From: Sphagnum magellanicum | Taxonomy: Eukaryota > Streptophyta > Sphagnopsida > Sphagnales > Sphagnaceae | Assembly (NCBI GenBank): GCA_021904315.1 | Contig: CM038914.1 | Coordinates: forward strand, 23,609,065 to 23,673,064 | DNA length: 64,000 nt | Direction: 5' to 3' | In this document: positions 1 to 64,000 of the stretch, in pieces | Layout: each line of letters opens with the position of its first letter | How positions within the stretch are numbered: position 1 is the first letter of the stretch | The notes under the pieces: model-generated | What the model was told of the DNA's origin: nothing | Databases searched by the model: none | What the model saw: the letters and a program-made list of their open reading frames with translations, nothing else | Position numbers and translations under genes: made by a program

Positions 1-597
1 ATCACCAGACTGTAAGCAGTAACCTAAGGAGATCAATAAACAACAGATCTGACAAGGTATATTCTGTAAACCTTCAGAGAAGAGTGACTTGTCCACAGGA
101 CAAATCACCAGTAGAAATCACCTTCACCAGTGCAAACCACTTAATTGTATTTACAAGTGTCATAACTTTCAGTTCTAACCATTCAGTACACATCTCCCCT
201 TCATATGCCAATCATTCTACACTATCTGCACTAGTTCTCTTTAGTCTGGATCCATTTACCCATCTAATATTTCTTAAATTGTTGTACCCCCTATAAACAA
301 GGATGCCCCATTTACTATGCCCTAAAATTGGTCAGGGACAAAGTACTTAAGGAAACCAGCTTGAAAAAGGAACATTTAAAATCCTAAGAGTAGATGAAGA
401 TTCATTTCAATGCACTTACCTTGCAGGCTTTGATAGGAGAATTCTTGACATCATTTTCACCACCTTTTTGGAAGCTGCATTGTCTTTCCTGATCGTCTTG
501 AATCCATGTTTCATCCCTTAGTTCTGTGAACATTCTTTCATTTCTTCTTTCAGCATAAGATATATGTTTTTGCTCGTATTTGCGTTCCTTGTGACAT
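1..597. other. 3' flank of the BPI/LBP gene, nothing coding recognised
   Basis: This stretch lies downstream of the minus-strand BPI/LBP stop codon (TAA at 598-600). A GT (GTAAAT context) overlaps that stop, so a spliced longer 3' end reaching the minus-strand open frame at 402-608 is possible. That frame is Lys/Glu/Arg-rich and has no family resemblance, so I treat the region as 3' UTR and flank. Confidence 0.4.
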
Positions 598-3500
598 TTA
601 CCTTCCACTTAGAAAATCATTTTCCAAGAATACTGTCAAAGATAGCTCGTCAGGAGGTCGTACAGATGGTTTGATGTATCCACCTTTATAGTGCACATCA
701 CTGCAAATAAGGATGTAGCCATTGTCATATCTGACATCTGCATTCTGGAGGTCAATTGCTGGAAACACTGGCAGTGGAAACCCCTTCTTCAGACTGTGAT
801 TTAATATTGGTATAATCACTTTTGAAATCAATGTGCGCACTGTTGACTGCACAGAAGATAATATCACAGTGGCCAACTGTTACTTCAGGTTTCTTTTTTC
901 TTTTGAGATTCTTGCTAGTTTGTATCATGAGACCACCATATTGCCATTCACACAATATAGGTAGGACTTAGGACTTAGATGAACCTACAAGCAACAAGTG
1001 AATTCACCCAGCAATCTCACATGTACCATAACTACAGTTTGTCTTCTAAGCCCTATATCACTTGAATTTCGAGTGTTTATTTTCCATCTACAAGCAGATG
1101 AAAGCTATCATGTGTTAGGTCAAATTCAACACACTTTTCACAGAAATAGAATGCCTGACCTCACACCGGAGTTAAACAACTGTTAACATGTAAGAGTCAT
1201 GTTGAGTAAAACTGTGACCTATGTACAAAGAGGCTAGCAGCTTATATGACATGAGCCCCACACCACAAAATGCACAACAAAGATAAAAGAGGAGCAATCA
1301 GAAAGGCTACTACCTGCATAAGTTTAACAGGGAATTTGCCAATCTCACTCCATTTTAGCTGGAGGGTGAGATCATTTAATGTGACTTGTGCTGTGATGTT
1401 GTTCCCCTCAAGTCCAGCTATAGCATCCATTGAAAAAGTCTGCAACAAAATGCCCGTCACTTTAACACCTACAAGACACAGATATAGCCATTAACTACAA
1501 ACATTGCCATGTGATGTACAATGTTGTTCCAGATTCCATACTCAATTGGCACCCTGTTTAATGAGAACTGTATCCTATATTACCACCCATAAGAATGCTG
1601 CTTACTGAGCATCATATTTTGCAGCCTATGTAGTAGACATTACTGGCAGATAAAGTTTTCCTAATGATGTATGCTTTTTCTTGGTATTACAAGCCACTGA
1701 GGAATCTCTCAAAGCTCTGGAACTACAAAGGTTCAAATGGTGACAAATTGCATGCAGCAGGTTTCCTCACAGCTAGTGGTAAGTAGGCACAAATTTGGGA
1801 AGAGTTACACATTATTCACAGTAGTAGTCCTTCTGCTGGCTACACAAAACCCATTATGGTGTACATCAATCACAATACCAGTTAATGTCCCACTTTAAAA
1901 GTGCAGTGAGGGTCCTCTCACAACCATCACAAGGTGAATAGTGCTGTCATACTTCAGGAAAAATTATCAAACCAATACAATGAAACAAACACCCACCATG
2001 GATAAGCAGGCTACAGGGACTGAACCATTGTTGGTCTTGACAATAATTGTCATGTCAGCACCTGCAAATGCCTTTGCTCCATCCTTTGAAAGTTCAACTT
2101 GCGGTGCAGAAGAGACAGAGAAGTCAAGTGCCATGTCATCATTTGGATACTTTTTGTAGAGCTGTGGTATAAGCCACTTCCAAAAGGCTGTATTTAACAT
2201 TGACTCTTGGGGCAACTCATCAACCAACCAATCCAAGACTCCTGCCTAGAAAAAAGCAGACACTGACAAGACTCAGAAACAGAGAAAACAACAGGGTGGG
2301 GAAAATGGAAATTTGCTGCTGTATTCACAGGAGCTCCAAGGCAGGTTTCAACTATGTTAGTTTGAATAATACATTAAATTCCTTGGACATTGTGTGACCA
2401 AGGAAAATAGAGGAAACTTTATGGGCAACCCCAAGAGCTAAGGGAAATGAGGAGATTAACAAAGATAAAAGATTGAAAAAAAGTGACAACAAAACAAAAA
2501 AGCAAGGTACATGAAGGTATATGGGCAAAATCAGAGAAGCTCCAGCTCGAACCTAAGGGCTCATAGAAATGTAGAAAGCAGAAGACCAAAGGCAAGAGCA
2601 TTATCAGCTCCAAAAGAGAGCAATGTACCTCAAAATAGACTTTTGCAGCTGAATTGATGACATAATCACATACAGCAATGGTGATCATCTTTGCGGATTC
2701 ACTACAGAATATTCCTGGGGGCAAGGAATGGTCAGGCTGCAGGGGGACAGTGGGTTTCTTCAGAGAGATAAATTCACCCTTTACACCTACACTCAAAAAG
2801 GTGGGACTAACAAAGGGGTCTTCCACAACTGTGACATCAACGGCAGATATATCATCAATCGGAAGACTTCGTGGAAGTCCCAAAAGAAAAGTGTCCAACT
2901 TTCGAGCCCCTGAGATAATTGCTGATGTGATGGCTCCCTCAACTGCTGCCCGAATTTCATCATCAAATGCATATACAAACCTGGTTCAGGTTGCCACAGG
3001 CCAAAGGTGAGAAACAAAATGAAAAATATCTCTGTACTCTTTTCTGCCTCAACCATTTCAACTACTCCATTTAAGATTGCATCAAATGACCACTTCTAAT
3101 CTTCTCTGATAGGTATACACTTGAGATCAATCATTTGTAACACATGGCATTTTTGAAACAATGGTATCAATTCAGTGCAACATGATCAGTGAACAACACA
3201 AATGGGACCAACTCTGTTGTTCAGAACCTGGGAAGCTTTTTAAGAACTAGTGCCATATCTATGAGATTGCAGAGAAGACTTCACAACTATACTTCAAATC
3301 TAATGGTTATGTTGCATCCAGCAAAACCAAAACCGACACAAGAAAAATAGATGTGGTCATAACCTTAAGAGCGTCACTCACAAAGCATCAGACCATTGCC
3401 ATTATTATAAATAGCAGTGACTAGCTACCATGACTTTATGCTGACTTCATGAGCTCCCAAAGATGGGTGTAGATAATCAATAACTCTCATGAGTATTGAG

Positions 3501-6225
3501 AAATCTCCATAATCACAATTAAGGAAACCAGGACCAGGTGAAAAACCTTTCCTTCACATCAAAGGAAAACTCCCAGAGAAGAACCAGGAAGAAGTACATA
3601 GAAGGGAAGAACAGAACAAAAAAACAAAAAAAACAAGCAGTATAATCAGCAGTGACAGTCTATCACTTGTTCAGGGAACATCGGCAGTAACATATAGGTA
3701 TAGGATAGTGACTCATCTATCACAACTTCCCCACTGGCTGCATCAGCTCCCTACAGTGGGAAAAGGCCAGTGAAACCACTAGCCTGCATACTGAGTTTCT
3801 GTCGCAGGTGCAGAAGCAATGGGAGGAGGACTCAGTCATGATACTGACTAGTACCAACCAATGCAGAAGGTGGGAGTAGAAAAGTATAAATAATCTGCCA
3901 AAATGTTTGGGTAAACACTCACTCAAGTCTGCATCCTGAGTTCTGTTGCATCTCCAAAAGCAGCAGGCAGACTCAGTCATGCTGTTGGCTAACACTCAAA
4001 TGATATAGCTCACAAAGAAAGTCAAGTATTATTGAAGCTGCAACAAGCTACCTCTTTACAATTAGTACCATGTAAATTACCAGGACATAAGCCAACAATA
4101 GGCTATCATTGTGCTCCAAACTGACTGTGAAAGTGATTAGTTACCACTGGTAAAGCCAAGAAGCACCACCATGCAACTCAATGTCCAGATCCTCAATATA
4201 AGTCCCGCATTCCACAACAGTTAACCGCAAAGTTCCATTATGTGCTTGCAATGTGAAAGTTACACCAGCCTGCATGCCTGTCACCTGAGAATTCACCACA
4301 AACCTCAATGCCCTTGTGATCTTCTTTGCTGATGTTGAAACCATGCCACTATCCATGCGATTACACGAGCAAGCTATGGATGTTAGGCACAATCCTATAC
4401 TGTGATAGTTCTTCTCCCAATAATGAAACCAAGTCGTTGAATTCCATGCATTTACTACATGACCAAGTTAAGGGTGTCACAAATAATTCTCTGGTGCAAA
4501 TTTGTGAAAAAACCCCCTCATATGCTTTCTGGTTAGAGGCACAGGAGATGTAATTTCTTCCATTTAGTTTCTTCTGGCACTTCATGTCACTATCATGCAT
4601 AGCAGTTAGCAGGCCTTCTACTTCATACCAAACCACTATTCCAATCTTGTTATGGACCAGAATAACAATCCTCACAACTGTTCATTCACATCTCATGGGA
4701 CTGAGGCTTGGTTGCGGAAATGAGCACATGACAACAACCAAGCAAGCTAAAGAGAACTGTGAAACAAAGGATGCCAGTGCAAGAAAATGAGAACCCTGCA
4801 AAGTACTGAATATGCTTATTTAGTTTGGTAAGCCCAGTCCACCATAACTTAGAAGGCTGAGAAACCATAAAAATGATTAGCTACTTTGATACAGTTTACC
4901 CTACTGTATACAAATTAAAAGTTGTGTTCATAGTAGAAAGGTTGCTCAGTGACAGTAAACACACTGCAAAACTTTCTTGGGGAAAAAAACAAGCACTTTC
5001 TTTGTTGCCCTACTCAGCACAAGTGCAAGTGCATGGACCACCATCTACCAGAATATTTCAATGAAACTCTAACTGGGTCTTCTTGCATATGATAGCAGAC
5101 ATGGAACAAATGCAGCCAATAATATACCTGAGTCAAGGACATAGAAAGGACCAAAAACTGACCTCAACATCTGCCCATCCTCCATCAGTTACAGGAAATG
5201 GAATATAGCTGGAAGTACACTCATATTTCCAATGAAAACGCATCCTTGCCTTGATATCCCCAGCAAACACTGTAATTCCAGTCTTTCCCAAATCAACATC
5301 AGAGTAAGAAACATTGGCACCCGATAACTCAATATGAGTGATGGTAGTGTCAACTTGACCAATTGGAGACTTCGCTTGTGAATGTATATCAGGTAAAGAG
5401 AGTGGTGTAATCTCTTTTAGTATTTGATTCACCAGAACTTCTTTCACATAAATGAGACCTGCCTCAGAAAGGGTTCCCAAGATCCCTGCTCCTTCACTGT
5501 CATCAGTCAGGTACTGCTGTGTATTATGAGAGCTGTGCTCCAAAATTTGATCCAGGTTCAAATCCAAACGGGGCCTCCATAACTGCCATGTTTCAACATT
5601 CAATGTAACAAAAGTGAATGGCAAGATGAAACAAAGTGAATATAGTCTGTTCACCTTTCCCAAGTAATCAGCAATCTGGATGGTAGGATGGCATGTAGTG
5701 ACAATATGGGCATTCCAAACCTTGACCACAAAGATGTTGATTTTATATCTTTATAATACAGAAATTTTTTATGCAACTAATAACTTTCATGTGCAAAATA
5801 GAAACTGATGCTAAACAATCTGTGGGATAAACAAGAGGATCATGATCAAGTAATTGAATCTGGAAGCTCAATTCAATTGTGGACAGAAAATGTTCAAAAG
5901 GTACCTCTTTGTGTTCTTCACTGGTTTCCAGTATCTCATTACTTTGTAATAGCCTTCTTGAAACCCAAGGATACTCATTTCTGAGTTGTTGATCTGCAAC
6001 CCCTAGAAAATGGCCTTGCACAGGTTTATCTGAGACCCTGAATTCTGCATGTCCCTTGACCACATCCAGAAATTCAAGCACTCTGTGATTGTGATTCTCT
6101 GATGCTCTACCTGCTCCAATTGTGTTGACCCTGCCTACTGTTCCCAGAAACAACAAGCTTGAAAAAAGAAGGAGCACCCTGGCAGGTTCTCCCACAGACT
6201 GCCCCATTTCCTTTCTTGAAACCAA
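598..6225 (-). CDS. Secreted BPI/LBP-family lipid-binding protein, seven exons
   Basis: The family (plant LBR proteins, animal BPI and LBP) binds lipopolysaccharide or lipids outside the cell. I trace exons 6225-5905, 5582-5163, 4284-4145, 2980-2629, 2245-1993, 1468-1314 and 876-598. All introns are GT..AG and phases match, giving 639 aa. An N-terminal hydrophobic run (VLLLFSSLLFLGTVG) looks like a signal peptide. BPI landmarks follow in order: EAGLIYVKEVLVNQIL and LSLPDI near residues 147-172, the GGASWLYQ segment at exon 3/4, PQLYKKYPNDDM in exon 5, LTLQLKWSEIG in exon 6, and KKGFPLPV plus the ICSDV end in exon 7. Cys229 and Cys273 could form the family disulfide. Plant members are usually about 490 aa; here some 100 extra residues follow the signal peptide, in exon 1 and the start of exon 2. 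Either of two in-frame Met codons (6225, 6207) could be the start. Family call: strong. Ligand: unknown. Confidence 0.93.
3240..4060. repeat. Dispersed intronic repeat, copy A (BPI/LBP intron 3)
   Basis: Intron 3 (2981-4144) carries a block whose pieces recur at 6590-7340. Shared pieces include GAGATTGCAGAGAA (3268), the ACTCACAAAG segment near 3375, CATCAGCTCC near 3745, GACTCAGTCATG (twice in this copy), and the end GCTGCAACAAGCT (4038). A third partial copy is in an intron of the gene at 20-22 kb. There is no coding potential. It may be an old non-autonomous transposon. Confidence 0.55.
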
Positions 6226-6589
6226 TCAATTATTAAACAGAGAGCTTTTCCAGCAGCATACAAACCATGACCTAGAGTCACAAGTTGCTGAAACTGTAGC
6301 TTCCAATACTGTTGCAGCAGGACATAATTCCATCTATGTAACTTGATTCAGCATTTGAAAAAACCACAAGCCCTGCATCACATAGCAGATAAGCATGCAA
6401 CCTGCATAAAAACACGCCCAATAACTAATAACATCAAAGACATCTTCACAAGTACTGAGAACTTCTCTATACATATGGTTTAAGTTCACCTGAATCGATA
6501 GATGACTTCAAAATAAGTTTATAGAAATTTCAAATCTTATATTGGCAAACAGGGACAAAGTCAAAACCCAACCCTAAAGAACAGATGAA

Positions 6590-7340
6590 ACAATACAGAA
6601 GCTAAGGAACAGTCTGAACAACAGTGACAGTCACATGCATGTTCAGAGACCTTCAACAGCAAACATGCATGATATTTACTAAATACTATAACATCCCCAC
6701 TGACTCATCAGCTCCAGGCAGTGAATGGAGGTCATGAATTAACCAATTACATATGAGAAGATCAACATTAGGTTTAGGACTAATCATACACTCAAGCATT
6801 CACTGGCTGTCTTACCCATCACAGATCACAGTACACTAAGAAGAGTCACTGTCAATTCAGAGCACTGAATCTTCTCAACCAATTCATTCAGGAGATTACA
6901 TATATGAGATTGCAGAGAAAACTCCACAATAAAACTTTGTTTAAAGTAAACTGTTATTTTGACGGTTTCAGCTAAACCAAAATTAACATATTGATAGGAA
7001 AGAGTGGTGGTCACAACCCTTGTGAGGGTTACTCACAAAGTATTAGCCCATCATCTTCATCATAAATGGCAGTGAGTAGCTGCCACTACTCCCCATTCAC
7101 TTCATCAGCTCCTAACAAATATGGCTGTGTAAATATATGTATATATATATAATCTGCTCAAATTTTCAGGAAAACAATTATGTGAAAATCTGCACCCTGA
7201 GGTTCTGCCACATTTCCAAAAGCAAGCCAAAGACTCAGTCATGATGTCATGATGTCATGATGTTGGCCAGCACTCAAGAGGTATATATAGTAGCTAATTG
7301 AAAAGTCAATAGTATACTCATTCAAGCTGCAACAAGCTTG
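6590..7340. repeat. Dispersed repeat, copy B, upstream of BPI/LBP
   Basis: Diverged second copy of the block in BPI/LBP intron 3, in the same orientation and ending in the same GCTGCAACAAGCT motif (about 7325-7337). It contains a short (AT)n tract near 7140 and a three-fold ATGATGTC tandem at 7242-7262. Confidence 0.5.
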
Positions 7341-7379
7341 TGCTGGTTTAAGGTTCATTTTCCTTTAGCTTGCGCCTGT

Positions 7380-8340
7380 CCAAGCAGGGGATTACCCTTC
7401 AAAACAGAGGCCAAGCGCACCTTGATCTCTGCTATTGTAAATTCCTACAATACAACCTATTTATGTGCACACGAAGAATTACAATAGAATCTTATGAATC
7501 GCCGTTGACAGTGTGCACAGAAATATGTTTGATCGTGGCCCCTATGATCTTAAACCCTATTCAGGAAGCTGCACTGTTCGAGCGGATCTTCCAAATGGCC
7601 TGGTTAGAGTTGCCATGTCGCGGCACAAGTATAGACACCTAGGGTCACAATTTGCACAGACATCGCGATAGTAAAAACCTGCTGTGCAGCTGCTTTGAAG
7701 AACCATAACCCGCGCACTCAAAGCTAAGTTCCAGAATCCAGCGGGCTAGTCCAAAGCTCCTCTTTTAGCTGCTTAGATCTAAACGAAGCGTTATAACAAA
7801 CGATGGATTTCCGAACTAGCCAACGTAAAATGGCCGTCTGTGCAAGCGTTACCCGCCCCGGGGATTACCAAAAATCTAGTCTTACGCAATTAACAAGTAT
7901 TTTGTATTTCCTTCTAGAAAGCCAGGGAAAGTCGGAATACCTCGACAGTAAGGCTCGGATGACTCAATTGGCGTTACGAAGACAAGCATTTGCTGAAGAA
8001 AATATGTTTTGTACACAATTCGAATCCCAGTTTCGGTCCGCCGAGAGTCTCCACGGAATATTCACGTCGAAGATAACACAAAATCCTCCACTGTCTGGTA
8101 CTTGAATGGCAAGAGAAGCTAAGAAATGATGTAGTCCTAGAGCTGCAAGAAACGCAGATTGCTGCGCGAGATTTGCGGATTTGCGTGAGAGGAAGAAGGG
8201 GCAATCGCGAGACCGCAAGAAAAGCAAAACAGAAACACACACATGCGAAGGAAAGACGCTTTCGATGGCGTACGTCTGCGTAACTCTCGAGAGTTAGCCA
8301 GAGTTCCCAAACTAACCTAACCACGGTAAGATTACGCAAT
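7380..8340 (-). promoter_or_regulatory. CpG-richer island, likely promoter/5' leader of BPI/LBP gene
   Basis: CpG dinucleotides are frequent here (for example CCCGCGCACTC, GCTGCGCGAG, ACTCTCGAGAGTT), unlike the AT-rich flanks. The block lies about 1.2-2.1 kb upstream of the BPI/LBP start codon. No start site or TATA box can be fixed from sequence. Small open frames inside on both strands have no family features and are probably chance. Confidence 0.35.
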
Positions 8341-8359
8341 CCCTACTTCTGGACCAATC

Positions 8360-9690
8360 AGATCAGTGTTTTTTTGTAAATTTTCTTTTATAGCCAAATT
8401 GGCAATGATCCATGGGAAGACTCAGCCAAAATTTGGCTACAAGATCAATATGAAAGTATGATTTTAAAAAACATGCATCCTTCTACATTTTGGCTACATA
8501 CCTATACCATGATCTCTGATGATTTTTCTTAAATTTTGGTTGAATTCTGGCTATTGAAAATTTCAAAAACACACTTGATTTTAGGATTTAAAATTTTCTA
8601 ATATAGCTTTTTGGCTATACGTAGCCAGGGGAAAAATAGACTGAATCAGATGCAGCTCGCCATTTACAAACAACCCAATAAAACCAAAAAAAACCCAGAT
8701 TTCTTAGAGTCATTGTTCGAGATCCTTATGTCAAGGTGAAAGTTTGCACCATTCTTTGCATCATTGTGTACCATAGTACATTGGCAGCTTCAACCTCGCT
8801 AGTTAAATTATTTGTAAAAATGTTGAAAAAAAATTTAAATAAAATTTTCAAAAATCAAAATTTTATGAAGGATTTTTTTTAATTATTAAAATATTCTACT
8901 ATTTGACATGGAATTTTCCAAATTTAATTAATTATTCAACAAACATGTGTTGAAGTTGGCCTTTTGTGTGGAATCCCGGGTGAGCACTGAGCACTCTTGT
9001 TTGTCCAATTTGGGAATTTGTAAAAGATGAGAATTTGTAACCAGTAGACGAATGACGATCACTAGGGAGAGTAAGCTTTATTTTATTTCAAAAAATAAAG
9101 GTTGTCAACTTTGTGAACATAACAAAGGAATGTCTTGGAAACACATTCAAAGTTCCTCCAGTGTTTTTTTTTTTTGGCACTATTTTTTGACAAATAAATT
9201 GGGAAAATTTAGGAATTTTTTTTGTTTTTCAAGTGTAAATTCGAGTAATGTTGCTTCTTCCCTTTTTGGTTAAATTTTGCCAAATTTTTTATACCCAAAA
9301 AATGGGGAAAAAAAATTACTGGTCTAGATGTGGCTAATTTATTTTTTCTAAAAATAACAAAAATCTCTTAAAATCACAAAATTTTAGTGTTTCTTTTCGA
9401 GTTTTTGAAAAAAAATGGCAGAGACCTGAAATCTTGTGACCAAAAAAAAAAAAACACTGACTGAAGAAACCAGTGTCTTTTTTTAAGGAAATTATTTATA
9501 TAGCCTAAGTGGCAATCATCCGTAAAAAGATGAACAAAAAACGACAATCATTCGTAGAGAAATTTAGCCAAATCTGGTTATAAACAAAATGTGAAATACA
9601 AATCTTTAATCAACCATATACAAACATGCATGACAACACACTGAAAACCAAGTACAGAAATTTGCTTATTTTTATTTGGTGATGGAAACC
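8360..9690. repeat. Two adjacent copies of a 'TTAGCCAAA..GGCT' dispersed repeat
   Basis: Copies at about 8360-8560 and 9470-9690 share, in order, CAGTGT plus a T-run, ATAGCC..GGCAAT, a TTAGCCAAA..GGTTA(C) segment, a run ending in GTGAAA or ATGAAA, and ACATGCAT. Diverged copies occur at 27150-27310 and 33595-33715, and perhaps at the window end (about 63940). The sequence between them (8560-9470) is AT-rich, with poly-A and poly-T tracts and no gene. Probably a non-autonomous mobile element family. Confidence 0.5.
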
Positions 9691-10106
9691 CTCCAAAACA
9701 ATTTCATTTTTTATTTTTATTTTTACTGCACTTTTTGACCAAACTTAGGCCCACTTTAGACGAGGGTTCAGGGTACAATTTCCTAGGAACCAATTTGGAC
9801 TGATTTGAAACAAATTGAATCCTTGAGTTGGACTGTACCTTGGTCCCTAGCCTGATTCTTGGTTCTCCAACTCAGGAGCTCTCGTTTTAGCACTGTTTTT
9901 GGGTCCAAACCAATTGATTTTCCCTCCAAAACAGGTGCCATGTAGGTTTAGCCTCAATTTGCCACTTTTTGGTTTGGACCCTCATCTAAAGGCCTTGGGA
10001 CCAATTTAAAGCTTTCGACCAATAAGATTGCTTGAATTTATTGCTCCCTGGACCTTGGACCCATCTAAAGTCGCCCTTAGCCAATAAAAAAAAGGCTGAC
10101 AGAAAC
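9691..10106. other. Intergenic, no feature recognised
   Basis: AT-rich DNA with no open frame of note and no clear internal repeat. Confidence 0.4.
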
Positions 10107-10400
10107 ATGGGCCAGAGTGAACCAGCACCCACCAGTACACCATGGAGGATGGATGGTAAGTGGTCAGGAAACAGTTTTCTGTTGGGTTTCATTTCCTAGC
10201 TAACCATGGTGGTTACCTCAGTTGCCTTTTTCCATTACCTACCTACTAACAACCCACTAGAAGCTAGTGGGTTGTTAGTAAGTAGGTAGTAAAAACAGCC
10301 CTTACCTGTGTGTATAAACCATCTACTTACATAATAGTTACCTATTTTCTTTACCTATCTACCTATATATGAGACCCATTTCTTATAAAATTGGTTATCA
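10107..10400 (+). mobile_element. Terminal fragment of a TIR transposon family, with hairpin
   Basis: Starts with GGGCCAGAGTGAACCAGCAC, the same terminus as the complete element at 34147. It is followed by subterminal TTACCTACCTACTAAC-type sequence that also follows that element's left end. At 10235-10292 the sequence folds back: a left arm ending AACAACCCACTAG faces CTAGTGGGTTGTT across a 3-nt loop. No matching right end was identified. Confidence 0.5.
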
Positions 10401-10554
10401 AGGTGAAACCAAATATTAACTCGGTTGAGGTTCATCCACAACTGAATAATAACAGGCATCCAGTGGATGGTGCGCTGGTGAGTGAACCAGCATTGTGCTT
10501 TATGTTGGAGATGCTCTTATGTGAAGAAGGTTCACCAGTGTTGTCCAAGTATGT

Positions 10555-10640
10555 CACAAATGCAAATGCAAATAAACAAGGGGGTGTGTCACACTGTGGC
10601 CTTGCCATTTACATTAAAAAGTATCTTAAGGCAAAAGAAG
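10555..10640 (+). repeat. Inverted dispersed repeat, partner at about 52866-52952
   Basis: The segment around GTGTGTCACACTGTGGCC and GCCATTTACATT is found in reverse complement at about 52866-52952 with few differences, 42 kb away. It has no coding features I recognise. Confidence 0.6.
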
Positions 10641-13449
10641 AATTATGATGAAAACTCAAATATTTCACCATGCAAAAAATATAATCTTCAAAAAAATCCT
10701 CTAAAAGAAACCAAAATATTTCAAGACATTATAACTCTTTAATTAATCTCAAGTTTCAACACAAGACAAAATGTCACCTTTCAAAAATCCTCATATAAAG
10801 TTAGACCTATTATTACCTGGGGGCCAAAATCCATTAAGCTAATGTACTTTGTAATGAATCTAATCACAATATCCTTGCCTCGGTAGGCAAGGCCAACAAA
10901 CAATACTAAACACAATGGTTCCTTGCTCTCAAGGATCTCCAATTGATCCTAACATTAAACCATGGCGTACATAGAGCTTTCCCTTGAGTCTGAAGTTGAA
11001 GCTCATCCCACTAGCAACTAATAGACTCTGCTGCCACATACATGCATATCCTCAAATCAAAAGCATTGTTTATTGATCAGTCCATTGATGATCCTAACAC
11101 CATATTTTAATTATTCCTTTCCTCTAATATGTGAAAATGCATGAGATCCATCGATGCACAATAAAAAGAAAAAAATTAAATCAAGGATTTATGTTATCTT
11201 GCACACCAAGAACAAAACATAACCTGAAAAATAAAATTTATAAATCTTTTTACTGCATCAAAATTCCACATAATTCACAATAGGTCCATGCCTCCTTAGG
11301 TCAAGTACCTTTTCTACATAGAAGAAGAATGAGTGCAATCTAGTTTTGTCTTCGAACCTACACACTCTCCATATATATCAAGTTATGTAATTATCCTCCT
11401 TTCTACACACTCCAACCCTCTCAATATTGTCTTTTTGTCAAATTTTCCATGCAACCCAAATCTCCTCATTGGAAAAGTTGCCCTCATAACTAGTAACCTC
11501 CGAATTTTAATTCCATCATCCCACAAATTTCCCAAAAGATCTTAAACAAATTCCACTAACTAACTAGGTCTTATAATTAAGGCCTTCAAAATTTTAGTAG
11601 CATCCTACTTTAGGTGTTACAAAAGAAACCATTATAGCACAACAGAAACCTAAATTGTGAACTCATAGTTCAAATCCTTGAACTAGTCATACATAATATA
11701 TACCATGGGGAAAAGAAAAACATATTAGGAAAGTTCTCTTCCATATTGTGAGCTTGGGAAACAAGCTTAACAAGGCTGAAAAAAACAACCCAATAGTTAT
11801 ATTTTTGATTGTCTTTAGTCTTGAAAAAAGACCTTTCATACTTTGTCCCATTGCAAATGGGTGCACTCCCAATCTTAGGAGCCACCAAAGGAGTTGGACA
11901 ATGTTTTAAAAATACAATTCTATACTTTTGAAAAATCAGAAGCTAACTATAACTTATAAGACTTTTACCTTGACACTCCTGACTTGTTAAGACTGGGAAT
12001 GCAACCAAATCCAATGAATAGATAATCTTCGTCAAGACAAGATGTTCAAAATTACATATTTAACATTTGGCACATGTTTCTTGATGCAATTATTTGACAA
12101 ATTTCCAATACAATGGGCAATAATTTCATTTATAAATGGTAAATATGTCAAAAATTACATCATATAAATGGTGTATAAAACAACTTGTAAATATTTCACG
12201 GTATTTTTAGCAGAAAGAAATCACATGTGAATTCAAATGCTTGGGAAAAAAATGATTTGTAATTGTTCAATATGTCCATGTGGAAACTCATTTCCACAAA
12301 GGATTTTTTTGATATGGAATTGAAGTTGAAATGCCTTTATGTTGATAATGTCACCTCCAAGCTTGAACATTAACAAATTTCCCAAAACATTTTTGTGATG
12401 GTGGGCATAATTATATAACTTAATGGTTATGATTTGAAATAACCTTTCAAAGACCTAGACAAACATAAACCTATGGGCAAATAGTAAATTTGACTAGATT
12501 CTATGGAAAATAATGTTCTACCAAAGTCATTTTCTAACCAACTATCAATTTTGATGTCCATGCAAATAGGGAATATCAATTCAACCTTATGCCCAACCAT
12601 CATGTTTCAACCTCCATGTCCCACGACCTACATATCGTACCCATGACCAAAACATTAAGCCTCAACAATTTTTCAAATCTTTATTACATGGTATTCAAAA
12701 CTCACATTGTGAGGGGTAGTATATGTGATTGAACAAAATGAAAAATTCACCAAGCATTGAACATGAACACTTAATTGGAGCAAAATAATCACATTATATC
12801 AATTGATACAATAATGTCATGCCATATGATGCCAACATGCTATATGCATCAAATGCCTAGTTCTCAATACATTCTTCCCATACTAGTTCAATATAATTTG
12901 TTGATGTGTGGGGTGCAAGTAACGCATTGCATTTTGTATAATGATAGATGTTGTAATGCCACAATTCATGTTAATAAGCTTTTTCTTATCCCAAAATTGA
13001 AGGAGATTAGGAGTTATATGGACAATAGCTAGCTTGCAGGTGCCTTCATTACTACCTAAATTCAAATTGGAGAATGGCTGAATGCATTAAAGGAAAATTC
13101 AATGACATTAGTTTTTGTCTTTGGTAACAATACATCCAAAAATGAATGTACTTGTTAGGTCTTATTGGAGCATATTTAAAAGAATTTCAATAAAATTGTG
13201 TTTTGATAATGTCCATATATTTTTCTCTATGAGATGTGTTGATAAATTTTAATGGTTAAAGTAGTATGAAATGCATAGAAATAATAAAATTCATAATTAA
13301 AATTGGGGGAGGGTCAACTTATTGTCCATGTAGTATAACAGCCACCTTGTTATACAAATTGTTCACACACTAGAAAAATCAAAATAATTAAAAAAATAAA
13401 GCTGGAAATGCAATTTTGCAAATAAGTGAAGTGATTATTGAGTGTGCAA
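10641..13449. other. AT-rich intergenic between genes 1 and 2
   Basis: No exon, repeat array or RNA gene recognised. Open frames here are short, and none has family motifs or matching splice sites. The distal part is the 3' flank of the PKA regulatory-subunit gene. Confidence 0.4.
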
Positions 13450-16400
13450 TCATGTGCTAGTGTGGGTGTATTCAGCTTTCCTTCGATGCAAGATGTCTTC
13501 AAGCTTTCCCAACAACCTCTGTGCCATCCATCCACTAATTTATATTTAGATGATAATTAAAAAACTTTTAAAAATATTTAACATGGTTAAAGTACATTGG
13601 GCTAGTTATTGCCTCTTCAAATCAAGAGGCCCTGAATGGCAAGGTTTCCCAACTTCCATTACATAGGCCTACTTGCCCCCAATAAACATTTTAGACCTAA
13701 TTAATTAGGTCTCCATTGTGGAGCATTGTGTACAATGGTTATGTGAAGAACCACCACCCTTGCAAGGAGGTAAGACCTGAGGTGGCTCAATGAACCTTGT
13801 AGAAAATGCTTTTGGTCATGTTAACACTAAAGGGTCTATTTCATTTGTTGTGTAAAATATTTTTAAACCATATATTAGAATGCAAAGAGGAATATGAGGA
13901 AAACTAGGCCAAAAGGGATGTGGACTTGTGAAAAAGAAATGAAAGCATGTTATAAATTAAATTCATCTTAACATATATTCTTAACCATGTTAGGATCTAA
14001 TGCATAACAACCAAGAATAGCTATGTATGTTGATAGTAGATACTTCAAAGAATGAACATCAAAAAAAGATTCCTTGCCATTGGCAACTTGTGTTCAAGCT
14101 TTGAAAGCTAACCTTGAAACTTTCACGATTGATGGAAACAACTTTGCATTTTGTGACCGTTGCCACGGTGGCAGCTCGTGGAGCATCATTAATCAATGCC
14201 AATTCACCAAAGTAATCTCCCTTATTGTATCTCATTACAATTTGACCTTTTGATCTTGCCTCCGCTTCTCCCTATACACATGATTTTGTAATAGTCCCAT
14301 CTTTGGGTCATCTATGTTAATTGGAATGCTCATACTATTATAAAATTGCTTTTAGACCTTGACATTTCATGGTTGGTCCAAGGTTATTTTGATTCATACT
14401 CTTAATTTGTGATACTCAAAGTGCTGCAATCCATTCTTTCACTCATAGAAATTTAATGGTAATTTTCTTTACTAATCATTCTCACCAAAACACAAAATAT
14501 AACCAAAACCAAAATTCAAAGTGCAAAAACATGGTTTTTGAAAGGTTATTGTCGGAGACAAGAATGAGGAAGTCCTTGAGGTTGAAAAATAGAATTTAAA
14601 ACCCAAGGCCAGAAATAGATATGTGCAATTGAAATTAGATATTCAAAAAACAATAGAATGTACCTAAGCAGCCTAGTCCTAGAAAGAAAAACTTTAAACT
14701 ACACAAAAAACTTAACAATTTCCTTGTCCATTCATCCATCCAAGGAAACAAGGGAACAAACAAAGAAAAATAAGGGCTCATCATAAAGATGATTTGATGA
14801 TTGATTTTCTCTTCATTATTATTTGATTCCATTGTAGAAAATTTATGCTTGTGGTACCATTGCTTGGGCTTGACCCAAGGTTTAATCCTAGGTACCCAGT
14901 TTAGTACTTTGGTTGACATTTCTACTCCCCCCCCCCCCATGTACCAATTTCATTTTCACTAAGGCCCCTCTTCACAATAACCCCAAATTATAAAGGGGTT
15001 GGAAATTGTAGGTTACATATAGCATGGATGAATGGTGAACTGAATCCACATGGACTTGCAAGGTGAATTCATTCCCAAACAATTGTTTCTTACACCTACT
15101 CCTTAAGAGTGGTAAGGATCTTATAGGCGGGTTCTTACACCTACACCTAAAAGAGTGATAGGTGTAGGTGTAAGAACCCACCTATAAGATCCTTACCACT
15201 CTTAAGGAGTAGGGGTAGATCCCTCCTCCCCTTCCCTAAGAGAGAGACACTCACGGATGTAAGGTGCACTCCAAATACATTAGGAAATTTCTCAAGTGCT
15301 TGAGGGTGGTGAGGATTACTGCTAACCTCTTCAAGAAAGTAGAACTTGTCTCCTGGTGTGCCCTCAATTATTATAACTTTCCCAGCATCAAAGTACTCAG
15401 CTTCCAGCACATCGGCAATCGCAGATCTCTCATACTTGTCAAGTGACTGCCAACCACCATTTGATCAACTAACAAGAACAAAAGCTTAGGTGCCATTTAA
15501 TGAAGCCAAAAATTCACCATGGCAACTTGGAGTGTGAGGGGATCTTATAACGAAAAAAACATGAAACTCAAATATTCACAATGGGTGTGTGATAACACAA
15601 TGAGGCACGTGGGTATCATGATTATGATAACCCGAAGTTCAAAAGGGAAACAAATACAAGGATCCTTAAGAAAGTAATTTTTATTTGAACTGTAAATTGG
15701 CTTTCTGAGGACCTGAAGAAGAGGCACATTCTCGAGGAATTCCTCATACAGCTGCCTCTTTTCGTTGGTTGATGTCATCAAAATTGATCGAAAAGTGCCA
15801 CGATCCATTGCCCATACTATGCAATCAGTGCTTGCCTGCAGCAACCCGCACAATTTGTGGGAAGGAATCACTAGACAATGCCTTGTTGGGCTGCCCTTTT
15901 ATCCTACCATGTCATGCACTTTGTTTTTTGGGAGCTCTAGATTTTAAGATTATTGTTTTGATGCAATGCACCATGCTGGTGATCCCTTCAGAATCAGATG
16001 TGTTGTGTGGGTAGCCAATTACAGAGTGAGGGGGAAGAGAAAAAGAGAGAGACGGACCTTGACAGTGGCAGCACGAGGAGCATCATAGAGAAGGGCAAGC
16101 TCACCAAAGCTGTCGCCTGCAGAATAAGTCTTCACCATCTCTGGATTTGTGCCCGGTCGCTTCTGTAGCCAAACCTCACATGAACCTGCCTGCTTACCAA
16201 ATACCATGCACACTTGAGTAATTACGTTGTACTTCAAAAACTTCCCACCTTGAAAGCACTTTGAAACTCTCAAAAACAAGATATGTAACAAACCATCAAT
16301 GATAGTCTAATGAACATTGTGAGACCTGAAACATGATTGAATACTTTGATTTGCTGAAGTACTCATTCAATTTGTGTCTTGGATGAATGTAGAGGAAAAA

Positions 16401-17253
16401 CATTTGAAGCCGCATGTGAGAGATGAAGAATCACCTCAAGGAGGTAGAACATAAGGCCAGATTCACCTTGTTGAATTATGACCTGTCCAGCTTTATGTCT
16501 CTGTTCCTCCACTGCATCAATTACCTGCTACCAATCTATGCTTTTTATCAGTTCATCACTGTGTTTTCTTCATTCATGAGAGACAAATAAGTTATTCATC
16601 AATTGATTCCTAACCCTTCCCTTGCTTGTAATGAAATAGAAAGATGATGGCTAATCTTCATTGCAACTAAGTCAATGAAGATTGTATAAAAATTCAAGTG
16701 CAATCAGGATATGTTACCAGTTCAATAACTTTCTCCCACATGGGAAACATTGGTTGGGATTGTGGTGGTGAGTACCGTACGAATCTGGTCCTTGTCAAGA
16801 GATGTGAAGAGGTAGCTCTTTTCCAAGGCTTTTTGTATCCGGTGTTTGGCCTCATTTGTCTTTGGAATTACCTGCACTCCAGAACATTCATTTTATTGAA
16901 CATCTAGCTCTCAGATATCCTTTCCTACTGTGGTGTCCTCTCAGCTAACTTCACAGCAAGAGAACATTAGAAACAGCAAATAAAGAGATCAGCAAACACT
17001 CTTCCAGGATGCTAGTCAGTTAGCAAATGCCACAACCCAACCAACACATTGAATATTGTCAAGCTCTCTGCTCACAATGTTCTGATCTTCTTCTGCCTTT
17101 TGTCTTTGTGTCCCTAATAAACCTGATATGATATGAGCATCTCAAACCAGCTTCTAATCTAACATGCACCTTAGGGATATACTTCTCATCAGTGACAGCA
17201 CATTCAGCACTCACGCCGGTCCTGCGAAAGGAGAGGGTGTGCTTCCGCCTTTC
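13450..17253 (-). CDS. cAMP-dependent protein kinase regulatory subunit, exons 2-9 (N-terminus unresolved)
   Basis: PKA regulatory subunits bind the catalytic subunit and release it on cAMP binding. Eight minus-strand exons, all phase 0 with GT..AG introns: 17253-17170, 16871-16776, 16524-16435, 16189-16058, 15835-15713, 15446-15327, 14271-14113 and 13518-13450 (stop TGA 13452-13450). They give 290 aa. Numbered from the first traced residue: inhibitor site FRRTGVSAE (9-17), with Gly at the phospho-acceptor position, so a pseudosubstrate; linker VIPK (29-32); domain A with QGE..G and phosphate-binding cassette FGELALLYDAPRAATV (118-133); domain B with cassette FGELALINDAPRAATV (236-251); C-terminal helix RLLGKLEDIL. 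The Glu and Arg that contact cAMP are present in both cassettes, and the PRAA form is the cAMP-type rather than cGMP-type variant. Compared with the usual ~380 aa, the N-terminal dimerisation/docking domain is missing from what I traced and must lie upstream of 17253. The family call is firm. Confidence 0.93.
15095..15213. repeat. Near-perfect hairpin, 55-bp arms, in a PKA-R intron
   Basis: Arms 15095-15149 and 15159-15213 are reverse complements at 54 of 55 positions, with a 9-nt loop. It sits in the intron between exons 15446-15327 and 14271-14113. Inner arm motif: TCTTACACCTACACCTA. Parts (GGTAAGG..CTTA and CCTACCACTCCTAA-like strings) recall repeats at 49790-49925, 53370-53470 and 57170-57290. 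It could be a young foldback MITE or a small-RNA precursor. Confidence 0.8.
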
Positions 17254-18059
17254 CTGCACATCTCATATTCAACAAAATCAGTTAGTCTTCTGAGCCAAAT
17301 GAATACAGAGGCTACTTTTTTATGGAGATATGAGGAATTGCACAATTGCTTGGAGTTGAACTGAACAGAACTGAATTGAATCAGATCTACAAACCCAAGC
17401 AACAAACAGGATTTGAATATAAAATGAATCCCTTGCAAGCAGTAATACATTTGCAGGTGTCACTGCAACTGGCCATGGTATTTATTTACCCCTGATTTCA
17501 AAGCAGTCAGAATTCACACAAAGAAGCAATGGTCATCTTCAACATTTTGCAACTGAGATATTTATGCAAATGTTTGCAAAATCTCCAGGGTAATTTATTC
17601 TCTTTGGACCTGGAGAAACCTTTGTCTAACCTTTGTCTACTTCAAGGTTGTGTAACAACCCTACCCAACAACACTTGACAAAGGTTTGAAGTAGAAGGGG
17701 ATCACAATCATAGTATCTGTGTCTAAATCCAATGTGAACCTTGATCAAACCACATCTCTGGCATGCTTGCTGCTGGGCACTCCATCCCTGCTCTGTCCTC
17801 ATATCTTAAATACTGAATTTTGTGAGGTCTTGACTGTAATTATACTAGACCATGCTTGTAAATGCATGGTGCTCACCAATTTTACAAGATCTCCCATGCA
17901 TCACAACTCCACAAGGTAAAATGGATCGGACAACAAAGCAAAACTGACAGATGGAAATAAATGAGTCCAAGATGATCATCAGGTCATTACGATCAATGTG
18001 GCTTGATCAAATCACACATTGATCTTCATGCAACAGAAATCCACATACCAGAAATCTGC

Positions 18060-18171
18060 ATACCCTGTACAGGATCTTGTAGGTTGCACAACCTAGCTAG
18101 CAGTGGTTTGAACCCAGCACTTTGCAACATGACCAAGAGCCTTAGCCATTAAAGCTCTAAGACCCAGCCAC
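18060..18171 (-). repeat. tRNA-like sequence, probable SINE head
   Basis: On the minus strand starting at 18171, a D-arm-like stem (GAGC..GCTC) with TAATGGCTAAGG is followed by a B-box-like GGGTTCAAACC (complement of 18104-18114). The anticodon and acceptor stems do not close properly, so this is not a working tRNA gene. A Pol III-promoter-bearing SINE or tRNA pseudogene fits. It lies in the first intron of the PKA-R gene if the candidate start exon is right. Confidence 0.45.
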
Positions 18172-18839
18172 AAAGGGGAAGAAGAGAGGTACAAGAGAAC
18201 TCCAAAAGGGCTGCAAATCCACCAGAAACATGCCAAAGACAAACTTTGTTTCCAGTTTTATGGCTTGATTTCTGGTTTGCAAGAAAACCAGCAACCAGAG
18301 AATCTCCTCTGAGCCATGCCATGCCATGACCTGACTGTAGAGGATTGGATTCTGGACTTTAATATAGATGCAGCAGATGTGCAGAAGAATGGATGTGTGC
18401 ATTTGCCTGACAAACATTCCTGACACAATTATGCTTCACCCCTACATAATTTCCTTGCATTCCATTCATAGTTGGACTGTTGTTGTCAAGATTTCTCTGC
18501 AATTCCATAGACTTTTTGTTGTTGCTTTTGTTGGGGATTGTGCTCAGTCAAGATTGTGTATGTTCCTATAACTCTCCATTCTCATCATGGTTCAACGAAG
18601 TCAAATCCATATGCCACTGATGGGAATGGCGATGCTAAAAGAGCATGATGGCCTGCTTGAAGACTGTCTTTATAGGACACCAAGAGAGAACAAGGGTTTG
18701 GGTATCCGGTGGTAAGTTGTGAGGGAGATAGATTGTTGTAGAAGAGAAAGTAGGTCATTTCCTGCACATTCTGTGATCTCTGGAATGCACATTGTAATGT
18801 GCATTGAGCGGCAGTTAGTTTGAGAATTTAGTGGGAGAA

Positions 18840-19500
18840 GATGAGAGAACGGGGAGGACGACGACGAAGAAGGGTGTACTTTTGTTGCGAGGTAATCAGT
18901 AGCTTTTCGGCCTTTGGCGCTACTATAAGCTGCCATCTTCTCGCAACCTAACACGGAGGAAGTACTGCAACCTATATTGCCTCCTACTTTCTTTTCAGCA
19001 AAAAGTTGTGGATGCTGATAAAAATTGTATGCTAAAACAGCCACAACACTCCTCTTCTTCTTGTCGTCGTCGTCGTTGTCCTCCTCCTCCTCCTTCTATT
19101 CGGTCTTCTCCTCCTATTCTATTCATTTAACTCTCTTGATGAGAAGAGCTATCTATCTCCAAGATCCACATGGAAATTACACAACAACAAGATCAAGATC
19201 TAAATCGCTTGCTGCTGTTTCAAATCCTCAAACATTTTTTGCATCCAAAATGCTCATGTTTTGGTTTGTTCTCGAGCGGCCCTTTTTTTCCTACTCTCGC
19301 AAGGGCGGAAACGTATCAAGGTCGATGGAGAAACGGTTTTCAAACGATTTGACGCTGCCATTTGAACCGTTTCAGTGGTCCCCCAAAAGAAAAGGGGCTC
19401 TCTTTTTTTGTCTCCACGTTTTCTCCAAGAGTCACCACTTCCTACAAGTTTTGGAGAAATTTTGTATCTTGTCTTTGAGAGCATCTTCACCAACGATCAG
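18840..19500 (-). promoter_or_regulatory. CpG/GAC-repeat island, likely 5' region of the PKA-R gene
   Basis: A locally CpG-rich block with GACGACGACGAAGAAG (18858-18873) and its CTTCTTCTTGTCGTCGTCG counterpart near 19050. It lies just upstream of the PKA-R exons in the minus direction. Open frames on either strand are low-complexity (Ser-rich from TCC/CTT repeats) and look like chance frames in a 5' leader or promoter. Confidence 0.35.
18880..18936 (-). CDS. Candidate first coding exon of the PKA-R gene
   Basis: ATG at 18936 in a good context (GAGAAGATGG) opens 19 codons (MAAYSSAKGRKATDYLATK) and ends at AAA|GTACAC, a phase-0 donor that matches the phase of the downstream exons. ATDYLATK resembles the start of RII-like docking helices, but no exon completing that domain was found between here and 17253. 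Treat as a hypothesis: it could equally be 5' leader. Confidence 0.3.
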
Positions 19501-20278
19501 TATGTGACCCTGCAAAAAAAAACCCTAAATATTTATCACATCCATATTTTAGTTACTATAACTTTTTCCCCAACCCCACCCATAAAACTAAAATTGGGAT
19601 TGCAAGTAGGTGGGAGACTCCTGAATAGCAACCCACTTTGACCAGTAAATCAACCCAAATCCAGCATTCCTATTGTTGCAAAAGTTGAAATCAGCCCCCA
19701 GGGCTTTACACAAGGCTGCAGTACATAGGGGTCTCAAATCATGGAAGCTGGTATCTGACATTCAATCGTCTTATTATCACCCAGGGTCTGATGTAATGTG
19801 GAACACAATTCCAAAGCTTCTCTCACAGATTACAAAACAAAGAACTTCTAGTACCAAATTCATGCAAAAACTTTGCCATTCAATAACAGCCTTATGACAT
19901 CTAGGATCTTACTCTAGATCCTCACTCCCAGTTTGAAGAGCTAACTATGGAAATGCTATCAAACAATTAATCCGGATTGACTCCATGAGCAGATAGATTA
20001 CCCCACCAAGTCTCATGGACAATTTGTATTGCAAACTTTAACAGCAATACCAAACCAAAAATGCAACTAGGCAAAAGGCTTATCTGAGGAAGAAAAAAAG
20101 GTTGTGTGCCAGAATAGAACACAAAAAGCATCGATTTACACATCAACCAAATCCCCCATCTCGACTGTACACCAGACAGGGAGCCCTACAATTTGCTGAA
20201 AACAGGGGGAAATCACACAAAGGCTAAGGGAAGGATACATGGAAGAAGGGCCACCTTCAACCAAAAAAATGGCCTAAA
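19501..20278. other. Intergenic/3' flank, nothing recognised
   Basis: Between the PKA-R promoter region and the stop codon of the next minus-strand gene. No repeat array, RNA gene or exon recognised. Confidence 0.4.
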
Positions 20279-22720
20279 TTATTGCCTCTGCTCTACCTCA
20301 ACAGACAAAGATTCAACTCCTTTGGGGGCAGCTTCATAATTTCGTTTGTTAGATGACTGATGACAAGTTACCACCCTCTTGAGCTCAGCAGGAGCCACTA
20401 CAGAGCTGCGTTGCACTCATGATGCGTGCAAGCTACCTACAGTGCCCACCTTACTGGACAAAGTCTGTGAAGAATCCAGAACTTCTATTGAAGTTGTTCG
20501 CTTGCTGCTTGAAATGACTACCTTCCTTGAGGAACTTCCACCGAGCACATGTGATGATAAGTGCCCACTCTCTGGCTGCATCATACCACTTATGCCCCCC
20601 TGCATTAATAACCCAATGTCAAAACCTTTGTTTACAAAGAAATTCCAACAGCCCAAGCTAACTGATAGGCACTTTGAGACTGTGAACTTCAAGAATAAGG
20701 TGCTCTGCCCAATTGTGAGCACATAATTAAACTTTTCCGTACGTGATTTAGATCCAACAGGAAATATGAATTGCAAAAAACTAATTCTTTTTGCAGTTGT
20801 ATCCTCAGGTCCTGGACTTTTGTGCTTTGTTGCCTCCATAGATCCTGAAGCCAGAGCCCCTATTGAGAGCCCACAACAGTTATCGTCAGTAGCCTTGACA
20901 TTCCACTGGATGTCACAAACATCCTGACCTCATGGAGACATTAATCTATATTCAGATTCCTTAACAAGTTGCCTTCAACAGAGACCACACATGGATTGAA
21001 AGAACCAGCATACAATATTCATGGCACTGTACTGTACTTGAATACAAATTTATAACTTTCATGAGAATCAAGAAATCTCCATACTTATGATCAAGAAAGT
21101 TAAAGAACAATGTTAAAAAATTTCCTTGAAACAAAGAACAACTTCCAAATAAGGACTTACAGACCATAAAAAAGGAACAATGCGGAAGGGATACTAGAAC
21201 AAAGAAACAGAAGCAAAGTAGTATGAACAAAAACTGACAGTCTCTCACTTGTTTGGGGACCATCAACTGTAACATGTATGATAGAGATTTGTCTGCATGA
21301 ACACAAGGAATGAATATCTGTACAAACACACTAGAAAACATATTGACAGAGTAAAACAGCACACACCTGCTGGCATACCACTAGCTCTAGGTGCACCATT
21401 ACTCATGCCTCCAGCTGCAGGTGCACCATTACCCATGCCTCCAGCTCTGATTCTGTATCTGAATAATTGACTCTGAAACATCCTCGTGGGTGAGGTCAAG
21501 GGAATCCATGGTGCTTGGGAACCCAAAATTGTCCAGTCAAAATGGTCTTTTGGAGGTGCTTCAGCAGCAAGAGATGCTGCCACTGCCACTAGTCTAGATG
21601 GTACAGTAGTCTAACGGATTTGGCTCCTTCATGTTCCATGTACATGGGTCTGCATCAAAAGAAACAAAAATTGGCCCAAGTAGTTTCTTTGATGTTGGAG
21701 AACATCAACTAATTCTTTGTTCCCTGGAAAAGAAAAGCTTGTGTGGGTAGACATGCAAAGACAAGAACTTTCCTGGTTTAGTAAGATTTTCTTGCACGAG
21801 TATTGTTCTCACTACTACTGGATGATGATCCACTTTCAAAGCTAGTTGATAATCTCACATGTTTTGGCTGCCATGTAGTGAGTGACTTGGCTGTTGGCTC
21901 ATATTCCGCTGTCTGGATTCCTTCACTGCACGTTTCTACTATTGAAATGTTTTTGAGATTGGTCTTTTCTGTTGGCTGATTTTTCCCAACGCCATTATTT
22001 TCAGAAGCCCAGACTTTTCCTTGGCTTGGATCTCCTTTGCTAGAATCATCAGAAGAGTTATTTGCTGATGGTTGTGAGCTTGAAACTTTTGTGCTGGTAC
22101 TCTTAAAATCTGAAGTTGAGCCATTAGATTGATTCAACACTTGTTTGCAGCTGCCATAATATTCTCCACCATTGCCCAAGTCCAAGCTGGTTATCGTACT
22201 AGGCATACTCTACAAACCTTGTTTTGGTGTATTACCATGATAATATTATCATGGTAATACACAAAACCCAAAACAGACAAAACACAACCTACAAGACCAC
22301 TTCATGTTTCAAATGTAAGTTAATGCTTCAAAACTCAAGCTACCAATAGAATCATAGGAACAACACAAACTCCTGAATACCACTGCAATCTTACAAGAAT
22401 CACAAGGGCAACATGGACTCCTAAATGCCACTACAATCTCTGAGAATCACAGGAGCAACACAAACTCATGAATATTGTTGAAACCCTACATGATTTTGCA
22501 TGCACTTGATGCACCATTTGCTTGATGCCACCATTTGCTGCTGTTTGATCATCTTCTACTTCAAGACTTTCCATTTGCATGAATTGCGCAAGAATCATAA
22601 ACATAAAACAAAAAAAAAGGTCTTCGCTTTTACCACATTGATATCAGCTGCCACATTTTGGTTGAAAGACAGTACTGGTGGTGATGGCGGTGTTAGGGTT
22701 GTGGGACATTCTTCTGCCAT
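20279..22720 (-). CDS. Probable multi-exon gene, Ser-rich protein of unknown function
   Basis: I do not recognise the family. Likely exons: 22720-22634 (ATG, MAEECPTTL.., donor GTG|GTAAAA), 22209 to about 21780 (Ser/Asn-rich, one poly-Ser run), 21610-21367 (AASLAAEAPPKDHFDW, then SQAPWIPLTSPTRMFQSQ and Gly-Met-Asn repeats), 20928-20450 (GQDVCDIQWNV.., KHKSPGPEDTTAKR, SSSRKVVISSSKR) and 20377-20279 (ends EVEQRQ, stop). Phases match across 22634/22209, 21367/20928 and 20450/20377. The junction between 21780 and 21610 is doubtful: the open frame reaches a TAA at 21778, or a weak donor CTC|GTGCAA is used. If the last intron is retained, the protein stops soon after 20450. Basic and Ser-rich stretches suggest a nuclear or scaffold protein, which is only a guess. 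Two neighbouring genes could also explain it. Confidence 0.42.
20960..21290. repeat. Dispersed repeat, partial copy C (intron of unknown gene)
   Basis: Matches part of the block in BPI/LBP intron 3: AAGAAATCTCCATA (21069), a run of AACAAAGAAACAGAAG, and CTGACAGTCTCTCACTTGTT (21234), which parallels GTGACAGTCTATCACTTGTT at 3652. So the same element sits in introns of two different genes. Confidence 0.55.
22227..22262. repeat. Perfect 36-bp palindrome
   Basis: GTGTATTACCATGATAAT is followed directly by its reverse complement with no loop; flanking bases extend the symmetry (GTTTTG.. and ..AAAAC) with one extra base. It lies 17 bp outside the acceptor of the 22209 exon, inside the presumed intron. 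Confidence 0.85.
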
Positions 22721-23344
22721 GGATGCACCGTCCACCACATCTGCTGCATCTGCCACTGCTTTATCTGACAAAGATGCGCGATGTGAATAAATCCAGCAAT
22801 GATGGAAGTGGACTACTGGTGTCATCATCTGCATCATACTGCTAGTTGAGCAGATCAACAGGTCTGCATGTGATTAAAATTTGGCACTACTCTTCCCTGA
22901 ACATGACTTATTTCCACACATTTTGGAGAAGGAATTGAAAGAAAATAATACTATGGCTATAGCTCACAATATGTATACTCATCATCAAATTTGCAATCCA
23001 CCATAGAAATAATCTTCAAATCTGCATTCAGAAATATACAAAAATGCTATATATCTATGTATATTAAACACAAAATCAAAGCCAAAAATCTCCAAGCTTG
23101 GACATGACACACAAAAAAGGTTAGAGCAACATTGAACCATTTAAGTTAAATGAAGTTTCTTGTATCATACTATCTTGAAAGCCTATAATTACCTACCTTC
23201 ATCTACAAATACTATAGTGAACTATACCTTTATATAGCATCTTCTTGAACATCATTCATACCAATAAACAAGTGTTGCATCTCATGAATTCAACTTCTGA
23301 ACTATGAACGCCTCAAACGTCCCTTGGAAAATCCAGTCCAACAT

Positions 23345-25730
23345 TGTCATGGAGGACTACAACTTAGTTGCTTCTGAACCCGTTTAGATTTTCCTAGAGG
23401 GGTCAACTCTCGACATGCCCGAGTATTATGACTCGTAGTAGGACTTCTCACTTGTGGAACAATAGTAGCACGACGTTTTTTGCGCATAAGGGCATCACCC
23501 TCTGGCATTTGCATGACACCTGAAGTTTGAACTTCACCTTGTGAGGTTGGCTTTGGAAAACCATTGACAAATTGACCAGACAATGGCGAACCAAATGGTT
23601 CAGGTGTCTTCATGGGCCCTTGAGATGCAGTCTCTTCAAGTGGGGCAACCATTTTTTCAATTGTATTAGGGGAGGAAGTTTGTAACTTAGGAACGTACAT
23701 TTGTGCAATTTTTGTAACTATAGAGGTGTCTTTCTTGCCTATTCCAAGTCAGTCATGTTTGAAATTGGGGTGTTTACCGTCTTCATCATCAACCAACAAG
23801 AGCTGATGCAATTATTTCATCTTTGAGCATAGTGCACTTAATTTGTCACTCAAATGTGAGACTTGACTTTCCAACCCTTTTTGCCAATCCGCTTTTGGTT
23901 GCGAAACATTCCCCAATGAGCTAGTCGTGTAGGCTTGTGAGACGTTGGTCTGTACATAGCAACCCAAATCTTGACACCACTATCAAACAAGTGTCCTATG
24001 TGTATAAAGTACAAAATTTTGAGATCAAAACAATTGCATAATTCCTTTCATCAAATATTATAGACCAAAACTATATAATATCAAAAATGACATTAAGTGG
24101 AATTGAAAGGTACCATTGTTGTTGCATTGGGTTGTACATTAGTTGCACCCTCATGAACAATCTGTGCATTATTATTAGTTGCAACACCTTTTGCAACAAC
24201 TCCCTACATGCACCAAAATGCATTTGAAAACTTGACATAAATTTATTTATTTTTTGTTAGTACGCTTGTTAACTTGGAGAGCAAGAGACTTTCATGAAAA
24301 ACCACTATGCACCTTAAGATGCCCACTACTCATAAGTGCTCAGGTTGTGTACCTTAGATCAGTTCTCTTTCATTTGTGCGCTTTCAACAATGCCGTCTGG
24401 GCCTTTCCAGTATTGAATCATCTTCAACCAAACTTTAGGCGGGCAATTGGGATGACAATTTGAATCACCATGCATGAGCTAATGCTCTTTCCATTTCCTT
24501 CAAACTAAAGTTAGGTGGGCAATTGGGATGACGATTTGAATCACCATGCACGAGCCAATGCTCTTTTCATTTCCTTCAAGTTGAAGTTAGGTGGGCAATT
24601 GGGATGATGATTTGAATCACCATGCATGAGCCAATGCTCTTCCCATTTCCTTCGAACTAAAGTTAGGTGATTTTTCAAGTATTTTTCAGTGTAGCCATCT
24701 TGTAGTGGAGGGTTGTATATGAAGTGTGCCTCAACTTGTCTATAGATTTCATCCTTTTGTTCCTGTGGATGTCAATCCCAGTGTTGAATTCTGAGGTCAG
24801 TATTCGATACGCAATGTCCTTCACAACATTTTGCCATTTCGCCTTCAATCCAATTATGTTGCCTATCGCATCAATTGGAATACGAACATAAATGTCCCAA
24901 TTTTCGGCCAAGGACTCCTTCACCTCCTTATCGTACTATTCATGCAAACGTCTATTTTCTCTCTTTTGTATTGCCTCTAATTCTTTCTTTGAAAGTGGAT
25001 CTGGAGTAGCAGTTGTAAGGCAATCATGGTTTGCACAAAAGGGGCAAATTTTGATGGGACTTCATGGTATGCATTTCAAGCTTGTGAATACCCTAGGTGT
25101 GGAAGACCTCAGCTGGAGCTACCTTTTGCTGTAAACATGTATTGATTTGCCTTGAATTGAAGTGGCCCTACATACATTGGAGATTGCATTGATTGTGGCT
25201 AAGTTGTGGCCATTTGCAGAATTCGAACAAATTTAAATCAAAATGTTTGATTCATTACAACTTTTGTATGTCTATAACCACTGGTCTTCCTGCACTAATT
25301 ACATCAATAGATATTTTTGGAAGTTGTTTACTAAATGATGGAACCACTACAATTTTGCAACATACAACAATTTTAAAAATATTCTATGGTAATTCCACAT
25401 CTGATGTTCATGGATAACTTTGTATATCTATGGACCATAACTATCTAGATGTCCATTAAAAAAATCTTACAAAATTTTATGATTACAACATGTATTCTAG
25501 AGTGGAGATAGAACAATAATCAAAAACATACACCAAACTTTTGTACGAGTGTTGAGGAATTTGAACACTTGATAACCCATAGACTTTGCAACACTAGTTG
25601 TTACGGCACTAGTATGTGCAACTCGGCCAACTATAGGGGCTTGGGACGAACTTGCATCACCATGATGCGCTTTTCAAAGTTTTTGCAAGGGGATGAATTT
25701 GGATTGATCTCCTCCATGTTTCGTAAATAC
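23345..25730 (-). pseudogene. Decayed plant transposon ORF (Ptta/En/Spm-like)
   Basis: Minus-strand fragments in order: GDASSSQAPIVGRVAH.. (about 25660), KELEAIQKRENRRLHE then a stop and KEVKESLAENWDIYVRIP with NIIGLKAKWQNVVKDIAYR (25010-24690), KWEEHWLMHGDSN and NCPPKVWLKMIQYWKGPDG..AQMKEN (24670-24360) followed by a stop and SKVHNLSTY, a coiled-coil-like GLESQVSHLSDKLSALCSKM (about 23850), and a Pro-rich, basic tail (23700-23347). The W..L..YW..P.G...A...EN.SK order resembles the conserved block of plant Ptta/En/Spm proteins (known family; similarity judged by eye). In-frame stops and frame changes show it is dead. It could be mistaken for a host gene because the 23347-23700 frame is open. 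Confidence 0.6.
24435..24667. repeat. Three tandem 76-bp units within the transposon ORF remnant
   Basis: The TTAGGTGGGCAATTGGGATG motif (TTAGGC.. in the first unit) starts at 24435, 24511 and 24587, and a partial start is at 24663. The unit encodes part of the WEEHWLMHGDSN..NCPPN block on the minus strand. Because 76 is not a multiple of three, each extra copy shifts the frame, so the duplication itself helps kill the ORF. Confidence 0.85.
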
Positions 25731-26140
25731 TCAGTTATAGAGGAATCTCCATTTCAAGGTGGCAAGGGTGATAGCAGCTTCTTGGGTCACCATGACACTA
25801 AAAGTGTAGGAAGCTTATGGAGATATTTGCTTGTTGAAATTAAATTGCAAAAACTGGAAGAGGTTTGTTTAAGATGCGTCAAACTATTGAATGGCACTCA
25901 AGAACAAGTAAGTTTTAAAGGAATGATTTGAAAGACCTTATATTGTGTTGCATAACAACATCGAAGGCTCCCTTAGCGGTTAAAGATTTGTGAAATAACT
26001 ACATAATCTTTGGCACATTCCCATTTTTGAAGTTGTGGAATAATTTTAAAATCACATAATATAACTTATGGTTATTGCATCTTTAATTTAATTTGATTAA
26101 TAGAGATATTCTCATCTCCACTGTTAGTTAATTAATCAAT
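25731..26140. other. Intergenic, nothing recognised
   Basis: The plus-strand open frame at 25569-25931 is antisense to the transposon remnant and has no family features. Confidence 0.4.
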
Positions 26141-26149
26141 TCCATGCAT

Positions 26150-27055
26150 GAAATTGGGCAGATGGCGTTCAAAATAACCCACTATCCATGTGCCACATAG
26201 TAATACAGGCAATAATGCGAATGATGAAATTATCGAATTGATGTTCCATATTTTCCTATGAAAATCTCATGCAATTATAGTTGTTTAATGACAAGAATAA
26301 TATATTTAACTTAGTCCAAATCCTTCTTTCCCACCTAGTGTGAACGTTCCAACTGTGGATGAAATCAGGCTACATAATAATGTTGATCAGTTCACCAATC
26401 AATGACAAGTGGTGTTAATTAGTGTGATTTTAATTGGAACTAAAAGACAAGTACAATGAATTTAGGGCACATTCATGCAAATATTTGCCAAACCTACTAT
26501 GCACATGTGCTATTGTGGAAAACTTTTTATGCATTTAACTTTATGCCTTTTATAATTTTACAACAACCTATGGCAGCTATAGCTCTAATTTAATTATATT
26601 AAATGAGAGATTTGGGCCATTTTCGTTGTTCATCAATTGTGTGCATGATCTGCAACAAATGGCATTTTAAATAACCCACTATCAATGTGCCATGTAATAA
26701 TACATGCAATAATGTGAATGATGAAATTGTCAAATTCATGCTCCATATTTTCCTATGAAAATCTCATGCAATTATGGTCATTTAATGACAATAATATTAT
26801 ATTTAACTTAGTCCAAATCTTTCTTTCCCACTTAGTGTGGACTCTCTAGCCATTGGTGAAGTCAAGCTGCATAATAATGCTAATCAGTTCACCAATTAGC
26901 AATTAGTGGTGTTAACCATTGTGATGTTAATTAGAACTAGGAGAAAAATGCCATGGATGTAGGGAACATTCATACAACTATTCACTAAACTTGCTATGCA
27001 CATATGTCATTGTCAAGAACTTCATGTGCATTTGGCTTTATGCCTTTTATTATTA
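26150..27055. repeat. Tandem duplication, ~497-bp period
   Basis: Two diverged copies (about 26150-26560 and 26645-27055). Shared anchors include CCATATTTTCCTATGAAAAT at 26246 and 26743, ACTTAGTCCAAATC, and CTTTATGCCTTTTAT at the ends. No coding potential was noted. Confidence 0.8.
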
Positions 27056-27149
27056 CTTCTAGAATCCCTTGTAAGAGGTTGGAAAAAGTAGCAATTCGAA
27101 TAAAATGTGCATGTGTGTGCTCCCTCTGCCAGCATGACAAGGCTTGGCC

Positions 27150-27310
27150 AATGTCCTTTTTGTCAATTTTGTGATGTATGATCCATAAGAAGATTTAGCC
27201 AAAATTTGATTACAAGGTAAACATGAAAAATAATAATTTTGGCTCCTTACTTGAACCACGTATAGAAATTTGGCAATTTCCTTAAACTGTGGTGGAATTT
27301 TGACTTTCTC
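27150..27310. repeat. Dispersed 'TTAGCCAAA' repeat copy
   Basis: Contains AGAAGATTTAGCCAAAATTT and GTATAGAAATTTGGCAATTT, as in the copies at 8.4, 9.5 and 33.6 kb. Confidence 0.5.
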
Positions 27311-29280
27311 AAAACTTTAAAAATATTGATTTTAGCATTTTGAATTTATACAAAGCCAATTGAAAAACAAAAAAGGTTGGAGTTGGCCTCTTCTCAATGA
27401 TTATATGTGTGTTTACCTATTCAATAATGGTTGTACAAATGGATTTCATCTTAATTGAACTTTCTAGAATTATTTTTTAGTTCTCAAATTGATAGGTTGG
27501 GAAAGCAATCAAAGCTCAACTTTGGTTTCATTAATTGCTAGACCATAAATTCCAATGAATGCAACTAAATGTAATAATGAACAAATTTATAGCACAACAT
27601 GAAATAGTTATGTAATGTTATTCCGTATATATATTTTTCAAAAGTAAAATAATAAGATAAACATTTAAAAACATGACAATAAATGCCAAGATTGAGATTT
27701 TAATTCCACAACTTTCAAGCAAATTCCTAAAATGTAGCAAACTAATAAATCCAACTTTGCATACCCAAATGTTGTCATGACCAATGCCTATGGAAGAACC
27801 AATTGGTTTACCCTGATATATTTACTAGGTGGCAGCTTGAACATCTATTTATGAGTCCAATGATTATTTCATTTTGAAGGTCCCATGCAACTTTTTTTTT
27901 CATTTTTGTGATTTGGAAACATTCACAAATTTTTCCATTTTTTGGGCATTTTTTTTCAAATTTACACTAAATCAATAAAATTTCCAAATTTTCTAATTTT
28001 TTTGGTAGCCACAGTGCGAAAATTCGCCAAACAATGAAACCATCAATCCCATGTTGAAATATAAAATATTCATGTTCATATTTCAAGGTATTTAAAAATT
28101 TCCTCCACATAATCTAATTCTTGGATTCTTTTGAAAACTTCAATATTTTCACCAAACATGATTTTTGAAGACATTTTTAATCATCTTTATTTAATGCATG
28201 CACAACAACTAATGAAATATTAACCAAAATTCTCAATTTTCCAACTTTAGACATATATAGTTATGGGTGAAGTGAGGGGAATGACTATTGGGTGGTTCAC
28301 TCCCCATCAATGTGTAAATTCTCAATTAACAAAAAGTATTGGCTAGAATTTTCAATAAATATCCTGGTGAAATTGCATATGTTATTGCCATGAAAAAAGA
28401 TCACAAGGAAACCCCAAATTACAGTATCCTTTTGTGGTGACTTTTCACATTGTGGCAACAAAAAAGTTTGGAAATTTTGAAAAATAGAAAGTATTGTAAA
28501 AAAATTTAACTGGAATTTTTACTTGATTTTAAATCACTCACTCACAACCTGGCTGCAATGTGGGTTGCTGAGAAAGGGTACCATAATAATTTGTAAACTA
28601 GGGAAATGAAATTTCATTGTAATTAATTTTTTAAAATGCAGGCTGCATATGCAATCATGGCAGAAAATTCATACTCCAAATGTTATGGAATTCAGATATT
28701 GGCATAATTAAAACTCTAGAAATTCAATGTTACATCTTCTTCAAATTGCAAGTTTGGTTCATGCCCATTTGAAATAACATGTAAGACTCACCACATGTAC
28801 AATTCCCAAGTTTGTTTTTGGGGGTTAAACTTCATACTTATACAATCTCCATCACTGGAGAGTGTGTAGTGTTTATACATGGAACTAAACTTTGGTTTTC
28901 AAACTGGACTTAAAAGTTTTTAAATCAAAACAACAAGATTTGTAAATTTGTAGAATCTAATGATAATTTCCTTATAATGGGGTGTTTTTTTTCCTAGGAT
29001 GCAACTTTGATTGTTCATTTTGAAGCACTTCTTCAATCATAGAACTAAGAACCTTCTAGGTTGTTATGATAGGGAAGGCCTTACTATCAAAACATTAACC
29101 ATTGGACCTTAGAAGGTAAGCTTGATTCTCAAGACATATTGTCCGATAAGAAAAGCCTTCCCTAACACAAAACAGGTAAAAGCATGCCCTTAAAGTTAAA
29201 TGTGATATCCAATTCATGTATATGTAATTATGTAGTTTCTTGCATCTTGGTTACTTTGAATTTAAAACATTCAAGCACTA
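27311..29280. other. AT-rich intergenic, nothing recognised
   Basis: A/T homopolymer-rich sequence, no open frame above background. Confidence 0.4.
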
Positions 29281-29284
29281 TGTC

Positions 29285-29510
29285 AAACTATGTTCATGTG
29301 TTAAATTTTAATACTATGGAAAAGGTTTCAACTAGTGTTTTGTGCTACTAAAACTTGCTATAGATACTCACTGGTTATCAATTTGAGTACTATGTTCATG
29401 GGTTAAATTTTAGAAAGAAAATACTATGGAAAGGGTTTCAACTAGTGTTATGTGGTATTAAAATTTGCTATAGATACCCAGTGGTTATCAATTTGAGTAT
29501 ATATTCACTT
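29285..29510. repeat. Two tandem ~112-bp units
   Basis: CTATGTTCATG starts at 29288 and 29400. Each copy continues with GGTTTCAACTAGTGTT and GGTTATCAATTTGAGTA. Confidence 0.8.
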
Positions 29511-31680
29511 ACCCAACGGGGTGAAAGACATCAAAAAACTAATTTTGGTACACAGCCTTGGTTTTCATTTTATTTTAAAATTTCAAAAAACCACCTTCCT
29601 AGCCATTGGCACTTTGTTGATCATTTCATGAAAACTATGGGTTCTTTTATGTTTCTAAAGTAACTAGAACAATGATTCTTTGATTTAGATTTTTTTGAAA
29701 ACCAGAAGTGCTGGTTATTTTTAAAACCAAATAATTGCACAACAGTAGTTTGAACTAATGTTGTCCTGTTTTGCCTTATTTTGGGACGATTTTGGGATCC
29801 AATTCTTGGGCCAGTTTTCTGTCCTTAGATACTCAAATTTAGGGGGAAAATCTACCTAAAACTACACTTGGAATCAAGAATTTGCATTCAACTAAAACTA
29901 GACTCAAGAATTACCTCTAGTTAAAAATGACTTGAACTTGGCCTCAATACCTATTTTATATAGGTTCCTATTCTTAAGTTTTATTTTTAGCTTTTAAGAA
30001 ACTTATTTCCTTGTCTTTTAAAAGGGGCTAAACATGTTTTTAGTTTGTGAAAGGGTTTCCAGTATACATGTTTTTAATAATAAATTTGATGGTGTGAGTG
30101 GTTAGAGAGGAAGGTGTGGGGTCAAAACTTAAAGTTATTATTTTTTGGAACATGTTTCAAAATGAAACTTTTTTTTTTCTATTTTGGTTTAGGAATGTAG
30201 TTGGTACACATGGCCGCTTTTATTGGTTTTAGTAATAATAAAATTTCAATTTTGAACTATGTAAAAGTAAGTAGAACAAGACTTGTTTGGAACTAGAACT
30301 GCTTGGGATTTCTTTTTGAAAAACAAAGAATTGGCAATCTAAAAATGTGAAGAATTGGGTTAAGAACTGGACTTGGTGCAAAGATTTATCAAAGATTAAA
30401 AATTTCCTTGGACTAGATTCAAAAGTCGTTTCTATGTTTTGCAAAAAAAGGTTGAAATCGAGACTAAAGGATTTCTTTGAAAGTTAAAATTGGACAAAAT
30501 TGGTTTAATCTAGTTAATTTCTTCAATTCTTGACATTGAAAAGAACCTTCAAATCCAATTTTCAGCTTTTTTTTAATTTGGTAGAGGGTGTCTTCACGAT
30601 AAGGAGTTCCACCTAGATTTTTTTAAAGGATTTTTAAAAGATACATTGAACTTTTGAGGCATGAAATTGAAGCCATATGTTGAATTTTTATATTTTAATA
30701 ATAACTATAACAAATAGTGATGACTCAACAAGTTCCAACCAAAAATGCCATTTAAATTGTGAAAAATAAAGTTTTTATAGAATCTTTTTTGGATGTGATG
30801 AATCTTTTTTAATCTACAAAGGACTTCATAACTATGAAATTATGCCATGTAACACTATAAATTTGATCAACTATTACCATTGGTATGTAATTAAATGATA
30901 AAATATTTCATTTTCATAGTATGTTGATAGTTGATTAACAATTTAAAAATCTTTTAATTGCTATCAGCAATAAAACTCTGTTTGTGAAATCCTAATGATA
31001 TTCCTTAACATGAAGACACCCTAGAACCTCTATTAAAAAAATTTACATGGTTTTTGAATTTATAAAACCTTTAGTTGTAACAGACACTTTCACAAACAAA
31101 TTTGGAGCTTGGTTTCATATAAAATCGGATTTGGTTTCATTTACATTGATGATTGCACCCAATAAAGTCAAATGACTTGCTTGAATAGGAATTCATGTTC
31201 TTAGAGCGGGTATTAAATTATGTAAGAGAAAATTGGGGAGGAATAATGCAATCATGGAGAAAAAAACCTTGGCAATAAGTAAACAGGCAATGAAAAGGCT
31301 GACTATTTTTTGCTCGGTGGAGAGGATTTATGCTGGGACTAAACCAAAAGATGATGAGACAATTTCATTCATCATTTTTTATCCCATAAGGTTTGCCCAA
31401 AGTTGAATGTACAAAGTAAAAATCAAGGCTTTTTCAAAAACCTCAGGCTTATATATAATTAGAGAGCTTGGAATTGTTTTAAAAGGGACAACATATTAAT
31501 CCAAGTTTAGTTTCATTATTAACCAAATGTAATCTCATAGTCAAGGTTCAAATTTCGTTTTCACAAAATTCTCAACCTCTTTAACCTTAGAAAATGACAT
31601 AAACCTACCAAAATTGGTTTGAATTGGTGTGGTGGGGTTTAGATATTTGATTTTTCAAGGATAGTTGCGTCCATGTTTTA
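29511..31680. other. AT-rich intergenic, nothing recognised
   Basis: Scattered poly-T and poly-A; no supported gene or array. Confidence 0.4.
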
Positions 31681-31684
31681 CAAA

Positions 31685-31800
31685 CCCATGAATTAGATAA
31701 GTATGAAGTAGGGTTGGGAGTTTGGATATTGCTATCTGGAACCCAGGAATTAGATAGGTATGAGGTATGGGTGGGAGTTTGGATACTGCTATAGGTGGGC
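31685..31800. repeat. Two ~60-bp tandem units
   Basis: GAATTAGATA(A/G)GTATGA followed by GGGAGTTTGGATA occurs twice. This explains the repeated YLSNSWV string in a minus-strand open frame. Confidence 0.75.
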
Positions 31801-34030
31801 ACAAACATTAGTTATACAAAAACTAGGGTAGGTTTAATAAGTAAGTGTTAAGGTCATTTCAGTTCTTTTGAAAGAACTCCATATGATGGTTATATTAAGT
31901 TTATTTGTAAGTGTTTTGTAATTTTTTGACAAAAACCTAGATAAGTATGTTTACTTGTAGAAGGACACCTTGTTAGACCTAATACCTATGTCTTTTACAA
32001 ACATTAGTTTTTAAACTTGAAAGCACAACACACAACATTTTAAAAAAACTTGTGCTAACACAACTATTCAAACATAAATGGGTTTACAATGCAACTTTCA
32101 AATCCAAAGATGAAATCATTCAAGCTAAAACTTCTTTTGGCTTAACATAGATGATGATTAACAATTTATTGAATCATTCTAGAAGAATTTTAAATATTTT
32201 ATGACAAATGAATTTACAATATGTAATTTATTGTCGTTTGCAATTATATTGGACGATTTGATAGTTCCAAATTTTGTCACATCAACCTTTTTAGCTTCAT
32301 ACATTGATGTATGCAACTAATGATGCATGTTGTGTATCGCAGGGATCATTTTTTTTGCCTTCATTGAAATCTAAATTATACACACCATAAAACCCTCTTT
32401 AATATGGTTTTGTATGAAACAAACGATTAAAGGATTAAGACTTTGCATTTTTATTACATATTTATGAGAATTTATGTTTTTGGTTTCATAAATATTTATT
32501 CGCATATCTATATTCTATGCATATTTATTATGTCATAATGATTCTTCCTACCATGAATTTTACACATTCACAAGCTATGCATAAATTTTTGAACATTTTT
32601 TACAAAGCTTTCAATTTGTTTTTCCTCTTTGAACATATATATAAATTTCATTATAATCAAATGAATGTGCTATCAAATAGTCTCATACATCTATTTATAT
32701 ACTAACTAATAAAAAACTAAACAAAAAAGTTTTTAAAACCTTGCACCTTAAATGACTTTTGTAGCAAATTGTTGTACTTTAAGGCATGCACATTCATTTG
32801 TGACATAACCTTTTTAATGAATCATCACATTTAAAGACATATACATTAATTTGTGATATGATTTTCTTAGTGAATCATTCTGCTTGAATCAAACACATTA
32901 ATTAAAACCATGATTAATTAAATTAAATTAAATTAAATTAATCTTCTTCTCCTTTAAGTATTTGACTCATAAGTACAACTAAATTAGGAACTCCACATTT
33001 CCCATACTTGTATTAGCCTCTATGAAAGGCTCTATGGTGGGCACAATTTTGGCCTTTAACAATGTTTATAGCATCCAACATTGTATGTCAAGGCCTGTTT
33101 TACACTAGGGTAAGGGTTCGAAAAAACTTGAGACCAATTCTGACCATTTTTGGCTTGTTGTTAGGCCCCCAAGTTACTAATAAATGGTAGAACATTGACA
33201 TCAGAATATTAATAAATGGTGGAACATTGGCCCAAGGGTTGCAAATTGCCTTCCCAAATTCAATGGTAGCCCTTTTTCAGTTTTGGGGCCAATACAAGGC
33301 CATAAAGCTCAGCATTTATTAGTAACTTGAGGCGAACTGTAAATATTTTTTCTATTTGAGCCTTGACTCCTGATGTAAAGCCCTTGGGGGCTGATTTCAC
33401 CTTTTGCACTAATAGAAATGCTTGATTTGAGTTGAACATTGGCCTTCACTCCTAATGTAAAGTAGGCCTAATTGTTTCTTAATCCTGATTGCGCACTCAT
33501 AAACCTGAAAGAGCGGACACTACCATACCTACCGGAACAGATACGCAATTTGTGGTCTTATAGAAGAAGAGGTTAGGAAGATGTAGAAAAAGCTTGTATC
33601 ATTGTCAGGAACATTTAGCCAAATCTGGCTAGAAACCAGATGTTGATATTTTTGGCTGCACACTCAAGACCAAGTATAGAAATCTGGCAGTCTTTACTAT
33701 TCTTTTCTCACTTTTGGCGCTTCAAAACCTCAAATATCATTTGATTTGTTGATTTTGAATTTCTCTGTTCAAACAAGTTTTTCTTTAAAAAAAAGGATGG
33801 TGCTGGTTCACTTGCGGGCAAGTCAGATCCCACAACATTTCTTTTGTGCACAATAAGTAGGGAGGGGAAGGGGGGGGGTTGACTGTATGTGAACAGTGAA
33901 CCCAATTTTGTTTTATGACAATGGCCTCAATACACTTGAATTATAGACTTCCATCAATGGTCATAATGGAGAAAGCAATCACTAAAATGCTCACAAAATG
34001 CAGGTCATTGTCTGTGGAGAATTTTTCTAT
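31801..34030. other. AT-rich intergenic with one dispersed-repeat copy
   Basis: A (TAAAT)n microsatellite lies at about 32920-32940. A diverged 'TTAGCCAAA' repeat copy lies at 33595-33715. GGTGCTGGTTCAC at about 33798-33810 resembles a right terminus of the TIR family at 34147. A poly-G tract lies at about 33870. No gene. Confidence 0.4.
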
Positions 34031-34329
34031 GAACTAGTTATGAATTGGCATGTTTTTAAATCATGAATTTGAGGGGTACATGTTTTGGTTGTCATCTATG
34101 AACTGGCAAGTTTTTAAAACGTGAATTTGAGGGGTACATGTTTTGGGGCCAGAGTGAACCAGCAGCTACCAATGCACCAGTTGGCCGTTCTGTCCACTGG
34201 ATGGGCTGCATTTTTTCATTCAACAATAGATGAGGTTCATCACAATCCATTTCTTTTCGCTGCTGACCACTGTCTTTATTGTTTGGGGGTTTGTTCTTGG
34301 CTGTTTTTATCCTAGGCCTGACCTCACAC

Positions 34330-34920
34330 ATAGCTACCCTACTCACTTTTTTACCTTCATAAGTATTGTACCAACCTTGGTACTTTACTAATTATCCCCT
34401 ACTAACATAGCTACCTTAATAACTAGTTATCCTACTGACCTAATTACTATACTAACTACCTACCCTACTAACCTAGTTACCCTATTAACTACATACCTCA
34501 CTAACTTAACTTTCTTATTGACCTAACCATTGTATTAACTACCTACCCTACTGACTTAATTACATTACTATTTACTAACCCTAAATACACAACTACCCTA
34601 TTGACATAAGTACTTTACAAACTTAATCACCTTGATAAGGTAACTTGTTTCTTACATACTAACTTGCTTATCTACCTAGTTACCTTGCTAGTGTAACTTT
34701 CTTCCTACCTACTAACTTTCCTACCTGCATGCTTACCTACTCTAACAACCTATTTACTTTGCTCTTTGAACTTCTTTTTTACTTGCTAACTTGCTTACTA
34801 ACTCAACTACCGACCTATATACCTACTTACCTACGTGTGCACTCATCTTCCTACCTACCACTACGTTCACCTACCTACTTATTTTTTACATAACCAAATA
34901 CTTAATTAATTACCTACTCC
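34330..34920. repeat. Low-complexity TACC/TAACTA-rich subterminal region
   Basis: Long irregular run of CTACCTACTAAC, TTACCTTAC and ACTAACTACC-type words just inside the left end of the TIR element. Comparable sequence sits inside the ends at 10.2 kb and, reversed, at 45.9-46.0 kb. Confidence 0.65.
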
Positions 34921-36235
34921 TTTTTTCCACCCCGCAGACCCCCGATCCTACCTATCAATTTAATAAGGTTCACCTTAATTCATGGATGATGAACATACGT
35001 CCCCATATGTAATTATTACAAACAATTTATAATGGAAACAATGTCATAATTGCAACCATTTTGGTTTAGTTAATGCATATTTTACTAAATTTTGTTTACC
35101 TAATTTATTTGTGGAATGGACACTATAATACATCTTTTCATGTAATTATTATAAATATGTATTATTGGATTATGGTTTAGGTTTAAGGTTTGGACACATA
35201 AATTATTTAACAAGTTTTTCATAAATTTGTAGTAATTAACTTAAACTAGGCTAAATTTAGGAGGGAACTTTTATGGTTTAGATATATGTGAAATAATACC
35301 ATTTCATTTTATATCTTTTTCAAAGAGAGTGGAAAAAATCAATTTGGAGAGATCACACAAAGGTATGAGACATTTTTATTTTTTTTTTGAAAATTAAGGT
35401 TTTTTTTCGGTGAGTAATTCTTTGTAGTTTAAAACTTTTTAAATTTTGTTTAAATTTTTTTTCCTATGTTTAAAAAAATATATATTTTGCATTATATAAT
35501 TTGTATAGTTTTTTGGATTTAAAACATATATCACTAGGATTTCTTTTTGTTAAGGTTCGTATAATTAGGGTTGTAATACGACTTATGGAAAAATATCATT
35601 TGGATTTTTAGGGTTATGCTTTATGATTTCATGTTTAAGAATTTGGTTCATATATATCAAGGTTTAAGGTTTATATTCTAGACTGTGCTCATTGTATTGG
35701 TTTTTGATTTTATCATTTGTTTAAATCTATAACATAATTATGAATCTCTTTTGTTTTCATATGTTCCATAGTTGTTAAAGTTCAATATTTCCTAACTCAC
35801 TTTTGTTTAAATGTAATACCCATATCATATCCTGATAATTCGTTAACCATGAAACATAAAAATATTTTTTAAATATTTGATTCCCTGCCAATACATCATG
35901 AAATTCATGTTTTCAAAATTATTTATTCACCTTAAGGTATGATTTAACATATGTAAAAATGAACATAATGCAAAATTGGTCACATTGATGATATAAAGGG
36001 TTAGGGTTTAATGTAAAATTTACTACTTAATGTTAAAACTATGGTTTAAGTTTAGAGTTTAAGACATATAAATTATTTAACATTTTTTTTACAAGTCTAT
36101 AATAATTAAAATAAATCTAGGTTGCATTTTAGGCGGAATTTTTAGGGCTTAAACATATGTAAAACAATGAAATGTCATTTTATATTTTTTTGAAGAAAAT
36201 GAAAGAACTTAACTAAGAAATATTACCAAATGGTA

Positions 36236-36640
36236 ATAGATATACCTTTTTTTGTGTTTCCCTAAATGTAATACCCATATTCAAATTCATTTCGATATAA
36301 CCCTTAGGTGATTTAAATAACTTAAATAGATATACCTTTTTTTGTGTTTCCCTAAATGTAATACCCATATTCAAATTCATTTCGATATAACCCTTAAGTG
36401 ATTTAAGTAACTTAAAGTGTAGACCCAACTCTGAATGCAATACTCACATGTCGAGTCATTTCGAAATAACTAGTATGTAGTTTGGATGGCCTTTCAATGA
36501 AAACCAAAATTTATATGCAATATTTACATGTGAGTTTATTTTGAAATAATCCATAAGGATTTAGACAACCTTAGGTGAATAATCAACCCTAAATGCAATA
36601 CCCACATGTAAAGTCACTTCAAAATAAGTAATTTGGGTAC
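36236..36640. repeat. 85-90 bp satellite units
   Basis: Two nearly identical 90-bp units (AGATATACC at 36238 and 36328; TAATACCCATATTCAAATTC in each) are followed by about three more diverged units with AATGCAATACCCACATGT-like cores. Confidence 0.8.
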
Positions 36641-37039
36641 CCAAATATGTCTTTTTATATACTTAAATTAATTTTATGACAATTAATTATCATGAATAAT
36701 TATCAAAAATAATGATTTGAATAACTTATCAACATAAAAAATGTAATTAAAATAATAAATTCAAAATCAAATTATTAATTTGATTTTTAAATCTAAATTT
36801 TAATTATCTGAATAATTGAGGTTCAACCAAATAATTAGTTAATTAATATTAAAAAATAAATTATTTTAAAAATATGATAATCAATCATTTACATTATTTG
36901 AAATAATTTTCTAGCAATTCCTTAATTATGACAATCTTTGTTGATACTCAGATTAGATTATTATGTCATATGAGTCCCATAAATATTATAATGGAAACCT
37001 ATATGCAAGTAATGTAAAAGATGTTAAAAATCTACAATA

Positions 37040-37380
37040 TTTATGGACCTACATGTGGGTATTGCAATGGATATAAAAAGACCAACAACTATTACGAGAC
37101 CTATATGTGGGTATTGCAATGGTTGTAAAAAAACCAACAACTATTACGAGACTTATATGTGGGTATTGCAATGGTTGTAAAAAAACCAACAACTATTACG
37201 AGACCTATATGTGGGTATTGCAATGGTTGTAAAAAAACCAACAACTATTACGAAACCTATATGTGGGTATTACAATGGTTGTTAAAAAAACCAACAACTA
37301 TTACCAGACCTATATGTGGGTATTGCAATGGTTGTAAAAAACCAAGCACTATTACGAAACCTATATGCGGGAATTGCATA
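37040..37380. repeat. 52-bp minisatellite, about 7 units
   Basis: Unit core CTATATGTGGGTATTGCAAT with ACCAACAACTATTACGAG. The A of ATATG falls at about 37051, 37103, 37155, 37207, 37259, 37312 and 37363. Repeated peptide strings in open frames here are by-products. Confidence 0.9.
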
Positions 37381-37959
37381 TTTGAAATGGCCTTATGGAA
37401 ATTATAATAAAAAATATGTAGGTATTGCACAATGTTCATTTTGATCTTTATAAACTGTAGACAAATTATTGTTACCTATTCACATGGGCCTAATTAAATT
37501 TCGATTTTCACATCTAAAGTACTAAGAAAATTATGAATATATATATATAATTAACCATATACCCATCGAACAAGTGTGATTAGAAGAAAATATTATATTG
37601 ATAAAAGATGTATAAATATGAGTGGATCAAAAAATGCTAAAGATTACAATGAAAAAAAAGGTTTTTTATAGTACATCAAAGGACCAAAATTCAAAAATTG
37701 GGCAATCCAAAAAATGAAAGGGTTGAAAAAACCTATCTAATTATATAAAGTGGAAACTTTAAACCATATCATTATCTACAATCTTGTGTTTAGTTCAGTA
37801 AGAAGTTGTTGCATTTGTAACCCTTATTGCATGATGAACAATTACAAATGGCAGTGTTACATTTCAGCCTGAACTACATTTACAATAAATTCTTCCTTTA
37901 TTGTGCCCTGAACCCTATAAACACCCAAAACCACCAAATTAAACCTTAACACCACTAAA

Positions 37960-39260
37960 AAAGAAGGCAATGGTAGCAAGCTACCATCGCCTTCTTCATT
38001 AAAACACCACCATAGAAGAAGACGATGGTGTGTTGCCACGCCGTCCTGTTTTTCTTCTTCTTTTTAAACACAGAAAAGAAGGTGATGACAGCTTGTTGCC
38101 ATTGCCCTCTTTGTTCTAACAACACACCATAGAAGAAAAAAACGGCGCATTACCATTGTCTTCTTCTTTTCTAACAAAAAAAAGAAAGGCAATGACAATA
38201 AGTTGATGTTGCCTTTTTCACTTAAACACCACCAAAGAAGAAAGCGATGGCAGCTTGGCGATGGCAACAAGCTACCATCTCTTTTTTCGTTGCAATAACA
38301 CCACAGAAGAAAATGATGGCACATTGCCATCATCTTCTTCTTCTATGCAACACCACCACAAAATAATGTGTCATTGTCTTCTTTTTCTCAAACACAAAGA
38401 AGACAAAACACACAAAAAAACAACAAAAAAACCAAGGGAAGGGAGGGAGCTTATCTTCAAACTCTCGCTTTGCCTTCTCACTTTTGGTTCCCACTTCTAC
38501 CCTTTTGTTTTAAACGCTTTCTCCTGGCATCTTTTTTTTCTCAAGTAGAAGAAAAAAAAAACATAAGGAAGAAATGAAATGCAAAGAAAGGAGGGAGCTT
38601 TCCTTTGAGCTCTCGCTCCGCCCTCTCATTTTTGCTCCTGCTTCTACCCTTCCACTTCTGCCCTTTTGTTTCAAACGCTTTCTTCTGACATCTTCTTCTT
38701 TTCAAATAGATGAAAACAAAGAAAAACAAAGAAAAAAAAACTATAAAGAAGAAAAAAAATGCAAAGAAAGGAAGGAGCTTTCCTTTAAGCTCTCATTCTG
38801 CCCTCCCACTTTTGCCTTTTTGTTACAAACGCTTTCTCCTAGCATCTTCTTCTTCGCAAGCAAAAAAAAAGAAAAAAAAAAAGAAAAAAAAACCATAGAA
38901 AAGAAAAAATATGTAGAAAAGGGAAGGAACTTTCCATTAAACTCTTGTTCTGCCCTCTCACTTTTGGCTCCTACTTTGCCCTTTTGTTTCAAACACTTTT
39001 GCCTGGCATCTTCTTCTCTTCAAGTAAAAGAAAATAAAAAAATACAAAGAAAAAAAAAATGCAAAGAAGGGAAAGAGCTTACTTTCAAGCTTTTGCTCTG
39101 CCCTCTCACTTTTGATTCTTGCTTCTGGCCTCTTTTTTCTGCCCTTTCATATTAAACGCTTTCTCCTTGGCGTCTTCTTCTTCTCAAACATAAACAAATA
39201 AAAAAAAACATAGGAGAAAAAATAAATGCAAAGAAAGCAAAAAGCTTACCTTTTTTCTCT
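37960..39260. repeat. Two adjacent satellites: CACC/GAAGAA-rich, then 150-185 bp units
   Basis: From 37960 to about 38380, ~75-100 bp units contain AACACCACCA, AGAAGAA and GATGG. From about 38425 to 39260, 150-185 bp units start with AAATGCAAAGAA (38577, 38757, about 38908 as a variant, 39057, 39223) and contain CCTCTCACTTTTG and TTTCTCC.GGCATCTTCTTC. The Lys-rich plus-strand frame of 193 codons is an artefact of this array. Confidence 0.75.
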
Positions 39261-39606
39261 TGCTTTTGCATTTGGGATGAAGCATTCCTCTTGCTTTCTC
39301 CTCTCCACATTCCTTCAACATTGAGCTCTCCACCTTCTTCAAGTCTCCTTGAAGCTTTCTGTGCTACTCGAGCTCTAGAGATGGAATGAGTGAGAAATGA
39401 GGTGAGCGAGATAGGAGCGGGGAGGTAGGTAGGATGGGGGGGGCGAAGTAGGTAGGAGGGGAAAATTTTGGGGCAAAAAAGGGGGCTGAAAAATCCCTGG
39501 GTAGGGGAAGAGGATGTATTTTTGGTTCATCCCCAAAATGGCTTCAACAGCCTCATCCTGAACTGGTGCACTAGTGGTTGCTGGTTCATTCCACCCCATG
39601 TTTTGG

Positions 39607-42600
39607 TTGTCATCTATTAACGATAATTTGGATCACTCTGTTTGTATTAATCCATTCCATTTGTATTGATTGGGAGCATTTCAAACAAGCATATTCAAAA
39701 GTGAATTACTAATTTTATGCGCACATTAAATCAAAGAGCTTGTTGTTGACATCTTTAAAAATTTTAACTTGTAAATATCAGTTCCCCCACACAAAGTCTT
39801 GCAATTTGTTATCTGTTTTGCAAACCTGTTGAAATTGAAAACAACAACAATAATGAACTTATTGATAAATCTATAAGATGTATGAAAAGAACCACATGAC
39901 AAATACAAATGATGGATTTCGTTTTTTCAATAGTCAAAATCCTTGGCAACAATAGTACTTTTTATAAATTTCTTAGCTCTTGAAATTTGGGTAAACCACA
40001 TAATTATTTATGAAAACTTTGTTCAATTAATTTCCTTGTCATCATGTTTTAGGATCAATTTCACTACCTAAATTCCAAATTTTGTATCAGGTTTTTGGGG
40101 CAAACTGTTCTGCATATAACTCCTCCTTGTACATTGATCCAGTAATGAAAAATGAATCTAACGAAGGAAGGGAAACCAAACCTCAGGAGTTCCTATCTTA
40201 TTCCTATCAACATGTTCCTTTCTTGTTAAAGTTTTGTGAACTCTTTCACATGATGTAATAATGGAACTGCCACATGCAACCTATTAAGACTTTTTGTACT
40301 CTTTTTTGTGAGGCAAAAGTGAGTTTTAAGTTTTGACATAGAAAGATGGAGCCTTTATTACTATTTTATCACATGTCTTCTGCTTCAAAAGCAAGGATGT
40401 CGATGAATCCAGAAAGGAAACAAAGTTTTCTGTAACATATTTACCACATGTCTTTTGCAGGAAGAGTGAGGCTATCCTGAATGCAAAAGGATAGTTAAAT
40501 ATTGAATGTCATTGGTGTATGAAAAATCATGGGGATGATCATCAATTAAGACGCAACATCATGATCATCAATTTGAAAGTGTATTGTGCATTCCAAGTTG
40601 CAACATATAAGATACTCAATTAAAATGCAACATAATGGTCATCAATCATAAATCACATTAAGCATTCCAAGGCAAAACATATAAGAAAATTCAAAATTTC
40701 ATCATTAACAACCAGTCATTTTTTTTTTTTGGGTTCATTTTTGTGATATGGCACTGGTGGTGATCATTTGACAAAAGATTTAACAAAAGTGATGATGAGC
40801 CCATACAAGATTTATCTTTAATGGCGAAAAACACCACCATGACCTTTAGATGCATGATGATCATCATAAAAGGGAAAAGATTTGTTGACCTTTTTTCGGA
40901 CCAAATAATCATCCATTAGGTTTTCTTATTTTCACAAGAAAACTCTTTGTAATTATAGCTGATGCAGAGTATACATTGTTCATGGTTAATGCATGGACAT
41001 TGTAAAAGTCACAGACTTGATAATTCCACCATTCTTTCATGCCACTTGAGGTGGGATTAGTAAATTAAGGGATGGTTAATACCTCTTCTTAACTAAATTT
41101 ACAATTCTTAGGAAAATCTATATTTTTTCTTGGTTAAACTTTTCAAATTATACATTATTTAAATACAAATTTACTTTAATTCTGAAAAGTAAGTCAGATT
41201 TTATTTTCTGCCTTTATTTAATAAAATGTTTTTAAAAAATTATAACAAAAAGAATCAAAATTCAATATTTTTGAACATAGAAATATATAATAATTAGTTC
41301 AGAATATATCATATGTATATAAGATATAAAATACATAAGATATAAAATTATGTTTACATATTATAAATATTTTTTTTGATCCAATAGTTTTATCATATAA
41401 GATCACTTATATATAATATATGACAATATTTATAATTTATAAAAAAAATTCATTTCTTTAAGTATTTATATTTTCAAATTAATTTATATAACCAGATTCA
41501 TATATTATAATATAAAAATTAATGTGTATGTATTTAGTATACTATATTTAAATTTATTGTATTTCTTAAATACATTATAAGACATTGAATGGTTTTGAGA
41601 ATAACGTTATTATATGTTGATACATCATATTTTATGAACTATTTGTATTAAATTTCATTATTTTTAATATTTTTTTTCATTTAAACAAAGTATGAAAAGA
41701 TATTGATGATTTTTTTTTAAAATGTCCTATTGAAATGAATTGAAATGCAAGATTTACATGCAATTTTTTTCAATTCAAGTATTTTAATAATTATTTTAAT
41801 AATTTTAATGTGTAGATTTTGGATTTTTTTTCAAAATGAAGTTTAAATCATTTCATTTGGACATAAGATGAAAAATATATTACTAAGTAAAGTTGGCTTT
41901 TAGAAAAGTTTTAGTTGCATCTGAATTCAAAACTAAAGTGCAAGTAAAAGGTTTAACCCATATGTTTTGTCTTTAAATCTCATCTCACAAGCTATATAAA
42001 AAACATGTTTTCCCTTGATTTTTCACTCAAAAATGCATATGCCAATTTGGGATGAATGAAGAAACACTTAACCTTAAATGGAAATTGTAACATAAATGAA
42101 ATGTTTTTTGGCTATTCTTTCCATCTACAATTTCCTTTTCCTACCTATTTTCTTATCCACACAAGTAAATAGGTGTTAATTTTTTACCTACCTAGGTAGA
42201 TAGGTTTGAATTTTTTTCAAACTTTCAATTTTAAAAAATTGAATGAATAAATAATTAATATTGGATAATCTGGATTAAGTAATTAATATTAAATAATCAA
42301 GATATTCAAAATTTCTTAGTTACTCATATGTTAGTGAATTTATTTGTCCACATCAACTCATTGCTAATCATGAAGCAATTGACAAATTTGCTAAGAATTC
42401 ACCTAATTCACTACAAACCTTACTAAATTCATTTATGGATTTGAACATTTTATGTATTAGTGAGACCATACTATTTCAAACAATTAATGTATAATAGTTT
42501 AAGGTTAGTGAACAACCTTTCTCATATTGCATATAATTTCACATATTACATGGGACACAATGACTTTTTGTTATGATATATGAGGGTATTGCCCATACCA

Positions 42601-42900
42601 TAACCTTTCTAGTGGGGGATTTCCCATTTTGATGTAGGTATTGTCTTTTTTGTTGTTCTCATAGTGAAGATTTCCTTTAGTGAATATAGATAATGTAACA
42701 TAGGGTTATAGTGAAAGTTTTAGATTCGAGTATTGCCAATGAGTTCATTTTCATAGTAAGGAAATGTTTTTTTGGATGAAAGTAATACAATATCAACACA
42801 TTTAAAAATATGATGAAAATATTTGTTTTGTTGATGTACATAGTGAATAATCACAATTGAGTGTGTAGGAATTACATTCACCCATATTTTGACATTTGTA
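39607..42900. other. AT-rich intergenic, nothing recognised
   Basis: Very AT-rich from 41100 to 41900. No gene, array or transposon end was found. A short CCTACCTAGGTAGATAGG string lies near 42190. Confidence 0.4.
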
Positions 42901-43720
42901 TTGTGACGCACTCCCAATTCCTAGTTAGACTCAAGTTGGGTCTAAGTTATTCACATAGTGGAATTGTGAAGAACTTGGGGCACGCTCCCAACTCTCAGCA
43001 CTAGAAGGGGTAGAGGGGCGTGCTGAAGCTCCAAGATGGGACTAAGAAGAGTGACAAGCTATTCACTTATTCGAACCTGCATCAAACCAACCAACAAGTT
43101 GGTTAGATCACTTTTTTGAGCACCTTTGGTGCTAGGACAAGCCACGGGCAACTCTAGACTCACTTGACTCACCACGGCCCAGACTCGAGGGAAGCCACCA
43201 CCTTCCCCCATATACTATACTCTGTACCTCTCCGCGACACCCACATCCGAATGGCTTTTTGTCCCGGGACTCCCAAGAAGGAGTCCCGAAACTATCCCGG
43301 TTTGGACTCCCATGACTTTGCGAGGTCATAACTTTTTGCTCAAACCTCCGATTGAGATGAGGTCTGAAGCAAACTTGTAGCTATCCTCAAGAGTTTTTCA
43401 ACGGTCTATCGCACTTGACCTGCACGCACCGGGGTTGCGTCGATTCTTGACTTTTAATGGTTGGGAGTCAAATTGCCAATTTGACTTTCAGCCCTTCTTT
43501 TTGCCATAACTTATGCTGTAGATGTCCAAATGGCCCATGCAAGGCCATTTTCGACATTTGTATTTCACTAGCTTTCCAATGGTATAAAGAACACCCCAAT
43601 GCGAGGTGTTTTGACCCCTGCAATCGAATTTTGAAGTTTTGGGAGTCCCAGAGGACTCCCAAGTCCCAATTTTAGGAGTGTGAGTTTCATTCTCACACTC
43701 CCTTTAAGTAGGGTTGCAAC
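42900..43720. repeat. GC-richer repeat block with foldbacks (LTR-like)
   Basis: This block stands out from the AT-rich flanks by GC content and CpG. It holds foldbacks GGGACTCCC..GGAGTCCC (43266-43288), GGGAGTCC..GGACTCCC (43641-43660) and GGAGTGTGAG..CTCACACTCC (43675-43702). A diverged relative of its 42960-43060 part occurs at 54525-54625 (ACGCTCC, then AGAGTGACAA-like, then TTATTCAC). TGTGACGC..CAACA could be LTR ends, but no target duplication was found. Confidence 0.45.
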
Positions 43721-44850
43721 ATATTGGACATTCACAATGTAGGTCTTGTAGTTTTATAAACTTTCTACTAACCCTAACCTAAGTGATGGAGGGGCAACTA
43801 TTTGTAATACTTGCATATTAAAACTTTTACATAAGTGAAATATAATTGGTAGTAAAAATTATATGGGAATTGCATGGATTTGGTTTTTTTGCATTTCAAT
43901 TCTAATGGGGTCCCAATTTTATCATGAAGGTATTGGAAATTCTAAGTCCATTTCATTCAAGCTCCACCATAATATGATTGGTCCATTGTATGTAATACCT
44001 TCATTTTTTGTTTTTGACATTGTGATAATAAATATTTAAAAGAAGAAAAAGTAAAATAAAATTATGTAATATTCACCTTTGAAGCATTGAATGTTGGCTA
44101 GATTTTTTTGTGTTTCACATAATACCCAAATGTTGGGCATAAAATATGCATATTTAATGATAAACAAAAACTAATGAAAATAGTTTTTATTTTTTTAATT
44201 AGAAAAAATTAAAAAATTAAAAAATTAAAAATAGATATTATGAGGAAGAAAAAGAAGAAAAAGAATTTATAAAAAGAAAACAGATAATAAAATTTTAGAA
44301 CGAGAAATAAAAGTGCAAGAAATTAAAAAAAAAATCTATAAGAAGTAAAAACAAAATTTAAAAAAAAAAGTTTCATCTCAATCACAAATCGCATTGTTTT
44401 CATATGTGGGTATTACATGTTGGGATTAAGTTTTCAACTACTATTAGTATTTGCCATAATAGGTGATACCTATATGTTACCCATATAATAGGTGTTAGTT
44501 TTGGGAACTCCAAACCATTATAAAGATGGTGTTAAAACCTAAAATTGACACAAGTATTATAATGCCCAGAATCTAAACCCTGAACCTCTATATGTAAATT
44601 TAACCATATCTTAAAACCCATATGTTTTACATTAATTTTCTTATGATTTAAGTGATTGAATTAGATAATCATTGGAAATACAAGAAATTTTTTCTTAAGT
44701 TTAATTATTTGTTCTAACTAAAATCAACATTATTTTTTATGTCCTTGATTGATTTCTATAAAAGAAAATATTGAAGTTCATTTTACACCTTGTGGATTCC
44801 ATTATTATTTTTCCTTTAGAAAAGTAGATGTTTAATTATGAAATAGAGAG
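43721..44850. other. AT-rich intergenic, nothing recognised
   Basis: A/T and A/G homopolymer-rich (about 44190-44370); no supported feature. Confidence 0.4.
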
Positions 44851-45880
44851 GTTTATACAAAATATAGAAAGGTTTTGTTGAAAGGTAAAGGTTTACTTGA
44901 TATGTAAAAAGATTATGTTGAAAAGTAAAGGTTTAGACGAAAAGAAATAAAGTATAATTCTAGCCAAAAAGATATAAAAGCATTATTGTGAAGTAAAAGT
45001 TTAGCCAACGAATATAAATGTTTTGTTGAGAGATCGAGGTTTAGCAAAAAAAAAGGATATAGGTTTGACTAAGAGCTAAAAGTTTAACCAAAAAGATATA
45101 TAAGTTTAGCCAAAAAGATATATATTTTTTCCAAAAGTTAGAAGTTTAGCCAATAATAGATATAGGTTTTGCCAAAAGAGAAAAGTTTAACCAAGAAGAA
45201 ATATAAGTTTTTCGAAGAGAAAAAAATTTAACCTAGAAGGGATATAAGTTTTGCCAAGAGAAAAATGTTTAGCCAAGAAAAGATATAGGTTTTGCCAAGA
45301 GAAAAAATTTAGCAAAGAAGATATGTAGGTTTTGCAAAGAGATAAAAGTTTAGTTGAAAAAAGATATAGTTTTCGCCAAGAAGGGATATAGGTTTTGTTA
45401 ATAGAGAAAATTTGAGCCAAAAAGATATATAAATTTTGTCAAGAGAGAAAATTTTAATTAAGAAAATATATGGGTTTTGTCAAAAAAAAAAGTTTAACCA
45501 AAAATAGATATAGGTTTTGCCATAAAAGAGAAATTAGCCAAGAAAAGATATGGGTTTTGCCAAAAAAAGAAATTAACCAAAAAAAGATATAGGTTTTGCC
45601 AAAAGGGAAAAGTTTAGCCAAGAAAAGATATAAGTTTTGCCAATAGAAAAAAGTTTAACAAAAATAAAATAAGATTTCGCCAATTGAAAAAAATTTAGCC
45701 AAGAAAATATATAGGTTTTGTCTAGAAATAAAATTTTAACCAAGAAGAAATATAGTTTTTACCAAGAAAAAAAAGTTTAACCAAGAAGAGATATATTTGC
45801 CAAGAGATATAAATCTAACCAAGAATAAATATATGTTTGGCCACGAAGAGATATAAGTTTTGCCAAGAAAAGATAGAAAG
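44850..45880. repeat. ~40-45 bp minisatellite, more than 20 degenerate units
   Basis: Unit consensus words are GATATAGGTTTTGCCAAGAG and AAAAGTTTAGCCAAGAA, with many point changes. The minus-strand frame with repeated 'KTYIPS' strings comes from this array. It leads directly into a transposon terminus at 46098-46150. Confidence 0.85.
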
Positions 45881-45889
45881 GATAAATAA

Positions 45890-46155
45890 GGGATTAGTTG
45901 TTAGTTCGTTGGGTTCAAGGTTTAGGCTAAGAGGTAGGTTAATAGGGTAACTAGGTGGGAAGGTAGTATGGAAGGTCAGGGTTGAGAAAAAATTGGCCCA
46001 AAAAAAAATGTCAAAGGTTAGTAGGCAAAACATTTGACTATGGTAGAATGTTGGTTAATGTAAGGTGAAGAGGCAAATGAAAAACACAACCTATCCTGTG
46101 GACAGAACGAACAACTGGTGCAGTCATGGAGGCTGGTTCACTTTGGTTCAACCTT
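45890..46155 (-). mobile_element. Inverted terminal fragment of the TIR transposon family
   Basis: GTGGACAGAACG, AACTGGTGCA and GGCTGGTTCACT (46098-46150) match, in reverse complement, the left 60 bp of the element at 34147. Just inside is GAGGTAGGTTAATAGGGTAA-type sequence, the reverse complement of the TACC-rich subterminal region. The other end was not found. Confidence 0.6.
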
Positions 46156-46626
46156 TGATTATCTTCACCAAACACCTTTCTTATTGCCGTGCCCCTACCA
46201 GTGGTATGGTTCCGCCCATAAAATAGGGTTTTTTTGCTTGGTGTCTCTCTTCTCTAAACTTTGATTAACACCTCCAATAAACTAATATAATAAACTAAAC
46301 TGAACCCTATACTATTATCGCAAAAGGAATAGGCAAATGAAATGGCAAATGAAGTTTCATTTATGTTGAGAAGGGCAAAATGCGTTTAGATATCTTATTT
46401 TTAAGGATAAATGTTTTAAAATTTTGTCTTCAAGTACTAGGGTGAATAAAACTCTAATCACACCTAGTGTTAGTGTTAACACTAACATCACCCCTAAATT
46501 TGTTTTAACACTATTTTTAACATTAATCATTTTTTAACATTAACATTCTTGTTAACATTTATTAAAATGCAATCACACATCTGATAGTTTAGGTTAAAAA
46601 ATGTTTTAGGGTTCAAAAAAGTACCT

Positions 46627-46669
46627 TCTTGCCATCATGGATTCACATCAAAATTCATGATGGCAAGTT
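46627..46669. repeat. Short imperfect hairpin
   Basis: CTTGCCATCATGGATT faces AATTCATGATGGCAAG across about 10 nt. Position is intergenic. Confidence 0.7.
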
Positions 46670-47779
46670 AAGGTAGGTGTTTGTTGTTTTTAAAAAAACC
46701 ATTCATAAATTGAAGGTATTCACAAATTGAAAAAACTTGTCATGAATTTTTTTGCCAAGTTTTTAAGAAAAGCTATTCACAAATTGAAGACATATTTGTC
46801 TAGCATACTTGTAGCAAGACATACAAATGTTTTGATGGTTGCAAAGCAAGATTATTTTCTTGACTTTGTTTTTTCATTCTGGTTGGAGAAGCAAGTCCTT
46901 ACAAATTCCATTGCCCTATTGAAGACTTGCCATAACTTCTAACCTATCTTGAGCAATAGATTTCGTAACTATGTTCTTTTTCCTTTAAGCAACTTGTAGC
47001 AAGGAAAGAAAGAGCAAAAAGAACAAAGAGGTAGAGAATGGCAAAGAAAGGGGAGATGAGAGTGGAGGGGGAACGTGGAGGGTGCATAGGAGAGGAACAA
47101 ATGAAAATTCTTGAGAACATTTCAAATATATTCATGTTACATTACCATTGAGTTAAAAGTCTCTTTTTTTCAGGGCTAATAACTTATCATCGAACTTCTC
47201 ACACAAAATCTATGTTTTGTGAAGATTTGATATTAAATATGCATTAACTGAACATTCAACGAACATCCTATTAACCTTGATTGCCACCTAGGCAGCCATG
47301 TAAATTTTGGTGTTAAATTAACATTGCAGGTCTCAATTCATTGTTTGTCATGCACCCCTTACCATTGACTTAACATTCACTTATCATCAGGTGTGAATCA
47401 ACCTTAAGGAGGTTAGTTTAACCTTTTGATTTCAAAAGAACTTGGGCTCCTTGCTCCTACACATTACCAGCAGTAATGCAATGATCAATTTTTTCTCTTC
47501 TTCACTTATGTTCTCATATGGTTTTTAATAATTCATCATTATTTATATCAATATCAAATTTAATTTGAGTTAATATAACTATCATGGATTTGGAAAGGCA
47601 CATTGAGATGGTTAAGTTTGAAAATGAGATAGTTTATCATTGGAATTGTCCAAGGACAACGATACTAAAAATTATGCAAATTCAATTTTCCAGAGACGAC
47701 TGTACAGAAACTTATACAAAATCTCCCAAGTTTGGGTTCCTCAAAATTTCTTGTCACGGAATATAACACCCCTCTCTTT
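46670..47779. other. Intergenic, nothing recognised
   Basis: Open frames of 60-72 codons occur but lack family features. Confidence 0.35.
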
Positions 47780-48540
47780 TTGTATATGTATACTTTTCCA
47801 AAAGTGCACACGTCACGGTCCAATACCGTGCTAGCCATGTATTATCTCTGAATACATCCTGATTACTTGACCGCGCTTAGTCTTCTTCATTAAAATGCTC
47901 ATATCAATGCTCCTTGGGATGCTAGGTGTGGTATGCTTTTGACTTTATGCCACAGGCGCCATGCCGGTTTCTGGATTCACACGAGAAAGTACTATGTTCA
48001 ATAATGGTCAGGCTATTGAAACACCGCACATGGCAAGAAGAAAAACGTACACAGCGGGCCACGATCCCAAATGCAAGGGAGGCGGGAGTGCCACTGTCGG
48101 TAAACGTTATTTGGGTGATCACCATTAAATGCACTGGCCACAATAGCCATGCCAGTTGCTGTTCCTGCGCCAATAGCCAAGGCACCCTTTCACAACACTT
48201 CACGTAGGACTTTTTTGTTTCTGATTTTCTTTTTTCACGGTCCTCTCCCTCCCTACCCATTCATGGTGGTGAAAACCATTGCCATTTCAGGCCCTTGGTT
48301 TCACTGCCTTTCATTTCACCTCCGATATGGTTGAAAATTCAAATGAAAACTAGTTGGTCCCTTCTGGGACCTGGAGTGGAGGTAGGCCTATCGCTGTCTT
48401 TTATTGACTACGTCCGTCTCTCTCTCAAGTAGAGTAATACTGCTCCTGCAGCACTAACCTAAACGTTGTCAGCTTGGGTCACTAGAGAGAGTGGACACAG
48501 ACAGAGCGGATGATGATATTACACTCTTCCTCTGCAATAT
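47780..48540. other. CpG-richer island without an assigned gene
   Basis: CACGTCACGGTCCAATACCG, GGCGCCATGCCGG and GGGAGGCGGGAGTG stand out from the AT-rich surroundings. Open frames run on both strands (112 codons minus, 93 codons plus) but match nothing I know. It resembles the promoter islands of the two real genes, so it may be an orphan promoter or a first exon. Confidence 0.3.
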
Positions 48541-49392
48541 TACCTAGTCATTACCTATTAAGAAGAGGTGAGGACTTCGAAAATTTCACATAGCCTGTTG
48601 TTTCCAGCAACTATAAACACAGTGAATGATTGCTAGTCACAGTATGAGACTTGGAAAAAAGAACAGTACTAATTTGGAACAGTTGGACTATTTACAGGAT
48701 CTTAACAGACTCTTGTTCTCTAACGTTGTAGACCAAGCTGCCCAGAAAACTGAATACTACTTAGCCTACTACATGGGGGGGGGGGGATAAACAAGCCAGC
48801 AGCAGCAGCAAAATCACTGGCATACATAAGTCTTCTTCAGCACCTGGACGCTTTCTGCAACTGATGTCCACAGACATGTCTCTGATGGATTTCAAGATAC
48901 AAATGAGATTGGAGGGGATTTTCACAAGAGCCCTGTGAATTATATGCTCTTGGATTTCTTGTGCAACTCTAGCTCACCTTTTTTTTTCCCCAAAATAAAT
49001 ATTGCTGCTAGTGAGAACCGGCATGTAGGTTGCAATAGCCTGTCATTGTGCCCTTTATTAGTACCCAACGTATTTATTTAAAAACAATTCCCCAATAACA
49101 GGGCAACACTAGCCTCAATGCCTTGATTGTTTTTATAAAAAAATTATGGACCCTGAGAAACTTTTTCAAATTCCCATCTTGCTATTAAGTAGTTTCAATG
49201 ATATTCCATCAGCCAACAAGGGCACAGTGACTTGAGAGCCTTTGGGTGAACCCAAGCTACTCCATTTAAATTATTTCTAAACATTACAAATATCCCATGC
49301 TAAGACTAAATCAGGGTGTCTGAGTTCAGATTTAACATTTTTTGGGCTTAAGATGGCCACTAAGAGGCCTCACTCAAAAAGGTCAAGGTATC
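48541..49392. other. Intergenic, nothing recognised
   Basis: Contains a poly-G tract (about 48775-48787) and a short AGC repeat; no gene. Confidence 0.35.
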
Positions 49393-49415
49393 AACATGGG
49401 TGCTGGTTCACCCTG
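49393..49415. mobile_element. Right-type terminus of the TIR transposon family
   Basis: TGGGTGCTGGTTCACCCTGG, then CC, is the reverse complement of the 10107 terminus with one mismatch. No paired end or target duplication was found. Confidence 0.5.
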
Positions 49416-49482
49416 GCCAACTTGTGGCACCTACACTGATGACTGGTTGGTCACCTTCAGCTTTCCTTTGAAAGTGTTTTAA

Positions 49483-52243
49483 ATGATGCCACGTGCCACT
49501 CTGAAAATTTAGATTGCGTTTTGAGCCCTCAGGCCTACCTTCACTAATAATCTCACTCGAATTTTATGTATAGTAAAGCCAAAGCTGTGGGCTTTATTGG
49601 ATTGACTCCACCTCCCATGGACACCCTTAGAGCATACCCACTGGTGCTGAGTATGCAACCCTCCAGAATCTATTGAACTTTTTTTAACTTAGCATCAATT
49701 ATCAAACCTAGTCATTCCATATATTCTTGCATAAAGCACTCACACAAATTTTCTATTGGATATGGAGGGCGCCTTACATTTGTGAATATCCCTCCTATAG
49801 AAGAGGAAGGGTCTTAAACCTACTATTTAAAAACACAAAGGATCTTAGGCCTACTTACATGTGGTAAGGTCCCTACCACTCCTAAATAGTAAGTGAAAGA
49901 TCCATCCCACTCCTACTTTGGTCATTACCTATGTATGTTTAGGCTTATGATAATGTTCAGCTTGTGCTTTATGGTGGGTAAGGCACACAAAGTTGTGGGG
50001 GGATTGGGTGGGGGCATTTTCAAAATAAGGGCTGTACCTTGTCATCGTAGGCCCTTATTTTGAGTATGCCTGACATTGGGGCTCAACTGTACATGTAAGG
50101 GGTTCGGGTGTCCAATTCAGGTACCTTTTCATGTTTCTTCCTATGTGGGAACAGGCAACCAGCTTCTGTGCTTCAGTTGTAATGTGAACTGATAGTGGAG
50201 AGAACATGCTTTTGATGTGTGTCAACGTTGGGAACGGCTCTGGAACAAGCCCCAGTAGAGCACTTTACCCCCTGGAGGAATGGCAGGTTGCCATTGCAAT
50301 CTCACCGGATTCCTAGGTGGAAGGGGCCCTACAGGTAGGTAGTACATTAAGTTTGGATACACACAATCTCTTGGTTTTCTCCATGAGAGGGATATGGTTT
50401 GTTAACTCTGTTTAGCGTATTCCACATTTCAAAAGTGTTTTCCGAGCTACCAGAACATTTTTTTATCGCACTAAAATGCATTAGGGGTTTTACATCTTCT
50501 GGGCTCTTGATAAGGTCTCCAATGAGTTGAAGGTATTCTGCGTATTCATATGGGGGGCATTCTCAAAATAAGGGGTCTAGGACAAGGTGATAGCTGAGTC
50601 CAACCTCAAATTTTGAGAATGTCCCCCACCCATGGGCTTTACCTATCGTAAAGCACGAGACAAAATTTATCATGTACCAAACCTATGTAGATCACAATAT
50701 GTATGAATGGTAAAATTCTTATGCCTACTCTTCAATAGTGGGAGAGTTCTTACACTTACAAGTAAGCATAATTTCCCTCCCAAATTCTAGGAGGGAAATT
50801 GATGGATATAAAGTGCTTTCCACATAGACAACATAGACTTGCTTTACAGAAGTGTACTGATTATGAACCAAAACTATAACCAAAACTTATATTGGTACTT
50901 TTGCCTTGTTGAGTAAGGTCTCCTAGAATTAAAAATTAATTTAGTTGAAGAAATCCTAAATTTAAACTCAAAGATCTTAATTTTATTTAAGTATGAGACA
51001 TAAGATTTTTTACAAGCAATAAAAAAATGATTTGAAATTTATGCACATTAATTGAAATAATGATTAATTAATGATCATTCACCGAATCATTATTAAAATA
51101 TAAATATTCGTCAGTTAATAAATTATCAATGTTAATCTTTAAATTATTACATAAATAATAAACTATTAACATTAAATTACAGAAAATTCAAATTGTTCTA
51201 AAGGAAAGTGAACAATGAGAGGCTCCTACACTCCATAACATAACTTCTTATTCATTGCATGAAAATTTTATTCTTATAAAATTGGCTGCCACTATTTTTG
51301 GCCTCGACTAATAGCTCTTCATAAGAACACCCTAACTATTGAGTTAAAAATTAAAACAAAATGTTGTGGGCTTACACAAACCTCAGTTGGGTTCTTAGTT
51401 TGGTAAACTTCGTAACATGAAGGGCTTTACTGACAGGTCTTTGTAATACCAGCACGATTTTCCCCAGTGTCTTGGTGTGCCTTGCTCGCAAGGCTTTTGG
51501 ATTCTCACCCTTGTCTAGCTTGGGCTGGGGGTATCCCCCAGTTGTGGACTTTTGGGACTTGTTGGAATAAACTGTGTCGGTCCATTATTTTGTTTTCTTA
51601 GTAGAGGACTTTACCAGAATTGCTCCACCTCATGTGGGCCCTTCTTCCTGTAAAGCCCACAGCATCAGGATTTACTGACCAGGTCTTTCTAATATTGGCA
51701 AGATTTCCCCCCTTGTCTTTGCCTGCCTTAATTTCAAGGCTTTTGGATTCTCACCCTCATATCTACCTTGGGCCCATGGGGCTATCCCCCAGTTGTAGAC
51801 TTTTGGGACTTGTCGGCAAAAATGTGTGTGTTTTTTGTTTTCTTTGCTGCAAGCTTTACCCCAATAGCTCCACCCCGTGCAGGCCTTTATTCTCAGCCCT
51901 TATTCTTGGAAAGCCTATGGCATCAGGCTTAACTTAACAGGTCTTTGTAATATTGGCAAGATTCTCCACCCCTTGCCGTGGCTGGTGTTTGTTTTGGGAT
52001 TCTCAGCCTTATTTACACTGGGCTTAGTCTGTCCCCACTTGTGGATATTTAGGACATGTGGGAATACAACTTGTGGGGCTTTTGTTTTTCCCCCTGGACA
52101 AAGTCATGCAGTGCATGATTTTTGGCTGCAAGACTGACATGATGGGGCTGATGCTACTGTTTCAATTCACAATGCCATTCAGCATCACTCAAGGCCAAAA
52201 TTTTCCTCGTTTTCTATACAATTTGGCCCAACACCTCTCTTCC
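49483..52243. repeat. Large duplicated block, copy 1
   Basis: From 49549 it aligns end to end with 56920-60523. Shared anchors include CTCCACCTCCCATGGACACC (49607 and 56978), GGAACGGCTCTGGAACAAGC, and CAATTTGGCCCAACACCTCT near the ends. The preceding 65 bp (49483-49548, starting GATGCCACGTG) instead matches 60583-60648, just after copy 2. A third, partial copy of the early part lies at 53340-53560. No open frame is conserved between copies. Confidence 0.85.
51415..52090. repeat. About three ~240-bp tandem units inside copy 1
   Basis: Each unit runs from GGCATCAGG or a similar word through CAGGTCTTT.TAATA, GGCAAGATT, CAAGGCTTTTGGATTCTCA and GTAGACTTTTGGGACTTGT. The same units appear in copy 2 (58750-59460), where one is further duplicated. 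Confidence 0.75.
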
Positions 52244-54914
52244 AATTTAGTCAGGTAAGTGAGCCACGAAGCAAGACACCAAGCTGATTTCAGGAAGTCT
52301 GTCTTCTTGGAGAACATTCATATACCGTGTAGTACCTTGGCACTAATTTGTGTTTGGACACCACCAAGATGTGCCCCAGTTGGGCAGTCAGGGAAAAAAG
52401 AAGTAGAGGGTAGTTTTGTACTGTCTGCAATAAGGACCCATTAATGATTTACTGTCCTCCAAAGAAGTTCGTGCCGGCTTGCTGACATCTGTCTAGTGTA
52501 CTGTTGGAGTCTGGGGTGTGGGTAATGCCTGCACAAGTTCTTGCATTATTTTAAACAACTTTAATGTTTTCCCAACTTGAGGTTGTGCTGACTGCTTTGG
52601 CATGTTTCTGGCAGTATGTAGGAAGGGGTTGGGTGCAGGGTTTTGGCCATTCACTGGTATACACCCTTCTGGGTCCTGGGACCACAAAAAGGTCCTGTGT
52701 TCAAACCCAATGGTGGGCAGGGGAAACTCCCGCCACTGAAACTCTGGCAATGAGCTTGACTTGGGGGTGCTGATGGCTTGTCAGGTTGGGTGTGCTGTTT
52801 TTCGCCTTCAATATATACACATATGTTATTTTTTCATTTATAGAAGTCGGTGAAAGCATGAGTTTCCATACTTCTTCTTATGCCTTAAGATACTTTTTAA
52901 TGTAAATGGCAAGGCCACAGTGTGACACACCCCTTGTTTTCATTTGTTTGTTTTGTTGTCGTGTTGAGAGCTTCCAAGCAATGGTGCCTCGTGCTGTGCT
53001 CTTGGTACCGTTGGAAAGCCCTGGATGAGTATGGTTGCATTGAGTTAGTTTCTTAATGTTTCAACCAGGGGTAGACAAGTTGTTGAATATTATTTCACTG
53101 AAATCCTATTTCAATGAAAACTAAAAATTATAGAGGAAGTTTGCCGTGTTCTTGGTGTTGTTGAAAGCCTTCAGTGAATAGGGTTTAATAAAGGTTATTT
53201 GAAAAAAATTAGACCTAAAATTGTGGGACAATGTGAGTTTTAAGTACTTTTTGCCATTGGAAATTCAATTGTATTACCAAAAAAACGTTTTGGAATGAAA
53301 AATTAGTTGAGTAACCAGTTCACACTTGGCCCAACAGGAAAGGTTACAATAGCACCTATGACATCCCTGCTGGAAAAGAGGAAGGATCCTATTAGGAACA
53401 GGAGGGATCTTATTGCTTATGGTAAGGTCCCTACCGCTCCTAAATCATAGGTGACAGATCTATCCCACACTTCTTCTTTCATTCTCTAGTATGTTGAGCC
53501 TAGGCTATTATTTTGAGAATGCCCTCACCTGGAGGCTTAACCCTACATATGCCAGGTTTGAGTGTTTTATTAAATACCATTGTACATGGGCAACTTTGGC
53601 ACAAGTTAAATTATTTTTTATTTTCTCAAACTTAAGAAAAGTTATTTTCTTTCAATGTACTAGTTAACCATAACAATTGTAAAAAACTTTCAATAGTTGT
53701 TGTGCATTTAATAACTATGTTGCTTAGCTGTCTCAAATTTCAAATTAAAAAAAAAAATGTTGAAATATAATTATTCAACACTTGTGTGCCCCATAGGGGA
53801 GCTATTGTTTGTTACTTTGGTCACATGTTTCAAAAGTGTTTCAAGGAACTTTCTTTTATGACGCCACAATTGAACACGGTAGAACAACCCATCACCCATG
53901 GGTGAACAAACACCCAAATGATTCAAAATATGGCTTGTTAACAAACATTGGTCAGCAACAGTACCTTATGACCAAATGACAAGTTTTAAAACTTGTGGTT
54001 GGGCTTTTGAATTTTTCATTTAGTGAAGGGTTTTTGTGTTGATGGAAAGGGCTTCAAAATTCCTTGTGCCAAAATATTCTACCCATTCATCTTTGTATTT
54101 GGCAATGGGCAATTGCTTATTATAGTCAACATTTTTAATTGTTGAGCATTTTCACCACCTATTTTTCACTTCTTTTAGGGGCAAATTGTGCCTATGCACA
54201 TGTGTTAAGTGTTGTAAATGGAGTTGTGTAAAATAAAATTTACATTGTTTGGTAATATGAAAATTATTGTTTGTGTATGAAATTGACAATATGTTCAATT
54301 ATAACATGTATTTTAATTGCACATGGAAGAGAGGTTGGACGAGTTGCTTAGAGCCCTCTTACTTTGGGAGATTTTATTTTACTTGATTCAAACTCAAGTG
54401 AAAATCTAGAAAATATTGTAAGGGTGCTAGAGAAAGTGATTATAATTCATGCATCATCAACTTTTGGATAGTTTCAAATGCGAATACAAATGTGAAAACA
54501 ACAGAAAAATAAGCAGTTGAAGTACGCTCCTTGACTCGTAACACTTTGAAGATAGAGGGACATGCTAGAATTTCGGGATAAGATTAAAACGAGTGACAAA
54601 TAAATAAATTATTCACACAAAACTGCACAATTTTAACATTTAAAAAATATATATTATATTTTTATTTGAAATCGTCAAAATATTATGATATTGTAACTTG
54701 TTAATTTCAAAACACCTTTGCTTTATATTGCGTTTGTTTTAGAATATTTTCTTTCTTTCTTGGTTTCAATTGAAGTTGAACATTCCTTTCTTTTTTAACC
54801 AAAGAAAAAAGTGTTACAAAATTGCACCAAATTGGGTTTGATCACAAAATGGAATGAAAAAACATTTTCAACCCTTACGTTTGTTGCTGAATTTTCAATG
54901 ATATAAAAAAGAAG
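52244..54914. other. Intergenic with repeat fragments
   Basis: Apart from the SINE-like repeat at 52645, this stretch holds the inverted partner of the 10.6-kb repeat (about 52866-52952), a partial third copy of the large duplicated block (53340-53560), and a diverged relative of the 42.96-kb sequence (54525-54625). No gene. Confidence 0.5.
52645..52800 (+). repeat. SINE-like repeat, copy 1
   Basis: Has a B-box-like GTGTTCAAACCC (52698-52709) and a body with GGGGAAACTCCC, ATGAGCTTGACTT and GGCTTGTCAGGTTGGGT. The body recurs at 62248-62390. The tRNA-like head is weak. Confidence 0.5.
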
Positions 54915-55229
54915 ATGGAGTGTAAGATTGTGGGCTGCAAAACCAAGGTGATGGGCTTGACATGGGCCCCCAACTTCATAAGGCCGCTATACATTAAAGC
55001 TGGACATGCTTCACCTCAATGTTCCAAAACTTTCCTCATTTCCAAGAAAGGCAAAATTGGCCCCCACAATTCTCTTAGAACTTCACTGAAAATGCGGTTC
55101 ACAATAGGGCTCCCTACAGTTGGATCCCTGCAACCACATGAACCTACAGTTTTTTGGTTTGAAGTGTCAACTTGCAGGTCACTTCAAACCCCCTACAACC
55201 TTTGCAAGTATCAGTGTTGCATCCCACAC

Positions 55230-55640
55230 AGGACCCTCAAACACCACCTTTAGGTCTCTTTGGACTTGATCAAATAAAGCACAGGTCATGGGTTCAAAAT
55301 TGCATGTTAAACACCAGGACAAATATATATACAATGTCTTGTAAAGTGCAGAACGAAAAATTTCCATAGGACATTCACTGAACACAGCAAAGTCTGTAGG
55401 GGTGGGTCTATGGGAGTTTTCAGGATTCTGGACTTGGTGTATCTTTTGCTGGATCAAACACCACCCTTCGGTCTCTTTGGATTTGTTCCAATAAAGCACT
55501 GGTCATGGGTTCAAACTTGCGTGTGAACAGCAGGACAAAACACACACATATATATAAGATTCTTTTGTCCTGTAAAGTGCAGAACGACAAAGTTGCATAG
55601 GACATCTCACTGAACACCAGCAAAGTCAGTAGGGTGATGT
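55230..55640 (+). repeat. Two tandem ~190-bp SINE-like units
   Basis: Both units have GGTCTCTTTGGA, CAATAAAGCAC or its variant, GGTCATGGGTTCAAA (B-box-like; 55287 and 55501), AAAGTGCAGAACGA, and CAGCAAAGTC. Spacing is about 215 bp. Confidence 0.7.
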
Positions 55641-56919
55641 ATAATGGCCTTCACTGTGCCCCCAAGGAGCTTTTGGTGTAGAGGAATGACTGAGGCAGTG
55701 GGCATTTTCGGAATTCCAAGAAGGCCATGAATGGAATGGCCTCGGGATTGAGGTTTAGAGTAGAATATTCTCTGTCCTAGGTCCCAAGACAGGGAATATT
55801 CGCTTTGGCCTCAGGTCAAACCTCAAAAGATTCCCTTGAACATGGCGCTAGACATTTTACAAGTTATGTTAATGTCATGTCCTACACCTTGCATGGTTTT
55901 TTTCTTCGGCCTTTGGTAACCTAGGGTCAATGGGAACAAGTATTGGGAATGAACGTAGATATTTAATCATTACCATATAAGATACTTAAATTTTGTGGTA
56001 AAAGTTTAAAGGGTCCTTCTTTTCGATTATGGAGGATTCTTTAGTGAGAGATAATTCATTTATTATCAACAAATAGAAAAAGAAAAAAAGACATGTGAAT
56101 TGTGACATAATTTCATGTCTATGCATATACACGTAGAATAAATGAAAATGCTCTTGTTCATCCATTCACCAAAAAGAATAAACCTATAAATATGATATTA
56201 TGGATACAATCAACTACACAGTAAGTTTTTGTGGTCATGTTGAAATTAGCCACCAATTTCAGTTTTAACATGACACTTAGCCAAAAGTACACTTGCTCCA
56301 TGAAAAGGATAAATGTCAATTGTTTTTTATTGGCATGCTAATAGAAATTCAAATGCAAACATAACATAAAATGTAACTGGGAGCCTACATGTTGCTTGGC
56401 TTGGAAGGCTTTGAAATAGGTGGAGATTCCTCACGTAGAACCACCTATCTAGATTGGAATAGCCTTTTTGCTATTGCTTCCATAAAAGATTGTGAGAGGT
56501 AGAGGAGAACGCTGGGTTATATATGCACCTCCGAGGTTCTGAGCATGGGTGTCTCTGCTTGAGGGGATTTGGTAAGCGCAGAAAAATATCGTCCATAGGG
56601 TGGTCACATCCCGCCTATTCTGCAAATTGTGTGTTCAGGGCTGCGGCATGTTAAGAAAATTCAGGCATGTGGGGGCAGTTTCACACTGCACAATTCAGTC
56701 AGTGATATATTTTGCTATTTAAAACCCTAGATATATTTGTGGTGTATCTGGGAAGACTTTTCACTCCACTTTTGGAGTGGCCATTCGGTTCTTAAAAAGA
56801 CCTCCCCCCCCCCCACCCTCTTCTCCCCCCTTCTTTCCATTTTGTCGGTTTCTTCCATGATCCCTGGAGGGCATCCTGAGGGAGGAAAAAAAACTAAAAA
56901 TTAATAATATAATAATAAT
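55641..56919. other. Intergenic, nothing recognised
   Basis: Contains a poly-C tract near 56800; no gene or clear array. Confidence 0.4.
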
Positions 56920-59472
56920 CCCACCTGAATTTTATGTACAATAAAGCCAAAACTGTCGGCTTTATCGGATTGACTCCACCTCCCATGGACACCCTAAGAG
57001 CATACCCACTGGTGCTGAGTACGCAACCCTCCAGAATCTATTGAACTTTTTTGAACTTAGCATCAATTATCAAACCTAGTTTTTCCATATATTCTTGCAT
57101 AAAGCACTCAGACAAATTTTCTATTGGACATGGAGGGCGCTTTATATTTGTGAATATCCCTCCTTTAGAAGAGGAAGGATATTACACCTACTATTAAAAA
57201 ACACAAAGGATCTTAGGCCTACTCACATGTGGTAAGGTCCCTACCACTCCTAAAGAGTAAGTGAAAGATCCATCCCACTCCTACTTTGTTCATTACCTAT
57301 GTATGTTTAGGCTTATGATAATGTTCACCTCGTGCTTTATGGTGGGTAAGGCACACAAAGTTGTGGGGGTAGGGGGGAGGGGGTGGGGGTGGATTTTCAA
57401 AATAAGGGCTGTACCTTGTCATCATAGGCCCTTATTTTGAGTATGCCTGACATTGCGGCTCAACTGTACACATAAGGGGTTTGGGTGTCCATTGCAGGCA
57501 CCTTTCATTTCATGTTTCTTCCTATGTGGGAACAGACAGCCAGCTTCTGTGCTTCAGTTGTAATGTGCACTGATAGTGGAGAGAACATGCTTGTGATGTC
57601 TGTCAACGTTGGGAACGGCTCTGGAACAAGCCCTAGTAGAGCACTTTACCCCCTGGAGGAATGGCAGCTTGCCCCTTGCAATCTCACTGCATTCGTAGGT
57701 GGAAGGGGTCCTATAGGTAGTACATTAAGTTTGGATACACACAATCGCTTGGTTTTCTCCATGAGAGGGATATGGTTTGTTAACTCTGCTTAGCCTATTC
57801 CACATTTTAAAAGTGTTTTGTGAATTTCCAGAACATTTTTTCATCACCCCAAAATTGATTAGGAGTTTTACATCTTCTGGGCTCTTGATAAGGTCTCCAA
57901 TGAGTTGAAGGTATTCTGTGTAAGGTACAGCCATAGGGTGGGGGGCATTCTCAAAATAAGGGGCCTAGGACAAGGTGATAACCAAGTCCGACCTCACATT
58001 TTGAGAATGTCCCCCACCCATGGGCTTTACCTATCATAAAGCATGAGACGAAATTTATCATGTACCAAGCCTATGTAGATCGCGATATGTATGAATGGTA
58101 GAATTCTTATGCCTACAATTCCATAGTGGGAGAGTTCTTACACTTACAATTTCCCTCCCAATTTCTAGGAGGGAAATTGATGGATTTGAGGTGCCTTCCA
58201 CATAGACAACATATACTTGCTTTACACATGTGTATTGATTATGAATCAAAACCATAATAAAAACTTATATCAGTACCTTGTTGCATTGTTGCCTCATTAA
58301 TTTTGAGTCATGCACATTAATTGAAATAATGATTAATTAATGATGATTCATCAAATCATTATTAAATTACAAAAATTCATCACTTAATAAATTATAAATG
58401 TTAATCTTTAAATAATTACATACATAACAAACTATTAATATTAAATTACAGACAATTCAAATCGTCCAAAGGGAAAGTGAACAATGAACATCGACTCTTC
58501 ACACCAAACACAAGCTGAAACAACCACCCCCACCCAAAGAGAATAGGAGGCTCCTACAATCCATGAGGAAACTTCTCATTGGTTGCATGAAAAATTTATT
58601 CTTATAAAATTCGCTGCCACTATTTTTGGCCTCGACTAATAGCTCTTCATAAGTACACCATACCTATTGAGTTAAAAATTAAAACACAACCTTGTTAGAT
58701 TACCCAAACCTCATTTGGGTTCCTATTTTTGGTAAACTCGGTAACCTGAGGGGCTTTACTGACACGTCTTTCTAATACTGGCACGATTTTCCCCAGTGTC
58801 TTGGCCTGCCTTGCTCGCAAGGCTTTAGGATTCTCAACCCCATCTAGCGTGGGCTGGGCCTATCCCCCAGTTGTGGACTTTTGGGACTTGTTGGAATAAA
58901 CTGTGTTGGTAGGTTATATTGTTTTCATAGCAAAAGACTTAAACATAATTGCTCTACCTTATGTGGGCCCTTCTTCCTGTAAAGCCCTTGGCATCAGGAT
59001 TTACTGGCCAGGTCTTTCTAATATTGGTAAGATTCCCCCCCTTGTCTTTGTGTGCCTTATTTCAAGGCTTTTGTATTCTCGCCCTCATATCTACCTTGGG
59101 CTCATGGGGGTATCCCGCAGATGTAGACTTTGGGACTTGTTGGCAAAAAATTGCCCCCTTTGTCTCTGCCTGCCTTATTTCAAGGCTTTTGGATTCTCAC
59201 CCTCATATCTACCTTGGGTCCATGGGGCTATCCCCAAGTTGTAGACTTTTGGGACTTGTCGGCAAAAATGTGTATTTTTTTTGCCGTGAGCTTTACCCCA
59301 ATAGCTCCACCCCGTGCAGGCCTTTATTCTGAGCCCTTATTCTTGGAAAGCCTATGGCATCAGGCTTAACTTACCAGGTCTTTGTAATATTGGCAAGAAT
59401 TTCCACCGCTTGCCATGGCTAGCTTTCATTTTGGGATTCTCAGCCTTATTTACACTGGGCTTAGTCTGTCCC

Positions 59473-60296
59473 TGTAACTTGGTGTGTAACTTGATTACAT
59501 AATTACTTAGGGGTAAGTTGGGTGTAAGTAACTTCATGTGTAATTTGATCAGGGGGTAAGTTGGATGTAGAAATCCATAATGCATTGACTTATGTTATGT
59601 GCACCATGTGATGTTGTTTGCTTGCGATTAATTGTGGAATCACATGGGGAAACCATGTGATGTTGGCTTGTGATTAATTGTGGAATCACATGGGGAACCA
59701 TGTGATGTTGTTCCTTGTGATTAATTGTGGAATCACATGGGAACCATGTGATGTTCTTTTCTTGTGATTAATTGTGGAATCACATGGGAACCATGTGATG
59801 TTCTTTTCTTGTGATTAATTGTGGAATCACATGGGAACCATGTGATGTTCTTTTCTTGTGATTAATTGTGGAATCACATGGGAACCATGTGATGTTGTTT
59901 TCTTGTGATTAATTATGGAATCACATGGGGAACCATGTGATTTTGTTTTCTTCTGATTATTTGGGGAACCATGTGGTGGATAGATTTTAGGAAATTTCTT
60001 GAATCGTTTCCTTTTGGTTAGTATATAAGGAGGTGTTTGTGACCTTGAGAGACACTTTCATTTTGTACAAAGTTATGATAGGAATACAAAGTTTGTGAAT
60101 TGAAGTTTTGACTTTGGAAAAGCTTTTGGTTTTTGAATAGTTTTGTTGTTGTTTATGTGTAATTCATGAAAGGAGAATGGTGAAGTTTGCATAACCAATA
60201 ATGTGGTGGAGGATAGTTTTACAACCAAAAACATAGATTTCATAACTATGTAGTAAACAAACATAGTTTCAGTCCTAAACCCGCTCGTGTTATACA
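59473..60296 (+). mobile_element. Solo LTR, 824 bp
   Basis: Begins TGTAAC and ends GTTATACA (TG..CA). It is flanked by TCCC on both sides (59469-59472, 60297-60300); the duplicate may be 5 bp with one change. The sister block has the empty site at 52032-52035, CTG-TCCC-CACTTG, so the insertion is proved by comparison. A TATATAA box lies at 60022-60028, as expected for an LTR promoter. No internal retroelement sequence or second LTR is present, which fits LTR-LTR recombination. The superfamily cannot be told from the LTR alone. Confidence 0.88.
59604..59983 (+). repeat. 45-49 bp foldback minisatellite inside the solo LTR
   Basis: About eight units, with CCATGTGAT starting at 59604, 59653, 59698, 59744, 59791, 59838, 59885 and 59933 and a ninth degenerate start at 59969. 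Each unit holds ATCACATGG, the complement of its CCATGTGAT, so every unit can fold on itself. It lies just upstream of the LTR TATA box. Confidence 0.92.
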
Positions 60297-60523
60297 TCCC
60301 CACTTGTGGACATTTACGACATGTGGGAATACAACTTGTGGGGCTTTTGTTTTTCCCCATACAAAGTCGTGCATTGCATGATTCTTGGCTAGAAGATTGA
60401 CATGATGGGGCTGATGTTAGCCTTTCAATTCACAATAATATTAAGGGTTAAAGTCAGCATCACTCAAGGCAAAAAAAATCCTCATTTTCCATTCAATTTG
60501 GCCCAACACCTCTTTTCCATCCA

Positions 60524-62160
60524 CCAAAATCAACTATAGGATATCCTGCCCTATCACCATACATTGTAGAACAATAAAAAATTGATGCCACGTGGCGCCC
60601 TGAAAATTTAGATTGCGTTTTGAGGCCTCAGGCCTACCTCCACTAAAAAGTCCCATGGGTAATATGGAAGGGTGCTCTGGCTATTGAGGGGGGGACAGCA
60701 GCTGCCATGGCTAAACCCACTACTGGCTTCAGTTTTAAGGGATCCTTGAAATAATGTTGTTTGGTAATAATGGTCTGGTGTTTGTTTCTCCTTTTTTCTC
60801 TGCAACAAGATTTTCTAATTTACCTAAGAAAAGAAATGATATTGCCAGTTAAGTCGAAATGTGCCTAGGGATGCTCGCCACCCTGGCGCCATGAGGAAAT
60901 TTTTAAAAAAGACACTGCTCCATAAAGCCTGGTCCTGGTATTGGATCCTTTTCAGAAGGCTAAGGACTCTGGAAATTTTGGTAGTGGAGTTGGACCGGAC
61001 GTCCTAAAGTGGAATCTGATCTCTAGTGAATGGAAAAGCCTTGTGTTTTTTCCAGGGTGTTTTGAATTTTAGTAGGTATCTCCCTTCTTGTTAACGTCTC
61101 TTTTTTGGTTCATCGTGCTTCACATCTGGTGAGGCACTCGGTTGAGGGCGTTACTAGAAGTGGACCCAAGTCAGCTCCTGCCTCACACAGGGACCTTCTT
61201 TTAATAATGGCCTCAACCTAGGGCCTTCCCCTACTCTTTCACACCAGCATGGACGATCCACAAATGTGACAAGATAGGATCACAAAAATGATTAATTAAA
61301 TCCCCAAGCTTCTGTATGCTTGCCACACAATTAGTTCATATTGCATTCCACGAAGAATATAGTTTGATAGCAAAGAGTGGGCAAATCCACAGATTAAGGA
61401 AGAATCAAAATTCTTCCTTTTTCTTGAGTCTGATTAGGCTATATAAAATCTAAATTCTTAGCATTACTCTTTTTTCTTCTTACACATAAAAGCAAATGAT
61501 GCAAAGAAATAAGTATTGAAAGGAAGGTTAGAAATGATTTGAGGGAAATTTATACATATATATAATTTGGACTCAGTGCACCCAATTAAATTTTAGTTGT
61601 ATTATTAGTTTCGTCCAACTAGTGGACAACACCCAAAATAAAAGATTGTGTATAGTCAATTAAAACTATTAACTCGCTTATTAAGGAGACTTGTCACTTG
61701 ACTGGGGCTCTTTGAAAAATCTTGGATTTCTATATATCTAGAGAACTAAAACTTGTTTAAATAGAGGAAGCAAGCCAAGTCCAGGCTGAGTTTCAGTTTT
61801 AACAAGATGCCCAATGCATGATTGGAATCCAAACCTGAGTTCAAGAAAATTCCGATACCATGATTTAGATACCCCAGAATTTGACCAAGTTCTTGGACTT
61901 GAACTTACCTCATCCCAAAACCTGACAACATTGGTTTTCACCTTTAAAATCTTACTATGCTTTCCTGAACCCCCCTTCTATCCAAAGAAAACAACGCCCA
62001 GAGCAGACCAAAAATAGCACCTGATTTTCATGATAAGCTGATCACCATGAATACATTGTATGAAGGCCACACATATGGGTCTGCAACCGCAGAATAGGAC
62101 ATAGATAGCCTTGGGGAGGCCTGGTGTGAGGCCCATTATTTAATGTTATGTCAGAGGTCT
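60524..62160. other. Intergenic; 60583-60648 matches 49483-49548
   Basis: GATGCCACGTGGCGCCCTGA and the following 45 bp repeat the sequence in front of the large block's first copy. The rest is unremarkable. Confidence 0.5.
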
Positions 62161-62168
62161 GCTCTTTA

Positions 62169-62206
62169 GAGTTTTTGGGTACCCCAACTGGGGTACCCAA
62201 AAACTC
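62169..62206. repeat. Perfect 17-bp inverted repeat, 4-nt loop
   Basis: GAGTTTTTGGGTACCCC, AACT, GGGGTACCCAAAAACTC. Position is intergenic; there is no T-run after it and no gene upstream to terminate. Confidence 0.9.
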
Positions 62207-62247
62207 CTGTGAGGGTTAAAGACAGCCCTTTCCACCCCAAGGGTGAT

Positions 62248-62390
62248 GGCTCCCTGGTATAGCTGATTCTGGGACCTCAGGAAAGGTCCTGGGTGATATG
62301 CAGGTGAAACTCCTGTCCTGCTACCAATGAACTTGACTTTGAGGGTGCGAATGGCTTGTCAGATTGGGTCTGCTGTTGTGCTTCAAAAGA
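62248..62390 (+). repeat. SINE-like repeat, copy 2
   Basis: Shares CTGGTATA, GGACC..AGG and AAAGGTCCTG with the head, and GTGAAACTCC, ATGAACTTGACTT and GGCTTGTCAGATTGGGT with the body, of the copy at 52645. Confidence 0.55.
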
Positions 62391-62750
62391 AGAAAGAACA
62401 GAAAGATACATTTTCCCCTAGATTCGACAAGTGAAATCTTCTCATGGGGATACTGTTTGCTAGCTAGGACCTCCTGATTAAAGAAAGTATAAACTGGTTG
62501 ATTTCATCACCCTTCTACTGTTGTCAAGCAAGTCTTTTCTTTTTCAGGTCTAGCTAGTAGCTAATGTCATTAGAGAGCTCATACGTCAATTAGGATACCT
62601 AGTTAAACTTTTGCATCATGTGGAGCTAATTTGGCAACTTTTTAAAATTGAGGAGTAGTTATGATCATGAATTATCAATTGCAAATGTTCACATACTAAC
62701 TACAGCCAAAATAATTGTGATTGAAAGCAATGGTGACATTATATATTGTG
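62391..62750. other. Intergenic, nothing recognised
   Basis: No supported feature. Confidence 0.4.
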
Positions 62751-63115
62751 AAGGAAGGAAGTAACTTCCCCTGACTCCGGATGGACAGTATGGCCCAACC
62801 GGCTATGGGCACGCGGTTGAGAGGCCATCCCGCACCCGGCTAGAGAGAGAGAGAGTGCGTGTGTTCAAAGGACCACAACCGGTGGTTCTTCGTCAGTTCT
62901 TTTAAGAAAGTAGCTAAATATAGCGATCCATCTGACGGAAGAATTCTGCTTTTCTGGCGGAGCTTAGGATTCTGCAGCGATGGCGTTGAGGGAGGGTTGA
63001 ATAGCCATGGGATGAAAGAGCTCTACGTACGTCCGTCCGTCCGTCTTTCTTTCTGTCTGTCTGTTCGTCCGTCCGTCAGTCCTTCCGTCCATCCGTCCTT
63101 CTTTCCGTCATTAAC
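62751..63115. other. GC-richer block with (AG)n and CCGT microsatellites
   Basis: CpG-rich around 62770-62845, then an AGAGAGAG run (62842-62854), and CCGTCCGTCCGTC-type tandem with TCTTTC variants at 63027-63110. The plus-strand frame at 62859-63218 becomes 'RPSVRLS' repeats from the microsatellite. It may be a promoter-like island; no exon can be supported. Confidence 0.4.
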
Positions 63116-63610
63116 TTCCCCATCATCCCTTGCCCCATTTTTCATTTCGCTTATATATTTATATTTTTTTAATTTCTTTTTCGGGCAGCCACGTGATTGG
63201 CCTACTCAGTATGTGTAGTAAGGTACATACTACTGCCTACATGTAGCTCCGTGATTTTTTTTATTGCCATTTTTTTGGCCAAATTTGCACCTGAAAAATA
63301 TGATTTCAAATTTCAACCTCTCTGAAGGATTTTTCATGAAAAAGAAATGGTCTCAAATTGGCCAGATTTTGGGAAAAAAATAATTCTAAAACACCAGACT
63401 TTTATGATAAGTTCTATTAGGTAGCCAAAAATATGGAAGGACCCCCTTTTTCTTTTCTTTTTTCAACTTTCATATTTGGTAATGTTGGAAAATTTGGCTT
63501 TTTTTTTTGTTTTTTGGGGATGATGGTCACTTTGATTATATCACAAAATTGGTCATCAAAGACAAAAAAAAAAAAGAAAAGGAAAAAAAAACCACTGTTA
63601 CTATTACTTG
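63116..63610. other. AT-rich intergenic, nothing recognised
   Basis: Poly-T and poly-A tracts only. Confidence 0.4.
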
Positions 63611-63614
63611 ACGG

Positions 63615-63835
63615 GATCAACGGGTTAAAGAACTGGAGTGAGAAATGCGAAGGAGCGGGCGGGGGGAATCGACGGGGTAAAGAACCGGAGTGGGAAATGG
63701 GAAGGACCGGACGGGGGGGGGATCGACGGGTTAAAGAACCGGAGTGAGAAATGGGAAGGACTGGATGGGGGGGTCGACGGGGTAAAGAACCGGAGTGGAA
63801 AATGCGAAGGACCGGGACGGGGGGGGGGGACCAAC
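63615..63835. repeat. G-rich ~51-54 bp minisatellite, 4 units
   Basis: ACGGG(G/T)TAAAGAAC occurs with its C at 63621, 63673, 63727 and 63778. Units continue with GGAGTG.GAAATG.GAAGGA and end in G-runs of 6-10. The Pro/Ser-rich minus-strand frame of 161 codons is produced by this array. Confidence 0.9.
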
Positions 63836-64000
63836 GGTTGTTTGAAAAGAAAAGTTTTTTTAAAAAACCAAAAACATCAACCAAACATTGTTGAAATAAC
63901 ACACCTGTGCATTATGCACGGGGTTCACACTAGTATGTATTGAAAAGGGCCTGTATTTGGCTACAAGGTTATTGTCAAGAGAATACATTTGACTATATAA

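What the first reader, a model, noticed from the sequence alone, without database searches (positions are those of the whole stretch)
13450..17253. Canonical PKA regulatory subunit in a plant-type genome
Seen: eight phase-0 exons with the inhibitor site, two intact cAMP cassettes and the C-terminal helix. Known: flowering plants are not known to have canonical PKA regulatory subunits, while some spore-bearing plants and algae have cAMP components linked to motile sperm. Inference: the organism is a non-seed streptophyte with working cAMP-PKA control.
Basis: partly seen in the sequence, partly recalled or inferred. Interest (0 to 1): 0.75.

Follow-up and report, generated by a model that had tools for sequence, protein, structure and literature searches.

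The report
Peat-moss PKA regulatory subunit gene
This is an intact, native peat-moss (Sphagnum) gene for the cAMP-binding brake on protein kinase A, of a kind already linked to sperm swimming in a liverwort; the same genome also carries the matching kinase and the cAMP-making enzyme.

Summary
The window lies on chromosome-scale contig C8 of Sphagnum magellanicum. It has a pseudosubstrate inhibitor site (RRTGV), two tandem cAMP-binding domains with both key Glu/Arg pairs, and a C-terminal helix with the B-site capping Tyr. It lacks the dimerisation/docking domain of animal and fungal subunits. It is native: it falls in a supported moss clade within a supported streptophyte clade. The same genome also holds a second PKA-R gene, two PKA catalytic-subunit genes and a CAPE-like (cyclase + phosphodiesterase) locus, so the parts for cAMP-PKA control are present. 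The biology is known in kind: PKA-R and CAPE are reported to regulate sperm motility in Marchantia (Yamamoto 2024, not held; known from citing sentences and recall). The Sphagnum gene is a new member of a known kind. The most interesting side result: Cryptomeria, a conifer without motile sperm, keeps both PKA-R and PKA-C, matching its published CAPE. Function in Sphagnum is not shown.

The parts
18880..18936 (-).
   Evidence: matches P0001 N-terminus
17170..17253 (-). Exon 2, aa 20-47
17212..17226 (-). Inhibitor (pseudosubstrate) site R29-R30-T31-G32-V33, followed by SAE
   Evidence: coordinates counted by hand from exon 2
16776..16871 (-). Exon 3, aa 48-79
16435..16524 (-). Exon 4, aa 80-109 (cAMP domain A)
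16058..16189 (-). Exon 5, aa 110-153 (cAMP domain A)
16064..16105 (-). Phosphate-binding cassette A, aa 138-151 (GELALLYDAPRAAT; E139, R148)
   Evidence: coordinates counted by hand
15713..15835 (-). Exon 6, aa 154-194 (end of domain A, start of domain B)
15327..15446 (-). Exon 7, aa 195-234 (domain B; Y199 at the A-site capping position)
14113..14271 (-). Exon 8, aa 235-287 (domain B)
14167..14208 (-). Phosphate-binding cassette B, aa 256-269 (GELALINDAPRAAT; E257, R266)
   Evidence: coordinates counted by hand
13450..13518 (-). Exon 9, aa 288-309 and TGA stop (C-terminal helix; Y304 at the B-site capping position)

Best explanation
A native, vertically inherited Sphagnum gene for a PKA regulatory subunit. 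In the resting state the RRTGV segment should sit in the substrate cleft of one of the two Sphagnum PKA catalytic subunits and block it as a pseudosubstrate (Gly at the phospho-acceptor place, so it cannot be phosphorylated). cAMP made by CAPE should bind the two domains (Glu/Arg pairs E139/R148 and E257/R266) and release the kinase; the phosphodiesterase part of CAPE resets the signal. Because there is no dimerisation/docking domain, the unit is most likely a 1:1 R:C heterodimer without standard AKAP anchoring. The likeliest place of action is the developing, flagellated sperm. Shown here: gene structure, residues, ancestry, presence of the partner genes. Inferred: inhibition, cAMP binding, monomeric state, sperm role.
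For: Gene model equals deposited P0001. The best solved relatives are PKA-R chains (223 to 207 bits), ahead of the best PKG chain (183 bits). Key residues kept; R29, R30, V33, S34, A35 and E36 are among the columns at least 90% invariant in 31 aligned sequences, which argues for a real kinase partner. Both cassettes end in PRAAT with Ala, which by the recalled Ala/Thr rule favours cAMP over cGMP. Moss clade 99/97 inside a streptophyte clade 99/99 (30 rows that I chose from the 120 listed). Two PKA-C genes; in the stitched C18 model the K72, E91, E127, D166, E170, N171, D184, T197, E230 and Y247 equivalents are kept. A CAPE-like locus with PDE and cyclase exons. MpPKAR is said to contribute to formation and motility of the Marchantia sperm flagellum (one passage of PMC13190419); MpCAPE promoter activity in antheridia (passage of PMC5159850).
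Against: No expression or biochemistry for Sphagnum. Trp196 of animal PKA-C, an R-docking residue (recalled), is Phe in the Sphagnum C model and Phe or Tyr in the 10 other green-lineage rows aligned; Trp260 of RI-alpha is Tyr here, so the R:C interface may differ in detail. RII chains (182 bits and below) score no better than apicomplexan PKG (183 bits), so the ranking against PKG rests on the RI-type and protist R chains. No structure could be predicted (tool switched off).
Confidence: 0.85

Rival explanations
1. Contaminating animal, fungal or protist DNA in a plant assembly.
For: Canonical PKA-R is not expected by readers who know flowering plants only.
Against: The gene lies in a 25.3-Mb contig, has eight introns, has other moss orthologs at 61-75% identity against 46-51% for the named fungal rows, and nests in the moss clade. 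A second copy with the same intron positions lies on C13.
Confidence: 0.01
2. A decayed or untranscribed gene (pseudogene) that still keeps its exons.
For: No RNA-seq could be read here.
Against: All nine exons are open with GT/AG borders. P0026, a 173-aa product on a 937-base JGI contig, 95% identical, joins exons 3-6 without introns 3-5, although those exons span 1159 bases in the window, and runs on into a sequence like intron 6, as a partly spliced RNA would. That this contig is RNA is my inference.
Confidence: 0.04
3. A cAMP (or other ligand) receptor that works without PKA-C, or with another AGC kinase such as the PKG-like genes on C7 and C10.
For: PKG-like genes exist in the genome with an exon about 50% identical to human PKA-C. 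Trypanosome R subunits are known to have departed from cAMP (recalled).
Against: Two PKA-C genes are present; the C18 model's best solved relatives are PKA-C (345 bits) well ahead of PKG (264 bits). The inhibitor site is conserved.
Confidence: 0.08
4. Correct identification but a function outside sperm, for example in vegetative stress or development.
For: Cryptomeria, which makes no motile sperm, has PKA-R and PKA-C, and CAPE cDNAs were obtained from its male strobili (passage of PMC8115329).
Against: Reported phenotype and expression in Marchantia are male and sperm-related; no angiosperm is named among the best 120 rows, though many rows have no name.
Confidence: 0.15

Closest known systems
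MpPKAR, PKA regulatory subunits of Marchantia polymorpha (Yamamoto et al. 2024 PNAS e2322211121; paper not held; seen only as a citation and one sentence in PMC13190419; that it names two PKA-R genes is recalled)
   Same: Same architecture, RRTGV inhibitor site, both cassettes; 65% identity over 98% of the query for P0009
   Different: Longer N-terminus (45 against 28 residues before the inhibitor site) and a longer C-terminal tail (348 against 309 aa); Marchantia has genetics, Sphagnum has none that I found
Animal type I R subunit (bovine RI-alpha, 1rgs; RI-beta, 4din)
   Same: Pseudosubstrate-type inhibitor site, tandem cAMP domains, E200/R209/E324/R333 and Y371 equivalents
   Different: No dimerisation/docking domain: only 28 residues precede the inhibitor site; A-site cap Trp260 is Tyr199
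Protist PKA-R of 5kbf ('CAMP-dependent protein kinase regulatory subunit, putative'; Plasmodium by recall)
   Same: Best PDB match, 222.7 bits, five bits ahead of RI-beta
   Different: Distant lineage; not in the tree; the small lead is no sign of transfer
Second Sphagnum PKA-R on C13 (orthologs P0002 S. jensenii, P0016 S. fallax)
   Same: Identical exon lengths for the seven exons that follow exon 1, up to the last (28, 32, 30, 44, 41, 40, 53 codons), so the same intron positions; same domain order
   Different: In S. magellanicum the A-cassette Arg is His (CAT against CGT in the C8 copy), so its site A is probably weakened

Membership tests
PKA regulatory subunit (eukaryote-wide) | Two tandem cyclic-nucleotide-binding domains | tested here: met
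   PF00027, two stretches, E=4.1e-42
PKA regulatory subunit (eukaryote-wide) | Inhibitor site R-R-x-(G/A/S)-hydrophobic N-terminal to the domains | tested here: met
   R29 R30 T31 G32 V33
PKA regulatory subunit (eukaryote-wide) | Glu and Arg of both phosphate-binding cassettes | tested here: met
   E139/R148 and E257/R266
PKA regulatory subunit (eukaryote-wide) | Closer to PKA-R than to PKG, EPAC or channels | tested here: met
   PDB ranking: the best 15 chains are PKA-R; RII chains tie with apicomplexan PKG lower down. The tree holds PKA-R relatives only and does not test this
PKA regulatory subunit (eukaryote-wide) | A PKA catalytic subunit to regulate in the same genome | tested here: met
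   C12 (L064) and C18 (L065)
PKA regulatory subunit (eukaryote-wide) | Binds cAMP and inhibits C in a cAMP-reversible way | not testable with these tools
   needs protein biochemistry
Animal/fungal dimeric RI/RII type | N-terminal RIIa dimerisation/docking domain (PF02197) | tested here: not met
   Not found at E<=1 in 8 of 8 streptophyte proteins scanned, which have 16-67 residues before the inhibitor site. So it is a PKA-R but not an RI/RII-type dimer; R subunits without this domain are known elsewhere (Dictyostelium, recalled)
PKG (cGMP-dependent kinase) | Kinase domain in the same chain | tested here: not met
   309-aa protein; no protein-kinase match in Pfam at E<=1

The most novel reading that the evidence does not exclude
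cAMP-PKA signalling is a whole, co-inherited module in streptophytes (CAPE + a monomeric PKA-R without docking domain + PKA-C) whose job is not only sperm motility: the conifer Cryptomeria lost motile sperm but keeps PKA-R with its inhibitor site and both cassettes, and PKA-C, as well as the published CAPE. That would make Cupressales a test bed for a non-sperm role of cAMP in seed plants.
Probability: 0.35. Interest if true: 0.6.

Novelty: new member of a known kind. Interest (0 to 1): 0.32.

Why it matters
Whether land plants use cAMP as animals do has long been disputed; two reviews call plant cAMP-dependent kinases controversial (2018) or still awaiting molecular confirmation (2020) (passages of PMC6174285 and PMC7402341). 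A moss genome with R, C and a combined cyclase/phosphodiesterase shows that the parts of the animal-style switch belong to the plant inheritance. That makes the question testable by simple gene removal in moss, and by asking what the retained parts do in conifers without swimming sperm. As a single gene the finding is an expected ortholog of a published Marchantia gene.

Tried and rejected
Contamination: rejected by tree, contig length, introns and a second copy. 'R without C': my whole-length human PKA-C query of the genome (116 of 817 candidates scored) listed exons that I read, by recalled motifs, as AGC VIII, S6K-like and PKG-like (examples read), and I took PKA-C to be absent. A 124-residue activation-segment query (150 of 583 candidates scored) brought up short exons on C12 and C18, which read as two PKA-C genes. 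The absence was an artefact of dense introns. Adenylyl cyclase by Pfam PF00211 over the genome gave no match at E<=0.001; the cyclase appeared only on reading downstream of the PDE exons: the two exons apart score E=0.0014 (below the curated cut-off) and 3.1e-5, joined by hand 2.6e-9. Pfam on ten neighbouring open frames gave matches in 2 of 10, both LBP/BPI and both below the curated cut-off. tRNA scan of the window: none. Literature: the PNAS 2024 paper is not held under DOI or PMC id. No paper holds 'PKA catalytic subunit' + Marchantia + 'AGC kinase' (0 hits); none of the 15 titles listed (of 16 papers) for Sphagnum + 'protein kinase A' + cAMP is on Sphagnum PKA (listing only). Searches were seen as listings; PMC12237933, PMC8115329, PMC13190419, PMC12867704, PMC11371191, PMC5159850, PMC6174285 and PMC7402341 as passages only, of which PMC12867704 and PMC11371191 showed only the reference to the 2024 paper.

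Full report
WHERE IT IS. The window is G000:C8:23609065-23673064 of a 439-Mb, 31-contig genome. Contig C8 is 25,344,393 bases, exactly the contig length listed for protein P0001, CY35_08G137400 of Sphagnum magellanicum, which matches the spliced window protein at 100%. The organism is therefore the peat moss Sphagnum magellanicum, a non-seed land plant with swimming sperm (the latter recalled).

THE GENE. Reading the minus strand in three frames and joining the exons gives eight exons: 17170-17253, 16776-16871, 16435-16524, 16058-16189, 15713-15835, 15327-15446, 14113-14271 and 13450-13518. All have lengths divisible by three and GT/AG borders. The deposited protein begins with 19 more residues, and these are encoded at 18880-18936, followed by a GT donor. 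The coding gene is thus nine exons, 13450-18936, 309 aa. Expression evidence is indirect: P0026 (173 aa on a 937-base JGI contig, 95% identical) joins exons 3-6 without introns 3-5, although those exons span 1159 bases in the window. It then runs on into a sequence that matches the start of intron 6, given one inserted base and two residue differences. That is what a partly spliced RNA from a Sphagnum relative would look like; that it is RNA is inferred.

WHAT IT ENCODES. Above Pfam's cut-off there is only cNMP_binding, two stretches, E=4.1e-42. In the PDB the best 15 chains are PKA regulatory subunits (5kbf 223 bits, 4din 218, 1rgs 215 and others), ahead of the best PKG chain (183 bits); RII chains (182 bits and below) tie with apicomplexan PKG. 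R29, R30, V33, S34, A35 and E36 are at least 90% invariant over 31 aligned sequences, though Marchantia P0009 itself reads SSS where most read SAE. There is no dimerisation/docking domain: PF02197 was absent in 8 of 8 streptophyte proteins scanned at E<=1, while several of the fungal hits listed carry it.

ANCESTRY. A tree of 30 proteins, chosen by me from the 120 listed, puts the window protein in a moss clade (99/97) within a streptophyte clade (99/99); the nearest rows outside are four algal ones, two of them named (Cymbomonas and Dolichomastix). The root was placed at the midpoint. Two rows that I had put in no group (P0010, P0017) fall inside the streptophyte clade. Within the mosses the place of the window copy relative to the C13-type copy is weakly supported (89/78), so I do not date the duplication. 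Cryptomeria and the Gb_ protein (Ginkgo by its prefix) pair at 100/99. Among the 120 best rows of each of two searches no angiosperm is named; many rows carry no name, so this is a weak negative.

PARTNERS IN THE SAME GENOME. (1) A second PKA-R on C13:17.34 Mb whose exons after exon 1 have the same lengths, up to the last one (28, 32, 30, 44, 41, 40, 53 codons), with AG before and GT after each. (2) A CAPE-like locus on C2:24.578-24.588 Mb, plus strand: three stretches of PDEase_I (E=9e-25, 6.9e-18, 4.7e-8), and some kilobases further on two cyclase exons (E=0.0014 and 3.1e-5 apart, 2.6e-9 joined by hand). That they are one gene is inferred from order, strand and the known CAPE layout. Weaker PDE-like exons lie elsewhere on C2, C6, C5 and C1 and were not followed. 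(3) Two PKA catalytic-subunit genes on C12:8.66 Mb and C18:11.79 Mb, exon by exon about 32-75% identical to human PKA-C. A stitched 278-aa C18 model matches a Sphagnum balticum protein at 98%, and its best solved relatives are PKA-C at 345 bits against 264 for PKG. K72, E91, E127, D166, E170, N171, D184, T197, E230 and Y247 equivalents are kept in the model; Trp196 is Phe and Glu203 is Asp. A first, whole-length PKA-C search had missed these genes. Named rows include mosses, liverworts, Selaginella, Diphasiastrum, ferns and Cryptomeria, besides many algae, oomycetes, fungi and a few animals.

LITERATURE. CAPE tracks motile sperm in streptophytes, with Cupressales as the exception; the authors suggest that Cupressales may help to reveal a cAMP role apart from motile sperm (passages of PMC8115329). 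The two Cryptomeria CAPE clones had a frameshift or a 42-bp insertion; the authors point to splice variants. This weakens the idea of a fully working module there. [quoted passage not shown] The 2024 paper itself is not held; that it names two PKA-R genes is recalled. Earlier reviews call plant cAMP-dependent kinases controversial or unconfirmed (passages).

VERDICT. Function in Sphagnum remains inferred. As novelty it is an expected ortholog, named only 'hypothetical protein' in the database row seen. The points that go beyond it are the R + C + CAPE set in one moss genome, the missing docking domain in the 8 streptophyte R proteins scanned, the His in site A of the S. magellanicum C13 copy, and the presence of both R (P0020) and C (P0214) in Cryptomeria.

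It misstated the lead of 5kbf; it is five bits. C13 intron positions, first read by eye, were computed, and the inverted repeat was measured.

Noticed in passing
G000:C13:17341310-17343391 (loci L002, L007), minus strand: Second PKA-R gene; its A-cassette reads GELALLYDAPHAAT, with CAT (His) where the C8 copy has CGT (Arg) and where the S. jensenii and S. fallax orthologs have Arg. Could be a weakened site A, an allele, or an assembly error.
   Followed up: partly
Proteins P0020 and P0214 (Cryptomeria japonica): A conifer without motile sperm has PKA-R (58% identical to the window protein, RRNSV site, both Glu/Arg pairs, His at the A-site cap) and PKA-C (66% identical to the C18 model), matching the published CAPE exception in Cupressales.
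   Followed up: partly
G000:C7:1.786-1.793 Mb and C10:9.319-9.325 Mb: Two genes with cyclic-nucleotide-binding exons next to AGC kinase exons, like plant PKG-type kinases (name recalled; a PP2C part was not looked for); the activation segment reads TFSMCGTPDYMAPE.
   Followed up: partly
window 15091-15217: Inverted repeat, arms of 59 bases, 97% complementary, 9 bases apart, inside intron 7 of the PKA-R gene; possibly a small hairpin transposon.
   Followed up: partly
window 2419-5750, minus strand: Two open frames with weak LBP/BPI N- and C-terminal domain matches (E=2e-4 and 1.1e-4), both below the curated cut-off; probably a neighbouring BPI-family gene.
   Followed up: partly
window 45102-45875: Degenerate tandem array of about 41-base units; the 44001-46000 bin is purine-rich on the + strand (GC skew 0.31, AT skew 0.17).
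   Followed up: no
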